Assembly: GCA_937870685.1 (NCBI GenBank) | Contig: CALMZX010000077.1 | Location: 1-64,000 of the forward strand | Length of the DNA: 64,000 bases | Direction: 5' to 3' | Source of the DNA: an uncultured Alphaproteobacteria bacterium | GTDB lineage: Bacteria; Pseudomonadota; Alphaproteobacteria; Rhizobiales; Aestuariivirgaceae | Part shown: positions 1 through 64,000 of the stretch, piece by piece | How the letters are laid out: every line of letters begins with the position of its first letter | Position numbering within the stretch: position 1 is the stretch's first letter | Notes under the pieces: model-generated | What the model was told of the DNA's origin: nothing | Database searches by the model: none | What the model saw: the letters and a program-made list of their open reading frames with translations, nothing else | Translations under genes and position numbers: made by a program

Positions 1-71
1 GGATTGCGCAGATTGCCCATGGCGCGTTTTTCCTGGCACTGCTGCTGTTGGCGGGGTTGGCGGGACACTAA
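1..71 (+). CDS. C-terminal fragment of a membrane protein (truncated by window edge)
   Basis: Frame starting at base 3 reads IAQIAHGAFFLALLLLAGLAGH*; stop at 69-71. Confidence 0.5.
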   Translation, partial: IAQIAHGAFFLALLLLAGLAGH

Positions 72-86
72 GGAACTGACCTCGCG

Positions 87-181
87 GCCTCCACCCACCC
101 CTGACCCCTCCCTTTTAGGGAGGGGAAATGGGGACGGACTTTCCCTTCCCTAACAGGGAAGGGCGAGGGTTGGGTGGAGGC
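87..181. repeat. Nested palindromic intergenic repeat
   Basis: Outer arms GCCTCCACCCA (87-97) / TGGGTGGAGGC (171-181) enclose two perfect hairpins: CCCCTCCC-TTTTA-GGGAGGGG (105-125) and CCCTTCCC-TAACA-GGGAAGGG (143-163). Confidence 0.8.
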
Positions 182-334
182 GTCAGATTCGGTGTGAGAC
201 GTTTGAAGGCCGGTGCAGGTGACTGCTCCGGCTTTTTTTGTATTCTGGTTCTCGGCAAACATTTCCGGTTCATTGCTGAAACTGGCTGAACTTGACGTTG
301 GTAGCGAAACTTGGCTGCGTGCTAACTGCACCGC

Positions 335-1264
335 ATGAAAAGACTTTGCGCCCTGATTTTCTTCCCGTTTATCTTCGATGCGCCCGCGTTCGCTATTGAC
401 TGCAAAAAGGCCGCGACGGATGTCGAGAAGGCAATCTGTGCCAGTCCGGCACTGTTGGCGAAGGATGCCGATTTGAACCGGGTTTATTCGGCAGTTCTTC
501 AAAAATCGAAATCGGAAACCAAGAATTCGCTCCCGACGGCCCAAAGGATTTGGAATCAGCAGGTCTTGCAGAACTGTCGTGCGCATGAAGTGTGCATCGC
601 AGAAGCAATCGAAGCGCGCGTGGCATACCTGAATGGTGAACCGAGGCTTGGGAATGCGCGATCCCCTTTGCCAACACCACAAGTCAAGGCAGAAGTAGGC
701 ACTGCGAAAGACGCCTATGTTTCACTTGAAGTGCTGACATTCGACAACACTCAATCTGCAGGCGAGATCGCATTTAATCAATGGATCGGTGATTGGCACG
801 GTCCTGACGAAGGCGTTGACCTCACTTCTGAGAACCAATTCGAGAGCACCAAGGTGCGGCTGTTGTTTGCGAGCGATAAAATTCTTGGGGCCGTCAGGGA
901 AGAGGGCGCCTACTGGGGTGGGGCACATGGCCAATCGAGTTTTGATGCGATCTACCTCGACAGAATTACGGGCAAGAAACTTGAGTTTGAGGACGTGTTT
1001 CGGAAAGGTGCTCTCGACATTCTTTTTCCGGTATGTTTGGCCCAAGCTGACGCGCCGTTAGACTTTGAAGAAGGTGAGAGTGATAATCTTCGCTTTCTTG
1101 TTAGAGACCTTGGTTCTTGGGAGTTCAGCAAGTCTGGTGCTCGTTTGACATTTGGCCCTTATTCGATTGGAGGATACATACAACCGATATATGGATGTGA
1201 TTTCACGACGGCGCTGCTTCAGAAACTCGTACAGCCCGAGTACAGATCGATGATAGATAACTGA
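335..1264 (+). CDS. Secreted protein with LprI/DUF1311-like N-terminus and DUF3298-like C-terminal region
   Basis: Signal peptide, then DCKKAATDVEKAICASPALLAKDADLNRVYSAVL typical of the LprI/DUF1311 family. Confidence 0.7.
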   Translation: MKRLCALIFFPFIFDAPAFAIDCKKAATDVEKAICASPALLAKDADLNRVYSAVLQKSKSETKNSLPTAQRIWNQQVLQNCRAHEVCIAEAIEARVAYLNGEPRLGNARSPLPTPQVKAEVGTAKDAYVSLEVLTFDNTQSAGEIAFNQWIGDWHGPDEGVDLTSENQFESTKVRLLFASDKILGAVREEGAYWGGAHGQSSFDAIYLDRITGKKLEFEDVFRKGALDILFPVCLAQADAPLDFEEGESDNLRFLVRDLGSWEFSKSGARLTFGPYSIGGYIQPIYGCDFTTALLQKLVQPEYRSMIDN

Positions 1265-1326
1265 GAACTAAGAACTAAGAAATGTAAGCTTGGGGCGGTG
1301 TTGGCAGAGCATTGTTCGGCAAAGGG

Positions 1327-1472
1327 ACCCCCTCAGTCACTTCGTGACAGCTCCCCCAGCGAAGCTGAGGGAGCGTAGTTGAAAGACCTTCCTCACTGTT
1401 CCAAGGAAGTCTTCGTCAAATACCCTCCCTCAGCTCTGCTGAGGGAGGTGGCCGACAGGCCGGAGGGGGCCG
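1327..1472. repeat. Palindromic intergenic repeat
   Basis: Contains CCTCCCTCAGC-TCT-GCTGAGGGAGG (1424-1448) plus complementary outer CCCCCTC / GAGGGGG arms. Confidence 0.7.
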
Positions 1473-1651
1473 GGACGGGTGACGTTCCGGCTTTTTCGTC
1501 TCGGGAACGGTATCCTTGCTTCTTACACCTTCTTGCAATCGCCCCATTTGCGCGGCGGGAAGGCCGCAATCGTGCCCCGGCTTTGTCCCATTTTGGCACG
1601 ACACAGGGATGACGGCGAAGGGACGGCTCTTGTTTGAGTCGAGGGTATGCC

Positions 1652-2380
1652 GTGAGAAAGTGTGTAAGCGGGCTGGCAGCCGGTTTTGCCATGTGTGTTG
1701 TGTGTGCAGGCGGGGTTCAGGCGGAAAGCGTGAACCGCGTGTTGAAGGATGACGGGCCGGGCATGGCGATTGTGCCTGCAAGCGCTTCTGGCGACTTTGC
1801 CTGGCAGGGGCTTTATGTGGGCGCGAGCCTTGGTGGTGGCTGGGGATCATCCACCCAGCATTATGACCGGGCTGGCGACCATGGCGTTGCCGAACTGGAA
1901 CCGGCGGGCGGACTGGCCGCCGTAAGCGCCGGGTACAACTGGCGTCTGGGCCGCAGCATTGTGGCGGGTGTGGAAGCCGATCTCGGCATCATGAATGTCA
2001 GCCAGGGTGCCACGACCGTGTTCGACGGCCATGTGTGGAGCAGCAATTTCGGGCCGCTGTTCGGCACGCTGCGCGGGCGCGCGGGCTATCTGGTGAGCGA
2101 AGACCTGCTGGCCTATGCGACGGCGGGGCTGGCACTCGCCAACATCGACGACACCTCCATCGGCAATACGCCAGGTGAGACGGCGATGGAAAACGGCATG
2201 CGGGCCGGGTTCGCCGTGGGCTTTGGTGCGGAATACGCCATGAACGAGGCGTGGACGCTGAAGGCGGAATTCCTGCACATGGATTTTGGCGAGGTCAGCG
2301 GCCAGAGCACCAATGCCGAGGACTATTCCTTCGAGAACAGCGTCAGCATCCTACGGGTGGGCGCGAACATTGCGTTCTGA
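1652..2380 (+). CDS. Outer-membrane beta-barrel protein (Omp25/porin-like family)
   Basis: Signal peptide, WQGLYVGASLGGGWG start of barrel, aromatic C-terminal VGANIAF. ORF opens at 1634 (TTG); GTG at 1652 chosen. Confidence 0.8.
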   Translation: MRKCVSGLAAGFAMCVVCAGGVQAESVNRVLKDDGPGMAIVPASASGDFAWQGLYVGASLGGGWGSSTQHYDRAGDHGVAELEPAGGLAAVSAGYNWRLGRSIVAGVEADLGIMNVSQGATTVFDGHVWSSNFGPLFGTLRGRAGYLVSEDLLAYATAGLALANIDDTSIGNTPGETAMENGMRAGFAVGFGAEYAMNEAWTLKAEFLHMDFGEVSGQSTNAEDYSFENSVSILRVGANIAF

Positions 2381-2404
2381 GCGGGAGTTGAATATCTGGC
2401 CGGA

Positions 2405-2755
2405 TCACTCCGGCCAGACAAATTTGCCGCGCACCCAGCCCAGCTTGCCGGTGGGAGACATGGCCTGGCACCAGACATTGGGCTTGCGCATCTTCGAATA
2501 TTTCCAGTTGGCGGAACCGCCTGCATCAATGCGGAAGGACAGGTTCGTGGTGGTGTTCTTGCAGCGCCCGGTGAGGGAAATCCTATCGCCATCGTCGTAG
2601 ACAAAGACGATCCGCGAGTTCGAGGCAGGCCATTTGCGCAGGTTCAGCACGTCGTTCCTGGCGACATTGATGACCGTGCCAGCCCAGAAGGCGGAGGCGA
2701 TGGCGGGTGTGGCGATAGCTGCGACGAATGCGGCAAGCGCGACGCGTTTGATCAT
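2405..2755 (-). CDS. SH3-domain-containing secreted protein
   Basis: Signal peptide, then VINVARNDVLNLRKWPASNSRIV bacterial SH3 motif. Confidence 0.7.
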   Translation of the reverse strand: MIKRVALAAFVAAIATPAIASAFWAGTVINVARNDVLNLRKWPASNSRIVFVYDDGDRISLTGRCKNTTTNLSFRIDAGGSANWKYSKMRKPNVWCQAMSPTGKLGWVRGKFVWPE

Positions 2756-2845
2756 GATGACCTCCTGGAAAGGAAAAGCGGGAACTTGCCAAGAAGTTTG
2801 CCCCTGGCCGCATGAATGCAGACTGAACGGCGGGTTGTGGTTCCG

Positions 2846-3979
2846 TCAGCCGCCGTGCCACCACTTGCCCGCGACCACAACACCACGGCTGTTCAGCTTT
2901 CGGTCACCAATCAGGTGTTCGCCCACGACATCAACATAGTCGAAACGGCCTTCGTCGAGGGAGAGGATGGTCGCGTCTCCAACGGAGCCCGGCTTGAGCG
3001 AGCCCAGTTCGGGGCGTTTGAGGGCATAGGCAGCGTTGCAAGTCGAGGCGGCGATGACCTCGTTGAGGTTCATGCCGAGGCAGAGGAACTTGGAAAGCGT
3101 CGTGACCTGGTCGAAGGCGGGGCCGTTGATGCAGAGAACATGCACGTCCGAGGATATGGTGTCCGGCAGGAAGCCATTGGCGAGCATGGTGCGCGCCGTC
3201 TTGAAGGCGAAGGAGCCGCCGCCGTGGCCGACATCGAAGAAGACGCCGCGTTTGCGGGCGGCCTCCACGCAGGCCTTCACCTTGCCCTGGCCGGAATAGG
3301 GCACATTGGGGAAGGGGCGGAAGCAGTGGGTGAGGACGTCACCGGGACGGAGGCGGTTGACGACATCATCATAGGAGGGGGGCGGCTCGTCAATGTGGGC
3401 CATCAGCGGCGCACCAGTCTGGTCGGCGACCTGCAAGGCAATGTCGAGCGGGGCCGCGCCCTGATCTCCGGAGGAATAGCGCCCGACGCGCACCTTCATG
3501 CCGACAATCACGTCGCGGTTGGCCTCGACAACCTCGATCGCGGCCGCCGGGTTCATCAGGCGCATGTTCTCGCTCTCGCCGACTTCGATGCCATGGCCGA
3601 AGGCATAAATGCCGGCGTGGGAGATGTGGAGGTAGGCGAGGATGCGCGTCTGCGAGCGCTCGATCACATGCTTGCGGAAGCCAGCGAAATTGCCGGGTCC
3701 GGCGGAGCCCGTGTCGATGGCCGTGGTGACACCGCTCGATCGGGCAAAATCTTCGGCATCGATGCTGAGCGAGGTGCTGCCCCAATAGACGTGGGTGTGC
3801 ATGTCGATGAGGCCGGGCGTGACAATGTGGCCCGCCACGTTGCGGACATCCGTGTGGGGAGCACGCGGCAGCGCCTTGCCGATTTTGGCGACCTTGCCGT
3901 TGGCAAAGCCCACCTCGGTTATGGCATCAAGATTCTGAGAGGGGTCGATGACGCGGCCCCCGGTGAGGATCAAATCCAT
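2846..3979 (-). CDS. Amidohydrolase / deacetylase (dihydroorotase-like)
   Basis: MDLILTGGRVIDPSQNLD and HIVTPGLIDMHTHVYWG (metal-binding HxH). Confidence 0.85.
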   Translation of the reverse strand: MDLILTGGRVIDPSQNLDAITEVGFANGKVAKIGKALPRAPHTDVRNVAGHIVTPGLIDMHTHVYWGSTSLSIDAEDFARSSGVTTAIDTGSAGPGNFAGFRKHVIERSQTRILAYLHISHAGIYAFGHGIEVGESENMRLMNPAAAIEVVEANRDVIVGMKVRVGRYSSGDQGAAPLDIALQVADQTGAPLMAHIDEPPPSYDDVVNRLRPGDVLTHCFRPFPNVPYSGQGKVKACVEAARKRGVFFDVGHGGGSFAFKTARTMLANGFLPDTISSDVHVLCINGPAFDQVTTLSKFLCLGMNLNEVIAASTCNAAYALKRPELGSLKPGSVGDATILSLDEGRFDYVDVVGEHLIGDRKLNSRGVVVAGKWWHGG

Positions 3980-4054
3980 ATTGCTGTTTCCCTGTCAGCC
4001 CACAGGCTGGCAAAGCTCAGAAGGGCCGTCAATCCCGACGGATCGCAGGGCTGG

Positions 4055-4534
4055 TCAGAGCGCGTTGCGGATGACGCTGCCGACAGGCGCGCCCTTGCTG
4101 CGGAACAGTTCGTTGATGATGCTGAACTCCTGGCCCACAACAGGGGTCTTGCGGTCCAGCATATTGATGATGCGGCCGTCTTCAAGGCCGTACTGGGCGA
4201 CGCTGGTGACCTGGTCGTTGCGGTCGAAGCGGATGGCGATGATCTCGCGGGTCTGCTCCTGCGGGTCGAGGAAGGAGCGCTGGGTGGTGACGCTGGAGAT
4301 ATAGTAGTAGCTGTCGCCCTGCAGGTTGACGCTTGCCGTGGTGGAGGGTGAGCCCATGATGGCTTCAACCTCAGACTTGGCCAGGCCTTCGCGCACCTGG
4401 TTGAGAGCGCCGGGCTTGGCATAATAGCCGCGGCGGTTGACCATGGGCTGGCAGGCCGCAAGAAGGCTTGCAGCGGCAGCCGCGCCCAGCCATATGAAGG
4501 TCCGCCGTGTGGCCTTGCCCGAAGAATTCTGCAT
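4055..4534 (-). CDS. bamE: Outer membrane protein assembly factor BamE (SmpA/OmlA family lipoprotein)
   Basis: Lipobox LLAAC and LAKSEVEAIMGSPSTTASVNLQGDSYYYISS. The longer ORF to 5137 is not needed; ATG at 4534. Confidence 0.85.
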   Translation of the reverse strand: MQNSSGKATRRTFIWLGAAAAASLLAACQPMVNRRGYYAKPGALNQVREGLAKSEVEAIMGSPSTTASVNLQGDSYYYISSVTTQRSFLDPQEQTREIIAIRFDRNDQVTSVAQYGLEDGRIINMLDRKTPVVGQEFSIINELFRSKGAPVGSVIRNAL

Positions 4535-4594
4535 GTCTTGTCTTGTCACAATTTCCCCGACCTCTTGCCCGAAACGACTGATCCGGACAAGCAC

Positions 4595-5113
4595 ATGTTC
4601 CTGAGCCGCATTCTCAACCGGTTGTCCCGCAGGCCTGACGCGGCGCAGGTTCTCTATGAGAGGATTGTGGCTGCGGCGCGGCAGGAGGTTTTTTATGCGC
4701 GGTGGGCCGTGCCCGACACGGTGGACGGGCGTTTTGACATGATCGCCCTGCACCTGTTTCTTGTTCTGGAGCGCCTCAAGGGAGAGGGGCCTGCGGTCGA
4801 GGATTTCCGGCAGGTTCTCACCGACACGTTTTTCAAGGACATGGACCGGTCTCTGCGGGAAATGGGTGTCGGTGACATTTCCGTGGGCAAGAAGGTGCGG
4901 AAGATGGCAGAGGCCTTCTATGGCCGGGTGCAGGCCTATGCCGAAGCGCTGTCGTCCGGCGCGGGTCTGGAAGATGCGTTGCGGCGGAACATCTTTCCGG
5001 ATGCGCCTGAGCAGGATGTCAGCGCGCTTGCAGCGTGGGTGCAGGCAGCGCGGAAAGTGCTTGCGACACAGGAAACAGGCCGCCTGATGGGTGGAGACGT
5101 GAGGTTCACATGA
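4595..5113 (+). CDS. Ubiquinol-cytochrome c chaperone (CBP3) family protein
   Basis: AVPDTVDGRFDMIALHLFLVLERLKGEG...FFKDMDRSLREMGVGDISVGKKVRKMAEAFYGR is characteristic. Alternative start at 4538. Confidence 0.85.
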   Translation: MFLSRILNRLSRRPDAAQVLYERIVAAARQEVFYARWAVPDTVDGRFDMIALHLFLVLERLKGEGPAVEDFRQVLTDTFFKDMDRSLREMGVGDISVGKKVRKMAEAFYGRVQAYAEALSSGAGLEDALRRNIFPDAPEQDVSALAAWVQAARKVLATQETGRLMGGDVRFT

Positions 5114-5622
5114 TGCAGCCAGTGCCAGAGTTTTCACGTCCCATCGAGGTGGCGCGCGTGTCGCCGCTGGGCAGCCACGAGAAGATCAAGGCCGACGCCA
5201 AGGAGTGCACGGCACTGGCCAAGCGCCTGCTTCTGCCTGCGGTGCATGGCGTGTCCGCGGTGCTTCTGGTCAAGCCTTGGCGGGGCGGCGGCTACAAGGT
5301 CACGGGAGAGGTGATCGCCGACGTTGAACAGGAATCGGTGATCAGCCTCGAAACCTTCCGCAGCGAGGTGCGGTTTGCTGTCGAGCGCTATTTCCTCAGC
5401 CATGGCGGCGGTGAAGGGCTCGGGGAAGATGCCGACATCGACCTGATCGCAGACGGCGTGATTGACCTTGGGGAAGTCGTGACCGAGACACTGGGACTGG
5501 AACTTGATCCTTACCCGCGCAAGCCCGGTGAAACATTCGCCTCTTCCGAAGAGCCCGCGGACGAGAGGCCGGTGGCCAAGGTCTCGCCGTTTGCGGTGCT
5601 CAAGGGAAAGGACAAACCCTGA
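5110..5622 (+). CDS. DUF177 (YceD-like) protein
   Basis: ATGA overlap with upstream gene; family-like sequence; immediately upstream of plsX. Confidence 0.75.
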   Translation: MMQPVPEFSRPIEVARVSPLGSHEKIKADAKECTALAKRLLLPAVHGVSAVLLVKPWRGGGYKVTGEVIADVEQESVISLETFRSEVRFAVERYFLSHGGGEGLGEDADIDLIADGVIDLGEVVTETLGLELDPYPRKPGETFASSEEPADERPVAKVSPFAVLKGKDKP

Positions 5623-5730
5623 GGTGCGTGCCAAAGCCATGAAATTTGAGGGTTGTTTCGGGCGGGCAAGCCTCTATTTTGGCCCGCCAGTGCCGGGTAA
5701 GGCCTGAAATTCTGATTCGTGTGAGAGGGA

Positions 5731-6789
5731 ATGGCTGAAACGCTGACAATCGCACTGGACGCCATGGGTGGCGACCAGGGACCAGAGATGGTGATACCGG
5801 GTGCCGCGCTTGCGGCGGAACGGCATCCCGGGTTCAGTTTTCTGCTGTTCGGAGACCAGGCGAAGATCAATCCGGTGCTGGCGAAGCATCCGAAACTGCA
5901 GAAGGTTGCCACGGTGCGGCACACGGACGTGGCTGTGGCAATGGACGACAAGCCCAGCCAGGCGCTGCGCCGCGGGCGCGGCAAGAGCAGCATGTGGCAG
6001 GCCATCGACGCGGTGCGGCAGGGCGAGGCCCAAGCGGCGGTTTCCGCCGGGAACACCGGGGCGTTGATGGCGATGGCGCGGTTCATCCTGCGCACTGTCG
6101 AAGGCATTCAACGTCCGGCTATCGCCGCCGTGTGGCCGACGATGCGCGGCCAGAGCGTGGTGCTGGATGTAGGAGCGACGGTTGGCGCCGACGCGCGGCA
6201 GCTGCTGGAGTTCGCCGTGATGGGCGAGGCCATGGCGCGCTGCCTGTTCGGCGTGCAGCAGCCAACGGTTGGCCTGCTCAACATTGGCGTGGAAGAAATC
6301 AAGGGCAATGAGTCGGTGAAGGAAGCAGGCCGACTGCTGCGCGAGTTGAACCTGCCGCTGCACTATCATGGCTATGTGGAAGGTGACGACATCGGCAAGG
6401 GCACGGTGGACGTGGTGGTGACGGAAGGCTTCACCGGAAACGTGGCCCTCAAGGCGGCGGAAGGAACGGCCAAGCAAATATCGAGCTTCCTCAAAACGGC
6501 GTTGACGCGCACACTGGTTGCGAAGATCGGCGCGCTGCTGGCCTCTGGCGCGTTCCGCGCCTTCAAGGACAGGCTTGATCCGCGCAAGCACAATGGCGGG
6601 GTGTTCCTCGGCCTCAACGGCATTGTGGTGAAGAGCCATGGCGGCACGGATGCATTCGGTTTCGCCACCGCCGTGGATGTCGCCATCGACATGGTGGCAA
6701 ACGGCCTGGTGGCCAAGATTTCGGAAGACGTGGCGCAGGTGAACGCGCTGCTCACTCCTGCGGCGACAGCGGCGACAGCGGCGGAATAG
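5731..6789 (+). CDS. plsX: Phosphate acyltransferase PlsX
   Basis: [19 protein letters not shown]...[12 protein letters not shown]. Confidence 0.97.
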
Positions 6790-6796
6790 GAGAATC

Positions 6797-7759
6797 ATGG
6801 TGCGTAGCGTGATCCGTGGCGTGGGCTCGGCCCTGCCGAAACGTGTGATGACCAATGACGACTTGAGCAAGGTCGTCGACACGTCGCACGAGTGGATCGT
6901 GGAGCGCACCGGCATTCACGCGCGCCACATCGCGGGTGAGGGCGAGACCACGCGCACGCTGGCCGTGGCCGCGGCGCGCGAGGCGCTGGCGGCGGCCAAG
7001 ATGGACGCGCAGGAGATTGACCTCATTGTTCTTGCCACCTCCACGCCGGACCAGACCTTTCCGGCGACGGCGACCTCCGTTCAGGCTGATCTCGGCATCC
7101 GGCATGGCATGGCGTTTGACGTGCAGGCCGTGTGCTCCGGCTTTGTCTATGCCCTGACCACGGCAGACGCGTTGCTGAAGGCCGGACAGGCGAAGGCGGC
7201 GTTGGTGATCGGCTCCGAGACGTTTTCCCGCATTCTTGACTGGTCTGACCGGACGACCTGCGTGTTGTTCGGGGATGGGGCCGGCGCTTTTGTGCTGACG
7301 GCGGAGAAGGAGCCCGGGGAACGCGGCATTCTGGCCTGCAAGCTGCACTCCGATGGCCGCTACAACGACAAGCTCTATGTGGATGGCGGACCTTCCACCA
7401 CCAAGACGGTGGGGCACCTGCGCATGGAAGGCAAGGAAGTGTTCAAGCACGCCGTTGTGAACATCGCCTCGGTGATGCAGGAGGTCATGGATGAGGCGGG
7501 CATCACGCCAACGTCCGTCGACTGGTTTGTTCCGCACCAGGCCAACCGCCGCATTCTTGAGGGAACGGCCCGCAAGCTGGGCATTTCCGAGGAGCGGATC
7601 GTGCTGACGGTTGACCGCCACGGCAATACCTCGGCGGCGTCCATTCCGCTGGCCTTTGACGTGGCCGTGAAGGACGGGCGAATCAAATCCGGCGACCTTG
7701 TGCTGATGGAAGCCATGGGTGGCGGTTTCACCTGGGGGGCGGTCCTCGCCCGGCTTTAA
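6797..7759 (+). CDS. fabH: 3-oxoacyl-ACP synthase III FabH
   Basis: [29 protein letters not shown] (active Cys), [11 protein letters not shown]. Confidence 0.97.
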
Positions 7760-7862
7760 CTTCCTGTTCTAAGTCTTTGAGAAACGGCCTTCATTCGCCG
7801 GCGGGCAATTGACCACGGGGGCAAAGCGCTCTAGTTTGCTGCTTCCTGAGGGAGGGAAGCGC

Positions 7863-8183
7863 ATGGGCAACAAGACTCTGACGCGCGCCGATCTGGCTGA
7901 AGTCGTGCACCGGGACATCGGCTTGTCCCGGGCGGAATCGGCCGAGATGGTGAATGATGTGCTGGAACTCGTATCCCAGGCCCTTGTGGACGGGAACTCG
8001 GTGAAGCTGTCGTCGTTTGGCACATTCCTGGTGCGTTCGAAACGCGAGCGCATGGGGCGCAACCCCAAAACGGGTGAAGAAGTGCCGATCACGCCACGCC
8101 GCGTGCTGGTGTTCCGGCCCAGCCAGGTGATGAAGAACATCATCAACGGCCATGAGCCCGGCGAAGACGACACCGACAGCTGA
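7863..8183 (+). CDS. ihfA: Integration host factor subunit alpha
   Basis: [85 protein letters not shown]. Confidence 0.95.
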
Positions 8184-8203
8184 CGACGGCAAGGAAACCT
8201 ATC

Positions 8204-8716
8204 GTGGAAAAATCACCAGACGCCTTCCGCACCATCAGCGAGGTGGCGGACGAATTGAACGTTCCGCAGCATGTGCTGCGGTTCTGGGAAACGCGTTTCA
8301 CCCAGATCAAGCCCATGAAGCGGGCTGGTGGACGGCGCTACTACCGTCCGGCGGATGTTGACCTGGTGCGCGGCATCCGGGTGCTGCTCTACGGTGAAGG
8401 CTACACCATCCGTGGCGTGCAGAAGATTTTCAAGGATGATGGCGCGGCAGTTATCGTCGCCATAGGACGTGGCGAGGCGAAGGCGCGCAAGCCTGAGATC
8501 CTCGCCGAGAAGGCCCCACCGCCGGGAATGGCCAAAGCGGCGCCGCGTATCGTGAAGGGGACAGCTCCGCCGCCGGGGCGTGCGCCGCTGGCGCGGCCCA
8601 TTGGTGAAGCGCCGAAGGTGATCCACAAGCTCACGGGCGGCCAGACCGACACGCTGAAGGCCGCTCTGCGTGACCTGACCGACGCCCGCAAGCTGCTTGA
8701 TCCGACGACGCGTTGA
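8204..8716 (+). CDS. MerR-family transcriptional regulator
   Basis: [51 protein letters not shown]. Confidence 0.9.
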
Positions 8717-8742
8717 TCGCGCGTCCTGAGCGCGCTTCCTGA

Positions 8743-10065
8743 GTGCCGGGGGAATCAGCGGGGGAGGCGTCATTGACGCTCAAGAAAATGATATCTGCGC
8801 TCGCCGGTTACGTGGGCGCGCGTTTCCTGGGAGCAGGGCTCGGCCTGCTGACACAGCTGGTTCTGGCGCGGGCGCTGTTGCCCGCCCATGTGACTGATGT
8901 CTTCATGGCAATGAGTGCCGCGGCCTTCATGTCACTCATCATGAGCGGCGGTGAGGCGCAACTGGCGACGACGCACCTGCCCAAGCTGCTGGCGCGGGGC
9001 GAACGCCGCAGCGTGGCGGCCTTCCACGGACTGGTGTTGCGGAACATGGCGTGGGTGTTCATGGGGCTTGCCGGGCTGCTGCTGCTGGTGTGGCAGATGA
9101 AGGTGCTGCCGGGTGATGTGATGCTGGCGCTGGCGGTGGGACTGATGACCGCGCCATTTTCGGGTTTGATGCGCTACAATTCCATGGTGGCCAACAGCCT
9201 GCGCTGGTTTCCGTTGTCATATGTGCCGGACTTCATCATCCGCCCCGGCCTGTTTCTGCTGGCCATCGCCGTGTTCATCGTTCTGGGGCTCAGCCATAAT
9301 GTGCATGCCGTGCTGGCGGCCTTCTTCATATTTGTCGTTGCCGTGACGTTGGGGCAGGCCATGCTCATGGAAGGGCAGAACCTGCATCTCTCCAACTGGG
9401 GAGACTACCGGCCAGGCCATGCGAGGGCCATGCGGCCGCGCAGCCTGGCGTTGCTGGTGGTGAGCATCGTCTCATTCGCTTTCGCAGATGTGGTGATGCT
9501 GGGGGCTGGATTGCTGTACGCGCCGGACGACGCAGCCGTGGTGGGCGTGACGGTGCGGCTGGCGGCGATTGCCGGCTTCGTGTTGCAGGCGGCGCAGCTT
9601 TTTGTGCTGCCCGATTTCAGCGAGGCCATGGCGCGCCGGGATGATGCGGCGGCCAACAAGGTGCTGTGGCGCCTCAATGGCATCACCGTGATCATGGCGT
9701 TGCTGGCCTTGCTGGGCGCGCTGCTGCTTGGGCGGTATGCGCTCTCGTTCTTCGGCGAACATTACGAGCGGGGGGCGGAGTTGCTGTCGCTGTTTCTGGT
9801 GGGTCAGGCGATCCGGGCCTTCAGCGGCATGAACCAGAACCTGCTGGCGACCGGCGGCTTCCAGGTGCGGACGGCGTGGCCCTGTGTGGTGGCATTGCTG
9901 ATTTTTGCCGGCGGGGCGGCGCTGTTGGCCTCCATGCCCGGCCTTCTCGGGATCGGTTATGCGGTGATTGCCGCTGAATTGGGCTGGATGTTGATCCTCG
10001 CCTATCAGGCGAATGTGCTGTGCGGGCGGCGCGCCGATCTGCTCTGGCTGGCGCGGCATGCCTGA
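8743..10065 (+). CDS. Lipopolysaccharide biosynthesis / flippase-like membrane protein
   Basis: Polytopic membrane protein, Wzx/MATE-like hydrophobic pattern. Confidence 0.65.
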   Translation: MPGESAGEASLTLKKMISALAGYVGARFLGAGLGLLTQLVLARALLPAHVTDVFMAMSAAAFMSLIMSGGEAQLATTHLPKLLARGERRSVAAFHGLVLRNMAWVFMGLAGLLLLVWQMKVLPGDVMLALAVGLMTAPFSGLMRYNSMVANSLRWFPLSYVPDFIIRPGLFLLAIAVFIVLGLSHNVHAVLAAFFIFVVAVTLGQAMLMEGQNLHLSNWGDYRPGHARAMRPRSLALLVVSIVSFAFADVVMLGAGLLYAPDDAAVVGVTVRLAAIAGFVLQAAQLFVLPDFSEAMARRDDAAANKVLWRLNGITVIMALLALLGALLLGRYALSFFGEHYERGAELLSLFLVGQAIRAFSGMNQNLLATGGFQVRTAWPCVVALLIFAGGAALLASMPGLLGIGYAVIAAELGWMLILAYQANVLCGRRADLLWLARHA

Positions 10066-10113
10066 ATTTGCGGTGGACAAGTTACGGGGCGCAAGCTAGA
10101 CGCTGGCTCAAGT

Positions 10114-10190
10114 CGGAGCGTAGCGCAGTCCGGTAGCGCACTACTCTGGGGGGGTAGGGGTCGCTGGTTCGAATCCAGTCGCTCCGACCA
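10114..10190 (+). tRNA. tRNA-Pro (anticodon GGG), CCA encoded
   Basis: Acceptor CGGAGCG/CGCTCCG, D-arm GCGCAGTCCGGTAGCGC, anticodon arm CTACT-CTGGGGG-GGTAG, T-arm GCTGGTTCGAATCCAGT, terminal CCA. Confidence 0.96.
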
Positions 10191-10208
10191 TTTTCCTTCC
10201 CCTGCCAG

Positions 10209-11024
10209 TCACTTCCCCATGATTGCACGGATGGTGGATTTCACCCGGCGCAACAGGCCAATGGGCGCCACCATCAGCAAGAGGGTGCGGGCGATGCCCG
10301 CCCAGGTGTGCGGGTTGCCCCAGCGGGCGTATTCCCATTGCAGGTGCAGGCGGCTTTTGAGCTGCTTCTTGCGTGAACCGCCGGAAATCGATTCAGTCAT
10401 CTCGATGGTGCGGTAGAGTATCCGTGGCACGTTGCCCATGCGGTAGCCGTTGGCGTCCGCCCAGAATTCCATGGCGAGGTCTTCGGCGGCCGGATAGGCG
10501 GTTGAATACATCTTGAAGGCGCGCAGGAAATCCATGCGGAACATGATCGAAGCATGGGTCAGCGGCGCGTTGTAGCGCAGGCGGCGGGCGCATTCTTCCG
10601 GTGTTTCGGGATTGAAGACGTCGATCTTGAGGCCGGTGACCTCATACTCGTAGCGCACATGGCTGCTGATGACCGATAGGCCGGGGTGGCTTTCGAGATA
10701 GGCTTTCTGCGCGGCAAAGCGGTCATCGGTGTTGATGTCACCATTGTCGACTCGCGCCACGTAAGAGTAGTTGCCCTTCAGGATTTCGGCGAGACCGGCA
10801 TTGAGCGCACCGGTGATGCCCTGGTTCTTTGGCAACTCGATGAGACGGTAGTCCATGCCCTTGAGCAGGGCGTGATAGTCCGGCTTGGTCTTGCTGCCGT
10901 CATCAACGAGATAGAGGCGCGAAGGCACCTGCTGGCGGCGGATGCTGTCGAGCGTCAACGCGAGTTCCGGGCCCGGATTGTAGACCGGCATGAGGACGGC
11001 CATGTCTGGTGCAGCGGTATTCAT
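10209..11024 (-). CDS. Glycosyltransferase family 2
   Basis: MAVLMPVYNPGPELALTLDSIRRQ...LVDDGSK; start at MNTAAPDMAVL. Confidence 0.9.
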   Translation of the reverse strand: MNTAAPDMAVLMPVYNPGPELALTLDSIRRQQVPSRLYLVDDGSKTKPDYHALLKGMDYRLIELPKNQGITGALNAGLAEILKGNYSYVARVDNGDINTDDRFAAQKAYLESHPGLSVISSHVRYEYEVTGLKIDVFNPETPEECARRLRYNAPLTHASIMFRMDFLRAFKMYSTAYPAAEDLAMEFWADANGYRMGNVPRILYRTIEMTESISGGSRKKQLKSRLHLQWEYARWGNPHTWAGIARTLLLMVAPIGLLRRVKSTIRAIMGK

Positions 11025-12376
11025 GATACGGGCTTGGACTCCGGAGGTTTGCGCAGCAGAGAGAGGACTGACGGATCGATGCCGATCTCCCGGCGCAACA
11101 GGTGAATGGCGAGAATGTTCCAGATGACGGTGCCACAGGCCGTGGCTGCCGCCGCGGCGATCATGCCGTAGCGCGGAACGAAGACGAGCTGCAAGGCGAT
11201 GACGAAGGCATAGACCACGGCCATCACGCGCAGGTAGGTCCATTCCAGTTTCGTCATCTGCATGAGATAGGCGGAGGGTCCTGCCATGGCATCGACGGTG
11301 TAACCTAGGCCGAGGACCATGAGCACGCCATAGGCCTCCACATAGACTGGATCGAAGATGGAGAGGAGGAGATTTCCCATGAGGGCGAGGAAAGCGAGTC
11401 CCGCCAAAGTCGTTGCCGCGATGGCCATGGCGAGCAGGCGGCAGATGCGTTGCAGTTCGGCCTTGCGTCCGGCGTGGAAGCTTGCAGCCATCATGGGGGC
11501 GGCCACCATGCCGCCCGCGATCATGGCGAGGCCCAGCAGGCTTGCAGTTTTCTGCGCGGCAAAATAGGCGCCTGCCTTTTCGGCGCCCAGAAGCGTGCCC
11601 ACGACGATGACGTCAAACTGCTGAATGAGGGCGTAGAGCACGCCCGAGAACCAGAGGGGAAAGAGTGGCTTCAGCCATGCCGACCGCTCTTCTGAAACTG
11701 GTCCCGAACCTGCGAGGGCGCGGGTGAGTGACAGGTGTTTGCCAAGTTGCAGGGCGCAGACCACCAACATTACGGCAAGGCAAGCGTAGATGGCGGTGCG
11801 GGCTGTTGCGATACCGCTGAAAAGCAGTATCGCAAAGGCCAGGGCCGGGGCCAGGACGCGCCAGCCTATGTCACGAGGGGCCAGCGCCCAGATCGTGTTT
11901 CCCTGCGCCCGCAAGGCACCGGAGAAGTAGTCTCCGAAGGCAAAGCTGGCTGCCAGCAGCGCGGTGAGCAGCCAGGCTTCGGTGAAGCCCAGCGTATCGG
12001 CCATGGGTTTGGCAAAGCTCAACAGCGCGCCGATGAGGGCGAGCAGGAGCGATGCAGCGAGCAGGGCGCGCAGGCTGAGCGCCACGAGGCCACGGGCCTT
12101 GGCGGCTTCGCCGCGCTCCATGTGCAAAGGCCAGAAGCGCATGACATGGGTCGGAAGGCCGAGGCCGAACAGGGCTGACAGGAGCACAGAGAGATTGAGG
12201 ATATAGCCGAAGTAGCCATACTCGGTGGCGTGCAGCATGTTGGCGAAGGCGACGAGCATGAGATAGCTCGTGCCGGCACTCGCCACCTTGATGATGAGGG
12301 CTGCGGCGCCACTGCCAAAGAGGCGCGCGCCGAGGCTGGAGCCAGCCAGCCGATGCCTGAGTTGCCTGAGGGTCAT
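11021..12376 (-). CDS. Polysaccharide biosynthesis flippase (Wzx-like)
   Basis: Polytopic protein, LIIKVASAGTSYLMLVAFANMLHATEYGYFGYILNL; 4-bp ATGA-type overlaps with both neighbours. Confidence 0.8.
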   Translation of the reverse strand: MTLRQLRHRLAGSSLGARLFGSGAAALIIKVASAGTSYLMLVAFANMLHATEYGYFGYILNLSVLLSALFGLGLPTHVMRFWPLHMERGEAAKARGLVALSLRALLAASLLLALIGALLSFAKPMADTLGFTEAWLLTALLAASFAFGDYFSGALRAQGNTIWALAPRDIGWRVLAPALAFAILLFSGIATARTAIYACLAVMLVVCALQLGKHLSLTRALAGSGPVSEERSAWLKPLFPLWFSGVLYALIQQFDVIVVGTLLGAEKAGAYFAAQKTASLLGLAMIAGGMVAAPMMAASFHAGRKAELQRICRLLAMAIAATTLAGLAFLALMGNLLLSIFDPVYVEAYGVLMVLGLGYTVDAMAGPSAYLMQMTKLEWTYLRVMAVVYAFVIALQLVFVPRYGMIAAAAATACGTVIWNILAIHLLRREIGIDPSVLSLLRKPPESKPVS

Positions 12377-13665
12377 TGCAGCCTGCCGTGCCGCGGTGCA
12401 GGCAGGTTCCACCCTTCGGCGATGTCGGCCAGAAGTGCTGGGCGGTGCGTATAGGCGAGGCTTGCCGCGAAGAAGCCCCAGACCAATCCGGTCATCCAAT
12501 AAAGGTGACGCCAGTGTTCCGTGTCGATCTGGATGCCTTGGAATGTCACGGCCACAAAGCAGCTGAAGACCGGAATGGCATAGGGCTGGAAGGGGGTGCG
12601 GATGAGGATTGTGCGGAAGCCCACGACAATGCTGGTGATGACGAAGAGCATGAAGGCGAAACCGCCAACCCAGCCGCCGGAAGAGAAGGAATTGAGGAAG
12701 GTGTTGTGGGGGGCGAGATTGTAGATGGCGCCGAACTGGTAAGGCCCGAAGCCGAAAGGCAGTTGCATGAGTTTCGGAATGGCATTGAGCTGGTTGCCGA
12801 AGCGTCCGGTTTCGCCTGCGTCATAGTCCTTCACCAGCGTGAAGCGGTCGAGGAAAAGTTCGCGTGTGGCCGGGATGGAGAGCAGGATGACAAGGATGAC
12901 GGCGAGCAGGGCAATGCCCAGCAAGGCCGAAAAGGCGATGCGGCCACGCAGCTGGCGTGAGGGTGAAAGCAGATAAGTGAAGCCGATGGTCATGGCAGAG
13001 GCCATCAGAGCGTTGATCCAGGCGCCGCGCGAAAAAGCGAGAAAGAGCGCGGCGAAGATCATCAGGAAACTCACAATCGCCAGCGGGCGCAGGCGCAGGG
13101 TTCCCAGCACGAAGGCCTGCAGCATGGTGACCATGGGCAGGACGAGCCAGGTGGAAAACACGTTGGGGTCCTTGTAGCCACCCAGCGCACGCCCGCCGAA
13201 ATCCGGAAACACGGAATAGAGCGGTTCAATCTTGAAGTAGCTGGCCAGTCCCAGTGCCGCTCCGATGGTGGCGCCGATCCAATAGGCCCGGGCGATCTGC
13301 CGGTAGCGCGCCACCGGGTCTTCATTGATGTAGGCGGCATAGAAGACGCCGGAAGCGGTGGTGTAAACGAGGCCGATGATGAAGGCCTTGGAATCCAGCC
13401 GGTCGTAGGGGATCAAGGTGTAGCTGACCAATACGGAGACATTGTAGAGCAGCAGCAGGAAGAAGAGCGGCATGATGGCTGGCGAGAACCGCAGTCCACC
13501 CGTGAGACAGGCGGCGAAGGCCAGCATGAAGAATACGTCGCTGGGGGCAGGCTCGAACTTCACGAAGAACGAGCTGATGAACACCATGCTGACCAGTGCC
13601 GCCCTGACCTTCGCTGCGGTGAGGCCGAAGGGGGCCGGAGCAGCGGAGGTGAGGGTTGAGGACAT
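12373..13665 (-). CDS. O-antigen ligase / polymerase family protein
   Basis: Polytopic; FSRGAWINALMASAMTIGF and NQLNAIPKLMQLPFGFGPYQFG...NLAPHNTFLNSF (Wzy/WaaL-like loop). Confidence 0.85.
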   Translation of the reverse strand: MSSTLTSAAPAPFGLTAAKVRAALVSMVFISSFFVKFEPAPSDVFFMLAFAACLTGGLRFSPAIMPLFFLLLLYNVSVLVSYTLIPYDRLDSKAFIIGLVYTTASGVFYAAYINEDPVARYRQIARAYWIGATIGAALGLASYFKIEPLYSVFPDFGGRALGGYKDPNVFSTWLVLPMVTMLQAFVLGTLRLRPLAIVSFLMIFAALFLAFSRGAWINALMASAMTIGFTYLLSPSRQLRGRIAFSALLGIALLAVILVILLSIPATRELFLDRFTLVKDYDAGETGRFGNQLNAIPKLMQLPFGFGPYQFGAIYNLAPHNTFLNSFSSGGWVGGFAFMLFVITSIVVGFRTILIRTPFQPYAIPVFSCFVAVTFQGIQIDTEHWRHLYWMTGLVWGFFAASLAYTHRPALLADIAEGWNLPAPRHGRLQ

Positions 13666-13667
13666 GG

Positions 13668-15185
13668 TCAGTATGCGTTCTTGGTGTTGAGCAAAGCCAG
13701 TGGAGTTCTTGCCAATATGTAAAGATCGAAGGTTAACGACCAGTTTTCGATGTAGTGGAGATCGTGCTCCACACGGGCCTGAATCTTCTCTTCTGTGTCT
13801 GTTTCGCCGCGCCAGCCGTTGATCTGGGCCCAGCCTGTCATGCCGGGCTTGACCTTGTGGCGGGCGAAATAGCCCTGGACGGCGTTTTCATAGAGGGTTC
13901 CGGCGGCGCTGGCGCGGGTGGCGTGGGGGCGCGGACCGACGAGGGAAAGTTCGCCTTTCAACACATTGAAGAGTTGGGGAAGTTCATCCAGCGTTGTCTT
14001 GCGGATAAAGCGTCCGACACGGGTGACGCGGGGGTCACCCTTGGTTACAAGCTTGCTGGCGTTCGCATCTGCCATGTCGGTGTACATGGAGCGGAACTTG
14101 TAGACTTCGATCAGTTCATTGTTGAAGCCGTAGCGCTTCTGGGTGAAGAGCACCGGGCCCTTGCTGTCCAGTTTCACGGCCAGTGCCACCAGTGCCATGA
14201 CGGGTGAAAGCAGGAGCAGGGCGAGCCCGGCAATGACACGGTCCTCGATGGCCTTGAGCAGCGGCCCCCAGTCTCCCAAAGGCTTGTCGAAGAGGTCCAG
14301 CAACGCGAGATTTCCGATGTAGGAATAGGCGCGCGGGCGGTAGCGCAGTTTCTGGTCATGGGCGCTGAGGCGGATATCCACTGGCAGCACCCAGAGGCGG
14401 GAGACGATCTGCATGAGACGCGCTTCCGCCGTGGTGGGCAGTGTGACGATCAGCGTATCGACACGCGAATTGCGGACGTAGGAGATCAGGTCGTCGATGT
14501 TGCCGAGTTTTCGCAGTCCGCGTGTTTCACCGGGGCTGCGCAGGTCCTGTCGGTCATCGAAGAGGCCGAGCAGTGTTATGCCCGTATCGTGGGAGTGCTG
14601 CAGCGCGGAGATGGCTGCGTCCGCGCCGGCACCGCCGCCCACGATGATGGCGCGGCGGTTCAACTGGCCCCGGGCGTTGAAATGACGGAGCACGGCGGCG
14701 ATGGCCATGCGCCCGACCATCAGCCAGGCGAAACCCGTTATGCCCCAGGCCAGGAACCAGGCACGGGACAGGCTGTGCCCCATCTTGGTTGCCAGAACGC
14801 TGATGGCCAGCGCTGCGACGAGCCCGATCCAGATGCTGGCAAGGCCGGGCATGGCGCGCAGCGGATTGAGGAGCTGTTCAAGCCGGTAGAGCCCCATGAC
14901 CTGTGCCGCAAGCGGAACACCCAGCACCATGCTGCCGATGATGGCGGCATAGAAGACACCGGGATTGGCGGCGGAGAAGCCCGGGTAGATGGCAAGCTGC
15001 GCCGTCGCGGCCGCCGCAATGGCCAGTGCCTCGGCGATGCGGACGATTGCAATGAGCACCCGCGGGGCAATGAAGGGTGCCTCGGCACCGGGATCATTCA
15101 CCTCAAAGGGAGGAGGAAGCGGGGAGTTGAGTGATTCGAGGTCAACCGGAGTTGCCGACCTGATCTGTCCGGGTTGCAGTTTCAT
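13668..15185 (-). CDS. Exopolysaccharide biosynthesis polyprenyl-phosphate glycosylphosphotransferase
   Basis: [30 protein letters not shown]...[37 protein letters not shown]. Confidence 0.95.
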
Positions 15186-15312
15186 CGCCGTGTACCACTT
15201 TGAAACGGAGTTTCGTTCAGTGGTCAGGGGAGCAAAAGGGAGGCCTTCCGCTGGGGTTGTTCACCACGTCTGTTCATCATGGTTAGCCAATCATTAACGC
15301 ATGGGGGCAGGA

Positions 15313-16395
15313 TTAACGCTGCAGGGTGGCGTAGAATTCCGTCACAGTGCGGGACATGGTTTCAACCGAAAAACGCTCGCGCAAACTGTGTGAGAAACCG
15401 CCAGCTCTTGCCCGTGCGGCAGTCATGTCGGCGGCGGCCCGGAGGATGGCATCGCTGATTGACGGCACATCCGGACTGCACATCATGTCTGCTGGCAACA
15501 CCTCCGGAATGCCGCCCACCCGGGTGGCAATGAGCGGCACGGCAGCGGCTGCGGCCTCCAGCACCACATAGGGGAATGACTCATTGCGGGACGGCACGAC
15601 CATGATCTGCCCCAGCGTGAAGGCCTCGCGGATGGGCAGGCGCCCGGCAAAGCGAATGCGCCCGGCAAGGCCGCACCGGATGACGAGAGACCGGTAGTCT
15701 TCCAGTTCCGGACCATCGCCAACAATGGTCAGGGAGAGGTGTGGTGATGGCTTGAGCGCTTCAATCAGCAGGTCAATGCCCTTGAGGTGGCGCACTTCTC
15801 CGACGAACAGCAAGTCAGTCGCATCGGGCCGGGGCGTGACGGGCGTGAATTCTTCCGGCCACAAGCCATTGTGGGCGATCACGGACGGTTTGCCCGCCAA
15901 ACCGATCTTGGCAGTGAAGAGCCGTTTCTCGAAATCACACACGAACACGAAGCCCGAACCGATTCGTCCGAGGAATTTCTCGGTGGCGAGAAAAAGCGCT
16001 CCGGCGGGACTGGTCCATTGGTAGTGCAGGCTGCCGCCGTGGGGCGTGTAGACCGAGGGCAGGCCCAACCGCCGTGCCGCGAGGCGGGCAATCAGCCCGC
16101 CTTTCGCGCCATGGCCGTGAATGATGTCAAATGCGCCTGCCTTGGCAATCCGGCCCGCTTCGGTGACAACCGCAAGGTCTGACACCGAAGGCAGCCGCGA
16201 GATGGGAACGGTGCTGACACCTCCAGCGCACCAGTTCCGGCAGTGGGCGAGGGATGTTCCTGCCGTTTCGCCGCCTGTCGAGGAATCACAGAACAGGCCG
16301 ACGTGGTGGCCCTGCAGGGACTGCCCGCGCGACAGGTCACGGACATGGCGGAACAGGCCGCCCACCGGGCTTCGGAAGACGTGGAGAATGCGCAC
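15313..16395 (-). CDS. Glycosyltransferase family 4
   Basis: GTG start VRILHVFRSPVGGLFRHVRDL; ATRVGGIPEVL near the C-terminus. Confidence 0.9.
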   Translation of the reverse strand: MRILHVFRSPVGGLFRHVRDLSRGQSLQGHHVGLFCDSSTGGETAGTSLAHCRNWCAGGVSTVPISRLPSVSDLAVVTEAGRIAKAGAFDIIHGHGAKGGLIARLAARRLGLPSVYTPHGGSLHYQWTSPAGALFLATEKFLGRIGSGFVFVCDFEKRLFTAKIGLAGKPSVIAHNGLWPEEFTPVTPRPDATDLLFVGEVRHLKGIDLLIEALKPSPHLSLTIVGDGPELEDYRSLVIRCGLAGRIRFAGRLPIREAFTLGQIMVVPSRNESFPYVVLEAAAAAVPLIATRVGGIPEVLPADMMCSPDVPSISDAILRAAADMTAARARAGGFSHSLRERFSVETMSRTVTEFYATLQR

Positions 16396-16408
16396 AGCCT
16401 CGCTCCGG

Positions 16409-17110
16409 TCAGAACCAGCGTTCGCGCACGAAGACGATGTCGCCGGGATAGACCTGCGTGGTGACAGGCACCTTGTAGGTCTTTGTGCCGTTTGCGGTGC
16501 GGCGGGTGATGAGCACCTGCCCTTGATCAGCGCGGGCGCTGTAACCGCCTGCCGTGGCGATCGCCTGCTGCACGGTGAGTCCGCCCTGATAGGGGAAGGA
16601 GCCGCCTGTCGTGACTTCACCCATGATGAAGAAGGGCCGCAGGTTGACGGGCTGAACCGAGACCTTGGGGTCACGGAGATAGCCAGCGCGCAGGCGTTTT
16701 GTGATGATCTGTTCGATGTCGCCACTGGTGAGGCCTGCCACGGGCACGGACTGCACATAGGGCATGGAGAGCACGCCGGATGGATCCACCACGAATTCAC
16801 CGGTGAGGTCGGTCTCACCTGCGACGCGGATGCTCAGGCGGTCGCCAGCACCGACGCGGTAGCCCGAGGCAAATTCGTAGGCGGCGGCGTGACCCTGGGT
16901 CGCGAAGGGAGGAAGCGCACCCACGTCATTGTGATGGGGAAGCTGCGTGATGGAGGCAACTGCATCTGGACCTTCGGCGAGTGTGTCCTCTGCCGTGATG
17001 CCGGTTCCGCCGGGAGGGGAGGCAGGGCCATCTGTCTCCCACGTGCTGGCGCAGGCCTGGAGCGAAACAGCCATGAGGAGGAGCAACAGAATACGCATCG
17101 GACACCACAT
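16409..17110 (-). CDS. Polysaccharide biosynthesis/export (Wza-like) lipoprotein
   Basis: Lipobox LQACAS; YRVGAGDRLSIRVAGETDLTGEFVVDPSGVLSMPYVQSVPVAGLT. Confidence 0.92.
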   Translation of the reverse strand: MWCPMRILLLLLMAVSLQACASTWETDGPASPPGGTGITAEDTLAEGPDAVASITQLPHHNDVGALPPFATQGHAAAYEFASGYRVGAGDRLSIRVAGETDLTGEFVVDPSGVLSMPYVQSVPVAGLTSGDIEQIITKRLRAGYLRDPKVSVQPVNLRPFFIMGEVTTGGSFPYQGGLTVQQAIATAGGYSARADQGQVLITRRTANGTKTYKVPVTTQVYPGDIVFVRERWF

Positions 17111-17349
17111 TCACACAAACTGCGCGCGGAGCGTGAACCCCGTGCGATGCTGCAAGGCTTACGGACTTATGGTGAACAATGGCTTAAGCGCCGGGATCCC
17201 CGTGAAATACCCCGGACCCCCCGGAAACCGCCATTGTTAAGGGAACGGAAACCATAATCGCGGATTGCTGGAGTCTGGGTGGCGTGCCTTCGGCGTTCCA
17301 GCCCGCGTGCATTTAATGCGCGTGAGAATGAGTCTGAAGTGAGTTTCAA

Positions 17350-19620
17350 TTGAGTTTCAGGGACGATATGCAGCAGCCTTATCAGCCAGCCCCGAGTCTG
17401 AGTGTCGCCGACATCGCGCGCGGCATGTTGCGCCGTTCCGTTCTGATCGCTTCCTGCCTTGCGCTCGGTGCAGTCGCGGGATTCGGGATCCTCGCCGTCA
17501 ACGCCCCACAGTACGCCAGCGAAGCCCAGTTGCTCGTTGCCAACCTCGCGACGCCTTTTGACCGTCCCAACAATGTGCAGGAGCAGCGCACCGACCAGAT
17601 CGACGACAGGTTCGTAGCTTCGCAGGTCTCGGTGCTGAAGTCGGAAGATCTGGCGCGCCGGGTCGTCAAACAGTTGCAGCTTGAGGGGCAGGGTGAATTT
17701 GATCCGCTGCGCAAGGGCATGGGCACGGTGAAGAAGACCATGCTGGCCATTGGCTTTGGCACAGATCCCCGCCTGATGGACAAGGAGCAGCGTGCCGTCG
17801 AGCACCTTGTCAAGAACGCCGCCATCTACCAGGTTCCCCAGTCGAACGTGATCGTGGTCCGCTATCAGGCGCTTGATGGCAAGACAGCGTCCGCGGTTGC
17901 CAACGCCCTGTCTGAAACCTTCGTACTGTCGACGCGCGAGAGCCTTTCAGGACCGAATGCACGTGCCCGCGACTGGCTCGCCGCGCAGATCGACGTCCTG
18001 CGCAAGAAGGTTGCCGCGTCGGAGGCCGCTGTCGAGAAGTACCGCGCCGAAGCCGGATTGCTGAAAGGGCAGACCGCGACACTTGGCACGCAGGAAATCT
18101 CCGAACTCAATTCACAGATCACCCTTGCAGAGGCGGCAAGCACCGAAGCGCGCGCCAAGGCGGATGAAATTGTGGCGATGTTGGAGAGCGTCGGATCGGT
18201 GGATGCTTCCGCAGAGGTTCTGGGTAATGCCGTTGTCCAGCGTCTGCGCGAACAGCAGGCAACGTCGATGCGCAAGGTCTCGGAGCTTTCGGCGACCTAT
18301 CTGCCCAGCCATCCCAAGATGATCGCAGCCCAGCGGGAACTGGAAGGCGTTGAGAAGCAGTTGCGCCGGGAAGCCCTGAGGGTTGTGGATTCGCTGCAGG
18401 GGCAGGCGAAGGTGGCCGAGGCGCGAGCCGACAGCCTGCGCCGCAGCCTGGATGAACTGAAATCGCGCGAGGGCGGAGCCTTGCAGAGCGAGGTGAAGCT
18501 GAATGAACTGGAGCGCGAGGCTGCCGCGGACCGCACGCTGCTTGAGACCATGCTGGCCCGCTATGCCGATGCAAATGCGCGCCAGGACCTAAACCTGCAG
18601 CCGGGCTATGCCCGTGTCATCCAGACGGCAAGCGCTGCAGCCATGCCATTCTTTCCGAAGCCCGGACCGACCCTGATGCTGACCGCGCTTGCCGGGCTTG
18701 CGCTTGGCCTTGGCCTCGCATTCCTGTTTGAAGTGATCCGCCAGACGGGCCGGATGAATGCAATGGCGGCGCGTGTGGCTGAACCGGTTCCCGAGCGGGT
18801 GCCCGCCCATGTGGCGCGGAGCAATGCCGCCGTGCCGGTTCCCGATCTCGACATCGGGATTGCCGCCGAGGATGCCGCGCTCCTGCGCCGGGGCATGGCG
18901 GCTGCGCCGCAAGCGGTAACCGCCGAAAATGTGCCGCAGGTCCTGGCGACGTTCCCGTTTGTGCCCCAGCTGATCAAGGCCTTTGTGCAACTCGAAGACG
19001 TCAGCGCCGTGCCGGAACTGGCGGAACCCCTGGTGCGCGCGGTGACGGCAATTGCCGAAAACATCGCCCGCAACAGCACCAAATCCTATGCGCTCACCAG
19101 CATTGGCGGAAGCTATGATACTGCCTTCGCCACGGTGGCACTGGCCCGTGAACTCTCAGCGCGCAAGCTCAAGACCATGGTGCTTGACCTTTCTTCCACC
19201 CGCCCGAACGTGCAGGACCTGATGGCGCTTGCCGATGGTCCGGGATTGGGCGAGTTGATGTCAGGCCAGGCGGATGTGGCCAAGGTCATTGTGCGTGATC
19301 TGAAATCCAATGTGCAGGTGATCCGGGCCGGCGGAGCAGGCTTGCTGATGCAACCGGGTGTGCTGCAAGCCCGCATGCCTGCGGTGCTTGCATCACTGGC
19401 GCAGGTGTACGACGCAATTCTGGTGAATGCCGGAGAGGCGTCTCCGTCCACGCCAGACTGCCTGCAGGGTGTCGGTGCGGTGATCTTCCTCGCCGCGGCC
19501 CAGCGGCAAAAGGATGCGGCTGCAGCCGGCCGGACACTGGCGGGCAGGGGCGTGCGCCAGACCTTCTTTGTCAAACTGGAAACGCGCGATGCTGACGCCG
19601 GATTGCGCGCCGCCAGCTAG
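17350..19620 (+). CDS. Wzz/GumC-family chain-length determinant with degenerate BY-kinase-like C-terminal domain
   Basis: Wzz N-terminal domain, long coiled-coil, second TM before LFEVIRQTGR; C-terminal LTSIGGSYDTAFATVALARELSARKLKTMVLDLSSTRP has no GK(S/T). Confidence 0.88.
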   Translation: MSFRDDMQQPYQPAPSLSVADIARGMLRRSVLIASCLALGAVAGFGILAVNAPQYASEAQLLVANLATPFDRPNNVQEQRTDQIDDRFVASQVSVLKSEDLARRVVKQLQLEGQGEFDPLRKGMGTVKKTMLAIGFGTDPRLMDKEQRAVEHLVKNAAIYQVPQSNVIVVRYQALDGKTASAVANALSETFVLSTRESLSGPNARARDWLAAQIDVLRKKVAASEAAVEKYRAEAGLLKGQTATLGTQEISELNSQITLAEAASTEARAKADEIVAMLESVGSVDASAEVLGNAVVQRLREQQATSMRKVSELSATYLPSHPKMIAAQRELEGVEKQLRREALRVVDSLQGQAKVAEARADSLRRSLDELKSREGGALQSEVKLNELEREAAADRTLLETMLARYADANARQDLNLQPGYARVIQTASAAAMPFFPKPGPTLMLTALAGLALGLGLAFLFEVIRQTGRMNAMAARVAEPVPERVPAHVARSNAAVPVPDLDIGIAAEDAALLRRGMAAAPQAVTAENVPQVLATFPFVPQLIKAFVQLEDVSAVPELAEPLVRAVTAIAENIARNSTKSYALTSIGGSYDTAFATVALARELSARKLKTMVLDLSSTRPNVQDLMALADGPGLGELMSGQADVAKVIVRDLKSNVQVIRAGGAGLLMQPGVLQARMPAVLASLAQVYDAILVNAGEASPSTPDCLQGVGAVIFLAAAQRQKDAAAAGRTLAGRGVRQTFFVKLETRDADAGLRAAS

Positions 19621-19663
19621 GCATTAAGGCTTTCTTACGCGGCGTGTGGTTTTTTCCTGACCC

Positions 19664-20719
19664 ATGTCAGCCTCCACAGCTCTCTTGCGCCTTACCTTCG
19701 AAGCCCTCTACCGATCTGGGGCTGCGTCAGTCCTGCGGCCATGGAGCCAGGGTCTTGGCGTCATTTTTTGCATGCACAGTGTGCGGCCGGAAGAGAAGGC
19801 GACGGACGGTTTTGCACCCAATGGCGGGCTTACCTCGACTCCTGCTTTCCTTGATGCCGCGCTCACCATGTTGCGTCAGGCAGGATATGAGTTCCTCTCG
19901 CTCGACGAGGCCTTGCAGCGCATCCGATCGGGGAGGGCGGGAGAAAGGCCATTCGCCGTATTCACGCTGGATGACGGTTACCGGGACAACCAAGTCCACG
20001 CGTTGCCCGTGTTCGCGAAGCACGATTGTCCATTTCTGGTCTATGCGGCACCGGGATTCGTTGATGCTTCCACGGAGATGTGGTGGCTTGCGCTGGAGCG
20101 GATGATTGCCGAAGGCGCAGGCGTTCTGGAGGCTGGCGGGGTGCGGGCCGAACTGGATGGCAGCGCAACCGCGAAGTGGGCCGCGTGGGGCAAGCTGGCA
20201 CCTGCCGTGCAGGGCCTGCCGGAGCATGAGCAGCGGCAATGGACGCGTGAGCAGTCGAGGCGGTTTTGCATTGATCTCCCGCAGATGTGCCGCGACCTTA
20301 TCATGTCGTGGGACGAGTTGCGCGCACTCGCGTCCCATCCGCTGGCGACGATCGGGGCGCATACACTCAATCACTTTGCGCTCTCCAGGCTTTCGGAGAA
20401 TGAGGCGCGCGCGGAGATCGTCGAGTCCGGACGCCGGCTTGAACAGGAGTTGCAACAGCCTGTGCGCCATTTTGCCTATCCTTACGGCAATGTGGGGCAT
20501 GCAGGGGCGCGGGATTTCCGGCTGTGCGCGGAGGCTGGCTATGCCTCCGCCGTGACCACACGCATGGGGGCGGTTTATCCCGAACACGCAGGGCATGTGC
20601 ACGGATTGCCGCGCGTCATGGTTTCCAGCAAATATGCCGAACCACGGTGGCTGAAGGTGCTGGCCTCGGGTCTGCCGGGCCGGATGAGCAATCTTGGCCG
20701 ACGTTTGAATGTTGCCTAG
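19664..20719 (+). CDS. Polysaccharide deacetylase family protein
   Basis: FAVFTLDDGYRDNQVHALPVFAKHDCPFLVYAAPGFVD; IGAHTLNHFALS. Confidence 0.9.
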   Translation: MSASTALLRLTFEALYRSGAASVLRPWSQGLGVIFCMHSVRPEEKATDGFAPNGGLTSTPAFLDAALTMLRQAGYEFLSLDEALQRIRSGRAGERPFAVFTLDDGYRDNQVHALPVFAKHDCPFLVYAAPGFVDASTEMWWLALERMIAEGAGVLEAGGVRAELDGSATAKWAAWGKLAPAVQGLPEHEQRQWTREQSRRFCIDLPQMCRDLIMSWDELRALASHPLATIGAHTLNHFALSRLSENEARAEIVESGRRLEQELQQPVRHFAYPYGNVGHAGARDFRLCAEAGYASAVTTRMGAVYPEHAGHVHGLPRVMVSSKYAEPRWLKVLASGLPGRMSNLGRRLNVA

Positions 20720-20925
20720 GCCGGATCAGGTCGCGACATCCAGCGGATCATCATCATGGAAACGGGCAGCCATGCCACGCCAGCGACGATGTAGTAGGCC
20801 AGTTCCACCAGCATGCCCCGGCCGACGACCAACTCGCCGCCGACAGCCATTGCGACAAGGGCATAGACCGTGATCCAGATCAGCGTGAGAAATGTGCCGA
20901 TCAGCTTTCGGGTGCGCATCTTCAT
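20716..20925 (-). CDS. DUF2842 small membrane protein
   Basis: MKMRTRKLIGTFLTLIWITVYALVAMAVG, two TM helices. Confidence 0.8.
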   Translation of the reverse strand: MKMRTRKLIGTFLTLIWITVYALVAMAVGGELVVGRGMLVELAYYIVAGVAWLPVSMMMIRWMSRPDPA

Positions 20926-21023
20926 CGGTTTTTCCTAGCCTTTTTGTACGGCGCGGGAAAGCCTGCGGATGTGCGGCCCTGGGGCCGCTTGATCGGCGGC
21001 GGCGCTGGTCCTATGTGGCGGGC

Positions 21024-22052
21024 ATGACTGCGCCATCAGACAAGGTTCCGGCAGCCGTATCCTACTGGCTGTGGTCCATCGCCTTCCTCATCCTGTGCAT
21101 GGTGATTGTTGGAGGGGCCACGCGCCTTACTGACAGCGGCCTCTCGATCACAGAATGGAAACCGTTGCTGGGGGCAATTCCGCCACTCAATGAAGCTCAT
21201 TGGCTGGAGGCTTTTGAAAAGTACAAGCTGATCCCTGAGTACCAGGTGCAGAACCGGGGCATGTCGCTGGATGAGTTCAAGTTCATCTACTGGTGGGAAT
21301 GGGCGCATCGTTTCCTTGGCCGCATCATCGGTTTTGTCTTCATTGTTCCGCTGCTCTACTTCGTGGCAGTGAAGGCCATCCCGCGGCGTCTGTGGCCGCG
21401 CCTTTTCCTGCTCTTTGTGCTGGGCGGCGCGCAGGGCGCGCTGGGCTGGTTCATGGTCGCGTCGGGGCTTAGCGAGCGCGTTGATGTAAGCCAGTACCGA
21501 CTGGCGGCGCACTTGACCTTCGCCTTTGCATTGTTCGCGGGAACTGTGTGGACGGTTCTTGGCCTCAACTGCCGCCGCCGCTGGCTTTCGGTACCTGACA
21601 ACATGATTGCCGTCGGCCTCGTGGTCCTCGTCTTTCTTCAGGTCGCCGCGGGTGGATTTGTGGCGGGGCTGGATGCCGGGTTTGCCTCCAACACCTGGCC
21701 CAAGATGAACGGGGAGTGGGTGCCTGCGGGCCTCTTCATGACTGAACCGCACTGGAAGAATTTCTTCGAGAACGCGCTGACCGTGCAGTTCAACCACCGG
21801 CTCATGGCCTATGGCATCCTTGCCTATGTGTTGTGGATGGCGCGCCGTGTGCCGCGCACCGGCTGGTTCGTCGCGGCAGCGGTGCTGGCGCAGATGCTGC
21901 TCGGGATTCTCACAGTCGTGTGGAACGTGCCCCTGGCGGTGGCGTTGATCCATCAGGGAGGAGCGCTTGTGCTGCTGGCGCTGGCCCTTTGGCACCTGCA
22001 CCGGCTGCTGTCGCAACCGGTGCAACTGCGTTTTGCTCAGGTCATGGCCTGA
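21024..22052 (+). CDS. ctaA: Heme A synthase CtaA/COX15
   Basis: VGGATRLTDSGLSITEWKPLLGAIPPLNEAHWLEAFEKYK...FIYWWEWAHRFLGR. Confidence 0.95.
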   Translation: MTAPSDKVPAAVSYWLWSIAFLILCMVIVGGATRLTDSGLSITEWKPLLGAIPPLNEAHWLEAFEKYKLIPEYQVQNRGMSLDEFKFIYWWEWAHRFLGRIIGFVFIVPLLYFVAVKAIPRRLWPRLFLLFVLGGAQGALGWFMVASGLSERVDVSQYRLAAHLTFAFALFAGTVWTVLGLNCRRRWLSVPDNMIAVGLVVLVFLQVAAGGFVAGLDAGFASNTWPKMNGEWVPAGLFMTEPHWKNFFENALTVQFNHRLMAYGILAYVLWMARRVPRTGWFVAAAVLAQMLLGILTVVWNVPLAVALIHQGGALVLLALALWHLHRLLSQPVQLRFAQVMA

Positions 22053-23314
22053 TCGAGGTCGGCGATGATGTCGGCGGCGTCTTCGATGCCGATTGACAGA
22101 CGCACCACATCAGGCCCGGCTCCGGCCTTGACCAACTGGTCTTTCGTCAACTGGCTGTGGGTGGTTGATGCCGGGTGGATGATGAGCGAGCGCGTGTCGC
22201 CAATGTTGGCGAGATGCGAGAGCAGCTTCACCGACGACACCATCTTGATGCCTGCGTCATAACCGCCCTTCAACCCGAAGGTGAACACGGCACCGGCCCC
22301 GCGCGGGGCATATTTCTTTTGCAGCGCGTGGTGCTTGTCGGACGGCAGGCCGGCGTAGTTGACCCAGGCGACCTTCGGATGTTTGGCCAGCCATTCCGCC
22401 ACCTTGAGGGCGTTGTCGCTGTGGCGCTGCATGCGAAGCGAAAGGGTTTCCATGCCGGTGAGGATGAGGAAGGCATTGAGCGGTGCAATGGCTGGACCAA
22501 GGTCGCGCAAGCCGAGCACGCGGCAGGCGATGGCAAAAGCGATGCCACCAAATGTCTCGTGCAGCTTCATGCCGTGGTAGCTGTCATTGGGTTCTGAGAG
22601 CAGGGGATACTTTCCACTCTTGGACCAATCGAAATTGCCGCCATCAACGATCACGCCACCCATGGAGTTGCCATGGCCGCCCATGAACTTGGTGAGGGAG
22701 TGCAGGACAATGTTGGCGCCATGTGCAAGCGGCGTGCACAGGTAGGGTGTGGCCAGCGTGTTGTCGACGATGAGCGGAACGCCTGCTTTCTGTGCCACTT
22801 TGGCAATGGCGGCAATATCCGTGATGCGGCCACCGGGATTGCAGATTGATTCAATGAAGATGGCCTTGGTCTTCGGTGAGATGGCCTTTTCAAAGGTCGA
22901 TGGATCCTCGGCGTCGGCCCAGACGACATGCCAGCCAAAGGACTTGAAGGAGTGGTTGAACTGGTTGATCGAGCCGCCGTAGAGTTGGCGGGCGGCGACG
23001 AATTCGTCTCCGGGCTGCATGATGGTGTGAAAGGCGAGCAGTTGTGCGGAATGTCCTGACGCGACGGCGAGGGCTGCCGTGCCTCCCTCCAGGGCGGCGA
23101 CCTTTGATTCCAGCACCGCCTGTGTGGGATTCATAAGGCGTGTGTAGATGTTGCCGAAGGCGCGCAACGCGAACAGGTCGGCGGCGTGCTGCACATCGTT
23201 GAACACGTAGGCCGTGGTTTGATAGATCGGTGTCACGCGGGCACCGGTCGCAGGATCCGGTGAGCCGCCTGCGTGGATTGCCAATGTGTCAAAGCCGGGT
23301 TTCTTGTCAGCCAT
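22037..23314 (-). CDS. O-acetylhomoserine aminocarboxypropyltransferase (PLP, Cys/Met metabolism)
   Basis: GFDTLAIHAGGSPDPATGARVTPIYQTTAYVFNDVQHAADLFAL; LHSLTKFMGGHGNSMGGVIVDGG. Confidence 0.92.
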   Translation of the reverse strand: MADKKPGFDTLAIHAGGSPDPATGARVTPIYQTTAYVFNDVQHAADLFALRAFGNIYTRLMNPTQAVLESKVAALEGGTAALAVASGHSAQLLAFHTIMQPGDEFVAARQLYGGSINQFNHSFKSFGWHVVWADAEDPSTFEKAISPKTKAIFIESICNPGGRITDIAAIAKVAQKAGVPLIVDNTLATPYLCTPLAHGANIVLHSLTKFMGGHGNSMGGVIVDGGNFDWSKSGKYPLLSEPNDSYHGMKLHETFGGIAFAIACRVLGLRDLGPAIAPLNAFLILTGMETLSLRMQRHSDNALKVAEWLAKHPKVAWVNYAGLPSDKHHALQKKYAPRGAGAVFTFGLKGGYDAGIKMVSSVKLLSHLANIGDTRSLIIHPASTTHSQLTKDQLVKAGAGPDVVRLSIGIEDAADIIADLDQAMT

Positions 23315-23371
23315 GTGATCCTCCATTTCGGTCACAAGGCTAGAACGGCTATCCCCGTTACGCAATCATGT

Positions 23372-23929
23372 TCAGCGGAACATCATGCGGCGCATTAAGC
23401 CATCCTTGTCAATGAACTGGTGCTTGAGTGCGGCAAGGACGTGAATGGCGATGAGGATTTGGGCCAGTGTTCCCCCGATTTCATGCAACTCACCTGTCCA
23501 TTCGCCAATATTCGGCCAGATGTTCAGGGGCATGAGCTGGAAGAAGGTGACAGCTTGGGGATCAAGGCGTTCCGCCGCCCAAGGTGCAAGTGCCAGCCAG
23601 CCCGCCAAGGGAATGCCCAGCATCAGGAGATAGAGAAGGCCGTGAATGGCGGCGGTGGCCTTCACCTGCCAGATTGGCATGGAGGCGGGCAGGGGCGGTG
23701 CCGAGTGGCTGACCCGCCAGACAATGCGCAGGATGCTGAGGAGCAGCACCAGGATGCCGAGGGACGCATGCGCGGTGGGGCCCCACCCCGCAACGGATTG
23801 GCCGCGTTCTACCTCGATCAGCTCTTCCCCGGGAAAGAGCAGGAAGAGGATGAGAATGGCCAATACCCAGTGCAGGGCGATGGCAACGCGATTGTATTTG
23901 GCGGAAGCGGTTGTCACGTTGGCGGTCAT
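23372..23929 (-). CDS. Cytochrome b561 family protein
   Basis: YNRVAIALHWVLAILILFLL...AHASLGILVLLLSILRIVWR; four TM helices. Confidence 0.88.
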   Translation of the reverse strand: MTANVTTASAKYNRVAIALHWVLAILILFLLFPGEELIEVERGQSVAGWGPTAHASLGILVLLLSILRIVWRVSHSAPPLPASMPIWQVKATAAIHGLLYLLMLGIPLAGWLALAPWAAERLDPQAVTFFQLMPLNIWPNIGEWTGELHEIGGTLAQILIAIHVLAALKHQFIDKDGLMRRMMFR

Positions 23930-23982
23930 TTCAATGCCCCTTCTTTTCACCAGGACGGATCGTTGGCGGAAATCCGTCGAAA

Positions 23983-24516
23983 TCATTTGTCCTTCAGGCC
24001 AATGCCAAGGCTTTGCACCCGGCCACTCTCATGAAGCTGCTGGCGGCGCGACGAGATGAACCCCGGATCGCCGCCTACCCAGCCCCATTCGCCAGAGAGT
24101 TTCCCATATTCCATCTTGGGGCAACGGTTCATGACGACGCGGAGGCCTGCCGCTTCGGCTTTCGCGGCTGCGGCATCGTTGCGCACCTGAAGTTGCATCC
24201 AGATGACCTTGGGCCTTTCTGTCAGGGCGAGCGCTTCGTCCACAATGGTGGCCGCTGCGTCGGCGTTTCGGAAGATATCGACCATATCGATTCTGCCGGG
24301 GATATCCGCGAGGGAGGCGTAGACTTTCTGGCCTAGCAATTCCTGGCCTGCGAGGCCGGGATTGACGGGATGGACGGTGTAGCCCTTCTCAAGCAGGTAT
24401 TTGGTCACGAGGTAAGACGGGCGCACGGTGTTCGCCGAGGCCCCGACCAGGGCAATTGTCTTCACGTCCTGAAGGACCTGTCGGATATAGTCGGCGCTGT
24501 AGCTGTCGTGATTCAT
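23983..24516 (-). CDS. CoA-binding (Rossmann) protein, YccU-like
   Basis: VKTIALVGASANTVRPSYLVTKYLLEKGYTVHPVNPGLAGQELLGQKVYASLADIP. Confidence 0.9.
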   Translation of the reverse strand: MNHDSYSADYIRQVLQDVKTIALVGASANTVRPSYLVTKYLLEKGYTVHPVNPGLAGQELLGQKVYASLADIPGRIDMVDIFRNADAAATIVDEALALTERPKVIWMQLQVRNDAAAAKAEAAGLRVVMNRCPKMEYGKLSGEWGWVGGDPGFISSRRQQLHESGRVQSLGIGLKDK

Positions 24517-24523
24517 CGGGTCG

Positions 24524-24949
24524 TTATGGCAATTTGATGCGGCCTTCGCCATCGATCTGTACAAATGGATTGTATGCCACTTCCCACAGATGGCCTTCGG
24601 GATCGGTGAAATATCCGGAATATCCGCCCCAGAACACCTTGTGTGGTGCTTTCACAGCCGTTGCGCCACAGCCGAGAGCGTGTGCGTAGATGGCATCAAC
24701 TTCCGCCTCAGTCGAGCCATTCCATGCAAGACTCACGCCGCGGAATGAAGGTGCATCCTGATGTGAGACACCCGCATCCGCCGCCAGTGCGTCATGACCG
24801 AACAGCGCGAGTACCGTGCCGTTCACATCAAAGAAGGCCACGCTCTCGTTGCTGCTGGCATGGGGTTTCATGCCAATTCGCTCATAGAAGCTCCGCGCGG
24901 CGGGAAGATCGCGAACGCCCAGCGTGATGAAATTGATGCGCGGTTTCAT
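24524..24949 (-). CDS. VOC (glyoxalase-like) family protein
   Basis: INFITLGVRDLPAARSFYERIGMKP...GYFTDPEGHLWEVAYNP. Confidence 0.9.
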   Translation of the reverse strand: MKPRINFITLGVRDLPAARSFYERIGMKPHASSNESVAFFDVNGTVLALFGHDALAADAGVSHQDAPSFRGVSLAWNGSTEAEVDAIYAHALGCGATAVKAPHKVFWGGYSGYFTDPEGHLWEVAYNPFVQIDGEGRIKLP

Positions 24950-25740
24950 TTGTGTGTTGGCCAGTTTGGCTGTCTCTTGCTGATGAAAGCGTCAAGGCCT
25001 TCACAGGCGGCACTGTCCAGCATGTTGCGGGCCATCACGCCCGCTGTGAAGGCGTATGCCTGTTCCAGCGGAAGTTGGCGTTGCCCATCAAAGGCGCGCT
25101 TGCCATAGGTGATCGCTGCCCGGGATTTGGAGGCGATGCGTGCCGCAAGTGCCGAGACATGACCGGCCAGTTCATCTTGCGGAATGACCGCGTTTACGAG
25201 CCCGGTGCGCGCCGCAAACTCCGCATCCATGACGTCGCCTGTCAGCAACATTTCCATGGTGTGCTTGGAGGAGAGGTTGCGGGACAGTGCCACCATGGGC
25301 GTGGAACAGAATAGGCCGATGTTGACGCCTGGCGTGCAGAAGGTCGCGCGCGGCGAGCAATAGGCGAGATCGCAGGTTGCCACCAGCTGGCAACCGGCTG
25401 CGCTGGCAAGTCCATCCACTTCGGCGATGATGGCGCAGCGGTGATGTGCGATTGACGTCATGAGCTTCGCACAGCGCGCGAAGACCATGGAATAGTATGC
25501 CTCCCCATTGTCCGGGTCGGCGCGCCGCGCGGTCAGCTGCTTGAGGTTGTGACCTGAGGAAAAAGCCTTGCCATCAGATGCGATGATGATGGTACCCACC
25601 GTGGAGTCTTCGCCCGCGTTGTCCAATGCGGCCTGAAGTTCTGCCATCATGCTTTCCGAAAGCGAATTGCGGGAGGCATCATCGGCAAGAGTCAGGCGCA
25701 GGACGGAGCCATCGCGCGAGTTGCGCAGGTGCGAGGTCAT
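24946..25740 (-). CDS. Enoyl-CoA hydratase/isomerase family protein
   Basis: GKAFSSGHNLKQLTARR; IAEVDGLASAAGCQLVATCDLAYCSPRATFCTPGVNIGL. Confidence 0.92.
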   Translation of the reverse strand: MTSHLRNSRDGSVLRLTLADDASRNSLSESMMAELQAALDNAGEDSTVGTIIIASDGKAFSSGHNLKQLTARRADPDNGEAYYSMVFARCAKLMTSIAHHRCAIIAEVDGLASAAGCQLVATCDLAYCSPRATFCTPGVNIGLFCSTPMVALSRNLSSKHTMEMLLTGDVMDAEFAARTGLVNAVIPQDELAGHVSALAARIASKSRAAITYGKRAFDGQRQLPLEQAYAFTAGVMARNMLDSAACEGLDAFISKRQPNWPTHK

Positions 25741-26594
25741 TCCTCTTCCGTCTCAAGGGCCTTGAGCTTTTCTGCGTAGACAGGATCCTTGGACATGTCT
25801 TCGACGACCTTGCGGTTGTTGTCGGAAGGAATCATTGCGTTTAGAGCCTGAACCATGCGGTCACGCATGTCCTGCGCCATTTCCGAGTCATTTTTCACTT
25901 CTTCAATTTGCTGGCGAAGATCAGCCGTCTGGTCGTCAATGAGGTTGGAATATGCGAATCCTACCGTGGTGATGGCGGTATTCCAGTCATTGGCTGTGGC
26001 AAAACCATAGCCCTTTATATCGGCATCAAAGGCTTTGCCGTGCGAGTCCTGTTCCACGAAATCCTGCAGGTTCTCGTAGTTCTCCAAGGCCGCGTCCTTG
26101 TACTTTTCCCTCACCATGACATAGGCATCCATTGCCTTGCGCGCTGTTTCGGGGGTGAGTTCCACGGTCTCCACAGTCGGAATTTCCCCGACGCTGAAGT
26201 CCTCAGATTCCTGAGCCTCCGGGGACAGGTCCGGCAGAACGTCTCCGGTCGCGGGTTCTGTTGGCGTGGTTTCGGGCGGTACTGGGGAGGCGGGCTGGTC
26301 CGGGGCCTGGTTGACTGCGGGTGCGGGCGCATCTGGTGTTGCGGCATTTCCTGTCGGCGCAGATTGTGCAGGTGGCGGCGCGGCAGGGACCGGCGCAGGC
26401 GCTGGTGTTTGCTGGGCCACGGCTTCGTCATCAGGCAATTGCCGGTCCCAGACATGGGGCATATTTACGGGGAGATCCGTGATGTCAGGTGTGCGAGCAA
26501 GGGCGGCACAGGTAAATGTCAGCGATGCCAGAAGCATCGCCACGCCTTTGAAACCCGCCATGCAGCCCACGGAACGCATGAGCCAATCTCCCAT
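25737..26594 (-). CDS. Secreted protein with Pro/Ala-rich linker, unknown function
   Basis: Signal peptide, low-complexity APAPVPAAPPPAQSAP, structured C-terminus; 4-bp overlap with downstream gene. Confidence 0.55.
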   Translation of the reverse strand: MGDWLMRSVGCMAGFKGVAMLLASLTFTCAALARTPDITDLPVNMPHVWDRQLPDDEAVAQQTPAPAPVPAAPPPAQSAPTGNAATPDAPAPAVNQAPDQPASPVPPETTPTEPATGDVLPDLSPEAQESEDFSVGEIPTVETVELTPETARKAMDAYVMVREKYKDAALENYENLQDFVEQDSHGKAFDADIKGYGFATANDWNTAITTVGFAYSNLIDDQTADLRQQIEEVKNDSEMAQDMRDRMVQALNAMIPSDNNRKVVEDMSKDPVYAEKLKALETEEE

Positions 26595-26762
26595 TCAGGA
26601 TTTCAGGTTAGTGGACATCGCTCGTGTGTGCCAGAGGCAATGACGGGGTTTTGAAGAGTTTTTGCCGCATTGAGGTAATATGTTACCGCGCGCAAAAAGC
26701 GCCCGAAATTGCTGGATTTCGTTGACAGCAGCTATTGGCTCAACTATCAGCCGCTCTGAACA

Positions 26763-26795
26763 GGCGCCCTCGAAAGCGGGCGTTTCTCGTTTTTA
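26763..26795 (+). promoter_or_regulatory. Terminator-like hairpin in the rplM leader (candidate attenuator)
   Basis: CGCCC (26765-26769) / GGGCG (26778-26782) followed by TTTCTCGTTTTT, about 25 nt before the rplM ATG. Confidence 0.5.
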
Positions 26796-26818
26796 CGCCA
26801 CTTTTGAGAGTTCGAAAG

Positions 26819-27283
26819 ATGAAAACTTTTACCGCAAAGCCTGCGGACATCCAGAAGCAGTGGCTGCTGATCGACGCGGAAGGCCTTGTTGTCGGCCGTC
26901 TCGCCACGATCATCGCCAACCGCCTTCGCGGCAAGCACAAGACCACCTTCACGCCTTCCATGGATTGTGGTGACAACATCATCGTCATCAACTGCGAGAA
27001 GGTTCTGTTGACCGGCAAGAAGCGTGACCAGAAGAAGTACTACTGGCACACTGGCTTCCCCGGCGGCATCAAGGAACGGGTTGCCAAGGATTACCTTGAC
27101 GGCAAGCATCCGGACCGCGTGCTCGAAGCCGCCGTCCGCCGCATGCTTCCGGGCCACGCCCTGAAGCGCCAGCAGCTCACCAATCTCCGCATCTACAAGG
27201 GCGCCGCCCATCCGCACGAGGCACAGAACCCTGTGAAGCTCGACGTGAAGGCGATGAACGCCAAGAACTCTGCAAGGGGCTAA
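26819..27283 (+). CDS. rplM: 50S ribosomal protein L13
   Basis: [51 protein letters not shown]. Confidence 0.97.
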
Positions 27284-27289
27284 TTGACC

Positions 27290-27781
27290 ATGGCTGAAGC
27301 AACAACACTCGCCAACCTTGGCCAGGCCATGGGCCTCGGCTCCGCGCCGGCCGCTGCCGCAACCGCAGTGCCCGCCAAGCCGAAGCTCGACAAGCAGGGC
27401 CGCGCCTATGCCACCGGCCGCCGCAAGGACGCCACCTCGCGCGTCTGGGTGAAGCGCGGCAAGGGCAAGATCACTATCAATGGCAAGGCGATTGAACAGT
27501 ATTTCGCCCGCCCGGTGCTGCGCATGATCGTGCAGCAGCCGCTGGTGACGGCCAACCGCCTGACCGAACTCGACATCGACTGCACCGTTGTGGGTGGCGG
27601 TCTCTCGGGTCAGGCCGGTGCCGTGCGCCATGGCCTCGCCCGCGCGCTCACCAATTTCGAGCCGGAACTGCGTTCGGCGCTGAAGAAGGGTGGCTACCTC
27701 ACCCGCGACAGCCGCTCGGTGGAACGCAAGAAGTATGGCCGGGCCAAGGCCCGCCGCCGCTTCCAGTTCTCGAAGCGCTAA
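27290..27781 (+). CDS. rpsI: 30S ribosomal protein S9
   Basis: [33 protein letters not shown] ... [12 protein letters not shown]. Confidence 0.97.
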
Positions 27782-27806
27782 ACCGCTTCCAGCGACACTC
27801 CTGGAA

Positions 27807-27837
27807 AAGGGCTGCCCACCGGCGGCCCTTTTTCTTT
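27807..27837 (+). terminator. Intrinsic terminator after rpsI
   Basis: AAGGGCTGCC-CACC-GGCGGCCCTT followed by TTTCTTT. Confidence 0.85.
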
Positions 27838-27936
27838 GGGTGGCAGAATTCCAGGAATGCAACCCGAAGGAGAATCAAAGTGGATTTTTAACTAACATGC
27901 GCTAACTCTGCCGTGTTCGTGTGTGGGCAAGTTGCC

Positions 27937-30123
27937 ATGTGGTTCCGGTCTGTCAGGTATCTGGGTGTCGTCTGGGTGGTGCTGTGCGCCATCAGCGCCG
28001 TTGCCTGGGCCGGTGATGTTTTTCCGGGCACAACGCTGAGCGGCAGTTCCGGCACACTCACAGGGTCCAACACGGCGGCGACACCAGATACTGGGGAGCC
28101 TGCAGGGATCGGCGGTGGCACCGTCAACTCCATGTGGTATTCGTGGACAGCGCCCGCCAGCGGGACGGCGATTTTCGGCACCTGCAATCTCACGGCTGAG
28201 ACCACAACGAATTTCGACACAACGCTGCATGTTTACACGGGGGCAGCGGCGAACGCGCTGACCGCCATCACCAGCAATGACGACACCACGGGCTGCAATT
28301 CCACGGTGAACGGCAATTATGGCTCGTGGGTCCAGTTTGCGGCGACTTCCGGCACAACCTACCGCATCCGTGTTGACGGCTACGCGAACAACACCGGCAG
28401 CTATATCATGCGCTGGGGCCTGCGCGGCGGCACGGTGGTGGTCACGGATGCCTCCGCAACAGAAGGTGGCGACACGGCATCCTTCACGGTGGTGCTGAAT
28501 GCTCCGCCTGCTGGCAGCAGTGCCGTGACGGTGGCGATTGGCACCAGCGGCCAATGCACGTTCTCGCCGATCAGCCTGTCCTTCACCTCGGCCAATTTTA
28601 CGACGCCGCAGACCGTGACCGTCACGGCCACCAATGATGCTGTGGCGGAGGGAACGCACTCCTGTTCGCCCGCCTCGATCACGGCAACGGGGACGGGCTA
28701 CAGCACAACGACGATCACGTCACCGACACTTACGATCTACGACAACGACAATCCGTCTTTCACCATTGTGAAATCCGCCAGCAGCGCAAGCATCGCTGCA
28801 CCGGGCACGCTGACCTACACGATCACGGTGGACAACAATGGCACCGCTGTCCTCACAGGCCTGACAATCTCTGATGCACTGACCCAGAACGGCAGCGCCC
28901 GCACGCTCACCTCCGGCCCGGCTCTGACATCAGGTGACGCAAACAGCGATGGCATCCTGCAGGATACGGAAACCTGGATCTACACGGCCACCTATGCGGT
29001 GACCCAGGCCAATATCGACACGGGCGGCTCGTTCTCCAACACCGCAACCTTTGACACGGCCCAAACCGCACCGCAGACCTCGGCGGCGGCGGTGACGACG
29101 ATCACGCAGACGCCCGCCTTCACCAACGTCAAGACGCAGACCGGTGGTTCCAATCCGGTAACGGCGGCGGGGCAGACGCTGAACTACACCATCGCCATCG
29201 ACAACACCGGCAACGTGACGCTGACCTCGCCCACCGTGGTGAGCGACACATTCCAACTCGGTGGCGTGGCGCGCACACTCGCAAGCGGACCCAGCTACTC
29301 CTCCGGCGACACCGACGGCGACGGTGCCATCGACGTGGATGAAATCTGGCTCTACAGCGCCAGCTACACCGTGACCCAGACTGACATGGATGCCACGGGA
29401 AGCTTCACCAACACGCTGACTTATGACACCGCGCAGACGGCTGCCGTGGCTTCGGCGGTTTATACGACGCCGGTGACGCGCACCGCGACATTCACCATTC
29501 TCAAGGGCCAGAGCGGCGGGCCGGACCCGGTGACCGCCCATGGCCAAACCATCTCCTGGCTCATCACCATCGACAACACCGGCAACCAAACGCTGACCGG
29601 CCTCAGCCTCACCGACGCGCTGAACCAAGCCGGAAGCCCGCGCACACTCACCACCGGTCCCACATACAGTTCCGGCGACACGGACAGCGACGGTGCCATC
29701 GACCCGGATGAAATCTGGCTCTACAGCGCCAGCTACACCGTGCTGCTTTCCGACATGAACAATGGCGGTACCTTCTCCAACACGGCGACGCTGGACACCA
29801 CGCAGACCGCTGCCATCACCTCGGCGGCAGAGACCACGGCGGTGATGCAGACGGCCACCCTGAACATCGTCAAGACGCACGTGATCACCACGGACAACGG
29901 CACCATCGGCGAGGCCGACCCCGGCGATATCATCACCTACACCTATGATGTGACGAACACCGGTAACGTGACCATCACGAATGTTTCGGTTTCCGACAGC
30001 CACAGCGGCACGGGTACGCCGCCGGTGCCTTTGCCCGCGCTGGTCGCTTCGCTGGTTCCGGCCGCCACGACACAGTTCAGCGCCAGCTATCAGGTGACGC
30101 AGGGTGACATCGACGCGCAGTAG
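27937..30123 (+). CDS. Secreted PPC-domain / DUF11-repeat surface protein, probably C-terminally truncated
   Basis: Signal peptide, PPC-like domain, Calx-beta-like segment, three full and one partial ~123-aa DUF11-type repeats (VTYTITVDNTGNVTLT...SDTLT...); ends VTQGDIDAQ* with no anchor. ORF opens at 27913. Confidence 0.8.
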   Translation: MWFRSVRYLGVVWVVLCAISAVAWAGDVFPGTTLSGSSGTLTGSNTAATPDTGEPAGIGGGTVNSMWYSWTAPASGTAIFGTCNLTAETTTNFDTTLHVYTGAAANALTAITSNDDTTGCNSTVNGNYGSWVQFAATSGTTYRIRVDGYANNTGSYIMRWGLRGGTVVVTDASATEGGDTASFTVVLNAPPAGSSAVTVAIGTSGQCTFSPISLSFTSANFTTPQTVTVTATNDAVAEGTHSCSPASITATGTGYSTTTITSPTLTIYDNDNPSFTIVKSASSASIAAPGTLTYTITVDNNGTAVLTGLTISDALTQNGSARTLTSGPALTSGDANSDGILQDTETWIYTATYAVTQANIDTGGSFSNTATFDTAQTAPQTSAAAVTTITQTPAFTNVKTQTGGSNPVTAAGQTLNYTIAIDNTGNVTLTSPTVVSDTFQLGGVARTLASGPSYSSGDTDGDGAIDVDEIWLYSASYTVTQTDMDATGSFTNTLTYDTAQTAAVASAVYTTPVTRTATFTILKGQSGGPDPVTAHGQTISWLITIDNTGNQTLTGLSLTDALNQAGSPRTLTTGPTYSSGDTDSDGAIDPDEIWLYSASYTVLLSDMNNGGTFSNTATLDTTQTAAITSAAETTAVMQTATLNIVKTHVITTDNGTIGEADPGDIITYTYDVTNTGNVTITNVSVSDSHSGTGTPPVPLPALVASLVPAATTQFSASYQVTQGDIDAQ

Positions 30124-30239
30124 CGTGTTCACAAGGCCCGCGTTGGTTGCTGCCTGTTGCCCTAAGCGCTCACACTCAATGTCGGTTCTCACCTGGCGCG
30201 TACCGCGTCGCACGGGCGTTCACCCTCCCATGCCTCCGG

Positions 30240-30345
30240 CGCAGACCCCAACCTTCTCCCTTGAACGGGAGAGGGACTGAAGGCGCGCACTGTCACCCTC
30301 TCCCGCTGGCGGGAGAGGGAGGGCTCCGGCATCGCAAGCGATGTT
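30240..30345. repeat. Palindromic intergenic repeat
   Basis: CTTCTCCCTTGAACGGGAGAGGG and CCCTCTCCCGCTGGCGGGAGAGGG hairpins in tandem. Confidence 0.75.
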
Positions 30346-30366
30346 GAGGGGGTGAGTGCTTAAGGT

Positions 30367-30433
30367 GGCATGTCGTGCTCGGGGAAAACTGGAGGGACTG
30401 TTCCCGTACGGGCCTTTCGTCTGCATGCAGTGG
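30367..30433 (+). repeat. Direct repeat copy 1 with two perfect 10-bp palindromes
   Basis: About 62/67 identical by hand alignment to 32657-32723; contains CCCGTACGGG (30403-30412) and CTGCATGCAG (30421-30430). Confidence 0.85.
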
Positions 30434-30534
30434 TGAAAAGGGGTATTGCCATTGGCAATTATTGATTGAAAACCGCCATCTTTCCTTCAACCCGCCGTTC
30501 TGCTGGACTTCAACTGGGGGTGGGAGAGTGAATC

Positions 30535-32415
30535 ATGCGGCGACAGTTCCACCTCGCGTTTGGATCGGCAGTTGCGGGTTTTGCAATCATCGGCGCGGCA
30601 TCGGCGGAGCCTTTCTCCGAGACGTATTTCTTCGGTGACGGCATCACGGATGCTGGCTACTTCAGACCCTTGCTGCCTGTTTCCGTGCAGCCTGTCACAG
30701 GGCAGTTCACCACCAATCCCACGGATGTCTGGTCGCAGATTGTTGCTGACGAGTTGGGGACATCGGCAAATCCCAACGGCAATGGACAAACTGGCACCAA
30801 CTATGCGGCCGGTTTCGCGCGCGTCGTCGTCAATGCGAATGGTGCCCTCGGTCCCTTTCCCTCAATGAACACGCAGCTGAACAGCTACCTGACTGGACAC
30901 GGTGGCATGGCGGACCCGGGTGCGCTGTATACGGTGTCGGGCGGCATGCGCGACATTGCGGAGGTCATGGATGGCAATGCACCCCCCACAGACATTGACG
31001 ATGCGGCGGCAGGCGAGGTCGCCATCGTGCAGGCGCTTGCCAACGCTGGTGCCCGCTACATCATGGTCTCGACAGTATATGATGTCGGCCTCACGCCAAC
31101 CTATCGTGCCCAGGGTCCCGCAGCCCAGGCGAACGCCACGGCACTGGCGCAGGATTTCAATAACCAGCTCTTCAATGGCCTCTCTGCTGCAAACCTTCCG
31201 GTCATTCCTCTGAACACGTTTGCGTTGCTGCAGGAAGTGGTGGCTGATCCTGTAACCTTCGGTTTCAGCAATGTGACCGGAACCGCCTGCCAACCGCAGA
31301 TCACAGCGAATTCCCTGACCTGCAATCCGACCTCGGTGGTCACGCTGGACGCGCCCTATACCCACCTGTTCGCCGACGGTTTGCATTTGTCGTCCGGCGG
31401 GCACCAGTTGCTGGCGCAGTATGCGCTTTCTGTTCTGGATGCGCCGACGCAGATGGGCCAGATTGCAGACTCTGCCGTGGCAAGTGGACGCGCAAGGTTC
31501 CTGTCGCTGTCAGAGCATCTGGGGCAGCCCACTGAGCAGGGAACTTTCTGGTGGGGGCAGGGGCTGGCCGGGCTTGCTGATGGCGGTGAGAACTTTGATG
31601 CCATGGCGGGCGTGAAACATGTGCGGGGCAATGTCACGTTCGGTGTGCATGCGGGCTTCGGCCGGCAGACGCGCGCGGAGGGCCGCGACGGGATCAATTT
31701 CGTCATGCCGACTTTCTTGAGAACGCCCCCCATGCTCCGGGTGGAGGACGTGAATTACCAGGTTGCCGGGAACGGGACTGAACATGATTCGATGGAAGCC
31801 AGCCTTGGCATGTTTCTGGGCTGGCGCGGCACCAACCTGTGGATCAACAGCCTCGTCAATGTCTCTCTTGCAGACTACGACATCACGCGTACCGTCGCGC
31901 TTGGCGCCGCCGCGCGCCAGCATCGCGGCAAGACGCAAGGCACGAGTGCCAGTCTGGGTTTCACCACCGGATATGATTTCGAGGTGGACAGGCTGACCGT
32001 GACCCCGCTGGCCAGCCTTCTGTTTCAATCCGTTTCACTGGATGATTTTTCGGAAGACCAGCCGGGTCTTTCAACCTCCATGCGCTTCCTCGACATCAAG
32101 CGCACGTCGGCCATGGGCAGCATTGGTGCCGAATTCGCCTATGATCTCACGGACCTGTCGGAGTTTTTTGCCCGCGCCACATGGGATCATGAATTTTCGG
32201 GTGGTGGGAGCAACCGGGCCCAAGCGCAGTCCATTCCCGTGAGCCTTGCGTTTGCCGTGCCGGGCGTGGACCGGCCCTCGGATACCGTGACTCTGCACAC
32301 AGGCTTCCGCTCCCAGCAGCTGGCCTTCGATGTGACGGCAGGCCTGATCTCCAGCCTTGCGGTGGGCGAGGATGCGAGCTTCACGGGCTATGTGACGCTG
32401 AGCCGGAGTTTTTGA
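30535..32415 (+). CDS. Autotransporter with SGNH/GDSL-like passenger domain and C-terminal beta-barrel
   Basis: SETYFFGDGITDAGYF; TNYAAGFARV; DGLHLSSGGHQLLAQYAL; C-terminal autotransporter barrel ending VTLSRSF. Confidence 0.88.
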   Translation: MRRQFHLAFGSAVAGFAIIGAASAEPFSETYFFGDGITDAGYFRPLLPVSVQPVTGQFTTNPTDVWSQIVADELGTSANPNGNGQTGTNYAAGFARVVVNANGALGPFPSMNTQLNSYLTGHGGMADPGALYTVSGGMRDIAEVMDGNAPPTDIDDAAAGEVAIVQALANAGARYIMVSTVYDVGLTPTYRAQGPAAQANATALAQDFNNQLFNGLSAANLPVIPLNTFALLQEVVADPVTFGFSNVTGTACQPQITANSLTCNPTSVVTLDAPYTHLFADGLHLSSGGHQLLAQYALSVLDAPTQMGQIADSAVASGRARFLSLSEHLGQPTEQGTFWWGQGLAGLADGGENFDAMAGVKHVRGNVTFGVHAGFGRQTRAEGRDGINFVMPTFLRTPPMLRVEDVNYQVAGNGTEHDSMEASLGMFLGWRGTNLWINSLVNVSLADYDITRTVALGAAARQHRGKTQGTSASLGFTTGYDFEVDRLTVTPLASLLFQSVSLDDFSEDQPGLSTSMRFLDIKRTSAMGSIGAEFAYDLTDLSEFFARATWDHEFSGGGSNRAQAQSIPVSLAFAVPGVDRPSDTVTLHTGFRSQQLAFDVTAGLISSLAVGEDASFTGYVTLSRSF

Positions 32416-32656
32416 GGGGGCACGTGCCGGATGATGACGTGCCTTGTGGAGTGGGGCGTCGAAGCTTGTGCATGTGGCAAGAGCCCCACGCGGGGTTCCG
32501 ACTCGCGCGCGACATCTCGCCTGCGGCGAGATCAAGAAGCGCGGCTGGAATGACGGGACCTGGGGGATGGAAGAGTGCACACCCCAACACCCGTCATGGT
32601 CCACGCATGTGGGCCATCCACCTTTGATCGTCGGTTCCGGGGGAGAAGATCACGGC

Positions 32657-32723
32657 GGCATGTTGCGCTCGGGGAAAAATGGAGGGACTGTTCCCGTACG
32701 GGCCTGTCGCCTGCATGCAGTGG
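32657..32723 (+). repeat. Direct repeat copy 2 with two perfect 10-bp palindromes
   Basis: Same orientation as copy 1; CCCGTACGGG (32693-32702) and CTGCATGCAG (32711-32720) at the same 18-bp spacing. Confidence 0.85.
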
Positions 32724-32851
32724 AGTGGAAAAGGTATTGGATTCGGCAACCTGCCCGGCCACTCACGCCGCACCCGCTTTTGGGCGGGGGCGATCGGCGT
32801 GCAGTGGCATCAAGAAACGCAGCGGTTTTGGCCTGCAATGGACGCTCTCGC

Positions 32852-33062
32852 CAGTTCCACACGGCGCAGCACTTACAGGCTAGGCACGGCTGCAAGGTTG
32901 TGTGGTTGAACTGCGGTAAACCGCGCTTGGGCCGTAGTACCCAAGGGGCGGACATCCGGCTCCCGGGGAGCTTCGCTGCTTGGGCGAAGATACGCGGGCG
33001 CTGCACATGGTTCAGGCAGTGTAGACAAGCTCGCGACACTGATCCCTCCTTGCCTGAACCAT
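32852..33062 (+). ncRNA. Candidate structured non-coding RNA (identity unknown; strand tentative)
   Basis: Consecutive hairpins: CAGTTC-CACAC/GTGTG-GTT-GAACTG, GCGG-TAAA-CCGC, CTTGGG/CCCAAG, CGG-ACAT-CCG, GCTCC-CGG-GGAGC, CTTCGC/GCGAAG, and ATGGTTCAGGCAGTGT/ACACTG..CCTGAACCAT. No credible protein in any frame. Confidence 0.5.
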
Positions 33063-33133
33063 CAAGCGCATGTATTCCTATATTGGGGATCATGTCAAGG
33101 ACAATTTTCACATCACCGGCCAGCGACCTGCCG

Positions 33134-33259
33134 CCTGTCCCTCATCCGCCCTCCGGGCACCTTCTCCCGTCAGGGGACGGGAGAAGGCGATACCCATCAA
33201 GGCCTTCTCCCGCGCTATTCGCGGGAGAAGGTGCCCAATGGGCGGATGAGGGGCGGGTG
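33134..33259. repeat. Nested palindromic intergenic repeat
   Basis: Outer CCCTCATCCGCCC...GGGCACCTTCTCCC pairs with GGGAGAAGGTGCCC...GGGCGGATGAGGG; inner hairpins CTTCTCCCGTC/GACGGGAGAAG and CCTTCTCCCGCG/CGCGGGAGAAGG. Confidence 0.88.
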
Positions 33260-33308
33260 GCAGGAATCCCTGCCCGACCATGGCCGATGAGGGGGCACGC
33301 AGCCGCCC

Positions 33309-33602
33309 CTAGCCGTCCCATCCTTCGATGATGCTGAAATCACCATCGCTGGCCTTGCGGCGCAGTGCCTTGGCGGCCTGATACTCGGGCGAGTCGTAAC
33401 ACCCCTGTGCTGCCTGTAGCGACGGAAACTCGATCACCACGGTGCGCGGACGGACCACCCCCTCCATGACGGCCTGCGCCCCGGCCCGCACAATGAACCG
33501 CCCGCCATGAGCAGATAGAATGCCGTGCACAACATTCCGGTACGCCTGATAGGCCTCCGCATCGTTTACGGTGATATGTGCAATCCAGTATCCTTTGGCC
33601 AT
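33309..33602 (-). CDS. DUF1330 family protein
   Basis: MAKGYWIAHITVNDAEAYQAYRNVV...GGRFIVRAG...VVIEFPSLQAAQGCYDSPEYQAAKALR. Confidence 0.9.
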   Translation of the reverse strand: MAKGYWIAHITVNDAEAYQAYRNVVHGILSAHGGRFIVRAGAQAVMEGVVRPRTVVIEFPSLQAAQGCYDSPEYQAAKALRRKASDGDFSIIEGWDG

Positions 33603-33742
33603 GCTGCCGTCTCCCACGGATGTGCTGGCATCATGAGCGGAGTTCAGAGCGAATGGCAACTGGTCCCGGTGGAGCCACATGGCCACCGCACAGCCTTCCG
33701 GCATCGGGTGACTCTTCGGCTGACTTGCCTTATTCAAATGGC

Positions 33743-34357
33743 ATGCCGCCGGTTTCCAAATACTTCGCGCATTTTTGTCTTTTCGCCTTCTGCACCGTCT
33801 CTCCCGCCCTGGCGGGCATGAGCCAGCAGGAAATCGAGAACATCAAGTACCTAGATGATCTCGTGATCCCCAACCCCAAGGATCCCGAGAGCCTGTTGAC
33901 CGCACAGCCCGGAGCCGCTTGCGCCCTGATGCGGGAAGCAGCCTCAACCGGCAACGAAGACAAGAACTTCACGTACATTGTCGACCCGGAATTTCTGTAT
34001 GAGGCGGAATATGAGGGAGTGGAGCGGCCAGCCCTGTTTGAGATGAAGCCCCGGTTCTGGGACTGCAACGTCATGGAGGGTGATCTTGAGGTGATCTGCG
34101 ATGTGCGCGAGTTCAGGAACGCCGCGCCAGCCGAAGTCAGCAAGCGCCACGATGAACTGCAAACACTGGTGAAACAGTGCCTCACGGTGACGCCTCTCGG
34201 CTACGTCCAGCATTCCGACATCTGGCGGCGCGGCGAGACATTTGCAACCGACGGCAAGGTGAACGCCATCGTCGGCCTCACGGCCCCCTCAAGACCATTC
34301 AAGGACCTGATCTATCAACGCCTGTTCCTGACCTTCACCATCTCCGGCAAGAGGTGA
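33743..34357 (+). CDS. Secreted protein of unknown function
   Basis: Signal peptide MPPVSKYFAHFCLFAFCTVSPALAG; globular remainder. ORF opens at 33578. Confidence 0.55.
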   Translation: MPPVSKYFAHFCLFAFCTVSPALAGMSQQEIENIKYLDDLVIPNPKDPESLLTAQPGAACALMREAASTGNEDKNFTYIVDPEFLYEAEYEGVERPALFEMKPRFWDCNVMEGDLEVICDVREFRNAAPAEVSKRHDELQTLVKQCLTVTPLGYVQHSDIWRRGETFATDGKVNAIVGLTAPSRPFKDLIYQRLFLTFTISGKR

Positions 34358-34373
34358 TGCCGGTTGTCAACTA

Positions 34374-34402
34374 TTGACATACTACGTTTCGCGTAGTACG
34401 TT
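34374..34402 (+). promoter_or_regulatory. higBA promoter with operator in the -35/-10 spacer
   Basis: TTGACA (34374-34379), inverted repeat TACTACG-TTTCG-CGTAGTA (34380-34398), TACGTT (34397-34402). Confidence 0.65.
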
Positions 34403-34407
34403 TACAC

Positions 34408-34686
34408 ATGATCAGGTCATGGGCCAACGCGGTGACGCGGCAGTTTGCGGAAGGCGGGAAATCGAAGTTCTCCGGGCTTGACGTGGAGGCCGCCGAAGAC
34501 ATGTTGACCATGCTAGACGCGGCAACATCGCTCGCGGACATCAGCCCCCTGAAGTCGGTGGGTCTTCACCCATTGAAGGGCGACCGCAAGGGACAATGGG
34601 CCATGACCATCAACGGCCCATGGCGGCTGTGCTTCCGCTTCGAGGGTGGCGATGCCCATGACGTTGAAATTGTGGATTATCATTGA
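34408..34686 (+). CDS. higB: HigB/RelE-type toxin
   Basis: LSDISPLKSVGLHPLKGDRKGQWAMTINGPWRLCFRF-type sequence, VEIVDYH C-terminus. Confidence 0.9.
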   Translation: MIRSWANAVTRQFAEGGKSKFSGLDVEAAEDMLTMLDAATSLADISPLKSVGLHPLKGDRKGQWAMTINGPWRLCFRFEGGDAHDVEIVDYH

Positions 34687-34697
34687 GGAGACCGATC

Positions 34698-34976
34698 ATG
34701 CGCGCTGTGCATCCGGGACGGATTTTGAAACGGGAACTGAAGGCACGGGAACTGTCCGCCAACGCACTGGCGCTCGCCCTGCGCACCCCCTCCGGGCGCA
34801 TCACCGACATCCTGAACGAGAAGCGCGCCGTCTCAACGGAAACCGCCATGCGCCTCGGCCGCTATTTCGGCCAGTCACCGCGTTTCTGGATCAACCTGCA
34901 ATCAAGCTACGATCTGGCAATTGCCGAGGCGGAGATCGGGAAGCGGCTGGATGAAGAGGTGGCGAAGGCGGGGTGA
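34698..34976 (+). CDS. higA: HigA-type XRE-family antitoxin
   Basis: HPGRILKRELKARELSANALALALRTPSGRITDILNEKRAVSTETAMRLGRYFGQSPRFWINLQSSYDL. Confidence 0.93.
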   Translation: MRAVHPGRILKRELKARELSANALALALRTPSGRITDILNEKRAVSTETAMRLGRYFGQSPRFWINLQSSYDLAIAEAEIGKRLDEEVAKAG

Positions 34977-35037
34977 GGCGATGTTGAACTAGAACGCCGA
35001 ACTCGCTTGTTGGGGCAATCAACAACAACGGCCGGAG

Positions 35038-35574
35038 TTAACGATCCCACTTACATGCGGCAGAAATCTTGGGGATCACGTCCTCCAGTCCACCAATATT
35101 GAATGACGCCTCTGTTTCCTCCTTGCCAACAGGAGCCGCAGCAATCACCAATTTCTTCTTGCCGGACATGGCCTTTGTCAAATCAATCGCACTTCCCCCC
35201 GTCCAGCCGAAGAATTGGCCATCGCCGGAAACACTGACTCGATCATCCTCCAAAGGCCCATTGTCGATCTTATAACGAACGAAGACCTGACTGCTCCCCA
35301 TAAAGTTCCTTAAGTCGACGACTACACGAGTTTCCTCGTGTGAGCACACAACGGCAAGAACGGCAGTCTCTGGCAGTCCGATACTACTTGTGATTTGTTT
35401 TTCAGAGTGAATCACGGCTGAGACAGAGTGATTTCCATCCAGTTCAGAATGCTCCTCACTTACTTGCCAAGAACCGATATTGGCTTCTGCAGCTGCGGAA
35501 GGCGCCAATAGCAATGAAAGCAATGCAATTGACCATGGACCGCAAGAAAAGCAATGACTGTGCCCGACAATCAT
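35038..35574 (-). CDS. VasI/TagO-like (type VI secretion-associated) family secreted protein
   Basis: WQVSEEHSELDGNHSVSAVI...FVRYKIDNGPLEDDRV...FFGWTGGSAIDLTKAMSGKKKLVIAAAPVGKEETEASFNIGGLEDVIPKISAACKW matches the family pattern. Confidence 0.6.
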   Translation of the reverse strand: MIVGHSHCFSCGPWSIALLSLLLAPSAAAEANIGSWQVSEEHSELDGNHSVSAVIHSEKQITSSIGLPETAVLAVVCSHEETRVVVDLRNFMGSSQVFVRYKIDNGPLEDDRVSVSGDGQFFGWTGGSAIDLTKAMSGKKKLVIAAAPVGKEETEASFNIGGLEDVIPKISAACKWDR

Positions 35575-35650
35575 CCCAATGCTCCTTCTCTCTGGATGCG
35601 CACTGAACCAAGTGTTGACAGGTGTACACTTAGTTTGTTGTTGCCCACTC

Positions 35651-37621
35651 TCAACGTGCCGATGCCGCCTTCACCACCGCCTTGGCGGTGATGCCGAAGT
35701 GTTCGTACAGCTTCTCTGCCGGAGCGCTTGCCCCGAACCCGGTCATGCCGATGAACTTGCCTTCGCTGCCGATGAAGCGGTCCCAGCCCTGGCGGAGGCC
35801 TGCTTCCACGGCGATGCGGATTTTTTCGGTGCCCAGCACCTTGGCCTTCACGGCCTTGGACTGGCGCTCGAACAATTCCATGGAGGGAACCGAGACAACG
35901 CGCGTGGGGATGCCCTTCTTGTCGAGCATGGCCTTGGCCTCGATGGCGATTTCCACTTCCGAGCCGGAGGCGAAGATCACCGCCTTGGCCTTCTTCTTCG
36001 ATTCCGCGATCTCATAGGCGCCCTGCGCACAGAGGTTCTTGGCGGAATGGCTGAGGCGCGCGGGCTTCAGCTTCTGGCGCGTCAGCACCAGTGTTGACGG
36101 CGTCGTCTTGCTTTCAAGCGCGATCTGCCAGCACTCCACCGCCTCGATGGCGTCGCAGGGGCGCATGACGATGTGGTTGGGAATGACGCGGCAGGCGGCG
36201 AGGTGTTCCACCGGCTGGTGCGTGGGTCCGTCCTCGCCGAGGCCGATCGAGTCATGCGTCATCACGAAGATGGAACGGATGCCCATGAGCGAGGCAAGGC
36301 GCATGGAGGGACGGCAATAATCGGTGAAGCAGAAGAAGGTGCCGCCATAGGGGATGACGCCGCCATGCAGCGCCATGCCGTTCAAGGCCGCCGCCATGCC
36401 ATGTTCGCGGATGCCGAAATGCACATAGCGCCCGCCGTAGTTGGCCGCCGAGAACACGGCCATGTCCTTGGACTTGGTGTTGTTGGAGCCCGTCAAGTCA
36501 GCCGAGCCGCCGATCGTTTCCGGCACGGCGGCGTTGATCACATCGAGCGCGTTCTGCGAGGAATTGCGCGTGGCGATGTGCGGCGGCTTCTTGGCCAGTT
36601 CTTTCTTGAAGTCGTTGACGACGCTGCCGAAATTGGCGGGCAGGTTGCCCGCCATGACACGGGTGAACCAGGCCTTGCTCGGCGAAGCGGCAACGCGCGC
36701 CTCCCATGCCGTGCGCTCGGCCTTGCCGCGCGCGCCCGCCTCGCGCCAGGCGGCGAGGATCTTGGCGGGAATTTCAAATGGCGCGTAGGGCCAGTCCAGT
36801 TCCTTGCGGGCCAGCGCGATTTCCGCGTCACCCAGCGGCGAACCATGCGCCTGATAGGAGTCCTTCTTGTTGGGCGCGCCGAAGCCGATGATCGTCTTGG
36901 CGGCGATCATGACAGGGCGGTCCGACAGTTGCGCGGCGGCAAGGGCCACGGAAATGGAGGTGTGGTCATGGCCATCGCAGCGCAGCACCTTCCAGCCGCT
37001 GGCTTCGAAGCGCTTCGCCTGGTCGGTCGAATCCGCCATGGAGACGCGGCCATCGATGGTGATGTTGTTGTCGTCCCACACCACGATGAGGTTGGAGAGC
37101 TTGAGGTGACCGGCCAGCGCAATCGCTTCCTGCGAAATGCCTTCCATCAGGCAGCCGTCGCCGGCGAACACATAGGTCTTGTGGTTGACGAGATCGTTGC
37201 CGAACTGCGCATTGAGGTGGCGCTCGGCCATGGCGAAGCCCACGGCGTTGGAAATGCCCTGCCCCAGCGGCCCTGTGGTGGTTTCAATGCCAGCCGCATG
37301 GCCATATTCCGGGTGGCCCGCCGTCTTCGAACCCATCTGGCGGAAGGCCTTGATCTGCTCGATGGTCATGTCCTTGTAGCCCGTGAGATGGAGCAGCGAA
37401 TACATCAACATCGAGGCATGGCCTGCGGACAGGATGAAACGGTCCCGGTCAGCCCAGTTGGGGGCGGAGGCATCGAACTTCAGGAACTTCGTGAAAAGCA
37501 CCGTTGCAACGTCCGCGAGCCCCATGGGCGCGCCCGGATGGCCGGAATTGGCCTTCTGCACCGCATCCATCGACAGGGCGCGGATGGCGTTGGCCATGGA
37601 ACGGGGCGAGACGTCGGACAT
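35651..37621 (-). CDS. tkt: Transketolase
   Basis: [84 protein letters not shown]-type motif. Confidence 0.97.
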
Positions 37622-37811
37622 GGGAGGGGCCTTTCTGGCGGGAGTTTCAAAGGGATCGCGCCCCTGATAACAGCCCTCCCCCCGCTGTCAATGTGGCCTG
37701 TTTGGACCATTTGCGGGCGATTGCTTCCGCTCGCCGTCAGCTTTAAGGTGCAACGAATTGTGTGTGCTTGAGAATCTCCCGTTTGTGCTTTAGGTGGACA
37801 TCAGGACGGAC

Positions 37812-38096
37812 ATGGCAGACTCAACGAAATTCGAAACATCGCTTCAGCGCTTTGAAAAGGCCCTGAAGCTGATCGAGGCCTCTTTGGCCCGCAAACGGGA
37901 AGAAAACGCCCGTCTGAAGACGCTTGAGATCGAGAAGGCCACGCTCGAATCAGACAAACAGCGCATGGACCGCGAACTCTCGCTGGTGCGCGTGAAGGCG
38001 CAGGAACTGGTGGACACCTCCAAGCAGGCCGTGGGCAAGATCGACAGCGCCATGTCGCGCATCCGCTCGGTCCTCCACTCCAACAGCGGCGAATAG
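37812..38096 (+). CDS. DUF4164 family coiled-coil protein
   Basis: Short coiled coil directly upstream of zapA. Confidence 0.75.
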   Translation: MADSTKFETSLQRFEKALKLIEASLARKREENARLKTLEIEKATLESDKQRMDRELSLVRVKAQELVDTSKQAVGKIDSAMSRIRSVLHSNSGE

Positions 38097-38109
38097 GAGC
38101 GGAACGGGA

Positions 38110-38454
38110 ATGGCCAATGTCGTCGTCAACATCGCCGGACGCCCCTACACCATGCAGTGTCCGGACGGCGAGGAGGATCACCTCAAGGATCTCGCCAAGC
38201 TGCTCGACACCGAAGTGGGCCGCATCCGCCAGAGCGTGGGCGCCATCGGCGACATCCGGCAGCTGGTGATGGCGGGCCTGATGGTGGCCGACCGCCTTTC
38301 CGAAGCAACCCGCAAGATCGAAGACCTGCAGGACCAGATGAACGGCCTGCGCGTCAGCCGCGACCAGGCGCTGACGCAGATCCGCCAGCAGGACGAGAAC
38401 TTCGCCAAGGCGCTGGAAATCGCCGCGCAGAAACTGGAAGAAATGGCGGGCTGA
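38110..38454 (+). CDS. zapA: Cell division protein ZapA
   Basis: MANVVVNIAGRPYTMQCPDGEEDHLKDLAKLLDTEVGRIR. Confidence 0.92.
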   Translation: MANVVVNIAGRPYTMQCPDGEEDHLKDLAKLLDTEVGRIRQSVGAIGDIRQLVMAGLMVADRLSEATRKIEDLQDQMNGLRVSRDQALTQIRQQDENFAKALEIAAQKLEEMAG

Positions 38455-38476
38455 GGCGCAGGCCCCTGCCTTCGCC

Positions 38477-38701
38477 TCACGATCCCGAGCGCACCATCTC
38501 CTTGATCGAGCCACGTTCCTTGCCGGACATTTCGGCAATGCGCCGGTCCTGCGTCATGATCTCGGTGCGCGCGAAGGCCTCGATCTCGTCACGGTCGAGC
38601 CCAGCTGCGTTGATCTTGCGGCGCGAGGATTTCGTGCCGTCCTCATAGGTCACGTCAAAGAACACGAAATTGTCTTCGGTCTTCTGTTTCTTCTTGGCCA
38701 T
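38477..38701 (-). CDS. Small conserved hypothetical protein
   Basis: MAKKKQKTEDNFVFFDVTYEDGTKSSRRKINAAGLDRDEIEAFARTEIMTQDRRIAEMSG; protein-like composition. Confidence 0.65.
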   Translation of the reverse strand: MAKKKQKTEDNFVFFDVTYEDGTKSSRRKINAAGLDRDEIEAFARTEIMTQDRRIAEMSGKERGSIKEMVRSGS

Positions 38702-38702
38702 C

Positions 38703-38876
38703 TCAACTGTCCTTCGCCGGGGGCGTGTCCTGGTCCTGTTCGGGGTTCGGCGCGTCAGCGGAATCCTTGCGCTGGGCCGCGCGTTCGTCCCGCTTTGATT
38801 GCTTTTCGAGCGCCTTGCGCTGCTTGGCGCGCTCGCGGTTGCTGCGCTCCTGCCGGTAGTTCGGAGGAAAAGCCAC
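38703..38876 (-). CDS. Small charged protein (57 aa, GTG start), absent from the ORF track
   Basis: V/MAFPPNYRQERSNRERAKQRKALEKQSKRDERAAQRKDSADAPNPEQDQDTPPAKDS*; stop lies 1 nt before the start of 38477-38701. Confidence 0.65.
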   Translation of the reverse strand: MAFPPNYRQERSNRERAKQRKALEKQSKRDERAAQRKDSADAPNPEQDQDTPPAKDS

Positions 38877-39109
38877 GGGATGTTCCTTGTCCGTCAGAAA
38901 GCTTCCGGTCCACCATCAGACCGGCAGTCGTCGCAGGCAGGCACGAAGGCCGGGCCAACGCGGGCTGCTTGCAGTTGCACACGGGGTGCACAAGATGAGC
39001 GGCCTATAGGATGTTCCGGCCCCTTCTCCAACGGAAAAAGAACGGGCCTGCTTGTGCAACAGCTGCGCACGGGCCAAGAATGGCCATCACCACAAACCAG
39101 GACCACGCC

Positions 39110-39463
39110 ATGATTGATCTCACCTGCATCCCCGGCCTCGCCACGCTTGACGTCGGCGCATTTGAAGACAAGCCCACGTCAATCGAAGGAAACCAGAAGG
39201 AGGCCGCCGTCTCGCTCTGGACATCCGCCGATGGTCGCGTCGACATCGGCGTCTGGGAATGCACACCGGGCCGCTTCACCGCCGACCGCAGTGCGTCGAG
39301 CGAGTTCTGCCACTTCATCGCAGGCGAAATCGAAATGACCCATGTTGACGGGCGGATAGAGCGGCTCGGCCCCGGCGACGCCATCAACCTGCCGCTGGGC
39401 TGGAAGGGCGAATGGCGCGTGATCAAACAGGTGCGGAAGTTGTATGTGATCACCAAGGGGTGA
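39110..39463 (+). CDS. Cupin-domain protein
   Basis: GVWECTPGRFTADRSASSEFCHFIAGEIEMTHVDGRIERLGPGDAINLPLGWKGEWRV. Confidence 0.85.
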   Translation: MIDLTCIPGLATLDVGAFEDKPTSIEGNQKEAAVSLWTSADGRVDIGVWECTPGRFTADRSASSEFCHFIAGEIEMTHVDGRIERLGPGDAINLPLGWKGEWRVIKQVRKLYVITKG

Positions 39464-39499
39464 GTGCTTCCATCCTGCAACACGCTGCTCATTCAGATC

Positions 39500-39580
39500 G
39501 TCACCCCGGCGCAGGCCGGGGCAGTGCTTTTCTCTTGCATAGTGCGTTTTTAGCCCCGCCCCGGCCTGCGCCGGGGTGAC
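39500..39580. repeat. Inverted repeat with 23-bp perfect arms
   Basis: GTCACCCCGGCGCAGGCCGGGGC (39500-39522) / GCCCCGGCCTGCGCCGGGGTGAC (39558-39580). Confidence 0.9.
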
Positions 39581-39616
39581 GGAACAAGCTCGAGACGTCG
39601 TCACAACGAACTGGTG

Positions 39617-39865
39617 TCACTTCCACATGTCGCGCGCCGTCAGCCGCGCGGAATAATGCTTGCCGTCCTTGGAAAAAGTCCACTGCCCGGAACGCGGATG
39701 CTCCAGCCTATCAGGCAAATCAAACGCGTCATCAGAAGCAAGATGCGGCTTCAGGTGGTCGTGCAGCTTCTTTCGCACACGCATGGCCGCACGCCGCTTG
39801 TCATCCCTCTCGGAAGCAGCTCGGGCATTGCCGATAATAGGCTTGTGGCGACGGGACCGGGACAT
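39617..39865 (-). CDS. Small basic hypothetical protein
   Basis: MSRSRRHKPIIGNARAASERDDKRRAAMRVRKKL...SGQWTFSKDGKHYSARLTARDMWK. Confidence 0.6.
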   Translation of the reverse strand: MSRSRRHKPIIGNARAASERDDKRRAAMRVRKKLHDHLKPHLASDDAFDLPDRLEHPRSGQWTFSKDGKHYSARLTARDMWK

Positions 39866-39894
39866 GCCGCAATCATGAGTGCTATCATGGCAGT

Positions 39895-40260
39895 ATGAGG
39901 GCAACGGTTTGGCTGGCAACATTCATGATCGTTTGCGGCATTCTTGCTGCGTCAACATGGGCGCATCCGGGTAGCAGGGACAAGAACGGTTGCCATACCA
40001 ACAGAAAGACTGGCGATTTTCATTGCCACGGTAAGGAAGTTCCGAAGAATTACCTATTGAAAAAGGATTGCAAGAACTTCCCCTCTTGTCGAGGGTGCGG
40101 CTGCAAGGGCGGCCCAGGCTACAGGAACAGGGCGGACGGAAAATGCGTCAGTCACAGGAAGCTTCACAGCATCTGCGGCAACCCGCCATCAGAGGCAAAC
40201 TGCATCCTCGAAAATGCTCCAAACACAAATGAAAACAAGGAGTGCGTCCTCGGAAGGTAG
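39895..40260 (+). CDS. YHYH-domain secreted Cys-rich protein
   Basis: AHPGSRDKNGCHTNRKTGDFHCHGK after a signal peptide. Confidence 0.7.
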   Translation: MRATVWLATFMIVCGILAASTWAHPGSRDKNGCHTNRKTGDFHCHGKEVPKNYLLKKDCKNFPSCRGCGCKGGPGYRNRADGKCVSHRKLHSICGNPPSEANCILENAPNTNENKECVLGR

Positions 40261-40288
40261 GGGACGCTGCACGAGCAGCGACAATTCT

Positions 40289-40738
40289 TTACCAACCTTC
40301 CGGTGGGTCGGTTGGACGCAAGTACGCACCGATCAACTGTCTGGGGGGTGCATAGTTCGGCGTCATTGATGGCGAGCAGCCCTTAGGACAGACTGGCGCC
40401 CACATCTTAACAACGATCCGGGCATCCTCATCCGATTGTTGATCATCCAACAAGTACTTGTCCCCAACCTTTAGCAAGGCACAATTTTCCGGGAGTTTTC
40501 CGTCGGAAGGAGGATTCGCAAGGGTATTAAACAAGCGTTGTCGAGCTTTTGGATTGTCCCAAACGTCTCCACACGAGATCACCGAACGAGTTACCACGAC
40601 CCACTGTTGCTTAGGTTGCGATTCTTCAGCAAGTGAAGGAGGCGAAGGAAGTAGAAACAAGACGGCTCCGGTAAAAAAGACGCCACAACATTTGGTTATC
40701 ATTTTGAAAAGAGCCGGAACATTGAGTTGCATGTTCAC
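40289..40738 (-). CDS. Hypothetical secreted protein
   Basis: Signal peptide (FFTGAVLFLLPSPPSLAEE) and globular remainder. Confidence 0.45.
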   Translation of the reverse strand: MNMQLNVPALFKMITKCCGVFFTGAVLFLLPSPPSLAEESQPKQQWVVVTRSVISCGDVWDNPKARQRLFNTLANPPSDGKLPENCALLKVGDKYLLDDQQSDEDARIVVKMWAPVCPKGCSPSMTPNYAPPRQLIGAYLRPTDPPEGW

Positions 40739-40850
40739 ATCCTAAGACATAGACCGAAGCGCATAGTAGATATTCTCGCGCAAAAAACAAACTACCTACG
40801 CCCTGTGTTGCGCCAAGGTGAAGGATGTGGGTATTGGCCGCACGGAAGGA

Positions 40851-43205
40851 CTATCGCTTCGGCCCCCGGTACGCCCGGGTGCCCGGTTTGCCCTTGGTTG
40901 ATCCGGCTTTGCGTTCGCCCGGTTTTGGCGCGGGCCATGAGGCTGTGGCGGGTTGGATGCGGCTGGCCCGGCCCTCACCCGGCGCTGACGCGCCACCCTC
41001 TCCCCGCTGGGGAGAGGTGGGGTCCTTCGCGAATGGATCATCCAGCACCGCAAGCTCCAGCGCCTTGAGCCGTTTCACTTCATCACGCAGGCGTGCCGCT
41101 TCTTCGAACTCCAAGTTGGCGGCGGCGTCGCGCATTTTCTTTTCCATGTCGGCCAGAACCTTTTCCAGGTTGTGGCCGATGAGCGGGCCGTCTTCGGCGA
41201 GGCCGGCATCCACCTGCACGTGATCCTGCTCGTAGACGCTCTTGAGGATGTCGTGGATGTTGCGCTTGATCGACTGCGGCGTGATGCCGTGCGCGGTGTT
41301 GTAGGCCTCCTGCTTGGCGCGGCGGCGGTTGGTTTCGGCAATCGCGCGCTCCATCGAGCCGGTGATCGAATCCGCATACATGATGACGCGGCCCTCGACG
41401 TTGCGCGCGGCCCGGCCGATGGTCTGGATCAGCGAGGTCTCGCTGCGCAGGAAACCTTCCTTGTCGGCATCGAGAATGGCAACGAGCGCGCACTCCGGAA
41501 TGTCCAACCCCTCGCGCAAGAGGTTGATGCCGACGAGCACATCGAACGCACCCAAACGGAGATCGCGCAGGATTTCGATGCGCTCCAGCGTGTCGATGTC
41601 GGAGTGCATGTAGCGCACCCTGACGCCCTGCTCGTGCATGTATTCGGTGAGGTCCTCGGCCATGCGCTTGGTCAGCGTCGTCACCAGCACGCGATAGCCC
41701 TGCGCCGCCACCTTCTTGCACTCGTCGATCACGTCATCGACCTGCGTCTTCACCGGGCGGATGATCACGGGCGGATCAATAAGGCCCGTGGGGCGGATGA
41801 CCTGTTCGGCGAAGACGCCACCCGCCTGTTTCATCTCCCAGCCACCCGGCGTCGCTGACACATAGATGGTCTGCGGGCGCATGGCGTCCCACTCCTCGAA
41901 GCGCAAGGGGCGGTTGTCGATGCAACTGGGCAGGCGGAAGCCATATTCGGCCAGCGTGGCCTTGCGGTTGTAGTCCCCGCGGAACATGCCGCCGATCTGC
42001 GGCACGGTGACGTGGCTTTCGTCGATGAAGACGAGGCAGTTGTCCGGCAGGTATTCAAACAGCGTGGGCGGAGGCTCGCCCGGCGCCCGGCCCGTGAGAT
42101 AGCGCGAGTAGTTTTCGATGCCGGCGCAGGAACCGGTCGCCATCATCATCTCGAGGTCGAACATGGTGCGCTGTTCCAGCCGCTGCGCTTCCAGGATGCG
42201 GCCTGCCGCGTTGAACTCGGCCAGCCGCTGCCGCAGGTCTTCCTTGATGCGCGTCGCCGCCTGCTCCAGCGTCGGCTTCGGCGTCACGTAATGCGAGTTG
42301 GAATAGACCTTCACCTGCTCAAGCTCGGCGCGCTTCTGCCCGGTGAGCGGATCAAACTCGGTGATCGCCTCCACCTCGTCACCGAAGAGCGAGATGCGCC
42401 AGGCCCGGTCATCCAGATGCGACGGGAACAGTTCGATGGTATCACCGCGCACCCGGAAGGTGCCGCGCACGAAGTTCTGGTCGTTGCGCTTGTAATGCAG
42501 CGCCACCAGATCAGCCAGCAGCTGCCGCTGCGGGAAGCGAGCCCCCTTCTTGATGGCGAAGGTCATGGCCGAATAGGTTTCCACGTCGCCGATGCCGTAG
42601 ATGCACGACACCGATGCGATCACCACCACATCGTCACGCTCCAGCAACGCCCGCGTTGCCGAATGGCGCATGCGGTCGATCTGCTCGTTGATGGAGCTTT
42701 CCTTCTCGATGTAGGTGTCGGAGCGCGCCACATAGGCCTCGGGCGTGTAGTAGTCGTAGTAGGACACGAAATATTCCACCGCGTTGTGCGGGAAGAAGCT
42801 CTGGAACTCGCCATAGAGCTGGGCGGCCAGCGTCTTGTTGGGGGCGAGGATGAGCGCCGGGCGGTTGGTACGCGCGATCACCTGCGCCATGGTGTAGGTC
42901 TTGCCCGAGCCCGTGACTCCGAGCAGCACCTGGTCCCGTTCCGCCGCGTCGGCGCCCGTCACCAGTTCGGCGATGGCCGTGGGCTGGTCACCCTTGGGTT
43001 CATATTCGGAAACAAGCTGGAAGCGCTGCCCGCCCTCGGACTTGGGCGGCTTGGGCGGCTTCTGTGGGGTGTAGTGGGCAAGCGGCACGAAATCCGGCCG
43101 CAGCGACTCCAAGCCGGCGCGCGCGCTCTCCGGCAACACCGGAACGCCCTCCAACCGGGCCTGCGGCATCTCCGCAAACCCACCCTCCTGACGAGAATGA
43201 CCCAT
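40851..43205 (-). CDS. uvrB: Excinuclease ABC subunit B
   Basis: [59 protein letters not shown] motif near the C-terminus. Confidence 0.98.
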
Positions 43206-43269
43206 GGGGAGGGATATAGGAGGTCAGGCGACAGGGGGGAAGGGTGGCGGCGACAGGTATTGTCAGCAG

Positions 43270-44028
43270 TCACCGTTCGTAGCGCATGACGACCCTTTCA
43301 ACCGCGACCACCACCAGAAAGAACGCGATGGCCAGCATCGAGCAGAGTGTGATGGCGGCATAGAGGCGGCCGGACTGGTAGTTGAACGTGGCCTGGATGA
43401 TCATGGCACCGAGCCCCTTGTCCGAACCGATCCATTCACCGACGACAGCGCCAATCACGGCAGTGGCCGTGGCGATGCGCAGAGATGAGAACAGGAAAGG
43501 CAGGGAGCGCGGAAGGCGCAGCCGCCAGAGCGTCTCCCATTTCGAGGCGGAGAGAACCCGGAACAGCTCCTTCTCGCTGCTGGACACCGACTCAAGTCCG
43601 CGGATCATGTTCACCAGCGTCGGAAAGAAGCAGATGACGGCGGCGATGACGATCTTCGGCATTTGCCCGAGGCCGAAGATGAGGATGATGATCGGCGCCA
43701 GCGCCAGGATCGGTATTGTATTGAGGAACAGGATCACCGGAAAATACGCGGCCTGGACATAGCGGTTCCAGACAAAGATGATGGCGAGCAGCACGGCCAC
43801 GCCATTGCCCAGGGCGAAGCCCAGAAGGGCCTCCTGCAGCGTCGGCCAGAAATTGCGCCACAGCAATGCGCTTTCCTTGGCAAAGATGCCGGCAATCTCC
43901 GTCGGGGTGGGAACGATGTAGGAAGGCACGCCTGCAAGCGGCAGGAGGAACTGCCACGCAACGATGACCGACAGTGCGCCTGCCACGGGCAAGATGCTGT
44001 TCCAGGGTCTTGCAATTGCTTCGCTCAT
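43270..44028 (-). CDS. ABC transporter permease (SsuC/TauC/ThiX-like)
   Basis: Six TM helices; FLNTIPILALAPIIILIFGLGQMPKIVIAAVICFFPTLVNMIRGL. Confidence 0.92.
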   Translation of the reverse strand: MSEAIARPWNSILPVAGALSVIVAWQFLLPLAGVPSYIVPTPTEIAGIFAKESALLWRNFWPTLQEALLGFALGNGVAVLLAIIFVWNRYVQAAYFPVILFLNTIPILALAPIIILIFGLGQMPKIVIAAVICFFPTLVNMIRGLESVSSSEKELFRVLSASKWETLWRLRLPRSLPFLFSSLRIATATAVIGAVVGEWIGSDKGLGAMIIQATFNYQSGRLYAAITLCSMLAIAFFLVVVAVERVVMRYER

Positions 44029-44804
44029 CCCTTGGCTCCGCAAGCGGCAAGGTCTGAGCGCAACTCCGCCATGGCGCTGACCAGCGCCGGATGTTCGCGG
44101 GCGATCTCTCCACGTCCGTCCTTGATGCCGCGCATGTCACGGATGGCATGAACCCGTCCGGGATTGGCCGCCAGAACGAGCACCCGGTTGCCGAGATAGG
44201 CCGCTTCCATGATGCTGTGCGTGACAAACAGGATGGTCGTGCGCGTCTCGCGCCAGAGCCTGAGCAACTCGTCATTGAGACGGTCACGGGTGATTTCGTC
44301 AAGCGCCCCGAAGGGTTCATCCATCAACAGGATCCGGGGCTGCGAGATCAGCGCGCGTGCGATCGCCACACGCTGGCGCTGGCCGCCAGACAGCTGTGAT
44401 GGATAGCGGCCGCCCAGGGCGGGGATGCCCATGAGAGCGAGCAGGTCCTGCGCGGTCGGAGCGCCGGGCTTTTGCCGGAAGCCTCCCACATCATGAGGCA
44501 ACGTGATGTTTTCCAAGACAGTGCGCCAGGGAAGCAGTGTAGAATCCTGGAACACAAATGAAATGTCGCGCCGCGAGCGGGCAGCATGAGGGCTGTCCCC
44601 CAGCACCTTGAGGCTGCCCGACAACGGTTGCAGCAAGTCCGCCACGGCCCTGAGAAAGGTGGACTTGCCACAACCTGACGGCCCGATCACGGTGAGCAGT
44701 TCACCGGACGGGACATCAAGATCGAATTTTTGCAGCACGGCACCCGACGCGGGACCATAGCCCACGTCGAGTGCCTTTGCTTCAATGGCCAATGTGGCGC
44801 CCAC
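44025..44804 (-). CDS. ABC transporter ATP-binding protein (SsuB/TauB-like)
   Basis: Walker A IGPSGCGKSTFLR, signature LSGGQRQRVAIARAL, Walker B ILLMDEPFGALDE. Confidence 0.95.
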   Translation of the reverse strand: MGATLAIEAKALDVGYGPASGAVLQKFDLDVPSGELLTVIGPSGCGKSTFLRAVADLLQPLSGSLKVLGDSPHAARSRRDISFVFQDSTLLPWRTVLENITLPHDVGGFRQKPGAPTAQDLLALMGIPALGGRYPSQLSGGQRQRVAIARALISQPRILLMDEPFGALDEITRDRLNDELLRLWRETRTTILFVTHSIMEAAYLGNRVLVLAANPGRVHAIRDMRGIKDGRGEIAREHPALVSAMAELRSDLAACGAKG

Positions 44805-44818
44805 TCCCGTTTTCCCGG

Positions 44819-45832
44819 TCAGATCTTCGGGCGCACGTCCTTGGTCATGTCCAGTATCTTCGTGGTGTAGACGTCCTCCAGCTTCGGGCGGCCTGACTCA
44901 TATTGCTTGAGGGCATCAAACATGGCGATCTGCTCCTCGATTTTTGCCGGATCGAAATGGCCCCAGCCATTGGCCACCGTATCCGGATCGAAGCTGAGCT
45001 TCATCACGAGGTCGATGGTCTTGAGTTCCCATTCGAGGCTCATGTCCGGATAGGCCTCCACCGTCTTCTTCACGGCGTCCTGCGGATTGTTCTTCGTCCA
45101 CTCCCAGCCCTTCGCGACAGCGCCAATGTACTTGGCCAGAACATCGGCATTCTTTTCCACGGCGTCGTCGGTGGCAAAATAGACGTTGGCGTACGAAGGA
45201 AGGCCCATGTCGCTGATCAACAGGTCAATGCGGTCCGGCCCGAGGACGGACAGTGACTGGGTGTTCGTAATCCAGCCACCAATGGCGTCCACTTCGCCAC
45301 GCTCCAGCGGCGCCTTGTCGAAACCGACATTGACCACGGTGATCTTGGAGGCATCGAGATTGTTCTTGGCAATCACGGCATCGATCACAACACGCGCCGT
45401 CGGCTGGATACCGATGCGCTTGCCGATCATGTCGGCAGCACTTCTCACCGGCGCCTTCGGCAGCGAGGCCAGGGCATAGGGGCCTGTGCGGAAGCCACAG
45501 GCAATGATCTTCACCGGCACACCGGACGCACGGGCGGCGACAAGCTGGGTTGATTCCGAGAACTGACCGAGCGCCGCCTCACCCGACACCACCGGCGGCA
45601 CGGTCGCCGAGTTGGGACCACCGGGATTGAATTCCACGTCAAGTCCGGCATCCTTGAAGAAACCCTGCTGCAAGGCCATCACTTCACCGATCTGGCCGTT
45701 GGACATCAGCCAGTCGAGCTTGACCACGACCTTGGCGTTCTCGGCGCGTGCGTGCTGCGGCAGCATGAGCGCAATGCCGCCGCCTGCCGCACCTGCGAGA
45801 AAGCCACGGCGGTTGATGGAATTGTAGGTCAT
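44819..45832 (-). CDS. ABC transporter substrate-binding protein (NMT1/THI5-like, Tat signal)
   Basis: NRRGFLAGAAGGGIAL Tat-like signal; VVVKLDWLMSNGQIGEVMALQQGFFKDAGLDVEF. Confidence 0.92.
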   Translation of the reverse strand: MTYNSINRRGFLAGAAGGGIALMLPQHARAENAKVVVKLDWLMSNGQIGEVMALQQGFFKDAGLDVEFNPGGPNSATVPPVVSGEAALGQFSESTQLVAARASGVPVKIIACGFRTGPYALASLPKAPVRSAADMIGKRIGIQPTARVVIDAVIAKNNLDASKITVVNVGFDKAPLERGEVDAIGGWITNTQSLSVLGPDRIDLLISDMGLPSYANVYFATDDAVEKNADVLAKYIGAVAKGWEWTKNNPQDAVKKTVEAYPDMSLEWELKTIDLVMKLSFDPDTVANGWGHFDPAKIEEQIAMFDALKQYESGRPKLEDVYTTKILDMTKDVRPKI

Positions 45833-45858
45833 TTCTTCCTCCTTGTTGTGTTGGATGT

Positions 45859-46314
45859 TCAATTGGACACGGCGGCTGGTTCTGCCATGTCAAAATCATG
45901 TTTCGGACCTTCGGCGTGCCAGGCGTACAATTCCCAGAGATTGTCATCGGGGTCGGTGAAGTAGATGCAGCGGGCATTCCACGGATGGTCCTCCGGTGGG
46001 CGCAGCACATTCACACCCTTGGCCACGAGTTCCGCATATGCCGCGTCGATTTCTCCGGGGGCGTCCAGTCGCACGGCGACGCAGGCCTTGCTGGCACCCC
46101 TCGGAGACCTCATGTTTGAGACGCCACAATGGCGGTTGATATGGTCAAGCTCCCAGCACGCCAGCGTGACGCCCTGCGAGACAAAATCCGCAAAACCTTC
46201 GGCCCGGCGCCGCAACGTGAAGCCCAGCTTCTGCGTGTAGAATTGCACCGTGCGCTCGGCATCTTCAACAAGGAGACAGATGTCCGTGATTGCCACCCGC
46301 TTGCCGAAATCCAT
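45859..46314 (-). CDS. VOC (glyoxalase-like) family protein
   Basis: ITDICLLVEDAERTVQFYTQKLGFTLRRRAEGFADFVSQG...IYFTDPDDNLWELYAWH. Confidence 0.9.
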   Translation of the reverse strand: MDFGKRVAITDICLLVEDAERTVQFYTQKLGFTLRRRAEGFADFVSQGVTLACWELDHINRHCGVSNMRSPRGASKACVAVRLDAPGEIDAAYAELVAKGVNVLRPPEDHPWNARCIYFTDPDDNLWELYAWHAEGPKHDFDMAEPAAVSN

Positions 46315-46315
46315 T

Positions 46316-47065
46316 TCAGCCTCCGCTTTCCTGTTTGACGAGTTTTACGCCCACGCGTGCGGCGGCTCCGGCGATGTGGTCACTCATCGCCTGGGCGGCG
46401 GCTTCGGCGTCACCTGCTTCGATCGCGGCATGGATCCGCACATGTTCCGCCACGTTCACGGTCACGAGATCATGCAGCGGGTTTGTGAGCCTTGCGTAAT
46501 GGATCGAATGGCGGATGCGATTGCAGATGAAGGAGACGAACGTGTGGATGTAGGTGTTGCCCGTGGCCCGTGCGATCTCGCGGTGGAAGGCAAGATCGGC
46601 ATCAATTGAGCCGTCTTGCCATCGCTCCTCGCCCATCATGCGGCGGAGGTGCTGACCAATGAGGTGAAGGTCATGGGCCGTGCGGCGCACTGCCGCCAAC
46701 CGCGCTGCCTCGGTCTCCAGAATCCGCCGCAGTTCAAAGAGCCGTTCCATGTTGGAGAGGTCATTGAGATCTTCCCGGTCAATGCGGATCGCTGCGCGCT
46801 GTTCCTTGCCGCGCACGAAGGCCCCGACCCCCTGGCGCGCATCGATCAGTCCGTCGGCACGCAACTGCGCGATGGCTTCGCGTATCACGTTTCGGCTGAC
46901 ACCAAACTGGTCGGCAAGCTGCTGTTCGGTGGGCAGGCGCGAACCCGGCAGCAAGGTGCCCGAGTCGATATCGCGATAGAGCAGGGCAACGACCTTGCTC
47001 GGCAGCTTCTCGCTGGATCCCAGTTCGGTGGCGCGGTTCCTGAGCAAGGCAGTCCCCTTCCTCAC
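46316..47065 (-). CDS. FadR/GntR-family transcriptional regulator
   Basis: LLPGSRLPTEQQLADQFGVSRNVIREAIAQLRADGLIDARQGVGAFV; FCD C-terminal domain. Confidence 0.93.
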   Translation of the reverse strand: MRKGTALLRNRATELGSSEKLPSKVVALLYRDIDSGTLLPGSRLPTEQQLADQFGVSRNVIREAIAQLRADGLIDARQGVGAFVRGKEQRAAIRIDREDLNDLSNMERLFELRRILETEAARLAAVRRTAHDLHLIGQHLRRMMGEERWQDGSIDADLAFHREIARATGNTYIHTFVSFICNRIRHSIHYARLTNPLHDLVTVNVAEHVRIHAAIEAGDAEAAAQAMSDHIAGAAARVGVKLVKQESGG

Positions 47066-47215
47066 TCCTCATATCATCCTACAACCCATCAGGCAATCGC
47101 GTCGTGAGGGGTGGGGTGCTGAAGGCCGGTGACAGCTGGCGGCAGAAAAGGAAGAGCGGGATAACGTGATTTCCCTCCGCCTTGTAGCGAGGGCGATCGG
47201 GGTCCGATGCGCCCC

Positions 47216-48016
47216 CTACAACCGCGCCGCCTCGGCCAGGGCCTTTTTCATTTCCGGCAGCAGGTCGCCGTTGGCGGCGATGTAGCCGTGGCTGTGGAGG
47301 GGGTCGCCGTCGCTCTTGAGCGCTGAGACGAAGCCGCCGCTTTCGCGGATGAACAGGAGGCCTGCTGCCATGTCCCAGGCGTTGAGGCCGTCGCACCAGG
47401 CGGCGTCAAGGCGGCCGCAGGCCACCCAGGCCAGTTCAATCGCCGTCGAACCCAGCACGCGCAGCCCCATGGTGCGGGCCTGCAGCACGGCCATCTGGTT
47501 GCGGTGCTCCACATGCATCTTGGGCTGGCCCATGTGCGGGATGTTGGTGGAGACCAGCGCCTCGTGCAGGTGCTTGCGCGCCGACACGCGCATGCGCTTG
47601 TTGTTGATGAAAGCGCCCTGGCCCTTTTCGCTGTGGAACAGTTCATCCGTGACCGGATTGTAGGTGACGCCCGCCACGATCTCGCCCTTGCGTTCCAGCG
47701 CCACCGTCAGCGCGAAGTACGGCAGCGCGTGCATGAAGTTCGCCGTGCCGTCGATGGGATCGATGATGAAGCGGTGGTCAGGGTCCTGGCCCTTGGTGCC
47801 GCCCTCCTCCTCGCCGAGGAAACCATAGGTGGGCCGCGCCTTGGCCAGTTCCTCGCGCAGCAGCTTTTCCGCCTTCTTGTCCGACGCCGTGACGAAATCC
47901 CCCGGCCCCTTCTGCGACACCTGCAGGCTCGCCACCTCGCCATAGTCCCGCTGCACGCCGCGGGCAGCCTTGCGCACGGCGTTGATCATGACGGTGAGGA
48001 CGGGTGAATGGGACAC
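47216..48016 (-). CDS. Inositol monophosphatase family protein
   Basis: FLGEEEGG, FIIDPIDGTANFMHALPYF, WDMAAGLLFIRESGG. Confidence 0.95.
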   Translation of the reverse strand: MSHSPVLTVMINAVRKAARGVQRDYGEVASLQVSQKGPGDFVTASDKKAEKLLREELAKARPTYGFLGEEEGGTKGQDPDHRFIIDPIDGTANFMHALPYFALTVALERKGEIVAGVTYNPVTDELFHSEKGQGAFINNKRMRVSARKHLHEALVSTNIPHMGQPKMHVEHRNQMAVLQARTMGLRVLGSTAIELAWVACGRLDAAWCDGLNAWDMAAGLLFIRESGGFVSALKSDGDPLHSHGYIAANGDLLPEMKKALAEAARL

Positions 48017-48119
48017 GGGGATTTTCCTTGTTGGCAGGGGCCGCCGATAGCAAGATGGCGGCGTGATGGCTAGTGCCTGTCTCCTGCCTGCACAGCAGGG
48101 CTGGCGAAGGGAGGATGCA

Positions 48120-48668
48120 ATGCGGAAATTCCTGATGGGGCTGTTTTACACCCTGCTCGGCCTGTTCCTGGTGTTTGTGGCGGGCGGCTATGCCCTGCCG
48201 GGCGCGGCTCATGTGGAACGCAGCACGCTGGTCAATGCCCCGCCGGAGAAGGTCTTCGCCATCGTCTCGGACCTGCAGCGGGCCAGGGAATGGTCGCCGT
48301 GGATTGCGCTTGATCCCGCCATGACCATGACCTTCGATGGACCGGGCGGCAACACCGCTGCTGGCGTCGGCCAGAAGATGTCCTGGATCTCCACCAATCC
48401 CAATGTCGGCACCGGTTCGCAGGAAACAATGGAACTGGTGGCAAACAGCAAAGTGGTCACGGTGCTCGACTTCGGCGACATGGGCAAGGCCACTGCCACC
48501 ATCACACTGGCGACGGAAGGCAACGGAACGAAAGTCACCTGGGGCTTCGACACCCCCCTCAACAGCACCGTGGAACGCTGGTTCGGACTGATGTTCGATC
48601 GCTTCATCGGCCCCGACTACGAGAAGGGTCTCGCCAACCTGAAGGCATTGGCGGAAAAGCAGGGCTGA
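48120..48668 (+). CDS. SRPBCC family protein with N-terminal TM
   Basis: ERSTLVNAPPEKVFAIVSDLQRAREWSPW. Confidence 0.88.
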   Translation: MRKFLMGLFYTLLGLFLVFVAGGYALPGAAHVERSTLVNAPPEKVFAIVSDLQRAREWSPWIALDPAMTMTFDGPGGNTAAGVGQKMSWISTNPNVGTGSQETMELVANSKVVTVLDFGDMGKATATITLATEGNGTKVTWGFDTPLNSTVERWFGLMFDRFIGPDYEKGLANLKALAEKQG

Positions 48669-48744
48669 ACAGCGGGACTGATCCGTCATCCAACCGTCAC
48701 CGGGTGTTGACACAAGGCGCATCAAGACTTGGAGCGCCTGATAC

Positions 48745-49659
48745 ATGACACTGGAAGCCGCAGCAGAACTGCCCTTCATCGACCTCGATTTCAGCCTGCG
48801 CGAAAAGGTGCGGTTCAGCTATTCGCGCCCAGATGATCCACTGCTGAAAAAGGCCGTGGTCTGCGGCATTGAGAGACTGTCCGGACAGGGTTTCTTCAAA
48901 AGGAGCTATCTCGATTGGGCGGGCCGCGGCCCGGCGCGCGAAAACATCTTTGCTGCGGGCATCCGCCTGCTCGGCATCACGCTGGACTTTGATGCAACGG
49001 CGCTGGCGGCGATCCCGGCGAAGGGCCCTCTGCTGGTGGTGGCCAACCATCCCTTTGGCGTCGCCGACGGCCTGGCTCTGGGTGATCTCATCACCCGGGT
49101 GCGACCCGATGCCAGGATCATGACCCACAGCCTGCTTTGCCAGCCACCGGAAGCCGCGCGTTTCCTGCTGCCGGTGGATTTCGGCGGCACGCCGCAGGCC
49201 CGCCAGCGCTCTGCCCGCACCCGCATGGACGCGGTGCAGTGGTTGAAGGATGGACACTGCGTAGCGCTGTTCCCGGCGGGTGGCGTGGCGACGCGCCAAA
49301 AGCCGACGACAGGTCCGGCGCTGGACCTGCCCTGGCATCCCTTCGTGAGCAAACTCGCCGGGGTCTCAGGCGTGAAGGTGCAGCCGCTGTTTTTCCATGG
49401 GCAGAATTCCACCCTGTTCCACCTCGCCAGCCACACGCACTACCTGCTGCGCGTCGCCCTGCTCTTCCGCGAGACCTTGCGGCAGCTGGGTGCATCAATG
49501 CCCGTGAGAATCGGCCAGGCCATGCCAGGCGAGAACCTTCCCCATGCCAAGGGAAAGCAGGCCGTGGCGGATGCCCTGCGCTTCCTCACCTATGCATTGG
49601 ACAGCAGCGGCCAGTCTTCCGCCACGCCTTACGTGTGGCCGAAGCATGTGAGCTTCTGA
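48745..49659 (+). CDS. Lysophospholipid acyltransferase (PlsC-like) family protein
   Basis: LLVVANHPFGVADGLALGDLI, LFPAGGVATRQ. Confidence 0.88.
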   Translation: MTLEAAAELPFIDLDFSLREKVRFSYSRPDDPLLKKAVVCGIERLSGQGFFKRSYLDWAGRGPARENIFAAGIRLLGITLDFDATALAAIPAKGPLLVVANHPFGVADGLALGDLITRVRPDARIMTHSLLCQPPEAARFLLPVDFGGTPQARQRSARTRMDAVQWLKDGHCVALFPAGGVATRQKPTTGPALDLPWHPFVSKLAGVSGVKVQPLFFHGQNSTLFHLASHTHYLLRVALLFRETLRQLGASMPVRIGQAMPGENLPHAKGKQAVADALRFLTYALDSSGQSSATPYVWPKHVSF

Positions 49660-49668
49660 AAGCTGCCG

Positions 49669-50100
49669 TTACTTCGCCCGCGCCTTGTCGGTCCTGGCGC
49701 GCGGTGCCTTGCCGGCGACAAGTTCCTTCGCCTGGGCAATCCATTCCTCGCGGGCGCTGCGGCCCTTGAGGTTGAGCTTGGCATCCAGCTTTGCCAGCGC
49801 TGCGGGTGCCAATGCCGCGACATGGGCCAGCGTGCTGATCCCTTCCTTGGCGAGCTGTGTCTTGATCTTGGGGCCGATGCCGCCAATCAGCGACACATCG
49901 GAAGGTGCTTCAGCGGCATCCACAGGAGCGGCTGCCAAACTGACGGGCACCACGTCCGGGATGGTGGTTTCGGCCTGCACGCTTGCAAGAGCCCGCTGCC
50001 AGTGGATTTCATGACGGCCATTGGGGCGGCCTTCCTCCAGCCAGAACTGGTAGGCGCGGGCGCGGATGATGTCGTCGTGTTCGGGAAGGATGTGCGGCAT
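49669..50100 (-). CDS. DUF2934 + helix-hairpin-helix protein
   Basis: HDDIIRARAYQFWLEEGRPNGRHEIHWQRA (DUF2934); SLIGGIGPKIKTQLAKEGISTLAHVAAL (HhH). Confidence 0.82.
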   Translation of the reverse strand: MPHILPEHDDIIRARAYQFWLEEGRPNGRHEIHWQRALASVQAETTIPDVVPVSLAAAPVDAAEAPSDVSLIGGIGPKIKTQLAKEGISTLAHVAALAPAALAKLDAKLNLKGRSAREEWIAQAKELVAGKAPRARTDKARAK

Positions 50101-50165
50101 GGGGCTCTCCATCATGCGAAAGGGGCGGTTTGAACCGCCCCTAACACAAAACCGTCAACCCAATC

Positions 50166-50196
50166 CATGTTTTTGTTGCGCCGCAACAAAAACATG
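50166..50196. terminator. 31-bp perfect palindrome, candidate terminator or protein-binding site
   Basis: CATGTTTTTGTTGCG-C-CGCAACAAAAACATG; a second hairpin AGGGGCGGTT-TG-AACCGCCCCT at 50121-50142. Confidence 0.6.
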
Positions 50197-50216
50197 TGTG
50201 CATGCTACAGCCCTTT

Positions 50217-51119
50217 TCAGGCCGCCTTGCGCTGTTCCAGAACCTGCGACACGGTCGGCACCCGGGCGAGTACATCCAGCGCGTCGGCGCGCACATGCTT
50301 CTTGCGCATGTGCTCTTCCACAACCGCCTTGCTGACCTTGCCCTGGTCCAGACACTCCTTGAGCAGCGAGAAGAAGAAGGCTTCCTGGCGCGGATCCGGA
50401 TGTTTCTTGTACTTCAGCGGCAGCTGGATGCCGTTGGTGCCCAGCAGCTTGTCCACGAAGGGAATCTTGATCCGGTTCTGGAAGTCGATGGGCAGCCCCG
50501 TCTTCCACGGCTGGGTGCGGCGCTTGGTGTTGTGGATGAGCTTGGTGTCGGCTTCCAGGCGGTCGAAATCGTTCCAGTAGGATTCGAGATAGCCAACCGT
50601 GCCCTTGGGCTCCGCATTGAGCGTGCTCAGGTCTTCATAGTCCAGCTTGCCCGCGAACATGTCGGCGAAGAGCTTGCTCACCTTCCAGTGCTTGAGCTTG
50701 GCGCAGTCAAGCAGCATGACGCTTGAGGCCACATAGTCGGCGCGGCCATTGTGGCCGGGGCGCGGCTTGGCCATCACCGCATAACCCTTCATGTCGCGCT
50801 CGAAGAGTTCGTTGACGTCACCCACCGCGAACACATCCGGATCAACCACTACGGCGCGGCCTTCGTAGTTCATCAGTTCCGGCGGCATGAAACGCGTCGG
50901 AGTGAAGGATTGCAGGTCACTGTTCTTCCAGACGCGCCAGGTGCCCGCGCGCAGGAACTTCTTGCCCTCGTAGTCATCGAAGAACTTGAAATCCTCGCGG
51001 CGGATGATCTTCACGTCGAAGGCATCCGGGTTCTTGGAATTGCGCTTGAAGGAGTGCTCGGAAACGATGGCACCCACCATCTGCTTCTCGTTGGTATGGA
51101 TGAAAACCGTGTTTTTCAT
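50217..51119 (-). CDS. Glycosyltransferase-like conserved hypothetical protein
   Basis: VFIHTNEKQMVGAIVSEHSFKRN...AVVVDPDVFAVGDVNELFERD resembles GT8-type nucleotide-sugar glycosyltransferases. Confidence 0.5.
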   Translation of the reverse strand: MKNTVFIHTNEKQMVGAIVSEHSFKRNSKNPDAFDVKIIRREDFKFFDDYEGKKFLRAGTWRVWKNSDLQSFTPTRFMPPELMNYEGRAVVVDPDVFAVGDVNELFERDMKGYAVMAKPRPGHNGRADYVASSVMLLDCAKLKHWKVSKLFADMFAGKLDYEDLSTLNAEPKGTVGYLESYWNDFDRLEADTKLIHNTKRRTQPWKTGLPIDFQNRIKIPFVDKLLGTNGIQLPLKYKKHPDPRQEAFFFSLLKECLDQGKVSKAVVEEHMRKKHVRADALDVLARVPTVSQVLEQRKAA

Positions 51120-51320
51120 GGGAAACGTCCTTTGCGGACGTCAACTATAGGCCGAATCCGCTGCACCGCAACACGCCGCCGGACCCATGCGCAACCATGC
51201 CGCGGACGCCAGAACATAACGGCAACCTTGTAAGCGGCCCATATTTCCTCTAACTCGGGGCTGTCGGCATCCAGAAGGTGCACTTTTCCTTCGTCCGGCA
51301 ATTCCTGTGCCCGCCCCAAC

Positions 51321-52778
51321 ATGCTGTTCAATTCCGTCGCATACATATTCGCCTTTCTGCCCGTCACAGCCTGCATCTTCTGGCTGTTGATGTGGCTTGG
51401 ACACAAGCAGATGGCGTTGTCGGCGTTGAGCCTCGCCTCGCTGTTCTTTTACGGCTGGTGGAACCCTGTCTATGTGCCGCTGCTCCTGGCGCTGGTGCTG
51501 GCCAATTACGCCATTGGCTATTATCTCGCCACACAGCGGCACTGGCGCAAGTCCGTTCTCACCGCAGGACTCATCCTCAACCTCTCGGTTCTCGGCTACT
51601 TCAAATATGCGGCCTTCCTCGCCGCCAATGCCAACAGCCTGCTTGGCACCAGCATCGAGACCGGCACGATCCTCCTGCCTTTGGCGATTTCCTTCTTCAC
51701 CTTCCAGAAGATCGCCTTTCTGTGCGACGCCTATGCCGGCAAGGTGAATGACCTCGGTTTCCTGCGCTTCGGACTGTTCGTCTCGTTCTTTCCGCAACTG
51801 ATCGCGGGCCCCATCGTCCACCACCGCGAGATCATGCCCCAGTTTGCCAGGCTGGAGATGAAACACCTGAGCTGGGGCACGCTTGCCACGGGCATGAGCC
51901 TGTTTTCCGTTGGCCTGTTCAAGAAGGTGGTGATCGCCGACGGCCTCTCGCAATTTGTCGGGCCGGTGTTCACTGCGGCATCCGAAGGTGCCAGCCTCAA
52001 CACCGGAGATTCCTGGCTGGGCATGCTGGCCTACACCTTCCAGCTCTACTTTGACTTCTCGGGATATTCCGACATGGCACTCGGAAGCGCCCTGCTCTTC
52101 GGCATCCACCTGCCGGTGAACTTCTACTCACCATACAAGGCCACCAGCATCATCGATTTCTGGCGGCGCTGGCACATCACGCTGTCCAGTTTCCTGCGCG
52201 ACTATCTCTACATTCCCTTGGGCGGAAACCGCCACGGACCGTTGCGCCGCTACTTCAACCTGTTCATCACCATGCTGCTGGGCGGACTGTGGCACGGCGC
52301 GGGTTGGACCTTCGTGGCCTGGGGTGCGCTTCATGGGTTTTATCTCATCATCAATCACCTGTTCCGCACAGTGGCGGGTGAGAGCCGCAGCCGGCTGGCT
52401 GGCCTCGCGGGCTTCCTTCTCACATTCCTGGCGGTGGCCATTGCCTGGGTCTTCTTCCGCGCCCCGACCTTCCCGGCCGCTCTGGCCGTGCTGCAAGGAC
52501 TTGCCGGTTCCATTGACGCGCCTCAGTTCCTTCCCGCCTCGGTCACAGGCACGGTGCTGATGATCAGCTCACAGCCCGAAGAAGCTGCCGCCGCCATGCT
52601 GGCCATTGCCGCGGCGATGGCCTTCCTTCTGCCCAACGCGGCCCAGTATTTCCTGACGCCGGACCGCCGCCTCGCTTTTGCGCCCAACCTTTTCAACTTC
52701 CTGCTGGTTGCGGCCTGCTGGATATGCGTCATCATCAGCCTGGGGGGACCAAGTGAGTTTCTCTATTTCCAGTTCTGA
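51321..52778 (+). CDS. MBOAT-family O-acyltransferase (AlgI-like)
   Basis: MLFNSVAYIFAFLPVTACIFWLL; FFPQLIAGPIVHHREIMPQF; GGLWHGAGWTFVAWGALHG. Confidence 0.94.
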   Translation: MLFNSVAYIFAFLPVTACIFWLLMWLGHKQMALSALSLASLFFYGWWNPVYVPLLLALVLANYAIGYYLATQRHWRKSVLTAGLILNLSVLGYFKYAAFLAANANSLLGTSIETGTILLPLAISFFTFQKIAFLCDAYAGKVNDLGFLRFGLFVSFFPQLIAGPIVHHREIMPQFARLEMKHLSWGTLATGMSLFSVGLFKKVVIADGLSQFVGPVFTAASEGASLNTGDSWLGMLAYTFQLYFDFSGYSDMALGSALLFGIHLPVNFYSPYKATSIIDFWRRWHITLSSFLRDYLYIPLGGNRHGPLRRYFNLFITMLLGGLWHGAGWTFVAWGALHGFYLIINHLFRTVAGESRSRLAGLAGFLLTFLAVAIAWVFFRAPTFPAALAVLQGLAGSIDAPQFLPASVTGTVLMISSQPEEAAAAMLAIAAAMAFLLPNAAQYFLTPDRRLAFAPNLFNFLLVAACWICVIISLGGPSEFLYFQF

Positions 52779-53925
52779 CCCCCGGCGTTTCGTCATCGCC
52801 GTCCTCGTGTTCCTGGCATTGCTCTTCGGGCTGACGGTGTTGGCCCGCCAGGTGCTTGTGGCGACCGGAGACTTCCTGCCTGAGGAAGATATTGTCCGCA
52901 TGCAACAGTCCGCAGGGCGGCCCTGCATCTTCTCGGAATATGGAAAACAGAACGAAGGCTTCTACAAGTTTGAAATCTACAAGACCGTCAAACCTGATAT
53001 CGCCGTTCTCGGCTCCAGCCGGGTGCTGGAACTGACCCAGCGGCAGTTCTCGCGGCCCTTCGTCAACCTCGGCCGCGTGATGACCGACATCAAGCGCGGC
53101 GAGTCGGCGGTGACAGAACTCCTCGCCATCCATAAACCGAAGTTTCTTCTGGTGGGCCTCGACCAGTACTGGTTCAATCCCAACTGGGATGAGGCAGGCG
53201 TCGACAAGGTGAAGCGCGTCCGCTCCGACCCCAATGACCCGCGTGCCATCCTGCGCCTGGTGAGTCTGGTCTGGCGGGAAGGGTTGTGGGCTGAAGCATG
53301 GCAGGCCCTGACGCAGGGCCCCGAATGCCATCTCGGCATTTCCGCGAAGCGTTTTCTTTCAGGCTATGCGGCCGATGGTTACCGCTACTACGGTGACCTG
53401 CTCACGGCCAGTGAACCCCACGAAGACCAGAACTTCCGCATGACGCTGGGCCGCATTGCCAACGGCAACCGCCGCTTCGAAAAGGCGTCCACTGTGTCAT
53501 CCAGCCAGTTTCAACACCTGCTGGACTTGCACCGAAAGTTGGACGCGGACGGCGTGCCCCATGTCTTCTTCTTTCCGCCCTTTGCCCCCACCGTCACCGC
53601 CGCAATGGAGAAAGATGGCGGATATGGCTACATTGCCGACCTGGAACGTACCATCAGGGAGTCCGGCCTGCCCTACGTGGCGACCACCGATCCGCTGCTG
53701 CATGACTGTGATTTCATCGACGGCTTTCATACCGGTGACGCGGCCTCGGTCCGCCAGATCAGGGCCCTAGCAAAACAGGACGCACGCCTCGTGCCCTTTC
53801 TCAACATGCCGGAAGTGGAGCGGCTCTCGGCACCGGGTTCCAGCCCCATGAACTATCTCACGGAGGATCTTGGCTTGCCCCCGAAAGACTATCTGGACCT
53901 GGGGTGCGCGTGGGCACGACAGTGA
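52753..53925 (+). CDS. SGNH/AlgJ-X-like membrane-anchored protein
   Basis: GTG start inside the MBOAT 3' end; TM then DIAVLGSSRVLEL and a late DGFH motif. Confidence 0.6.
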   Translation: MSFSISSSDPRRFVIAVLVFLALLFGLTVLARQVLVATGDFLPEEDIVRMQQSAGRPCIFSEYGKQNEGFYKFEIYKTVKPDIAVLGSSRVLELTQRQFSRPFVNLGRVMTDIKRGESAVTELLAIHKPKFLLVGLDQYWFNPNWDEAGVDKVKRVRSDPNDPRAILRLVSLVWREGLWAEAWQALTQGPECHLGISAKRFLSGYAADGYRYYGDLLTASEPHEDQNFRMTLGRIANGNRRFEKASTVSSSQFQHLLDLHRKLDADGVPHVFFFPPFAPTVTAAMEKDGGYGYIADLERTIRESGLPYVATTDPLLHDCDFIDGFHTGDAASVRQIRALAKQDARLVPFLNMPEVERLSAPGSSPMNYLTEDLGLPPKDYLDLGCAWARQ

Positions 53926-53998
53926 TCATGGACGGGTTGCGCCTTGGCCGGCTTCAACGTAATGACGGTTTTCATTTTTTGATCTTGAGGATTTCGAC

Positions 53999-55438
53999 TT
54001 GAAAGCAGTCTATCTTTACTTGCCGATGGAGATTGCCGTGCGCGAGTTCGATTCTCGTCTGCTGATCGCCCTGATTGCCGTTGAAAACGGCATGGAGGTC
54101 ATCATGGGCCAGAAGTGGCTCATGGAGAAGAACATCGAAGCCATGCCGCCCGGCTTGTGGATATTCAAGACCATGACCAAGCGCGATTCCAAGCGCATGG
54201 CACGCTGCAAGGCGGCAGGCCACACAGTGGCGTCGATTGACGAAGAGGTTCCAGCGACCGCGGAAGGCAGCGGCGAACTGCTTTGGGTATCAGATGAAGC
54301 AGTACGTCTGTGTGACCGAATATTCTGCCTTGGCGAGGAACACCGCAAGAGCCTTGTGGGCAAGTGGCCCGCCACAGCTGACAAGCTCTTGATCACCGGC
54401 AACCCCAGATGGGATTATCTCCGTCAAGAACTTTCGCCTCTCTATGCCGCAAAGGCCAGGGAATACAACGACCGGTTCGGACGCATTATTCTCATGAACA
54501 CCAATAATGGCAGTGTCAATCCAGAGAAGAAAAATGCTGAGGACGTCTTCAAGGACTACGTGAAAGCCAAGAAAATCGACCCAAACAATGCACAGCACAT
54601 GGCGCTGTGGAACGACTTTATCGCGTTTGAACAGGCAAACTTCGCGGCGACGGTACCGCTCGCACGGGAACTGGCGGCAGCTTTTCCGAAACATACGCTG
54701 ATCCTTCGCCCGCATCCCGGGGAGCGGCTGGCGACCTACGCTGAACAGCTTTCGGACCTTGCCAACGTCAAGGTACTGTTCGAGGGATCAGCTGCTCCGT
54801 GGATCATGGCATCGGACGTCATGGTTCACACCGGCTGCACAACCGGCATTGAGGCCTTTGCCATGGGAAAGCCCTGCATCAATTTCGAGTCACTGCCGTC
54901 GCGCCTCAATAAGGTTCTGCTCTCGACGCGCCTTGGCTTTACCGCGCGGACCGTCAATGATGTTGTCGCCGAGGCGCGGCGCATAGTTGACTGTGGACCA
55001 GACGGTTCACCCTATCCGATAGCTACGACAGAGACTTTCCGTCGATTCTTCTCTGCACAGAGTGGGCCGCTCGCGGCTGAGAGAGTGGTGGATGCGGCGC
55101 GGCAGCTTCTGGGTGGCACCAGTTCGCATCATGCGGGCATCGCGCAGTGGCACCCAAGATGGACCTACAAGACCTGGTGGCCCTCAAAATCGTATAACCG
55201 TAAGATGTTTCCTCCTATTGACACAGATGCCTTGGGGGTGCGCCTCAATGCCCTTGCAGCGGTGCTGAAAAAGCCGTCACGCCCGGCCTTTGTAACGTGT
55301 GGTGACAGCATGGTTCATCTCTTTCCTGCCCACCTCAAAGCGCCAAAGCCAGTGGGCACCCTGCCCGCCAGGTTGATCGGCCAATTCCTTTTCAGTAAAG
55401 TGAAGGCAGAACATCGCACTGGGTCGGGACACGACTAG
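53999..55438 (+). CDS. Surface carbohydrate biosynthesis protein (GT-B-like), TTG start
   Basis: KLLITGNPRWDYLR, LILRPHPGERLATYAEQ, SDVMVHTGCTTGIEAFAMGKPCINFES. Confidence 0.75.
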   Translation: MKAVYLYLPMEIAVREFDSRLLIALIAVENGMEVIMGQKWLMEKNIEAMPPGLWIFKTMTKRDSKRMARCKAAGHTVASIDEEVPATAEGSGELLWVSDEAVRLCDRIFCLGEEHRKSLVGKWPATADKLLITGNPRWDYLRQELSPLYAAKAREYNDRFGRIILMNTNNGSVNPEKKNAEDVFKDYVKAKKIDPNNAQHMALWNDFIAFEQANFAATVPLARELAAAFPKHTLILRPHPGERLATYAEQLSDLANVKVLFEGSAAPWIMASDVMVHTGCTTGIEAFAMGKPCINFESLPSRLNKVLLSTRLGFTARTVNDVVAEARRIVDCGPDGSPYPIATTETFRRFFSAQSGPLAAERVVDAARQLLGGTSSHHAGIAQWHPRWTYKTWWPSKSYNRKMFPPIDTDALGVRLNALAAVLKKPSRPAFVTCGDSMVHLFPAHLKAPKPVGTLPARLIGQFLFSKVKAEHRTGSGHD

Positions 55439-55495
55439 CAGTCATGGCAAGGCACTGCCCACGAGCGTCCAGAACCAACGGAGACTACATCGGCC

Positions 55496-56434
55496 GTGAA
55501 CTTAACCATCATGATGTACCATTATGTGAGGCCGCCAGAAGCACCATTTCCGCGGTTGAAATCGCGCAGCCTCCAGGACTTTCGCGGGCAATTGGACTAT
55601 CTGCAGATGCGCCACAACATGGTGACAATGGAGGATGTACTGGCGGCAATTGATGGACATCAAACATTGCCACAACAAGCGGCGTTGTTGACGTTTGACG
55701 ACGGCTATTCTGACCACTACCGCTATGTCTTTCCGGAATTGTTGACCCGCAAGATCACCGGGGCCTTCTATGTCCCAGCATGCACTGTACGTGAAAGAAA
55801 GCTTTTGTCGGTCAACAAAATCCACCTTCTCCTGGCAACCCTCTCAGACGTGTCGGCCATCGTCGGCACAATTGATCGTGCGGTCGACGATGCCCATGGC
55901 AGGGGTCAGCCAGATGTTCAGACTGCACAGGCCTATCACCATGAATACATGAAGGCGAGTCGGCTCGATACTGCGGAAGTGATCTACGTGAAGAGGATGC
56001 TTCAGCACGCCTTGCCTGAAGCATTCCGCGAAGAAATCTTGGACCAACTGCTTCGGAGATTTGTCACCAGTGACGTGAGAGCACTGGCTGACGAGTTCTA
56101 CGCAAGTGCCGCGAACCTGGCCGAAATGCGAAGCGCTGGCATGCACATTGGCGGGCACGGAGATCGCCACCTGTGGCTCAACAGGTGCAGTGTTGAAGAA
56201 TGCGCCCAAGAGGTTGCCGCCTCGCGCGCGCTGTTGAAGAGCCTCGGCGTCAAGGAAGCAGAGCTGACGTTCTGCTACCCTTATGGTGGCTTTACCGCAG
56301 ACACAATCGAATGTGTTAAGCGGGAGGGCTTTCGCGCAGCCGTAACCACAGAGGTGGCAATTGCCGGTCTTGCGACAGCAAACAGATTTCGTCTCCCGCG
56401 CCTTGATACTATCGACTTGCCCGTTGCGGCGTAA
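55496..56434 (+). CDS. Polysaccharide deacetylase family protein
   Basis: TIMMYHYVRPPEAPFPRLKSRSLQDFRGQLDYL; ALLTFDDGYSDHYRYVFPELL; IGGHGDRHLWL. Confidence 0.92.
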   Translation: MNLTIMMYHYVRPPEAPFPRLKSRSLQDFRGQLDYLQMRHNMVTMEDVLAAIDGHQTLPQQAALLTFDDGYSDHYRYVFPELLTRKITGAFYVPACTVRERKLLSVNKIHLLLATLSDVSAIVGTIDRAVDDAHGRGQPDVQTAQAYHHEYMKASRLDTAEVIYVKRMLQHALPEAFREEILDQLLRRFVTSDVRALADEFYASAANLAEMRSAGMHIGGHGDRHLWLNRCSVEECAQEVAASRALLKSLGVKEAELTFCYPYGGFTADTIECVKREGFRAAVTTEVAIAGLATANRFRLPRLDTIDLPVAA

Positions 56435-56476
56435 ACCAGACGGGAATATGGCAGCACAGCAGTAGAAGGCTCAGAA

Positions 56477-57166
56477 ATGAATACCGCAATCGCTCCGGAC
56501 GTACCGGAGGCCAACACACAGATGTGGGACAAGATCTACAGGTCGGGCTCCATGCTTTGGTATCCAGCGGAAGCCTTGGTTCGGCTGGTGCGCCGCCACG
56601 AAAAGAGCGACGGGTTTGCGGGCACTATACTTGATCATGGCTGCGGCACCGGCAATGTCGCCGAATTTCTGACGCGCTCGGGCCATGCAGTTCATTGTAC
56701 GGATGTATCCTCCGAGGCGCTCGCGATAGTGAGCCAACGCTTTGCCAAGGCCGGTTTGCCAAATCCAGGTATCACGCTTATCGAGCCGCGCCTGGATCTC
56801 GGTCAGCAACTTCCACAGTTCAACCACGTAATCGCTTGGCAGTCTCTATGCTACGGTACGCGCCCAAACACGATTGCAAGCATAGCGAGTCTGGTCGAGG
56901 TACTTCCGGCGGGCGGCTGTTTCATCATGTGTTTCCCGACAGCAAATGACTTGCTCTACCGCCGTTCCGAACCCTTGGCAGATGGCAGCAGGTGCTTTTC
57001 GGAGTCCGTCTCAGACCAAATGGGAGCCGTGCTCACCATTCCTGAATCTGAAGAGGAACTGCGCTCATGGTGCAGCGGCATCACCATAAGGGACGTGGTT
57101 GAGTATGGTATGCGCTTCGCGGGTGAGCAGAACCAATTCCATGTGATCTATGGTGTGAAGGCATGA
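56477..57166 (+). CDS. Class I SAM-dependent methyltransferase
   Basis: GTILDHGCGTGNVAEFLTRSGHAVHCTDVSSEALAIVSQRF. Confidence 0.9.
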   Translation: MNTAIAPDVPEANTQMWDKIYRSGSMLWYPAEALVRLVRRHEKSDGFAGTILDHGCGTGNVAEFLTRSGHAVHCTDVSSEALAIVSQRFAKAGLPNPGITLIEPRLDLGQQLPQFNHVIAWQSLCYGTRPNTIASIASLVEVLPAGGCFIMCFPTANDLLYRRSEPLADGSRCFSESVSDQMGAVLTIPESEEELRSWCSGITIRDVVEYGMRFAGEQNQFHVIYGVKA

Positions 57167-57942
57167 GCATCCCCACAACAACGCGGGCGGCCATGGCGGA
57201 CCACATCGCCGCGCTCAACGTTGGTGCTGGCGACAACATCGTTGTGCACAGCCGTCTGACCTCATTCGGCCTGCTCGAAGATGGCAGCGAGGGTGCATGC
57301 GCTGCCATCCGTGCCGTGATCGGAACAAGGGGCACACTGGCTGTGCCCACCTTTAGGCTGCATGCGTCTGTGAGCGATGTATATAATAGGCTGACGTCGC
57401 CGTCGGAGAGGTGCGGGCAACTGTCTGAGTTTGTGCGCCAGCTTCCAGAATCGCGCCGCAGCCGCTGTCCGCTGCACTCATATGCAGCAGTGGGGCCGGA
57501 CTCCAGTTTGCTGGACCAGCCTACCGGTCGATTCTCCATGGGGCCAGATTCAGACTTCGATGTTCTCCACCACAATGGCTTCAAGCAGGTGTTCCTTGGG
57601 GCCGAATTTGCCGATGCCGCGACGATTGTTGTCCACGCAATGGCCTGTTTTGGGCGCATCCCCTACCGGACTTGGCTAGACCTCCCGCGTCAGGTGGTCG
57701 ATGACGAAGGCAACACGAGAAACATAGCTTGCCGTTACTACGGACGAAGCGACAGGAGTACTGATATAGAGGACTGGTCGGTTCCAAAACCGATTCTGGA
57801 ACGTTCCGGAAAGCTACATCAGCAGAAAACTCATTTCGGTCGCAGCTATGCCTTCATGATGAATGACCTGATCACTATTTTGATCAATCATCTGACAGAC
57901 AATCCTGAAGGATTGCTTGCTTCCACTGGAGCCCCTGCATGA
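57163..57942 (+). CDS. AAC(3)-family (aminoglycoside 3-N-acetyltransferase-like) acyltransferase
   Basis: NIVVHSRLTSFGLLEDGSEGACAAIRAVIGTRGTLAVPTF; RCPLHSYAAVGPDSSLL; TIVVHAMACFGRIPYR. Confidence 0.82.
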   Translation: MSIPTTTRAAMADHIAALNVGAGDNIVVHSRLTSFGLLEDGSEGACAAIRAVIGTRGTLAVPTFRLHASVSDVYNRLTSPSERCGQLSEFVRQLPESRRSRCPLHSYAAVGPDSSLLDQPTGRFSMGPDSDFDVLHHNGFKQVFLGAEFADAATIVVHAMACFGRIPYRTWLDLPRQVVDDEGNTRNIACRYYGRSDRSTDIEDWSVPKPILERSGKLHQQKTHFGRSYAFMMNDLITILINHLTDNPEGLLASTGAPA

Positions 57943-59411
57943 TCGATGTAGTGGAGCGGTTTACTAACCAGGCCCGGCGTCATCCGGATGCTTTGGCCGT
58001 CACAGACCGTGGCATTTGCTACAATTATGGCAAGATGCATCAGCTGGTGCAGAATCTGGCAATGAAGGCAGGCAAGAACGCAGACCATCCACGAGTGCTA
58101 ATCCTGCTGGAACAAGGTTATCATGCCTATTCGGCCAAGTACGCAGCATTGATGGCAGGCGGTTTCTACGCGCCTGTAAACATTGAAGCTCCGCAAGCAA
58201 AAATTCAGCAGATCGCGTGCCAGTTTATGCCCGATGTGGTAATAAGCGGTCCGCAGTTCTTGGAACTTGCAACGCTTGTTGCCCCTCAGGCGCATGTCAT
58301 CAACGTGGCCGCAGAGGAGACTTCCCGGCCCGCGACCTACGCCGCCCGACCGGCGCATGATCTCGCGTATGTGATGTTCACATCGGGTACGACTGGCGAG
58401 CCCAAAGGTGTCATGATCCCGCGCGACGCGCTCAATCACTACGTCGACTGGGTTGTAGGCATCGTGGATGCACGCTTGGGCGACCGGTGGTCACAACATC
58501 CCATAATTGCCTTCGACTTGAGTCAGTTCGACATTCACGGTGCACTGTGTTCCGGCGGGCACCTTTTTCCATTCAATACTCCGAGAGACCGGATGTTTCC
58601 CGCTCTCGCCATTCGACGTCACGGCATTACAATCTGGAACTCCGTTCCCAGCGTAATCAGCCAGATGAGCCGCGCGGGACATTTGACTGCCGAAAATCTT
58701 GCCACACTCCGGACGTTGAACTTCTGCGGAGAGGCCCTGTTGCGGGAACATGTGGAAGCAGTCTTTTCAGCTTGCCGGGATGCTTCTGTGCACAACACAT
58801 ATGGCCCGACGGAAGCGACTGTGTCTTGCACGTTCCTTCGCCTCACCAGAGACAACTACCAGGACCACTGTGCAGCCAACGTGGCAATTGGCGAAGCCAT
58901 TCCCGGCAGCGCCATTCATCTCGTGAACGGCCCAAATGAAGACGAGGGAGAAATAGCAATCACAGGCGTGCAATTGGCCCGTGGCTATTGGCAGGATGAA
59001 GAGAAAACAGCGGGAGCTTTCCGCCCCCTTCATATGAGCGGAGGCAACGAGCGGGCCTACTTTACAGGCGACTACGCTCACCGCGTGGAGGGAAAAATAT
59101 TCTTTGCCGGGCGTCTCGACTTTCAGGTCAAAGTGCGCGGCCGCAGGTTGGAACTGCTGGAGGTCGATGCTGCCTTGCGCAAATGTGGCTTCACGCACGC
59201 TGCGACGGCTCTGGTCGGCGACGAACTTCATGCATTCCTAGAGACCGATCTGACGTCGATTGATGCTGGCGCGTTGCGCGCGTCACTTGCAAATCACATC
59301 GAACAACATGCAGTTCCCGCGCATTTCCACCTGTACTACACCCTGCCCAGAAATCCCAACGACAAGATCGATGTGAAAGCGCTTATTGCTTCGGTCAAGA
59401 GTGAGTGCTAG
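57939..59411 (+). CDS. Stand-alone NRPS-type adenylation (AMP-binding) enzyme
   Basis: YVMFTSGTTGEPKGVMIPRDAL (A3), FDLSQFDIHG (A4), NTYGPTEATVSCT (A5), YFTGDYAHR (A7), NPNDKIDVKAL (A10). Confidence 0.93.
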   Translation: MIDVVERFTNQARRHPDALAVTDRGICYNYGKMHQLVQNLAMKAGKNADHPRVLILLEQGYHAYSAKYAALMAGGFYAPVNIEAPQAKIQQIACQFMPDVVISGPQFLELATLVAPQAHVINVAAEETSRPATYAARPAHDLAYVMFTSGTTGEPKGVMIPRDALNHYVDWVVGIVDARLGDRWSQHPIIAFDLSQFDIHGALCSGGHLFPFNTPRDRMFPALAIRRHGITIWNSVPSVISQMSRAGHLTAENLATLRTLNFCGEALLREHVEAVFSACRDASVHNTYGPTEATVSCTFLRLTRDNYQDHCAANVAIGEAIPGSAIHLVNGPNEDEGEIAITGVQLARGYWQDEEKTAGAFRPLHMSGGNERAYFTGDYAHRVEGKIFFAGRLDFQVKVRGRRLELLEVDAALRKCGFTHAATALVGDELHAFLETDLTSIDAGALRASLANHIEQHAVPAHFHLYYTLPRNPNDKIDVKALIASVKSEC

Positions 59412-59422
59412 CGCTTAGCAGC

Positions 59423-59671
59423 ATGAATCTGCTCACGCCAGAACAATTGTTGGCATCCGCACTGCGTTGCAGTCCGGATGCAATCAACTCCGAAAGCGCA
59501 CTTGCTGTGCATCCCAACTGGGATAGCTTCGGCCACATGTCAGTCATGCTGGAACTCGAAAAGCACTATGGCATCGAGGTCTCCGATGAGACCATCAGGC
59601 ACTTTGAAACTTATGAGGCGATACGCCAGCGCTACGATGCCTTGTTGCGCGACCGACGCGTTACGCTTTGA
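59423..59671 (+). CDS. Acyl/peptidyl carrier protein
   Basis: HPNWDSFGHMSVMLELEKHYGIEVSDETIRHFETYEAIRQRY; DSF is the phosphopantetheinylation Ser. Confidence 0.9.
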   Translation: MNLLTPEQLLASALRCSPDAINSESALAVHPNWDSFGHMSVMLELEKHYGIEVSDETIRHFETYEAIRQRYDALLRDRRVTL

Positions 59672-59674
59672 TTT

Positions 59675-60367
59675 TCACCTCTCGCCCATCAGGAATTCCA
59701 CGAACCGGAAGTCCAGTTCGCTGTCGATGTCGATGGAACGCTCTTCGGGCATTTCATAGAGCCGCGTATCGGGATAGAGGACGCGGGGATCACTCACAAA
59801 GGGTTCTCGCCGCCAGACATAGATCGAACCGTTCATGTCCCAGCAGCGGGGGCTGTCCTGACGGCGCACCACTGCGGTGGGCAGTGTCTTGGAAAGCCGC
59901 ACGAAACCGTCTTCGTTCTTCTCGACCAAGGTGAAATAGGGCGAACGCCGGGATGGGGCGCCAGTGATGACATTGCTGGCACCCGTTTCATGAAACAGCG
60001 CGACGGCACCCAGGATATCCTCCGGCAGGCGCAGCGGAGACGTGACGTCGAGGTCAACAAAGGCATCATATGACCGTCCCAGCCGCTTCTCCGCTTCGAG
60101 GAAACAATGCCGGATGGCGGGTGGCTTGGCGGCGAGATCGGTCGCCATTTCGGGTGGGCGCGCGATCAGGATGTCCGCCCCGTGGGCTCTCGCCGCAGCG
60201 AGGATGTCCTCGCTGTCGGAACTGAAAGCCACTGCATCAAAAAGCCCGCTGGCCTTGGCCTGGCGGATGGTGTGGGCCAGCAGCGGAAGACCGAGAAGCG
60301 GCCTGAGGTTCTTTCCCGGCACACCCTTCGAGCCTCCGCGCGCCCCGATGGTACAGACGAGCCTCAT
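59675..60367 (-). CDS. CMP-nonulosonate (legionaminate/NeuA-like) cytidylyltransferase
   Basis: IGARGGSKGVPGKNLRPLLGLPLLAHTIRQA; VDLDVTSPLRLPEDI. Confidence 0.9.
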   Translation of the reverse strand: MRLVCTIGARGGSKGVPGKNLRPLLGLPLLAHTIRQAKASGLFDAVAFSSDSEDILAAARAHGADILIARPPEMATDLAAKPPAIRHCFLEAEKRLGRSYDAFVDLDVTSPLRLPEDILGAVALFHETGASNVITGAPSRRSPYFTLVEKNEDGFVRLSKTLPTAVVRRQDSPRCWDMNGSIYVWRREPFVSDPRVLYPDTRLYEMPEERSIDIDSELDFRFVEFLMGER

Positions 60368-61431
60368 GGACCGAAGAGCCTGTGGAATTCAGCCTGGGCA
60401 CGTTCAAGGTCATCAAACTTGCCGATGTCGAGCCAGTATTCGTGGATCGGAAAGCTGCTCACGGTACGCCCTGCCTTCATGGCGGCTTCCAGCAGCTGCG
60501 GCATGTCGAAATAGGCCGCCGGCGGGATATGTTCCAGGAGTGCGGGATCAAGCACATAGATGCCGGCATTGACAAAGAAGGAGCGAACCGGCTTTTCAAC
60601 GATGCCTGTGACATTTGAGCCTTCGAGCTCCACGACACCGTAGGGCACCTGGATGCTGTAGTCGCGCACACACATGGTGGCCTGCGCCCCATGCTCGGCA
60701 TGGAAGGACATCAGATTGCGGAAATCGACCTGTGTGAGAAGATCGCCGTTCATGACGAGGAAGGGTTGCTCGGGCATCTCCGGCAACAGGCTCAGGGCAC
60801 CCGCCGTACCCAGCCGTTCACTTTCTTCGATGTAGCGGATTTCCGCTCCAAACCGGCTGCCATCACCGAAATGCCGCCTGAAGACGGGGGCCATGTAATT
60901 CAGGGCCAGATAGATGCGCGAGAAGCCTTGCGTGACAAGGGCACGAATGATGGTCTCAAGGAGCGGCTGGCCCCCAACAGGCAACATGGGCTTGGGCGTG
61001 GTTTCGGTGAGAGGGTGAAGCCGCGTGCCCCGCCCGCCCGCCATGATCACCACCCAGGGCGGAGTGCCGCGGTCTTCGGCGCCGCCGTCACCATCGATCA
61101 GATGAAGCCCCGTGATGCGGCCTGATCCGTCAAGCGCCGGAAGGTGCCTGATGCTGAGGCGGCGCATGATGGCCAGCGCCTCTTCCCGGCCTGCCGTCGC
61201 CTTCAGGAAGGCGGGCTTGGTGTTCATGATCTCCGCCACGGGAGACTGGAGTGACGCGCCCTTCAAGAGGCCACGGCGCACATCACCGTCGGTGACAACG
61301 CCGAGCAGCACGCCGTCAGCACCCGCGACCAGCACTGCCTGGAGGTTGCCACCGTCAATCGCCTTGATGGTCTCGAGTATGCTGGCATCTGGAGAAACGG
61401 TCACGTCGCCGAGTTGGGAAACGGGAATCAT
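60364..61431 (-). CDS. CBS-domain + sugar nucleotidyltransferase (PtmE-like)
   Basis: N-terminal CBS pair; VVIMAGGRGTRLHPLTETTPKPMLPVGGQPLLETII. Confidence 0.9.
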   Translation of the reverse strand: MIPVSQLGDVTVSPDASILETIKAIDGGNLQAVLVAGADGVLLGVVTDGDVRRGLLKGASLQSPVAEIMNTKPAFLKATAGREEALAIMRRLSIRHLPALDGSGRITGLHLIDGDGGAEDRGTPPWVVIMAGGRGTRLHPLTETTPKPMLPVGGQPLLETIIRALVTQGFSRIYLALNYMAPVFRRHFGDGSRFGAEIRYIEESERLGTAGALSLLPEMPEQPFLVMNGDLLTQVDFRNLMSFHAEHGAQATMCVRDYSIQVPYGVVELEGSNVTGIVEKPVRSFFVNAGIYVLDPALLEHIPPAAYFDMPQLLEAAMKAGRTVSSFPIHEYWLDIGKFDDLERAQAEFHRLFGP

Positions 61432-62504
61432 GGATCGAACGGTTCCCCTGCCGTGTAACTTCGCGCCACGGGACGTCCCACCACATCCCAATAGGCCATG
61501 GGCGACAATCCGGCTCCCGCACGCAGAATTGAGACGTCACCGGGCGTGACCGTTTCACCGGCGCTGAGGGCCCGCGCCGCAACGATGACTTTGCGCGCCA
61601 CCGACTTGTTGGCCGCTTCCGAAGGCCGGGCCTGCTTGATGCCATCGCCGAGCGCCAGTTCCACGGCGCGGATGCCGTCCACCATCGCCTTGAGAGCATC
61701 CGGCTCGATCGAGGCCTTGTGGTCCGGACCCGGCAGGGTGCGGTCCAGCGTGAAGTGTTTTTCGATGACGGCCGCACCGCGCGCCGCCGCGGCGATGGCG
61801 GCCGTGATACCCTCCGAATGGTCACTGAAGCCGACTGTCAGTCCAAAACGATGTTGCAGCGTATCCATGGCGGTGAGATTGATGTCGGCCAGCGGCGTGG
61901 GATACTCTGTCGTGCAATGCAGCAGCGTCACCTTTTCCCGGAGGGCAAGCTGCCCCTCCGCTGACGCAAAGACGGTGGCGAAGGCGGCACGTGACGGCGC
62001 TCCCTGCCCGGCAAAGCCGAAGGCCAGAACGGCCAGCGCATCTTCGACTTCCGCGAGATCACCCATGCCCGTGGACAGGATGAGCTTTCGCCCCGTCCGG
62101 GCCGCCTGAAGCAGAAGCGGACCGTTGGTGAGTTCGCCGGAGCCGAGCTTGATGGTGGGAAGCCCGAAGCGCACCGCAAGCAGATCAAGACTGTCGGGAT
62201 CGAACGGCGTGGACAGGAAGGTGATGTGGCGCAGCTTGCAGCGTGCGATGATGGCCTCATGGTCTTCGGCACTCAGTTCGAGCGCGCGGAGCATCTCCAG
62301 CTGCGTCGGCTGCCCGGGCGCGTTGCGCTGCTGGTAGGCCGCCTTCGCGGCGCGGGAACTGGCCAGCTTGTCAGCCTTGAAGGTCTGGAATTTCACCATG
62401 TCGGCTCCGGCCGCCGCCGCCGCATCGGTCAATTCAAGCGCCCGTGCAAGCGAACCATTGTGGTTCACCCCCGCCTCCGCAATGATCGTTACACGCTGGC
62501 TCAT
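61428..62504 (-). CDS. N-acetylneuraminate/legionaminate synthase family (NeuB/LegI)
   Basis: VTIIAEAGVNHNGSLARALELTDAAAAAGADMVKFQTFKADKL; C-terminal SAF domain. Confidence 0.95.
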   Translation of the reverse strand: MSQRVTIIAEAGVNHNGSLARALELTDAAAAAGADMVKFQTFKADKLASSRAAKAAYQQRNAPGQPTQLEMLRALELSAEDHEAIIARCKLRHITFLSTPFDPDSLDLLAVRFGLPTIKLGSGELTNGPLLLQAARTGRKLILSTGMGDLAEVEDALAVLAFGFAGQGAPSRAAFATVFASAEGQLALREKVTLLHCTTEYPTPLADINLTAMDTLQHRFGLTVGFSDHSEGITAAIAAAARGAAVIEKHFTLDRTLPGPDHKASIEPDALKAMVDGIRAVELALGDGIKQARPSEAANKSVARKVIVAARALSAGETVTPGDVSILRAGAGLSPMAYWDVVGRPVARSYTAGEPFDP

Positions 62505-63655
62505 GCATCTTCCCAAGTGGCACGAAAGCGCTTGTGAAGCAACCGCGCGGGATCGGCGGCGTGGGCCATGATCACGGCGGCAATGCGCTGCGAGGCCTTG
62601 CCGTCGCCATAGGGATTGCTGACCATTTTCCGCCCCCCGGCCAACGCATCGGCCATGGCTGCGAGAATGGCGGCGGGCTCGGCCGGGCAATCCGCGACAG
62701 ACGCTGCCTTGAGTCTGCCATCTTGCCGCGTCCCCACATTGACCGTGGGAATGCCCATGCTGGGCGCCTCGTAAAGCCCGCTGGAGGAATTGCCCACCAT
62801 CACCGAACAATGCGCAAGCGCATTCACAAAGAGGGCATTGCCAAGCGACGGCACGAGAACCGCATTGCTCCGCTGCTCCACGAGGTTTTCAAGCATACGC
62901 GTGATGCCGAGGCGGCCCGTATCGGCATTGGTGCCTGAAATCAGCAATGCATGGCTTTCATCCAGCCCGGCGAGGGCTGACACCAGTGCCCGGGCCTCTG
63001 CTGCCGGGTCTTCCGCCAGCGTCACCGGATGCATGGTGACGAGCACCACGGCTCGCGCATCGGCGAGGCCCACCTCCGCGAGGAATGCGGCACGCGCCAT
63101 GATGGGGACAGAGAGAAGCAGGTCAAGCGACGTGCTGCCCACCATGTGCACCCGCCCGGGATCCTCCCCCATCTGTATGAGGCGCTGCGCCGAAATCCCG
63201 TTGCTTGGGAAATGCAGGTGCGAGAGCTTGCTCACCGCATGGCGAATGGCATCATCCACCGCGCCTTCCGAAACATCACCACCGCAGAGATGGGCGATGG
63301 GAATGCGGGCCATCATGGCGGCGGAGGCAGCGGCAAGTGTCTCGTACCGGTCACCGAGAAGGAACATCATGTCGGGCTTCACGCGCGCGATCACCCCGGC
63401 CATGCCGGACAGGATACGCGCCATGGCGCCAGTCGTCTCCACCGCGCTGTCGCCCGACAAGACGGGATCAACAATCTCGATGTCATCAAAACCCGCGGCG
63501 CGGATCATGCTGAGGGTGCCGCCAGACGCAGCATCCAGGTGCTGGCCAGTCACAGCCAGCCGCACGTCCATTGCCGGATCCGCGCGCATGGTCTCCAGCG
63601 GCTTGACGAGATAGCCCCAGTCCGCACGACTTCCGCTGACGGCAAGAAGCCGCAT
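62501..63655 (-). CDS. UDP-N-acetylglucosamine 2-epimerase, hydrolysing (NeuC/LegG-like)
   Basis: MRLLAVSGSRADWGYLVKPLETM; FLLGDRYETLAAASAAM; CSVMVGNSSSGLYEAPSMGIPTVNVGTRQDGR. Confidence 0.95.
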   Translation of the reverse strand: MRLLAVSGSRADWGYLVKPLETMRADPAMDVRLAVTGQHLDAASGGTLSMIRAAGFDDIEIVDPVLSGDSAVETTGAMARILSGMAGVIARVKPDMMFLLGDRYETLAAASAAMMARIPIAHLCGGDVSEGAVDDAIRHAVSKLSHLHFPSNGISAQRLIQMGEDPGRVHMVGSTSLDLLLSVPIMARAAFLAEVGLADARAVVLVTMHPVTLAEDPAAEARALVSALAGLDESHALLISGTNADTGRLGITRMLENLVEQRSNAVLVPSLGNALFVNALAHCSVMVGNSSSGLYEAPSMGIPTVNVGTRQDGRLKAASVADCPAEPAAILAAMADALAGGRKMVSNPYGDGKASQRIAAVIMAHAADPARLLHKRFRATWEDA

Positions 63656-63665
63656 GGCGCGTTGC

Positions 63666-64000
63666 TCAGATGTTGTAGCGGTCATGATCGTAACGGGCCA
63701 GGTTGGCAGGCTCCATGAACCATTGCGCCGTCTCCGCGAGGCCGCGACGGAACCCTTCCAGGCCGCCATGCGCCGGGTTCCAGCCAAAGGCCGCCTGTGC
63801 CTTGGCGGTGCCGGCAAAGAGCCGTTCCACTTCGCTGGCGGCCGGACGCAGGCGCTGGGCATCTTCCACGAAGGCGATCTCCCTGCCCATCACCTCCGCG
63901 ATCAGGCGTGCCGTATCCAGCACCGAAATCTCGAAACCGCTGCCGATGTTGGTGACACTGCCGACAATCGCATCGCAGGCAGCCGCTGCGATGAAGCCCT
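63666..64000 (-). CDS. NAD-dependent epimerase/dehydratase, C-terminal part (5' end outside window; LegB-like from context)
   Basis: Frame is open to the window edge: GFIAAAACDAIVGSVTNIGSGFEISVLDTARLIAEVMG...AQAAFGWNPAHGGLEGFRRGLAETAQWF. Confidence 0.85.
   Translation of the reverse strand, partial: GFIAAAACDAIVGSVTNIGSGFEISVLDTARLIAEVMGREIAFVEDAQRLRPAASEVERLFAGTAKAQAAFGWNPAHGGLEGFRRGLAETAQWFMEPANLARYDHDRYNI

Follow-up and report, generated by a model that had tools for sequence, protein, structure and literature searches.

What is the dense run of inverted repeats at positions 32852-33062 of the window, i.e., of the whole 64,000-nt stretch of DNA that was analyzed? The original prediction, made from the letters of this stretch, saw in it an orphan structured RNA without coding potential, either of a new class or a stand-alone HEARO/OMEGA RNA that had lost its nuclease gene. 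The inverted repeats do lie where it placed them. It should be noted that the stand-alone folding energy is unexceptional compared to that of dinucleotide shuffles (z of -0.96 for the plus strand and -0.82 for the minus strand); the density of hairpins by itself thus proves nothing. The element stands out from chance because the same blocks recur in order elsewhere in the genome and in the genus, and because the helices covary: the hairpins of this run belong to a ~400-nt RNA of the minus strand, itself a single member of a dispersed family.

A check for other copies, which had been proposed with the prediction, found the element at ten places in the window's own genome, several of them at contig ends, as repeats break assemblies. 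The 3' block of the element (32650-32718, minus strand) recurs in numerous fragments at contig ends, in the window's genome as well as in a close relative. The covariance model R1, which matches the window at 32915-33068 with 151 bits, has matches in at least 31 of the 37 genomes of the genus and at least 17 matches in one genome, counts that are lower bounds, with 81 candidates scored per genome. Across the order the matches are sparse, in a few genomes of other families, and across the class they were found in two of 386 genomes, one of which is the window's own. Transketolase similarity, to Rhizobiales and Paracoccus, is informative for these genomes only to the level of Alphaproteobacteria. 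The plasmid and phage collections contained no match to the RNA; two pattern matches in viral contigs, both located within a phage-type coding gene, were rejected as chance. No Rfam 15 family was matched at the gathering cut-off, nor by the copies at relaxed thresholds, and the returns were limited to tRNAs and chance microRNA-like matches to nearby palindromes. The strong covariation, the lack of an Rfam match and the wide occurrence within one genus support the idea of a large structured RNA, possibly of a new class. A second, truncated relic of the 3' block was seen at 30364-30448 of the window, where two surface-protein-like ORFs flank it; it shares 87% identity with the block and has the same orientation.

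The element is larger than the hairpin run. In the own-genome search, the matched part starts at 32650 and extends to ~33065-33102, depending on the copy, with an identical block order throughout. Repeat homology in the window covers 32650-33065 and ends at 32650; with a start at ~33062, the putative RNA body occupies 32650-33062 of the minus strand. A sigma-70-like promoter lies at 33069-33098 on the same strand, with the -35 box TTGACA at 33098-33093, an 18-nt spacer and a weak -10 box, TACATG, at 33074-33069. The promoter of the relatives has the form TTGAC[A/T], about 17 nucleotides, and TATA, a TATA-like box being found in most of them. On the minus strand, all of the first 17 copies have a TTGAC[A/T] box at their right-hand end (TTGAC is invariant, the spacer is variable), most of the later copies resemble these 17 in the promoter, and copies with identical bodies keep the boxes and differ in the spacer. 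Since conserved promoter boxes mark the right-hand end, we infer that the RNA is read as the minus strand, from ~33062 leftwards. The window copy was not called in a strict consensus promoter scan, its -10 box being poor, and no intrinsic terminator was found for it. The full extent, from the promoter at 33098 to a stop codon at 32650, the minus strand and the translated frame described below had all been missed in the original prediction.

Several further sequence features were noted near the promoters. In many copies, among them L136, L140 and L163, the promoter is overlapped by an operator-like dyad, TTCCTA ... TAGGAA; a genome pattern search for this promoter dyad performed no better than the reversed control. 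In six order-level copies (L078, L084, L089, L092, L079 and L103), AACTTATCC is found upstream in place of TTGACA, which suggests that the order-level relatives use another promoter type. A long REP-like inverted repeat, CCTCATCCGCCC ... GGGCACCTTCTCCCG, is located at 33117-33276 of the window, just beyond the RNA, and similar copies are present at other loci in the genome.

The base pairs of the RNA covary strongly across homologues. In a structure-blind alignment of the 5' domain from 15 copies, 88.6% of the cells were paired and there were 78 double-change cells, compared to 24.5 in shuffles; every one of the slid controls for this alignment was far lower. The hairpin P1 with its inner stem (33007-33062, this and all following elements on the minus strand), in which 33062-33053 pairs with 33016-33007 and the Shine-Dalgarno sequence lies in a bulge, had double changes in nine of ten pairs on 36 copies (full-length alignment) and in nine of nine on 82 model-fitted copies; it should be noted that part of the structure evidence, including this 82-copy score, was obtained on the data from which the structure had been derived or to which it had been fitted. 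The hairpin P4 (CTTGGG/CCCAAG, 32926-32945) had double changes in six of seven pairs and was 91.7% paired over the 36 copies, and the hairpin P5 (GCGG/CCGC, 32911-32924) was 97% paired, one pair changing from C-G to G-C in eight copies. Thus, three of the hairpins described from the window are kept by homologues. The CTTCGC/GCGAAG repeat belongs to the longer helix P3 (32958-32998), which has a variable apical part and double changes in nine of 13 pairs; the GCTCC-CGG-GGAGC and CGG-ACAT-CCG hairpins are not retained in the family and represent local alternatives. A multi-branch helix is formed by the 5' strand GCAGCG (32999-33004) and its 3' partner CGCTGC (32819-32824); it was 98.6% paired, and four of its six pairs never vary. 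The branch at 32852-32913, described earlier as the CAGTTCCACAC hairpin, is variable: homologues have a similar repeat with other letters (ACCACAC/GTGTGG in the window, ACCTCAG/CTGAGG in others), which is apparently kept in most copies, as judged by eye with the pairs unscored. Of the 3' helix P7 of the full-length model, the part beyond the core was dropped, as the larger alignment did not support it (31.9% paired).

Besides these local helices, a long-range interaction is predicted. The Shine-Dalgarno sequence GGAGGGA (33043-33049), conserved in nearly all translated copies, is complementary to a 3' anti-Shine-Dalgarno segment, GTCCCTCC (32681-32688), with CCCTCC at 32687-32681. Over 36 copies, 93.4% of the cells of this helix were paired and two of its eight pairs were changed on both sides; because the helix crosses P1, it would be a pseudoknot. 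The conserved and partly covarying complementarity leads us to predict that the Shine-Dalgarno sequence is sequestered by distal pairing.

The fold is also found where the Shine-Dalgarno sequence and a long frame are lacking, both in the class II copies (such as L123, L130-L133, L136-L143 and L159-L161) and in the order-level relatives; this indicates that the structure has a role beyond controlling the leader frame. In 19 divergent class II copies that were outside model building and were aligned without structure, P3 and P4 refold with double changes. The class II RNAs L130-L133 and L136-L143, from the genomes G019 and G005, are present in high copy number.

The original prediction of no coding potential was wrong for the window copy and its class. 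In the window, a leader frame, CCGCCGTGA, occupies 32650-33039 of the minus strand, from a GTG start at 33039 through 129 codons to a TGA stop at 32652-32650; the start codon in the family, ATG or GTG, sits 3' of GGAGGGGA. This sense frame, preceded by the Shine-Dalgarno sequence, is open in 43 of the 44 distinct copies. Counted from the start to the 3' CCCTCC in these 44 copies, it has 2 stops in 4601 codons, whereas the other sense frames contain 115 and 126 and the composition predicts ~130; the copies are related, so that the stops are not independent events, and the two other sense frames serve as the internal control. The phase is kept as well: the start lies at many different distances from the conserved CGCTGCG motif, ranging from 153 to 240, and nearly all of these are divisible by three (L011, L013, L015, L016 and L153 deviate). 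The consistent rows of the table were used for this, as the motif had been misplaced in L115 and L151 and at a number of CCCTCC positions. Inserted palindromes of ~39-60 nt within the leader also preserve the phase. Such phase-keeping palindromic inserts, ~40-60 nt long, were seen in the leaders of L020 and L163 and at 32760-32816 of the window; in-frame palindromic elements are known from Rickettsia, and the leader inserts are reminiscent of them.

An open frame with a Shine-Dalgarno sequence, a start and a stop, fused to a conserved protein in two copies (L146 and L150), is what an ordinary fast-evolving family of small-protein genes would have, its mRNA being structured by happenstance. We regard this explanation as quite improbable, because differences in the leader are spread nearly evenly over the three codon positions with dN/dS of 0.69-0.86, codon scores are below zero except in one copy, indicating a non-coding-like codon usage, conserved RNA motifs are read as peptide in different frames in different clades (QRL vs SAC), and the class II copies retain the structure without the frame. 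The scarcity of stops and the preserved phase, combined with this dN/dS and the non-coding-like codons, show that selection acts on the open frame and hardly on the peptide. Judging from these comparisons, the RNA is evidently translated end to end, with a peptide that is hardly conserved, although a dN/dS below 1 leaves room for weak selection on it.

In some copies, the leader is followed by a second gene. The leader stop overlaps the start of this gene as ATGA in six copies (L134, L055, L121, L104, L124 and L135); the overlap is ~20 nt in L020, in L148 and L162 the downstream gene has its own ribosome site or its own start, after a short gap, and in L146 and L150 the leader is joined to it as an in-frame fusion. 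The encoded protein has 105-176 amino acids, is hydrophilic and rich in Cys, His and Arg, and carries the motif CPxx[RK]C-R-x4-C ... CxxTH, with invariant C-P...C...R...C...C..T-H residues. No convincing match to it was found in Pfam, NCBIfam, PHROGs or PADLOC, and none in a sequence search of PDB; its AlphaFold2 model was poor (pLDDT 65), and Foldseek with this model returned nothing. When the RNA and protein listings were compared by hand, an RNA match was located just upstream, on the same strand, at 18 of 19 protein loci, the exception being G007:C344. The protein gene was found in 15 genomes, all of which have the RNA, with about one or two genes per genome; in the window's genome, these are located on contigs C145 and C122. 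Most RNA copies stand alone, without a downstream protein gene. This holds for the window copy, where an 18-codon frame alone follows GTGA, and in this sense the term orphan was appropriate.

With some one or two protein genes per genome, nearly always behind the RNA, the family could consist solely of an autoregulatory leader of the Cys-rich protein, the stand-alone copies being decaying relics kept alike by gene conversion. The gap upstream of lepA contains a class II or translated copy in six genomes and apparent remnants in others, and these remnants resemble decay. However, the stand-alone copies by themselves (35 distinct ones) keep the frame open, with 2 stops versus 88 and 107 in the other sense frames, and there are 16 genomes of the genus with the RNA and no detected protein gene, which makes the explanation by relics unlikely. 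As most copies have no downstream gene, translational coupling cannot be the purpose of those copies. The copies without the gene have probably kept a function, perhaps as translated RNAs that work in trans.

The window copy and the copy at G000:C127 have a near-identical tract at 32764-33057 (alignment and BLAST), resembling gene conversion; despite this near-identity between 32764 and ~33057, the two copies differ in the promoter and at 32705-32763. The paralogues L013, L015 and L016 have identical model scores, and between the orthologs L016, from the window's genome, and L037, the downstream flank is 88% and the RNA 76.5% identical. This looks like gene conversion among paralogues with partial homogenization, although other modes of copying are also possible. 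From species to species, the copies are mostly found in different gaps, which in some cases lie within the same neighborhood; L009 and L105, considered as candidate orthologs, were rejected on finding them in different gaps of one neighborhood. At 34408-34976 of the window, there are two adjacent small ORFs, presumably resembling a HigB/HigA toxin-antitoxin pair, and similar ORFs occur near the copies L135 and L137.

The location of stand-alone copies, mostly in gaps other than those of their relatives, makes mobility possible. Mobility has to be weighed for the additional reason that a survey of 50 bacterial genomes handled multi-copy motifs as mobile or repeat candidates (PMC11109978). The family could be mobile or selfish DNA, i.e., a cassette of promoter, structured RNA and leader frame that spreads, with the hairpins serving movement; the high copy number per genome, with numerous copies at contig ends, the occupation of different gaps of one neighborhood in different species, and homology that mostly stops at or near the leader stop are all consistent with it. 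On the other hand, no transposase or nuclease recurs among the ORFs flanking the copies, no inverted ends are evident, some loci seem to be kept between species (L016/L037 and the lepA gap in six genomes), and passive DNA needs no selection on promoter and frame. On balance, we consider mobile DNA a somewhat unlikely explanation.

We therefore favor, with a probability of about one half, a self-sequestering translated leader that has its own sigma-70-like promoter and dispersed stand-alone paralogues partly homogenized by gene conversion. At the level of comparative sequence, the helices, a frame kept open, a nearly unconstrained peptide and, in some copies, a protein start or fusion are established. 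According to the proposed mechanism, the RNA would limit its own translation: when the 3' CCCTCC holds the Shine-Dalgarno sequence, the RNA would be silent; a ribosome that enters must cross the leader and would thereby open the structure; where the protein gene follows, this ribosome would restart at the protein start, i.e., the two frames would be coupled. Stops would be excluded and the peptide free to drift because the ribosome must cross the leader. For stand-alone copies, one guess is that they titrate, in trans, either a shared regulator, which is the simplest idea, or the protein. A bolder version can be put forward tentatively: these would be RNA genes that need end-to-end translation although the peptide is irrelevant, the passage of the ribosome being the signal, and a gene-converted swarm would share one circuit with the Cys/His-rich protein that stands behind a few of its members. 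The family is unusual in its combination of features: its RNA genes are dispersed, have their own promoter and a covarying fold, and are under selection for an open frame and not for the peptide. This raises the testable question of whether an RNA gene can have translation itself, and not its product, as its function. We also note that such frames are readily annotated as hypothetical proteins or discarded as intergenic repeats.

Compared to known systems, the family shares with the HEARO/OMEGA RNAs (RF02033) structure, several copies per genome and the frequent lack of a protein gene. It differs in its own promoter and translated frame, with no IscB seen in the flanks. The suggestion of a HEARO/OMEGA guide RNA without its IscB nuclease is extremely improbable, as the RF02033 covariance model gave no match at gathering or relaxed E-values, no nuclease recurs beside other copies, and the associated protein is small and Cys/His-rich and matched no nuclease family. 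REP/REPIN and other intergenic palindromes are likewise dispersed intergenic inverted repeats; the present element, unlike these, is ~400 nt long and has an ordered multi-helix fold, a promoter and a reading frame. GOLLD, ROOL and OLE, whose role is unclear (PMC12286853), are large structured RNAs of bacteria, as is the present family, which differs from them in being dispersed, translated and without a match in Rfam. By analogy with ribosomal-protein and other autoregulatory mRNA leaders, a structured leader directly 5' of one protein family might bind or control that protein. The RNA is located upstream of 18 of the 19 CPxx[RK]C genes but does not occur exclusively with the gene, and it differs from such leaders in numerous stand-alone copies, translation throughout the leader, and a protein of no known family. 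The search of the open-access literature (subscription papers and preprints were outside its scope) yielded nothing equivalent to the RNA family, and both RNA and protein are in no described family of the libraries searched.

The closest parallel in wiring is hok/sok, whose compact mRNA of ~400 nt is inert in its full-length form through structural sequestration, and in which hok expression depends on translation of the overlapping upstream frame mok (PMC5668327, PMC11228461). In the present RNA, too, the Shine-Dalgarno sequence is predicted to be paired distally, with conserved complementarity, and the downstream gene appears to be coupled to an upstream frame, here at the sequence level through the ATGA overlaps in six copies. 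Unlike the short membrane toxin of hok/sok, the downstream product is hydrophilic, Cys/His-rich and 105-176 amino acids long; the leader frame is longer (~90-180 codons), and most copies have no downstream gene. We rate the RNA family as categorically new, whereas its putative translational wiring resembles a known kind, that of mok-hok.

Follow-up and report, generated by a model that had tools for sequence, protein, structure and literature searches.

In the glycinylation of lipid A, an adenylation (A) domain, a carrier protein and a separate transferase (AlmE, AlmF and AlmG) deliver glycine to a glycan, and in butirosin biosynthesis BtrJ, BtrI and BtrH place an amino acid on a carrier and then on the amino group of an amino sugar. 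The cassette described here would share this plan, but AlmG is a lipid-A acyltransferase-type enzyme whereas the cassette transferase has the AAC(3) fold; the butirosin enzymes come from other ligase and transferase families and make an antibiotic, not a surface glycan. DltA/DltC also combine a stand-alone A domain with a carrier and share pocket positions with our A domain, including the Cys of FCGE, but belong to a separate, strongly supported clade, and the transferase proposed here is of the AAC(3) fold, not an MBOAT.

Furthermore, Cj1295 of Campylobacter jejuni has been shown experimentally to be needed for the N5-(2,3-di-O-methyl)glyceroyl modification of pseudaminic acid (PMC3068675), and its locus includes an N-acetyltransferase gene (Cj1296/7) and the fkbH-domain gene cj1302 (PMC3068675, PMC7099621). 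This system resembles ours in placing a non-acetyl acyl group on the amine of a nonulosonic acid (NulO) and in having an aminopeptidase-like protein, as do most AAC(3)-like loci; however, the group added is a glycerate rather than an amino acid, the experiments there addressed Cj1295 alone, and in our locus a CE4 deacetylase takes the place of DUF4910 and the loader is an A domain. The same C. jejuni locus contains Cj1307 and Cj1308, whose annotations are those of an amino-acid-activating enzyme and a carrier protein. For Clostridium acetobutylicum, transacylation to an amino sugar has already been suggested at CA_C2186-2199, the region around the DUF4910 structure 3K9T, where a NulO synthase, aminosugar N-acetyltransferases, a carrier protein and DUF4910 occur together (PMC4000134). 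In that region, however, one of the N-acetyltransferases carries a fused HAD phosphatase and the genes listed include no A domain, and the paper describes neither the AAC(3) clade structure nor the A-domain variant (PMC4000134). The flagellar glycan of C. difficile RT027 similarly carries an amino acid or peptide amide-linked to Fuc3N on a surface protein, but the enzymes proposed are an acyltransferase, a D-alanine ligase and an alanine dehydrogenase, with the carrier unmentioned (PMC5207245). A literature search, mostly outside subscription journals, returned no paper on sugar aminoacylation by an A domain, a carrier and an AAC(3)-fold protein.

Within the window, i.e., the whole 64,000-nucleotide stretch of alphaproteobacterial DNA that was analysed, six intact same-strand genes (53999-59671) adjoin a NulO cluster (Table 1). 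The sequence-only reading had recognized five of them, from the deacetylase to the carrier, and all five are confirmed by Pfam or NCBIfam profile matches, but the unit is larger than that: the TIGR04396 gene is counted in because of its low GC content and synteny in a genus-mate (G008). The cassette has 55.9% GC compared with 61.2% for the contig, close to the lowest value of all segments of equal length, with steps at both edges (53999 and 59671), and it looks mobile. The tight packing noted earlier is seen as two 4-bp overlaps (methyltransferase/AAC(3)-like and AAC(3)-like/A domain); the deacetylase and methyltransferase genes are 42 bp apart, and the A domain and carrier genes overlap by 7 bp if the latter starts at GTG or are separated by 11 bp if it starts at the ATG at 59423. 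A promoter and terminator scan gave a result no better than chance.

Table 1. Genes of the cassette and its neighbors, with their profile matches
Feature	Coordinates	Strand	Evidence
MBOAT, DltB-like	51321-52778	same strand as cassette, upstream	DltB model 162 bits, cut-off 375
TIGR04396 "surface carbohydrate biosynthesis protein"	53999..55438	+	NCBIfam 288 bits, cut-off 125
Polysaccharide deacetylase, CE4/NodB type	55496..56434	+	PF01522 2e-16
SAM-dependent class-I methyltransferase	56477..57166	+	PF13649 2e-11
AAC(3)-fold (Antibiotic_NAT) acyltransferase	57163..57942	+	PF02522 1e-22, 81 bits, cut-off 25
Stand-alone amino-acid adenylation domain	57939..59411	+	PF00501 5e-54; TIGR01733 8e-88
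Carrier protein, serine in DSFGHM	59405..59671 (GTG 59405 or ATG 59423)	+	NCBIfam ACP models 6e-5
Cytidylyltransferase (CMP-NulO synthetase, LegF/NeuA-like), neighbor	59675..60367	-	PF02348 3e-17
CBS-domain nucleotidyltransferase (PtmE-like), neighbor	60364..61491	-	PF00571 + PF00483
NulO synthase (NeuB/LegI), neighbor	61428..62504	-	TIGR03569 437 bits, cut-off 400
NeuC/LegG-type 2-epimerase, neighbor	62501..63652	-	TIGR03568 368 bits, cut-off 236
GDP-mannose-dehydratase-like (LegB-like), C-terminal part	63666..64000, on to contig position 64676	-	PF16363 7e-67, whole gene L156:3667-4677

We propose, with a probability of roughly 55%, that this transferable cassette serves to N-aminoacylate an amino sugar of the cell surface, the most likely one being the neighboring CMP-activated NulO or its precursor. 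Gene content, protein families, clades, recurrence and the compositional block are observations; each catalytic step, the amino acid used and the sugar that accepts it are inferred, as follows. The A domain would adenylate a small amino acid and load it onto the phosphopantetheine of the carrier, and the CE4 deacetylase would strip the N-acetyl group from the sugar, a role perhaps played by DUF4910 in most sister loci. The AAC(3)-fold protein would then transfer the aminoacyl group from the carrier to the free amine, with the acyl-carrier taking the place of acetyl-CoA; the methyltransferase may cap the added group, and the TIGR04396 protein would pass the sugar to a surface glycan. The central idea of the sequence-only reading, that an amino acid is moved onto an amino sugar, appears well supported by comparison with related loci. 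Points that tell against the proposal, detailed below, are the changed catalytic positions of the AAC(3)-like protein, the lack of DUF4910 in the window genome, clade loci with no NulO gene or no carrier close by, the L143 A domain and the L142 locus, which break the pattern, and a pocket that does not reveal the amino acid. Surface sugars bearing amino acids or unusual acyl groups are known chemically, whereas the enzymes that attach them mostly lack an assignment; the cassette gives a testable one for the loader, the carrier, the transferase and the deacylase. It would also explain "aminoglycoside acetyltransferase" genes in flagellin and capsule loci, which can readily be mistaken for resistance determinants, and provides a set of exchangeable parts for making altered sialic-acid-like sugars.

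The family assignment of the AAC(3)-like protein made in the sequence-only reading holds by profile and by fold (AlphaFold model with pLDDT 85.8; Foldseek TM of ~0.80-0.85 to YokD/AAC(3)), but the canonical catalytic positions are changed. In AAC(3) enzymes, the catalytic His and Glu lie in a TxPhiHPhiAE motif (PMC8956665); the corresponding stretch here is TIVVHAM (T154 to H158 and beyond), with Val at +3, Met at +6 and the His one residue later, and a similar change is found in G008. The AAC(3)-like proteins form a clade of nine (support 98/96), eight of which have an A domain nearby, the exception being L142, and this clade is separate from the nine-member resistance AAC(3)/YokD-type clade (99/97), near whose members no carrier, loader or NeuB gene was found. 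An aminoglycoside resistance enzyme was considered and rejected, given a score of 71 bits against a cut-off of 270 for NF033082 and a position outside the AAC(3)-IId/YokD clade; AAC(3) matches on plasmids and phages were likewise discarded as annotated resistance or YokD-type genes. When loci were picked on the AAC(3)-like gene only, 10 of the 12 besides the window had an A domain, an FkbH domain or a carrier nearby, and two encoded AAC(3) and FkbH in one frame. A Natrononativus AAC(3) and weak order-level matches (L022, L024-L028), none of them in a carrier context, were used as controls. Sister AAC(3)-like proteins from NulO loci are either fused with a different carrier loader (FkbH or an AMP ligase) or encoded next to one. 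Tentatively, and as a possibility short of an even chance, the AAC(3)/Antibiotic_NAT fold might include a large carrier-fed branch that N-acylates NulO or other amino sugars. Its members would vary chiefly in the loader, with amino acids supplied by an A domain, glyceryl by FkbH and other groups by AMP ligases, and the CoA-dependent resistance enzymes would be a separate offshoot.

The A domain retains the core residues pointed out earlier, the FDxS Asp (D193) and the A10 Lys (K476) being invariant across six homologues, and the carrier likewise keeps its DSF serine. The TIGR01733 score (295 bits) is slightly below the cut-off of 317. The pocket code, DLFNNCTVSK, shares D, L, C, T, V and K with the D-Ala pocket (DLMVLCTVAK in the rows compared) and differs at Asn 278, Asn 299 and Ser 331, but names no amino acid. 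The domain falls in a 100/100-supported clade of nine, apart from DltA and NRPS; identity with DltA was rejected (247 bits versus a cut-off of 559.85, outside the 100/100 DltA-type clade), as was an NRPS assembly line, no condensation or thioesterase domain being present among the annotated neighbors, as had been claimed, or in the other loci of the clade. Close homologues, all from one clade, are ~31-51% identical, and searches of related genomes and of the class (385 genomes) found no close homologue outside the genus. Despite its weak NCBIfam match, the carrier is recovered by a family profile that also finds a carrier adjoining the A domain in five loci (L029, L039, L040, L041, L042) and none beside it in L037, L038 and L143.

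Adjacent AAC(3)-like, A domain and carrier genes recur in Colwellia (L040), Pelagibacteraceae (L041 and L042) and G008, where the contig is only 6.6 kb long and the A domain is split over two frames. In G901, 2.1 kb separates the AAC(3)-like gene from the A domain-carrier pair, G921 has the AAC(3)-like and A domain genes together, and in Mesorhizobium a Vi-type capsule cluster in which no NulO genes were seen combines the same type of A domain-carrier pair with a GNAT. The homologues in unrelated bacteria sit with AAC(3)-like and glycan or NulO genes, or with a GNAT in a capsule cluster, and therefore do not occur mainly in NRPS/PKS clusters devoid of sugar genes, the finding that the sequence-only reading had named as its refutation. 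Generic A-domain motifs over genome contigs yielded at least 80 loci, most of them, given such motifs, NRPS or DltA and kept as contrast; an AAC(3)-like gene was present in 4 among 80 listed, three from the window clade and one distant, in Selenomonadaceae. The A domain of L143 falls outside the window clade, and an NRPS encoded in a polysaccharide cluster on a Leisingera plasmid was excluded as a multi-domain protein. As for the other components, TIGR04396 homologues occur twice in the G008 cassette and once in L042, and a methyltransferase homologue (191 bits) adjoins the AAC(3)-like gene in G829, with weaker ones in L040, L023 and L148.

The LegB-, LegG-, LegI- and LegF-like genes are contiguous (59675-64676), indicative of a legionaminic-type pathway; the LegC aminotransferase and the LegH acetyltransferase are absent from the cluster, and DegT aminotransferases, one beside a PglD-like gene, are encoded on another contig (C140). 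NulO genes lie next to the module not only in the window but also in L041, L042, L123, L108, L021 and L145, and L023 has a partial NeuB frame; no NulO gene was found within the stretches examined around the clade loci L037 (G921) and L143 (G829), both of whose genomes encode NeuB. A NeuB match in all 12 genomes is weak evidence because 9 of the 14 control genomes also have one. Among 21 AAC(3)-like loci, 14 contain DUF4910, 3 a CE4 deacetylase, 4 neither and none both. DUF4910 was not found in the window genome (92% complete), where the CE4 deacetylase is present instead; this protein keeps the metal motifs TFDDG and HGDRH, shows no N-terminal signal apparent by eye, has homologues in L029 and L143, and is probably a de-N-acetylase that frees the amine. 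The TIGR04396 protein, which also matches a BFO_1060-type glycosyltransferase model below the cut-off, is probably the transferase of the finished sugar.

The same machinery might act on another glycan amino sugar, such as a 4-amino-4,6-dideoxyhexose, as the Mesorhizobium cluster, the two loci without adjacent NulO genes, the DegT genes on C140 and the peptidyl group on Fuc3N in C. difficile (PMC5207245) would allow; we consider this rather unlikely, given that most members found have NulO synthase and CMP-transferase genes directly beside the module and that the DUF4910 and TIGR04396 partners co-occur with NulO genes in the loci studied. The AAC(3)-like protein of this genus could instead be catalytically dead or regulatory in a decaying cassette, as the lost +3 His and +6 Glu in the window and G008 and the split A domain of G008 might indicate. 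The cassette frames of the window, however, are intact with 4-bp overlaps, a His is kept one residue away, the A-domain motifs are preserved, and the recurrence of such a change in two species despite low identity suggests constraint over random decay, which makes this very unlikely. Natural product pathways do employ stand-alone A domains, carriers, methyltransferases and enzymes of the AAC(3) fold, among them FrbF, which the structural search with the AAC(3)-like model also returned; nevertheless, that the module makes a small secreted or signaling amide beside sugar genes by chance is highly improbable in view of the repeated NulO or polysaccharide linkage in unrelated taxa and the lack of NRPS/PKS modules in the loci of the clade.

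Finally, the A domain and carrier could feed the upstream MBOAT and its adjoining membrane-anchored protein for Dlt-like esterification of a polysaccharide on the far side of the membrane, in which case the AAC(3)-like protein would have another role. The MBOAT scores 162 bits against the DltB model and is separated by small gaps, and both the FCGE Cys and the TYGPTEATV motif are common to the A domain and the DltA rows. We regard such O-acylation as quite unlikely, considering that the DltB score is far under the cut-off, that the MBOAT and its partner have 60% GC versus 54-56.5% in the cassette, that the A domain does not group with the DltA clade, and that no homologue of this MBOAT was found in the related loci tested, where the AAC(3)-like gene is conserved. 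The partner protein itself (52747-53925) is unclassified, with a pLDDT of 38 in a single-sequence structure model, and its VLGSSR stretch suggests that it may be an SGNH-type partner of the MBOAT.

All five genes of the unit described in the sequence-only reading (deacetylase, methyltransferase, AAC(3)-like protein, A domain and carrier protein, ACP) were found in the window with the families and motifs claimed for them; the extent of the unit had to be revised, however, to six genes, because base composition places the TIGR04396 gene (53999) within it. From this gene through the ACP, GC is 54-56.5% and GC3 0.61-0.65, compared with 60% and 0.75-0.80 for the MBOAT gene and its neighbor directly upstream, and 62-65% and 0.72-0.75 for the downstream nonulosonic acid (NulO) genes. 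The 5.7-kb block as a whole has 55.9% GC vs a contig mean of 61.2% (sd 1.7), essentially the lowest of any stretch of this length in the contig (77933 nt, of a 3.3 Mb draft genome; the window is positions 1-64000). It looks like an acquired cassette inserted between the MBOAT pair and the opposite-strand NulO cluster.

The NulO cluster encodes a cytidylyltransferase, a CBS-nucleotidyltransferase, a NeuB-type synthase, a NeuC-type epimerase and a GDP-mannose-dehydratase-like protein, and resembles the legionaminic pathway, from which family models do not separate Neu5Ac with certainty. The upstream pair is probably an O-acyltransferase pair. Past the window, a Kdo hydroxylase (PF11004) and a carbamoyltransferase are further surface-glycan tailoring genes, and a second MBOAT gene is also present.

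Coordinates of features in contig C77 and in loci of other genomes
Feature	Location	Remark
MBOAT and unclassified membrane-anchored protein	C77:51321-53925	'VLGSSR' stretch in the latter
Six-gene cassette	C77:53999-59671	(+) strand
NulO cluster	C77, from 59675	(-) strand, to beyond window end
Kdo hydroxylase	C77:64863-65774	outside window
Second MBOAT	C77:65787-67160	
Carbamoyltransferase	C77:69731-71563	outside window
A domain of G008	L029:4632-6175	split across two frames
AAC(3)-FkbH fusion	L146:2901-5399	TIGR01686 273 bits, confirmed
AAC(3)-FkbH layout	L147:1948-4443	matches L146
Avs5-like gene	L108:3425-5896	NF041814 248 bits, under cut-off of 1000

In the A-domain tree, the window sequence belongs to a clade (support 100/100) with those of genomes G008, G901, G921 and G924, Mesorhizobium, Colwellia and two Pelagibacteraceae, outside both the DltA-type clade and the NRPS sequences. 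Pocket codes derived by motif alignment are DLFNNCTVSK for the window, DLLNTCTVSK, DLMNSCTVSK, DITNNCTISK, DLLILCTVSK, DLVVFCAVSK and DLAIFCAVSK for its relatives, and, e.g., DLMVLCTVAK for the DltA type. The D-Ala pocket of DltA is partly common to this family, and the window pocket is more polar (Asn at 278 and 299).

Close relatives of this A domain are few: leaving the window itself aside, there is one in 60 kin genomes, none in 385 genomes of the same class and three in 399 of the same phylum. Their gene context is shared. The genus-mate G008 encodes an AAC(3)-like protein, the A domain, an ACP and TIGR04396, with a second TIGR04396 and a deacetylase on the opposite strand; its split A domain reflects either an assembly error or a real break. 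In the Colwellia MAG, the AAC(3)-like, A and ACP genes are joined by genes for a methyltransferase and DUF4910, near a WbuX/HisH/HisF sugar-amidation set; in two Pelagibacteraceae single-cell genomes, their companions are two genes resembling NeuB and one resembling a CMP-transferase. G901 contains A-ACP and DUF4910, with an AAC(3)-like gene 2.1 kb away, and G921 an AAC(3)-A pair. Four Mesorhizobium plasmid records carry an A domain 43% identical to that of the window; in the two that were examined, a GNAT comes after A-ACP within a Vi-antigen-like capsule export cluster, a putative parallel route with a transferase of a different fold. None of the loci found (in G008, Colwellia, Pelagibacteraceae, G901, G921 and Mesorhizobium) lies in an NRPS cluster, so the pattern that the sequence-only reading named as refuting its proposal, homologues of the A-ACP pair mainly in NRPS/PKS clusters devoid of sugar genes, was not observed.

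The tree of AAC(3)-like proteins comprises three sets. The window protein falls in a clade of 9 (98/96), 8 of which have an A domain nearby and which usually show xP[IL]H[SN] where canonical AAC(3) has HP. Another clade of 9 (99/97) unites AAC(3)-IId, YokD and seven others, near which no carrier, loader or NeuB gene was found. The third set, weakly supported internally, takes in the remaining proteins, whose partners are FkbH, AMP ligases or ACP. When the AAC(3)-like profile alone, rather than A domains, was used to search the 399 phylum genomes, 12 loci besides the window were detected, 10 of them (L146 and L147 included) with an A domain, FkbH domain or ACP nearby and 8 with DUF4910 nearby. 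The profile derives from A-linked members, which leaves a degree of bias, but it contained no FkbH partners.

We propose that the A domain would load an amino acid onto the ACP, from which the AAC(3)-fold protein would transfer it to an amino sugar, likely the NulO, although another amino sugar as the acceptor is quite possible. A Dlt-like role together with the MBOAT is disfavored given that the MBOAT differs in composition from the cassette and that no homologue of it appeared among the related loci covered. A small-molecule product is unlikely because the linkage to glycan genes recurs. The model of the window AAC(3)-like protein agrees well in overall fold with AAC(3) and YokD (TM about 0.80-0.85). 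AAC(3) catalysis employs the His and Glu of TxPhiHPhiAE (PMC8956665), which most A-partnered relatives keep (e.g., TFLHHLEA, TYIHHMEA); in the window (TIVVHAMA, with T154 at a helix start in the predicted model) and G008 (TFVFHSQA), a hydrophobic residue or Gln occupies the usual His/Glu positions and a His follows one residue later. Either the shifted His takes over catalysis or the window protein is impaired. Decay of the AAC(3)-like protein in this genus is a possible, though rather improbable, reading.

The transfer to an amino sugar would be preceded by deacylation. In Campylobacter jejuni, pseudaminic acid requires Cj1295 to acquire its 5-N-dimethylglyceroyl group, and the authors of that study propose that this protein strips the N5 acetyl (PMC3068675). 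The DUF4910 structure paper names Campylobacter among the carriers of this domain, reports a NulO synthase, an N-acetyltransferase and a carrier protein as neighbors, finds the peptidase catalytic residues missing and suggests amino-sugar transacylation (PMC4000134). The simplest joint reading would be deacylation followed by re-acylation from the carrier. Among 21 ACP-type AAC(3)-like loci, a small sample, 14 have DUF4910 and three, those of the window, G008 and G829, have a CE4 deacetylase; none has both, and 4 have neither, which contig ends may explain. In the window, the CE4 deacetylase would perform the first step.

From chemical work, surface amino sugars that bear an amide-linked amino acid are known, e.g., in C. 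difficile (PMC5207245), and carrier-linked NulO acylation is already hinted at by gene neighborhoods; our literature search found no description of the A domain-carrier-AAC(3) route or of the clade structure of AAC(3)-like enzymes. The AAC(3)-FkbH loci L146 and L147 adjoin DUF4910 and a carrier-reductase protein and, FkbH being a glyceryl-carrier loading domain, represent a sister system that would attach glycerate to an amino sugar. Two other loci (L021 and L023) encode an AMP ligase, ACP, HMGL-type aldolase, DUF4910 and NulO genes. A record catalogued as viral (L123, IMGVR_UViG_3300002519_002597) contains AMP ligase, AAC(3)-like, DUF4910 and fused cytidylyltransferase-NeuB genes; this may be a NulO-acylation module carried by a virus, or else an island miscalled as viral. 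The Avs5-like gene lies within a Selenomonadaceae NulO/AAC(3)-like cluster.
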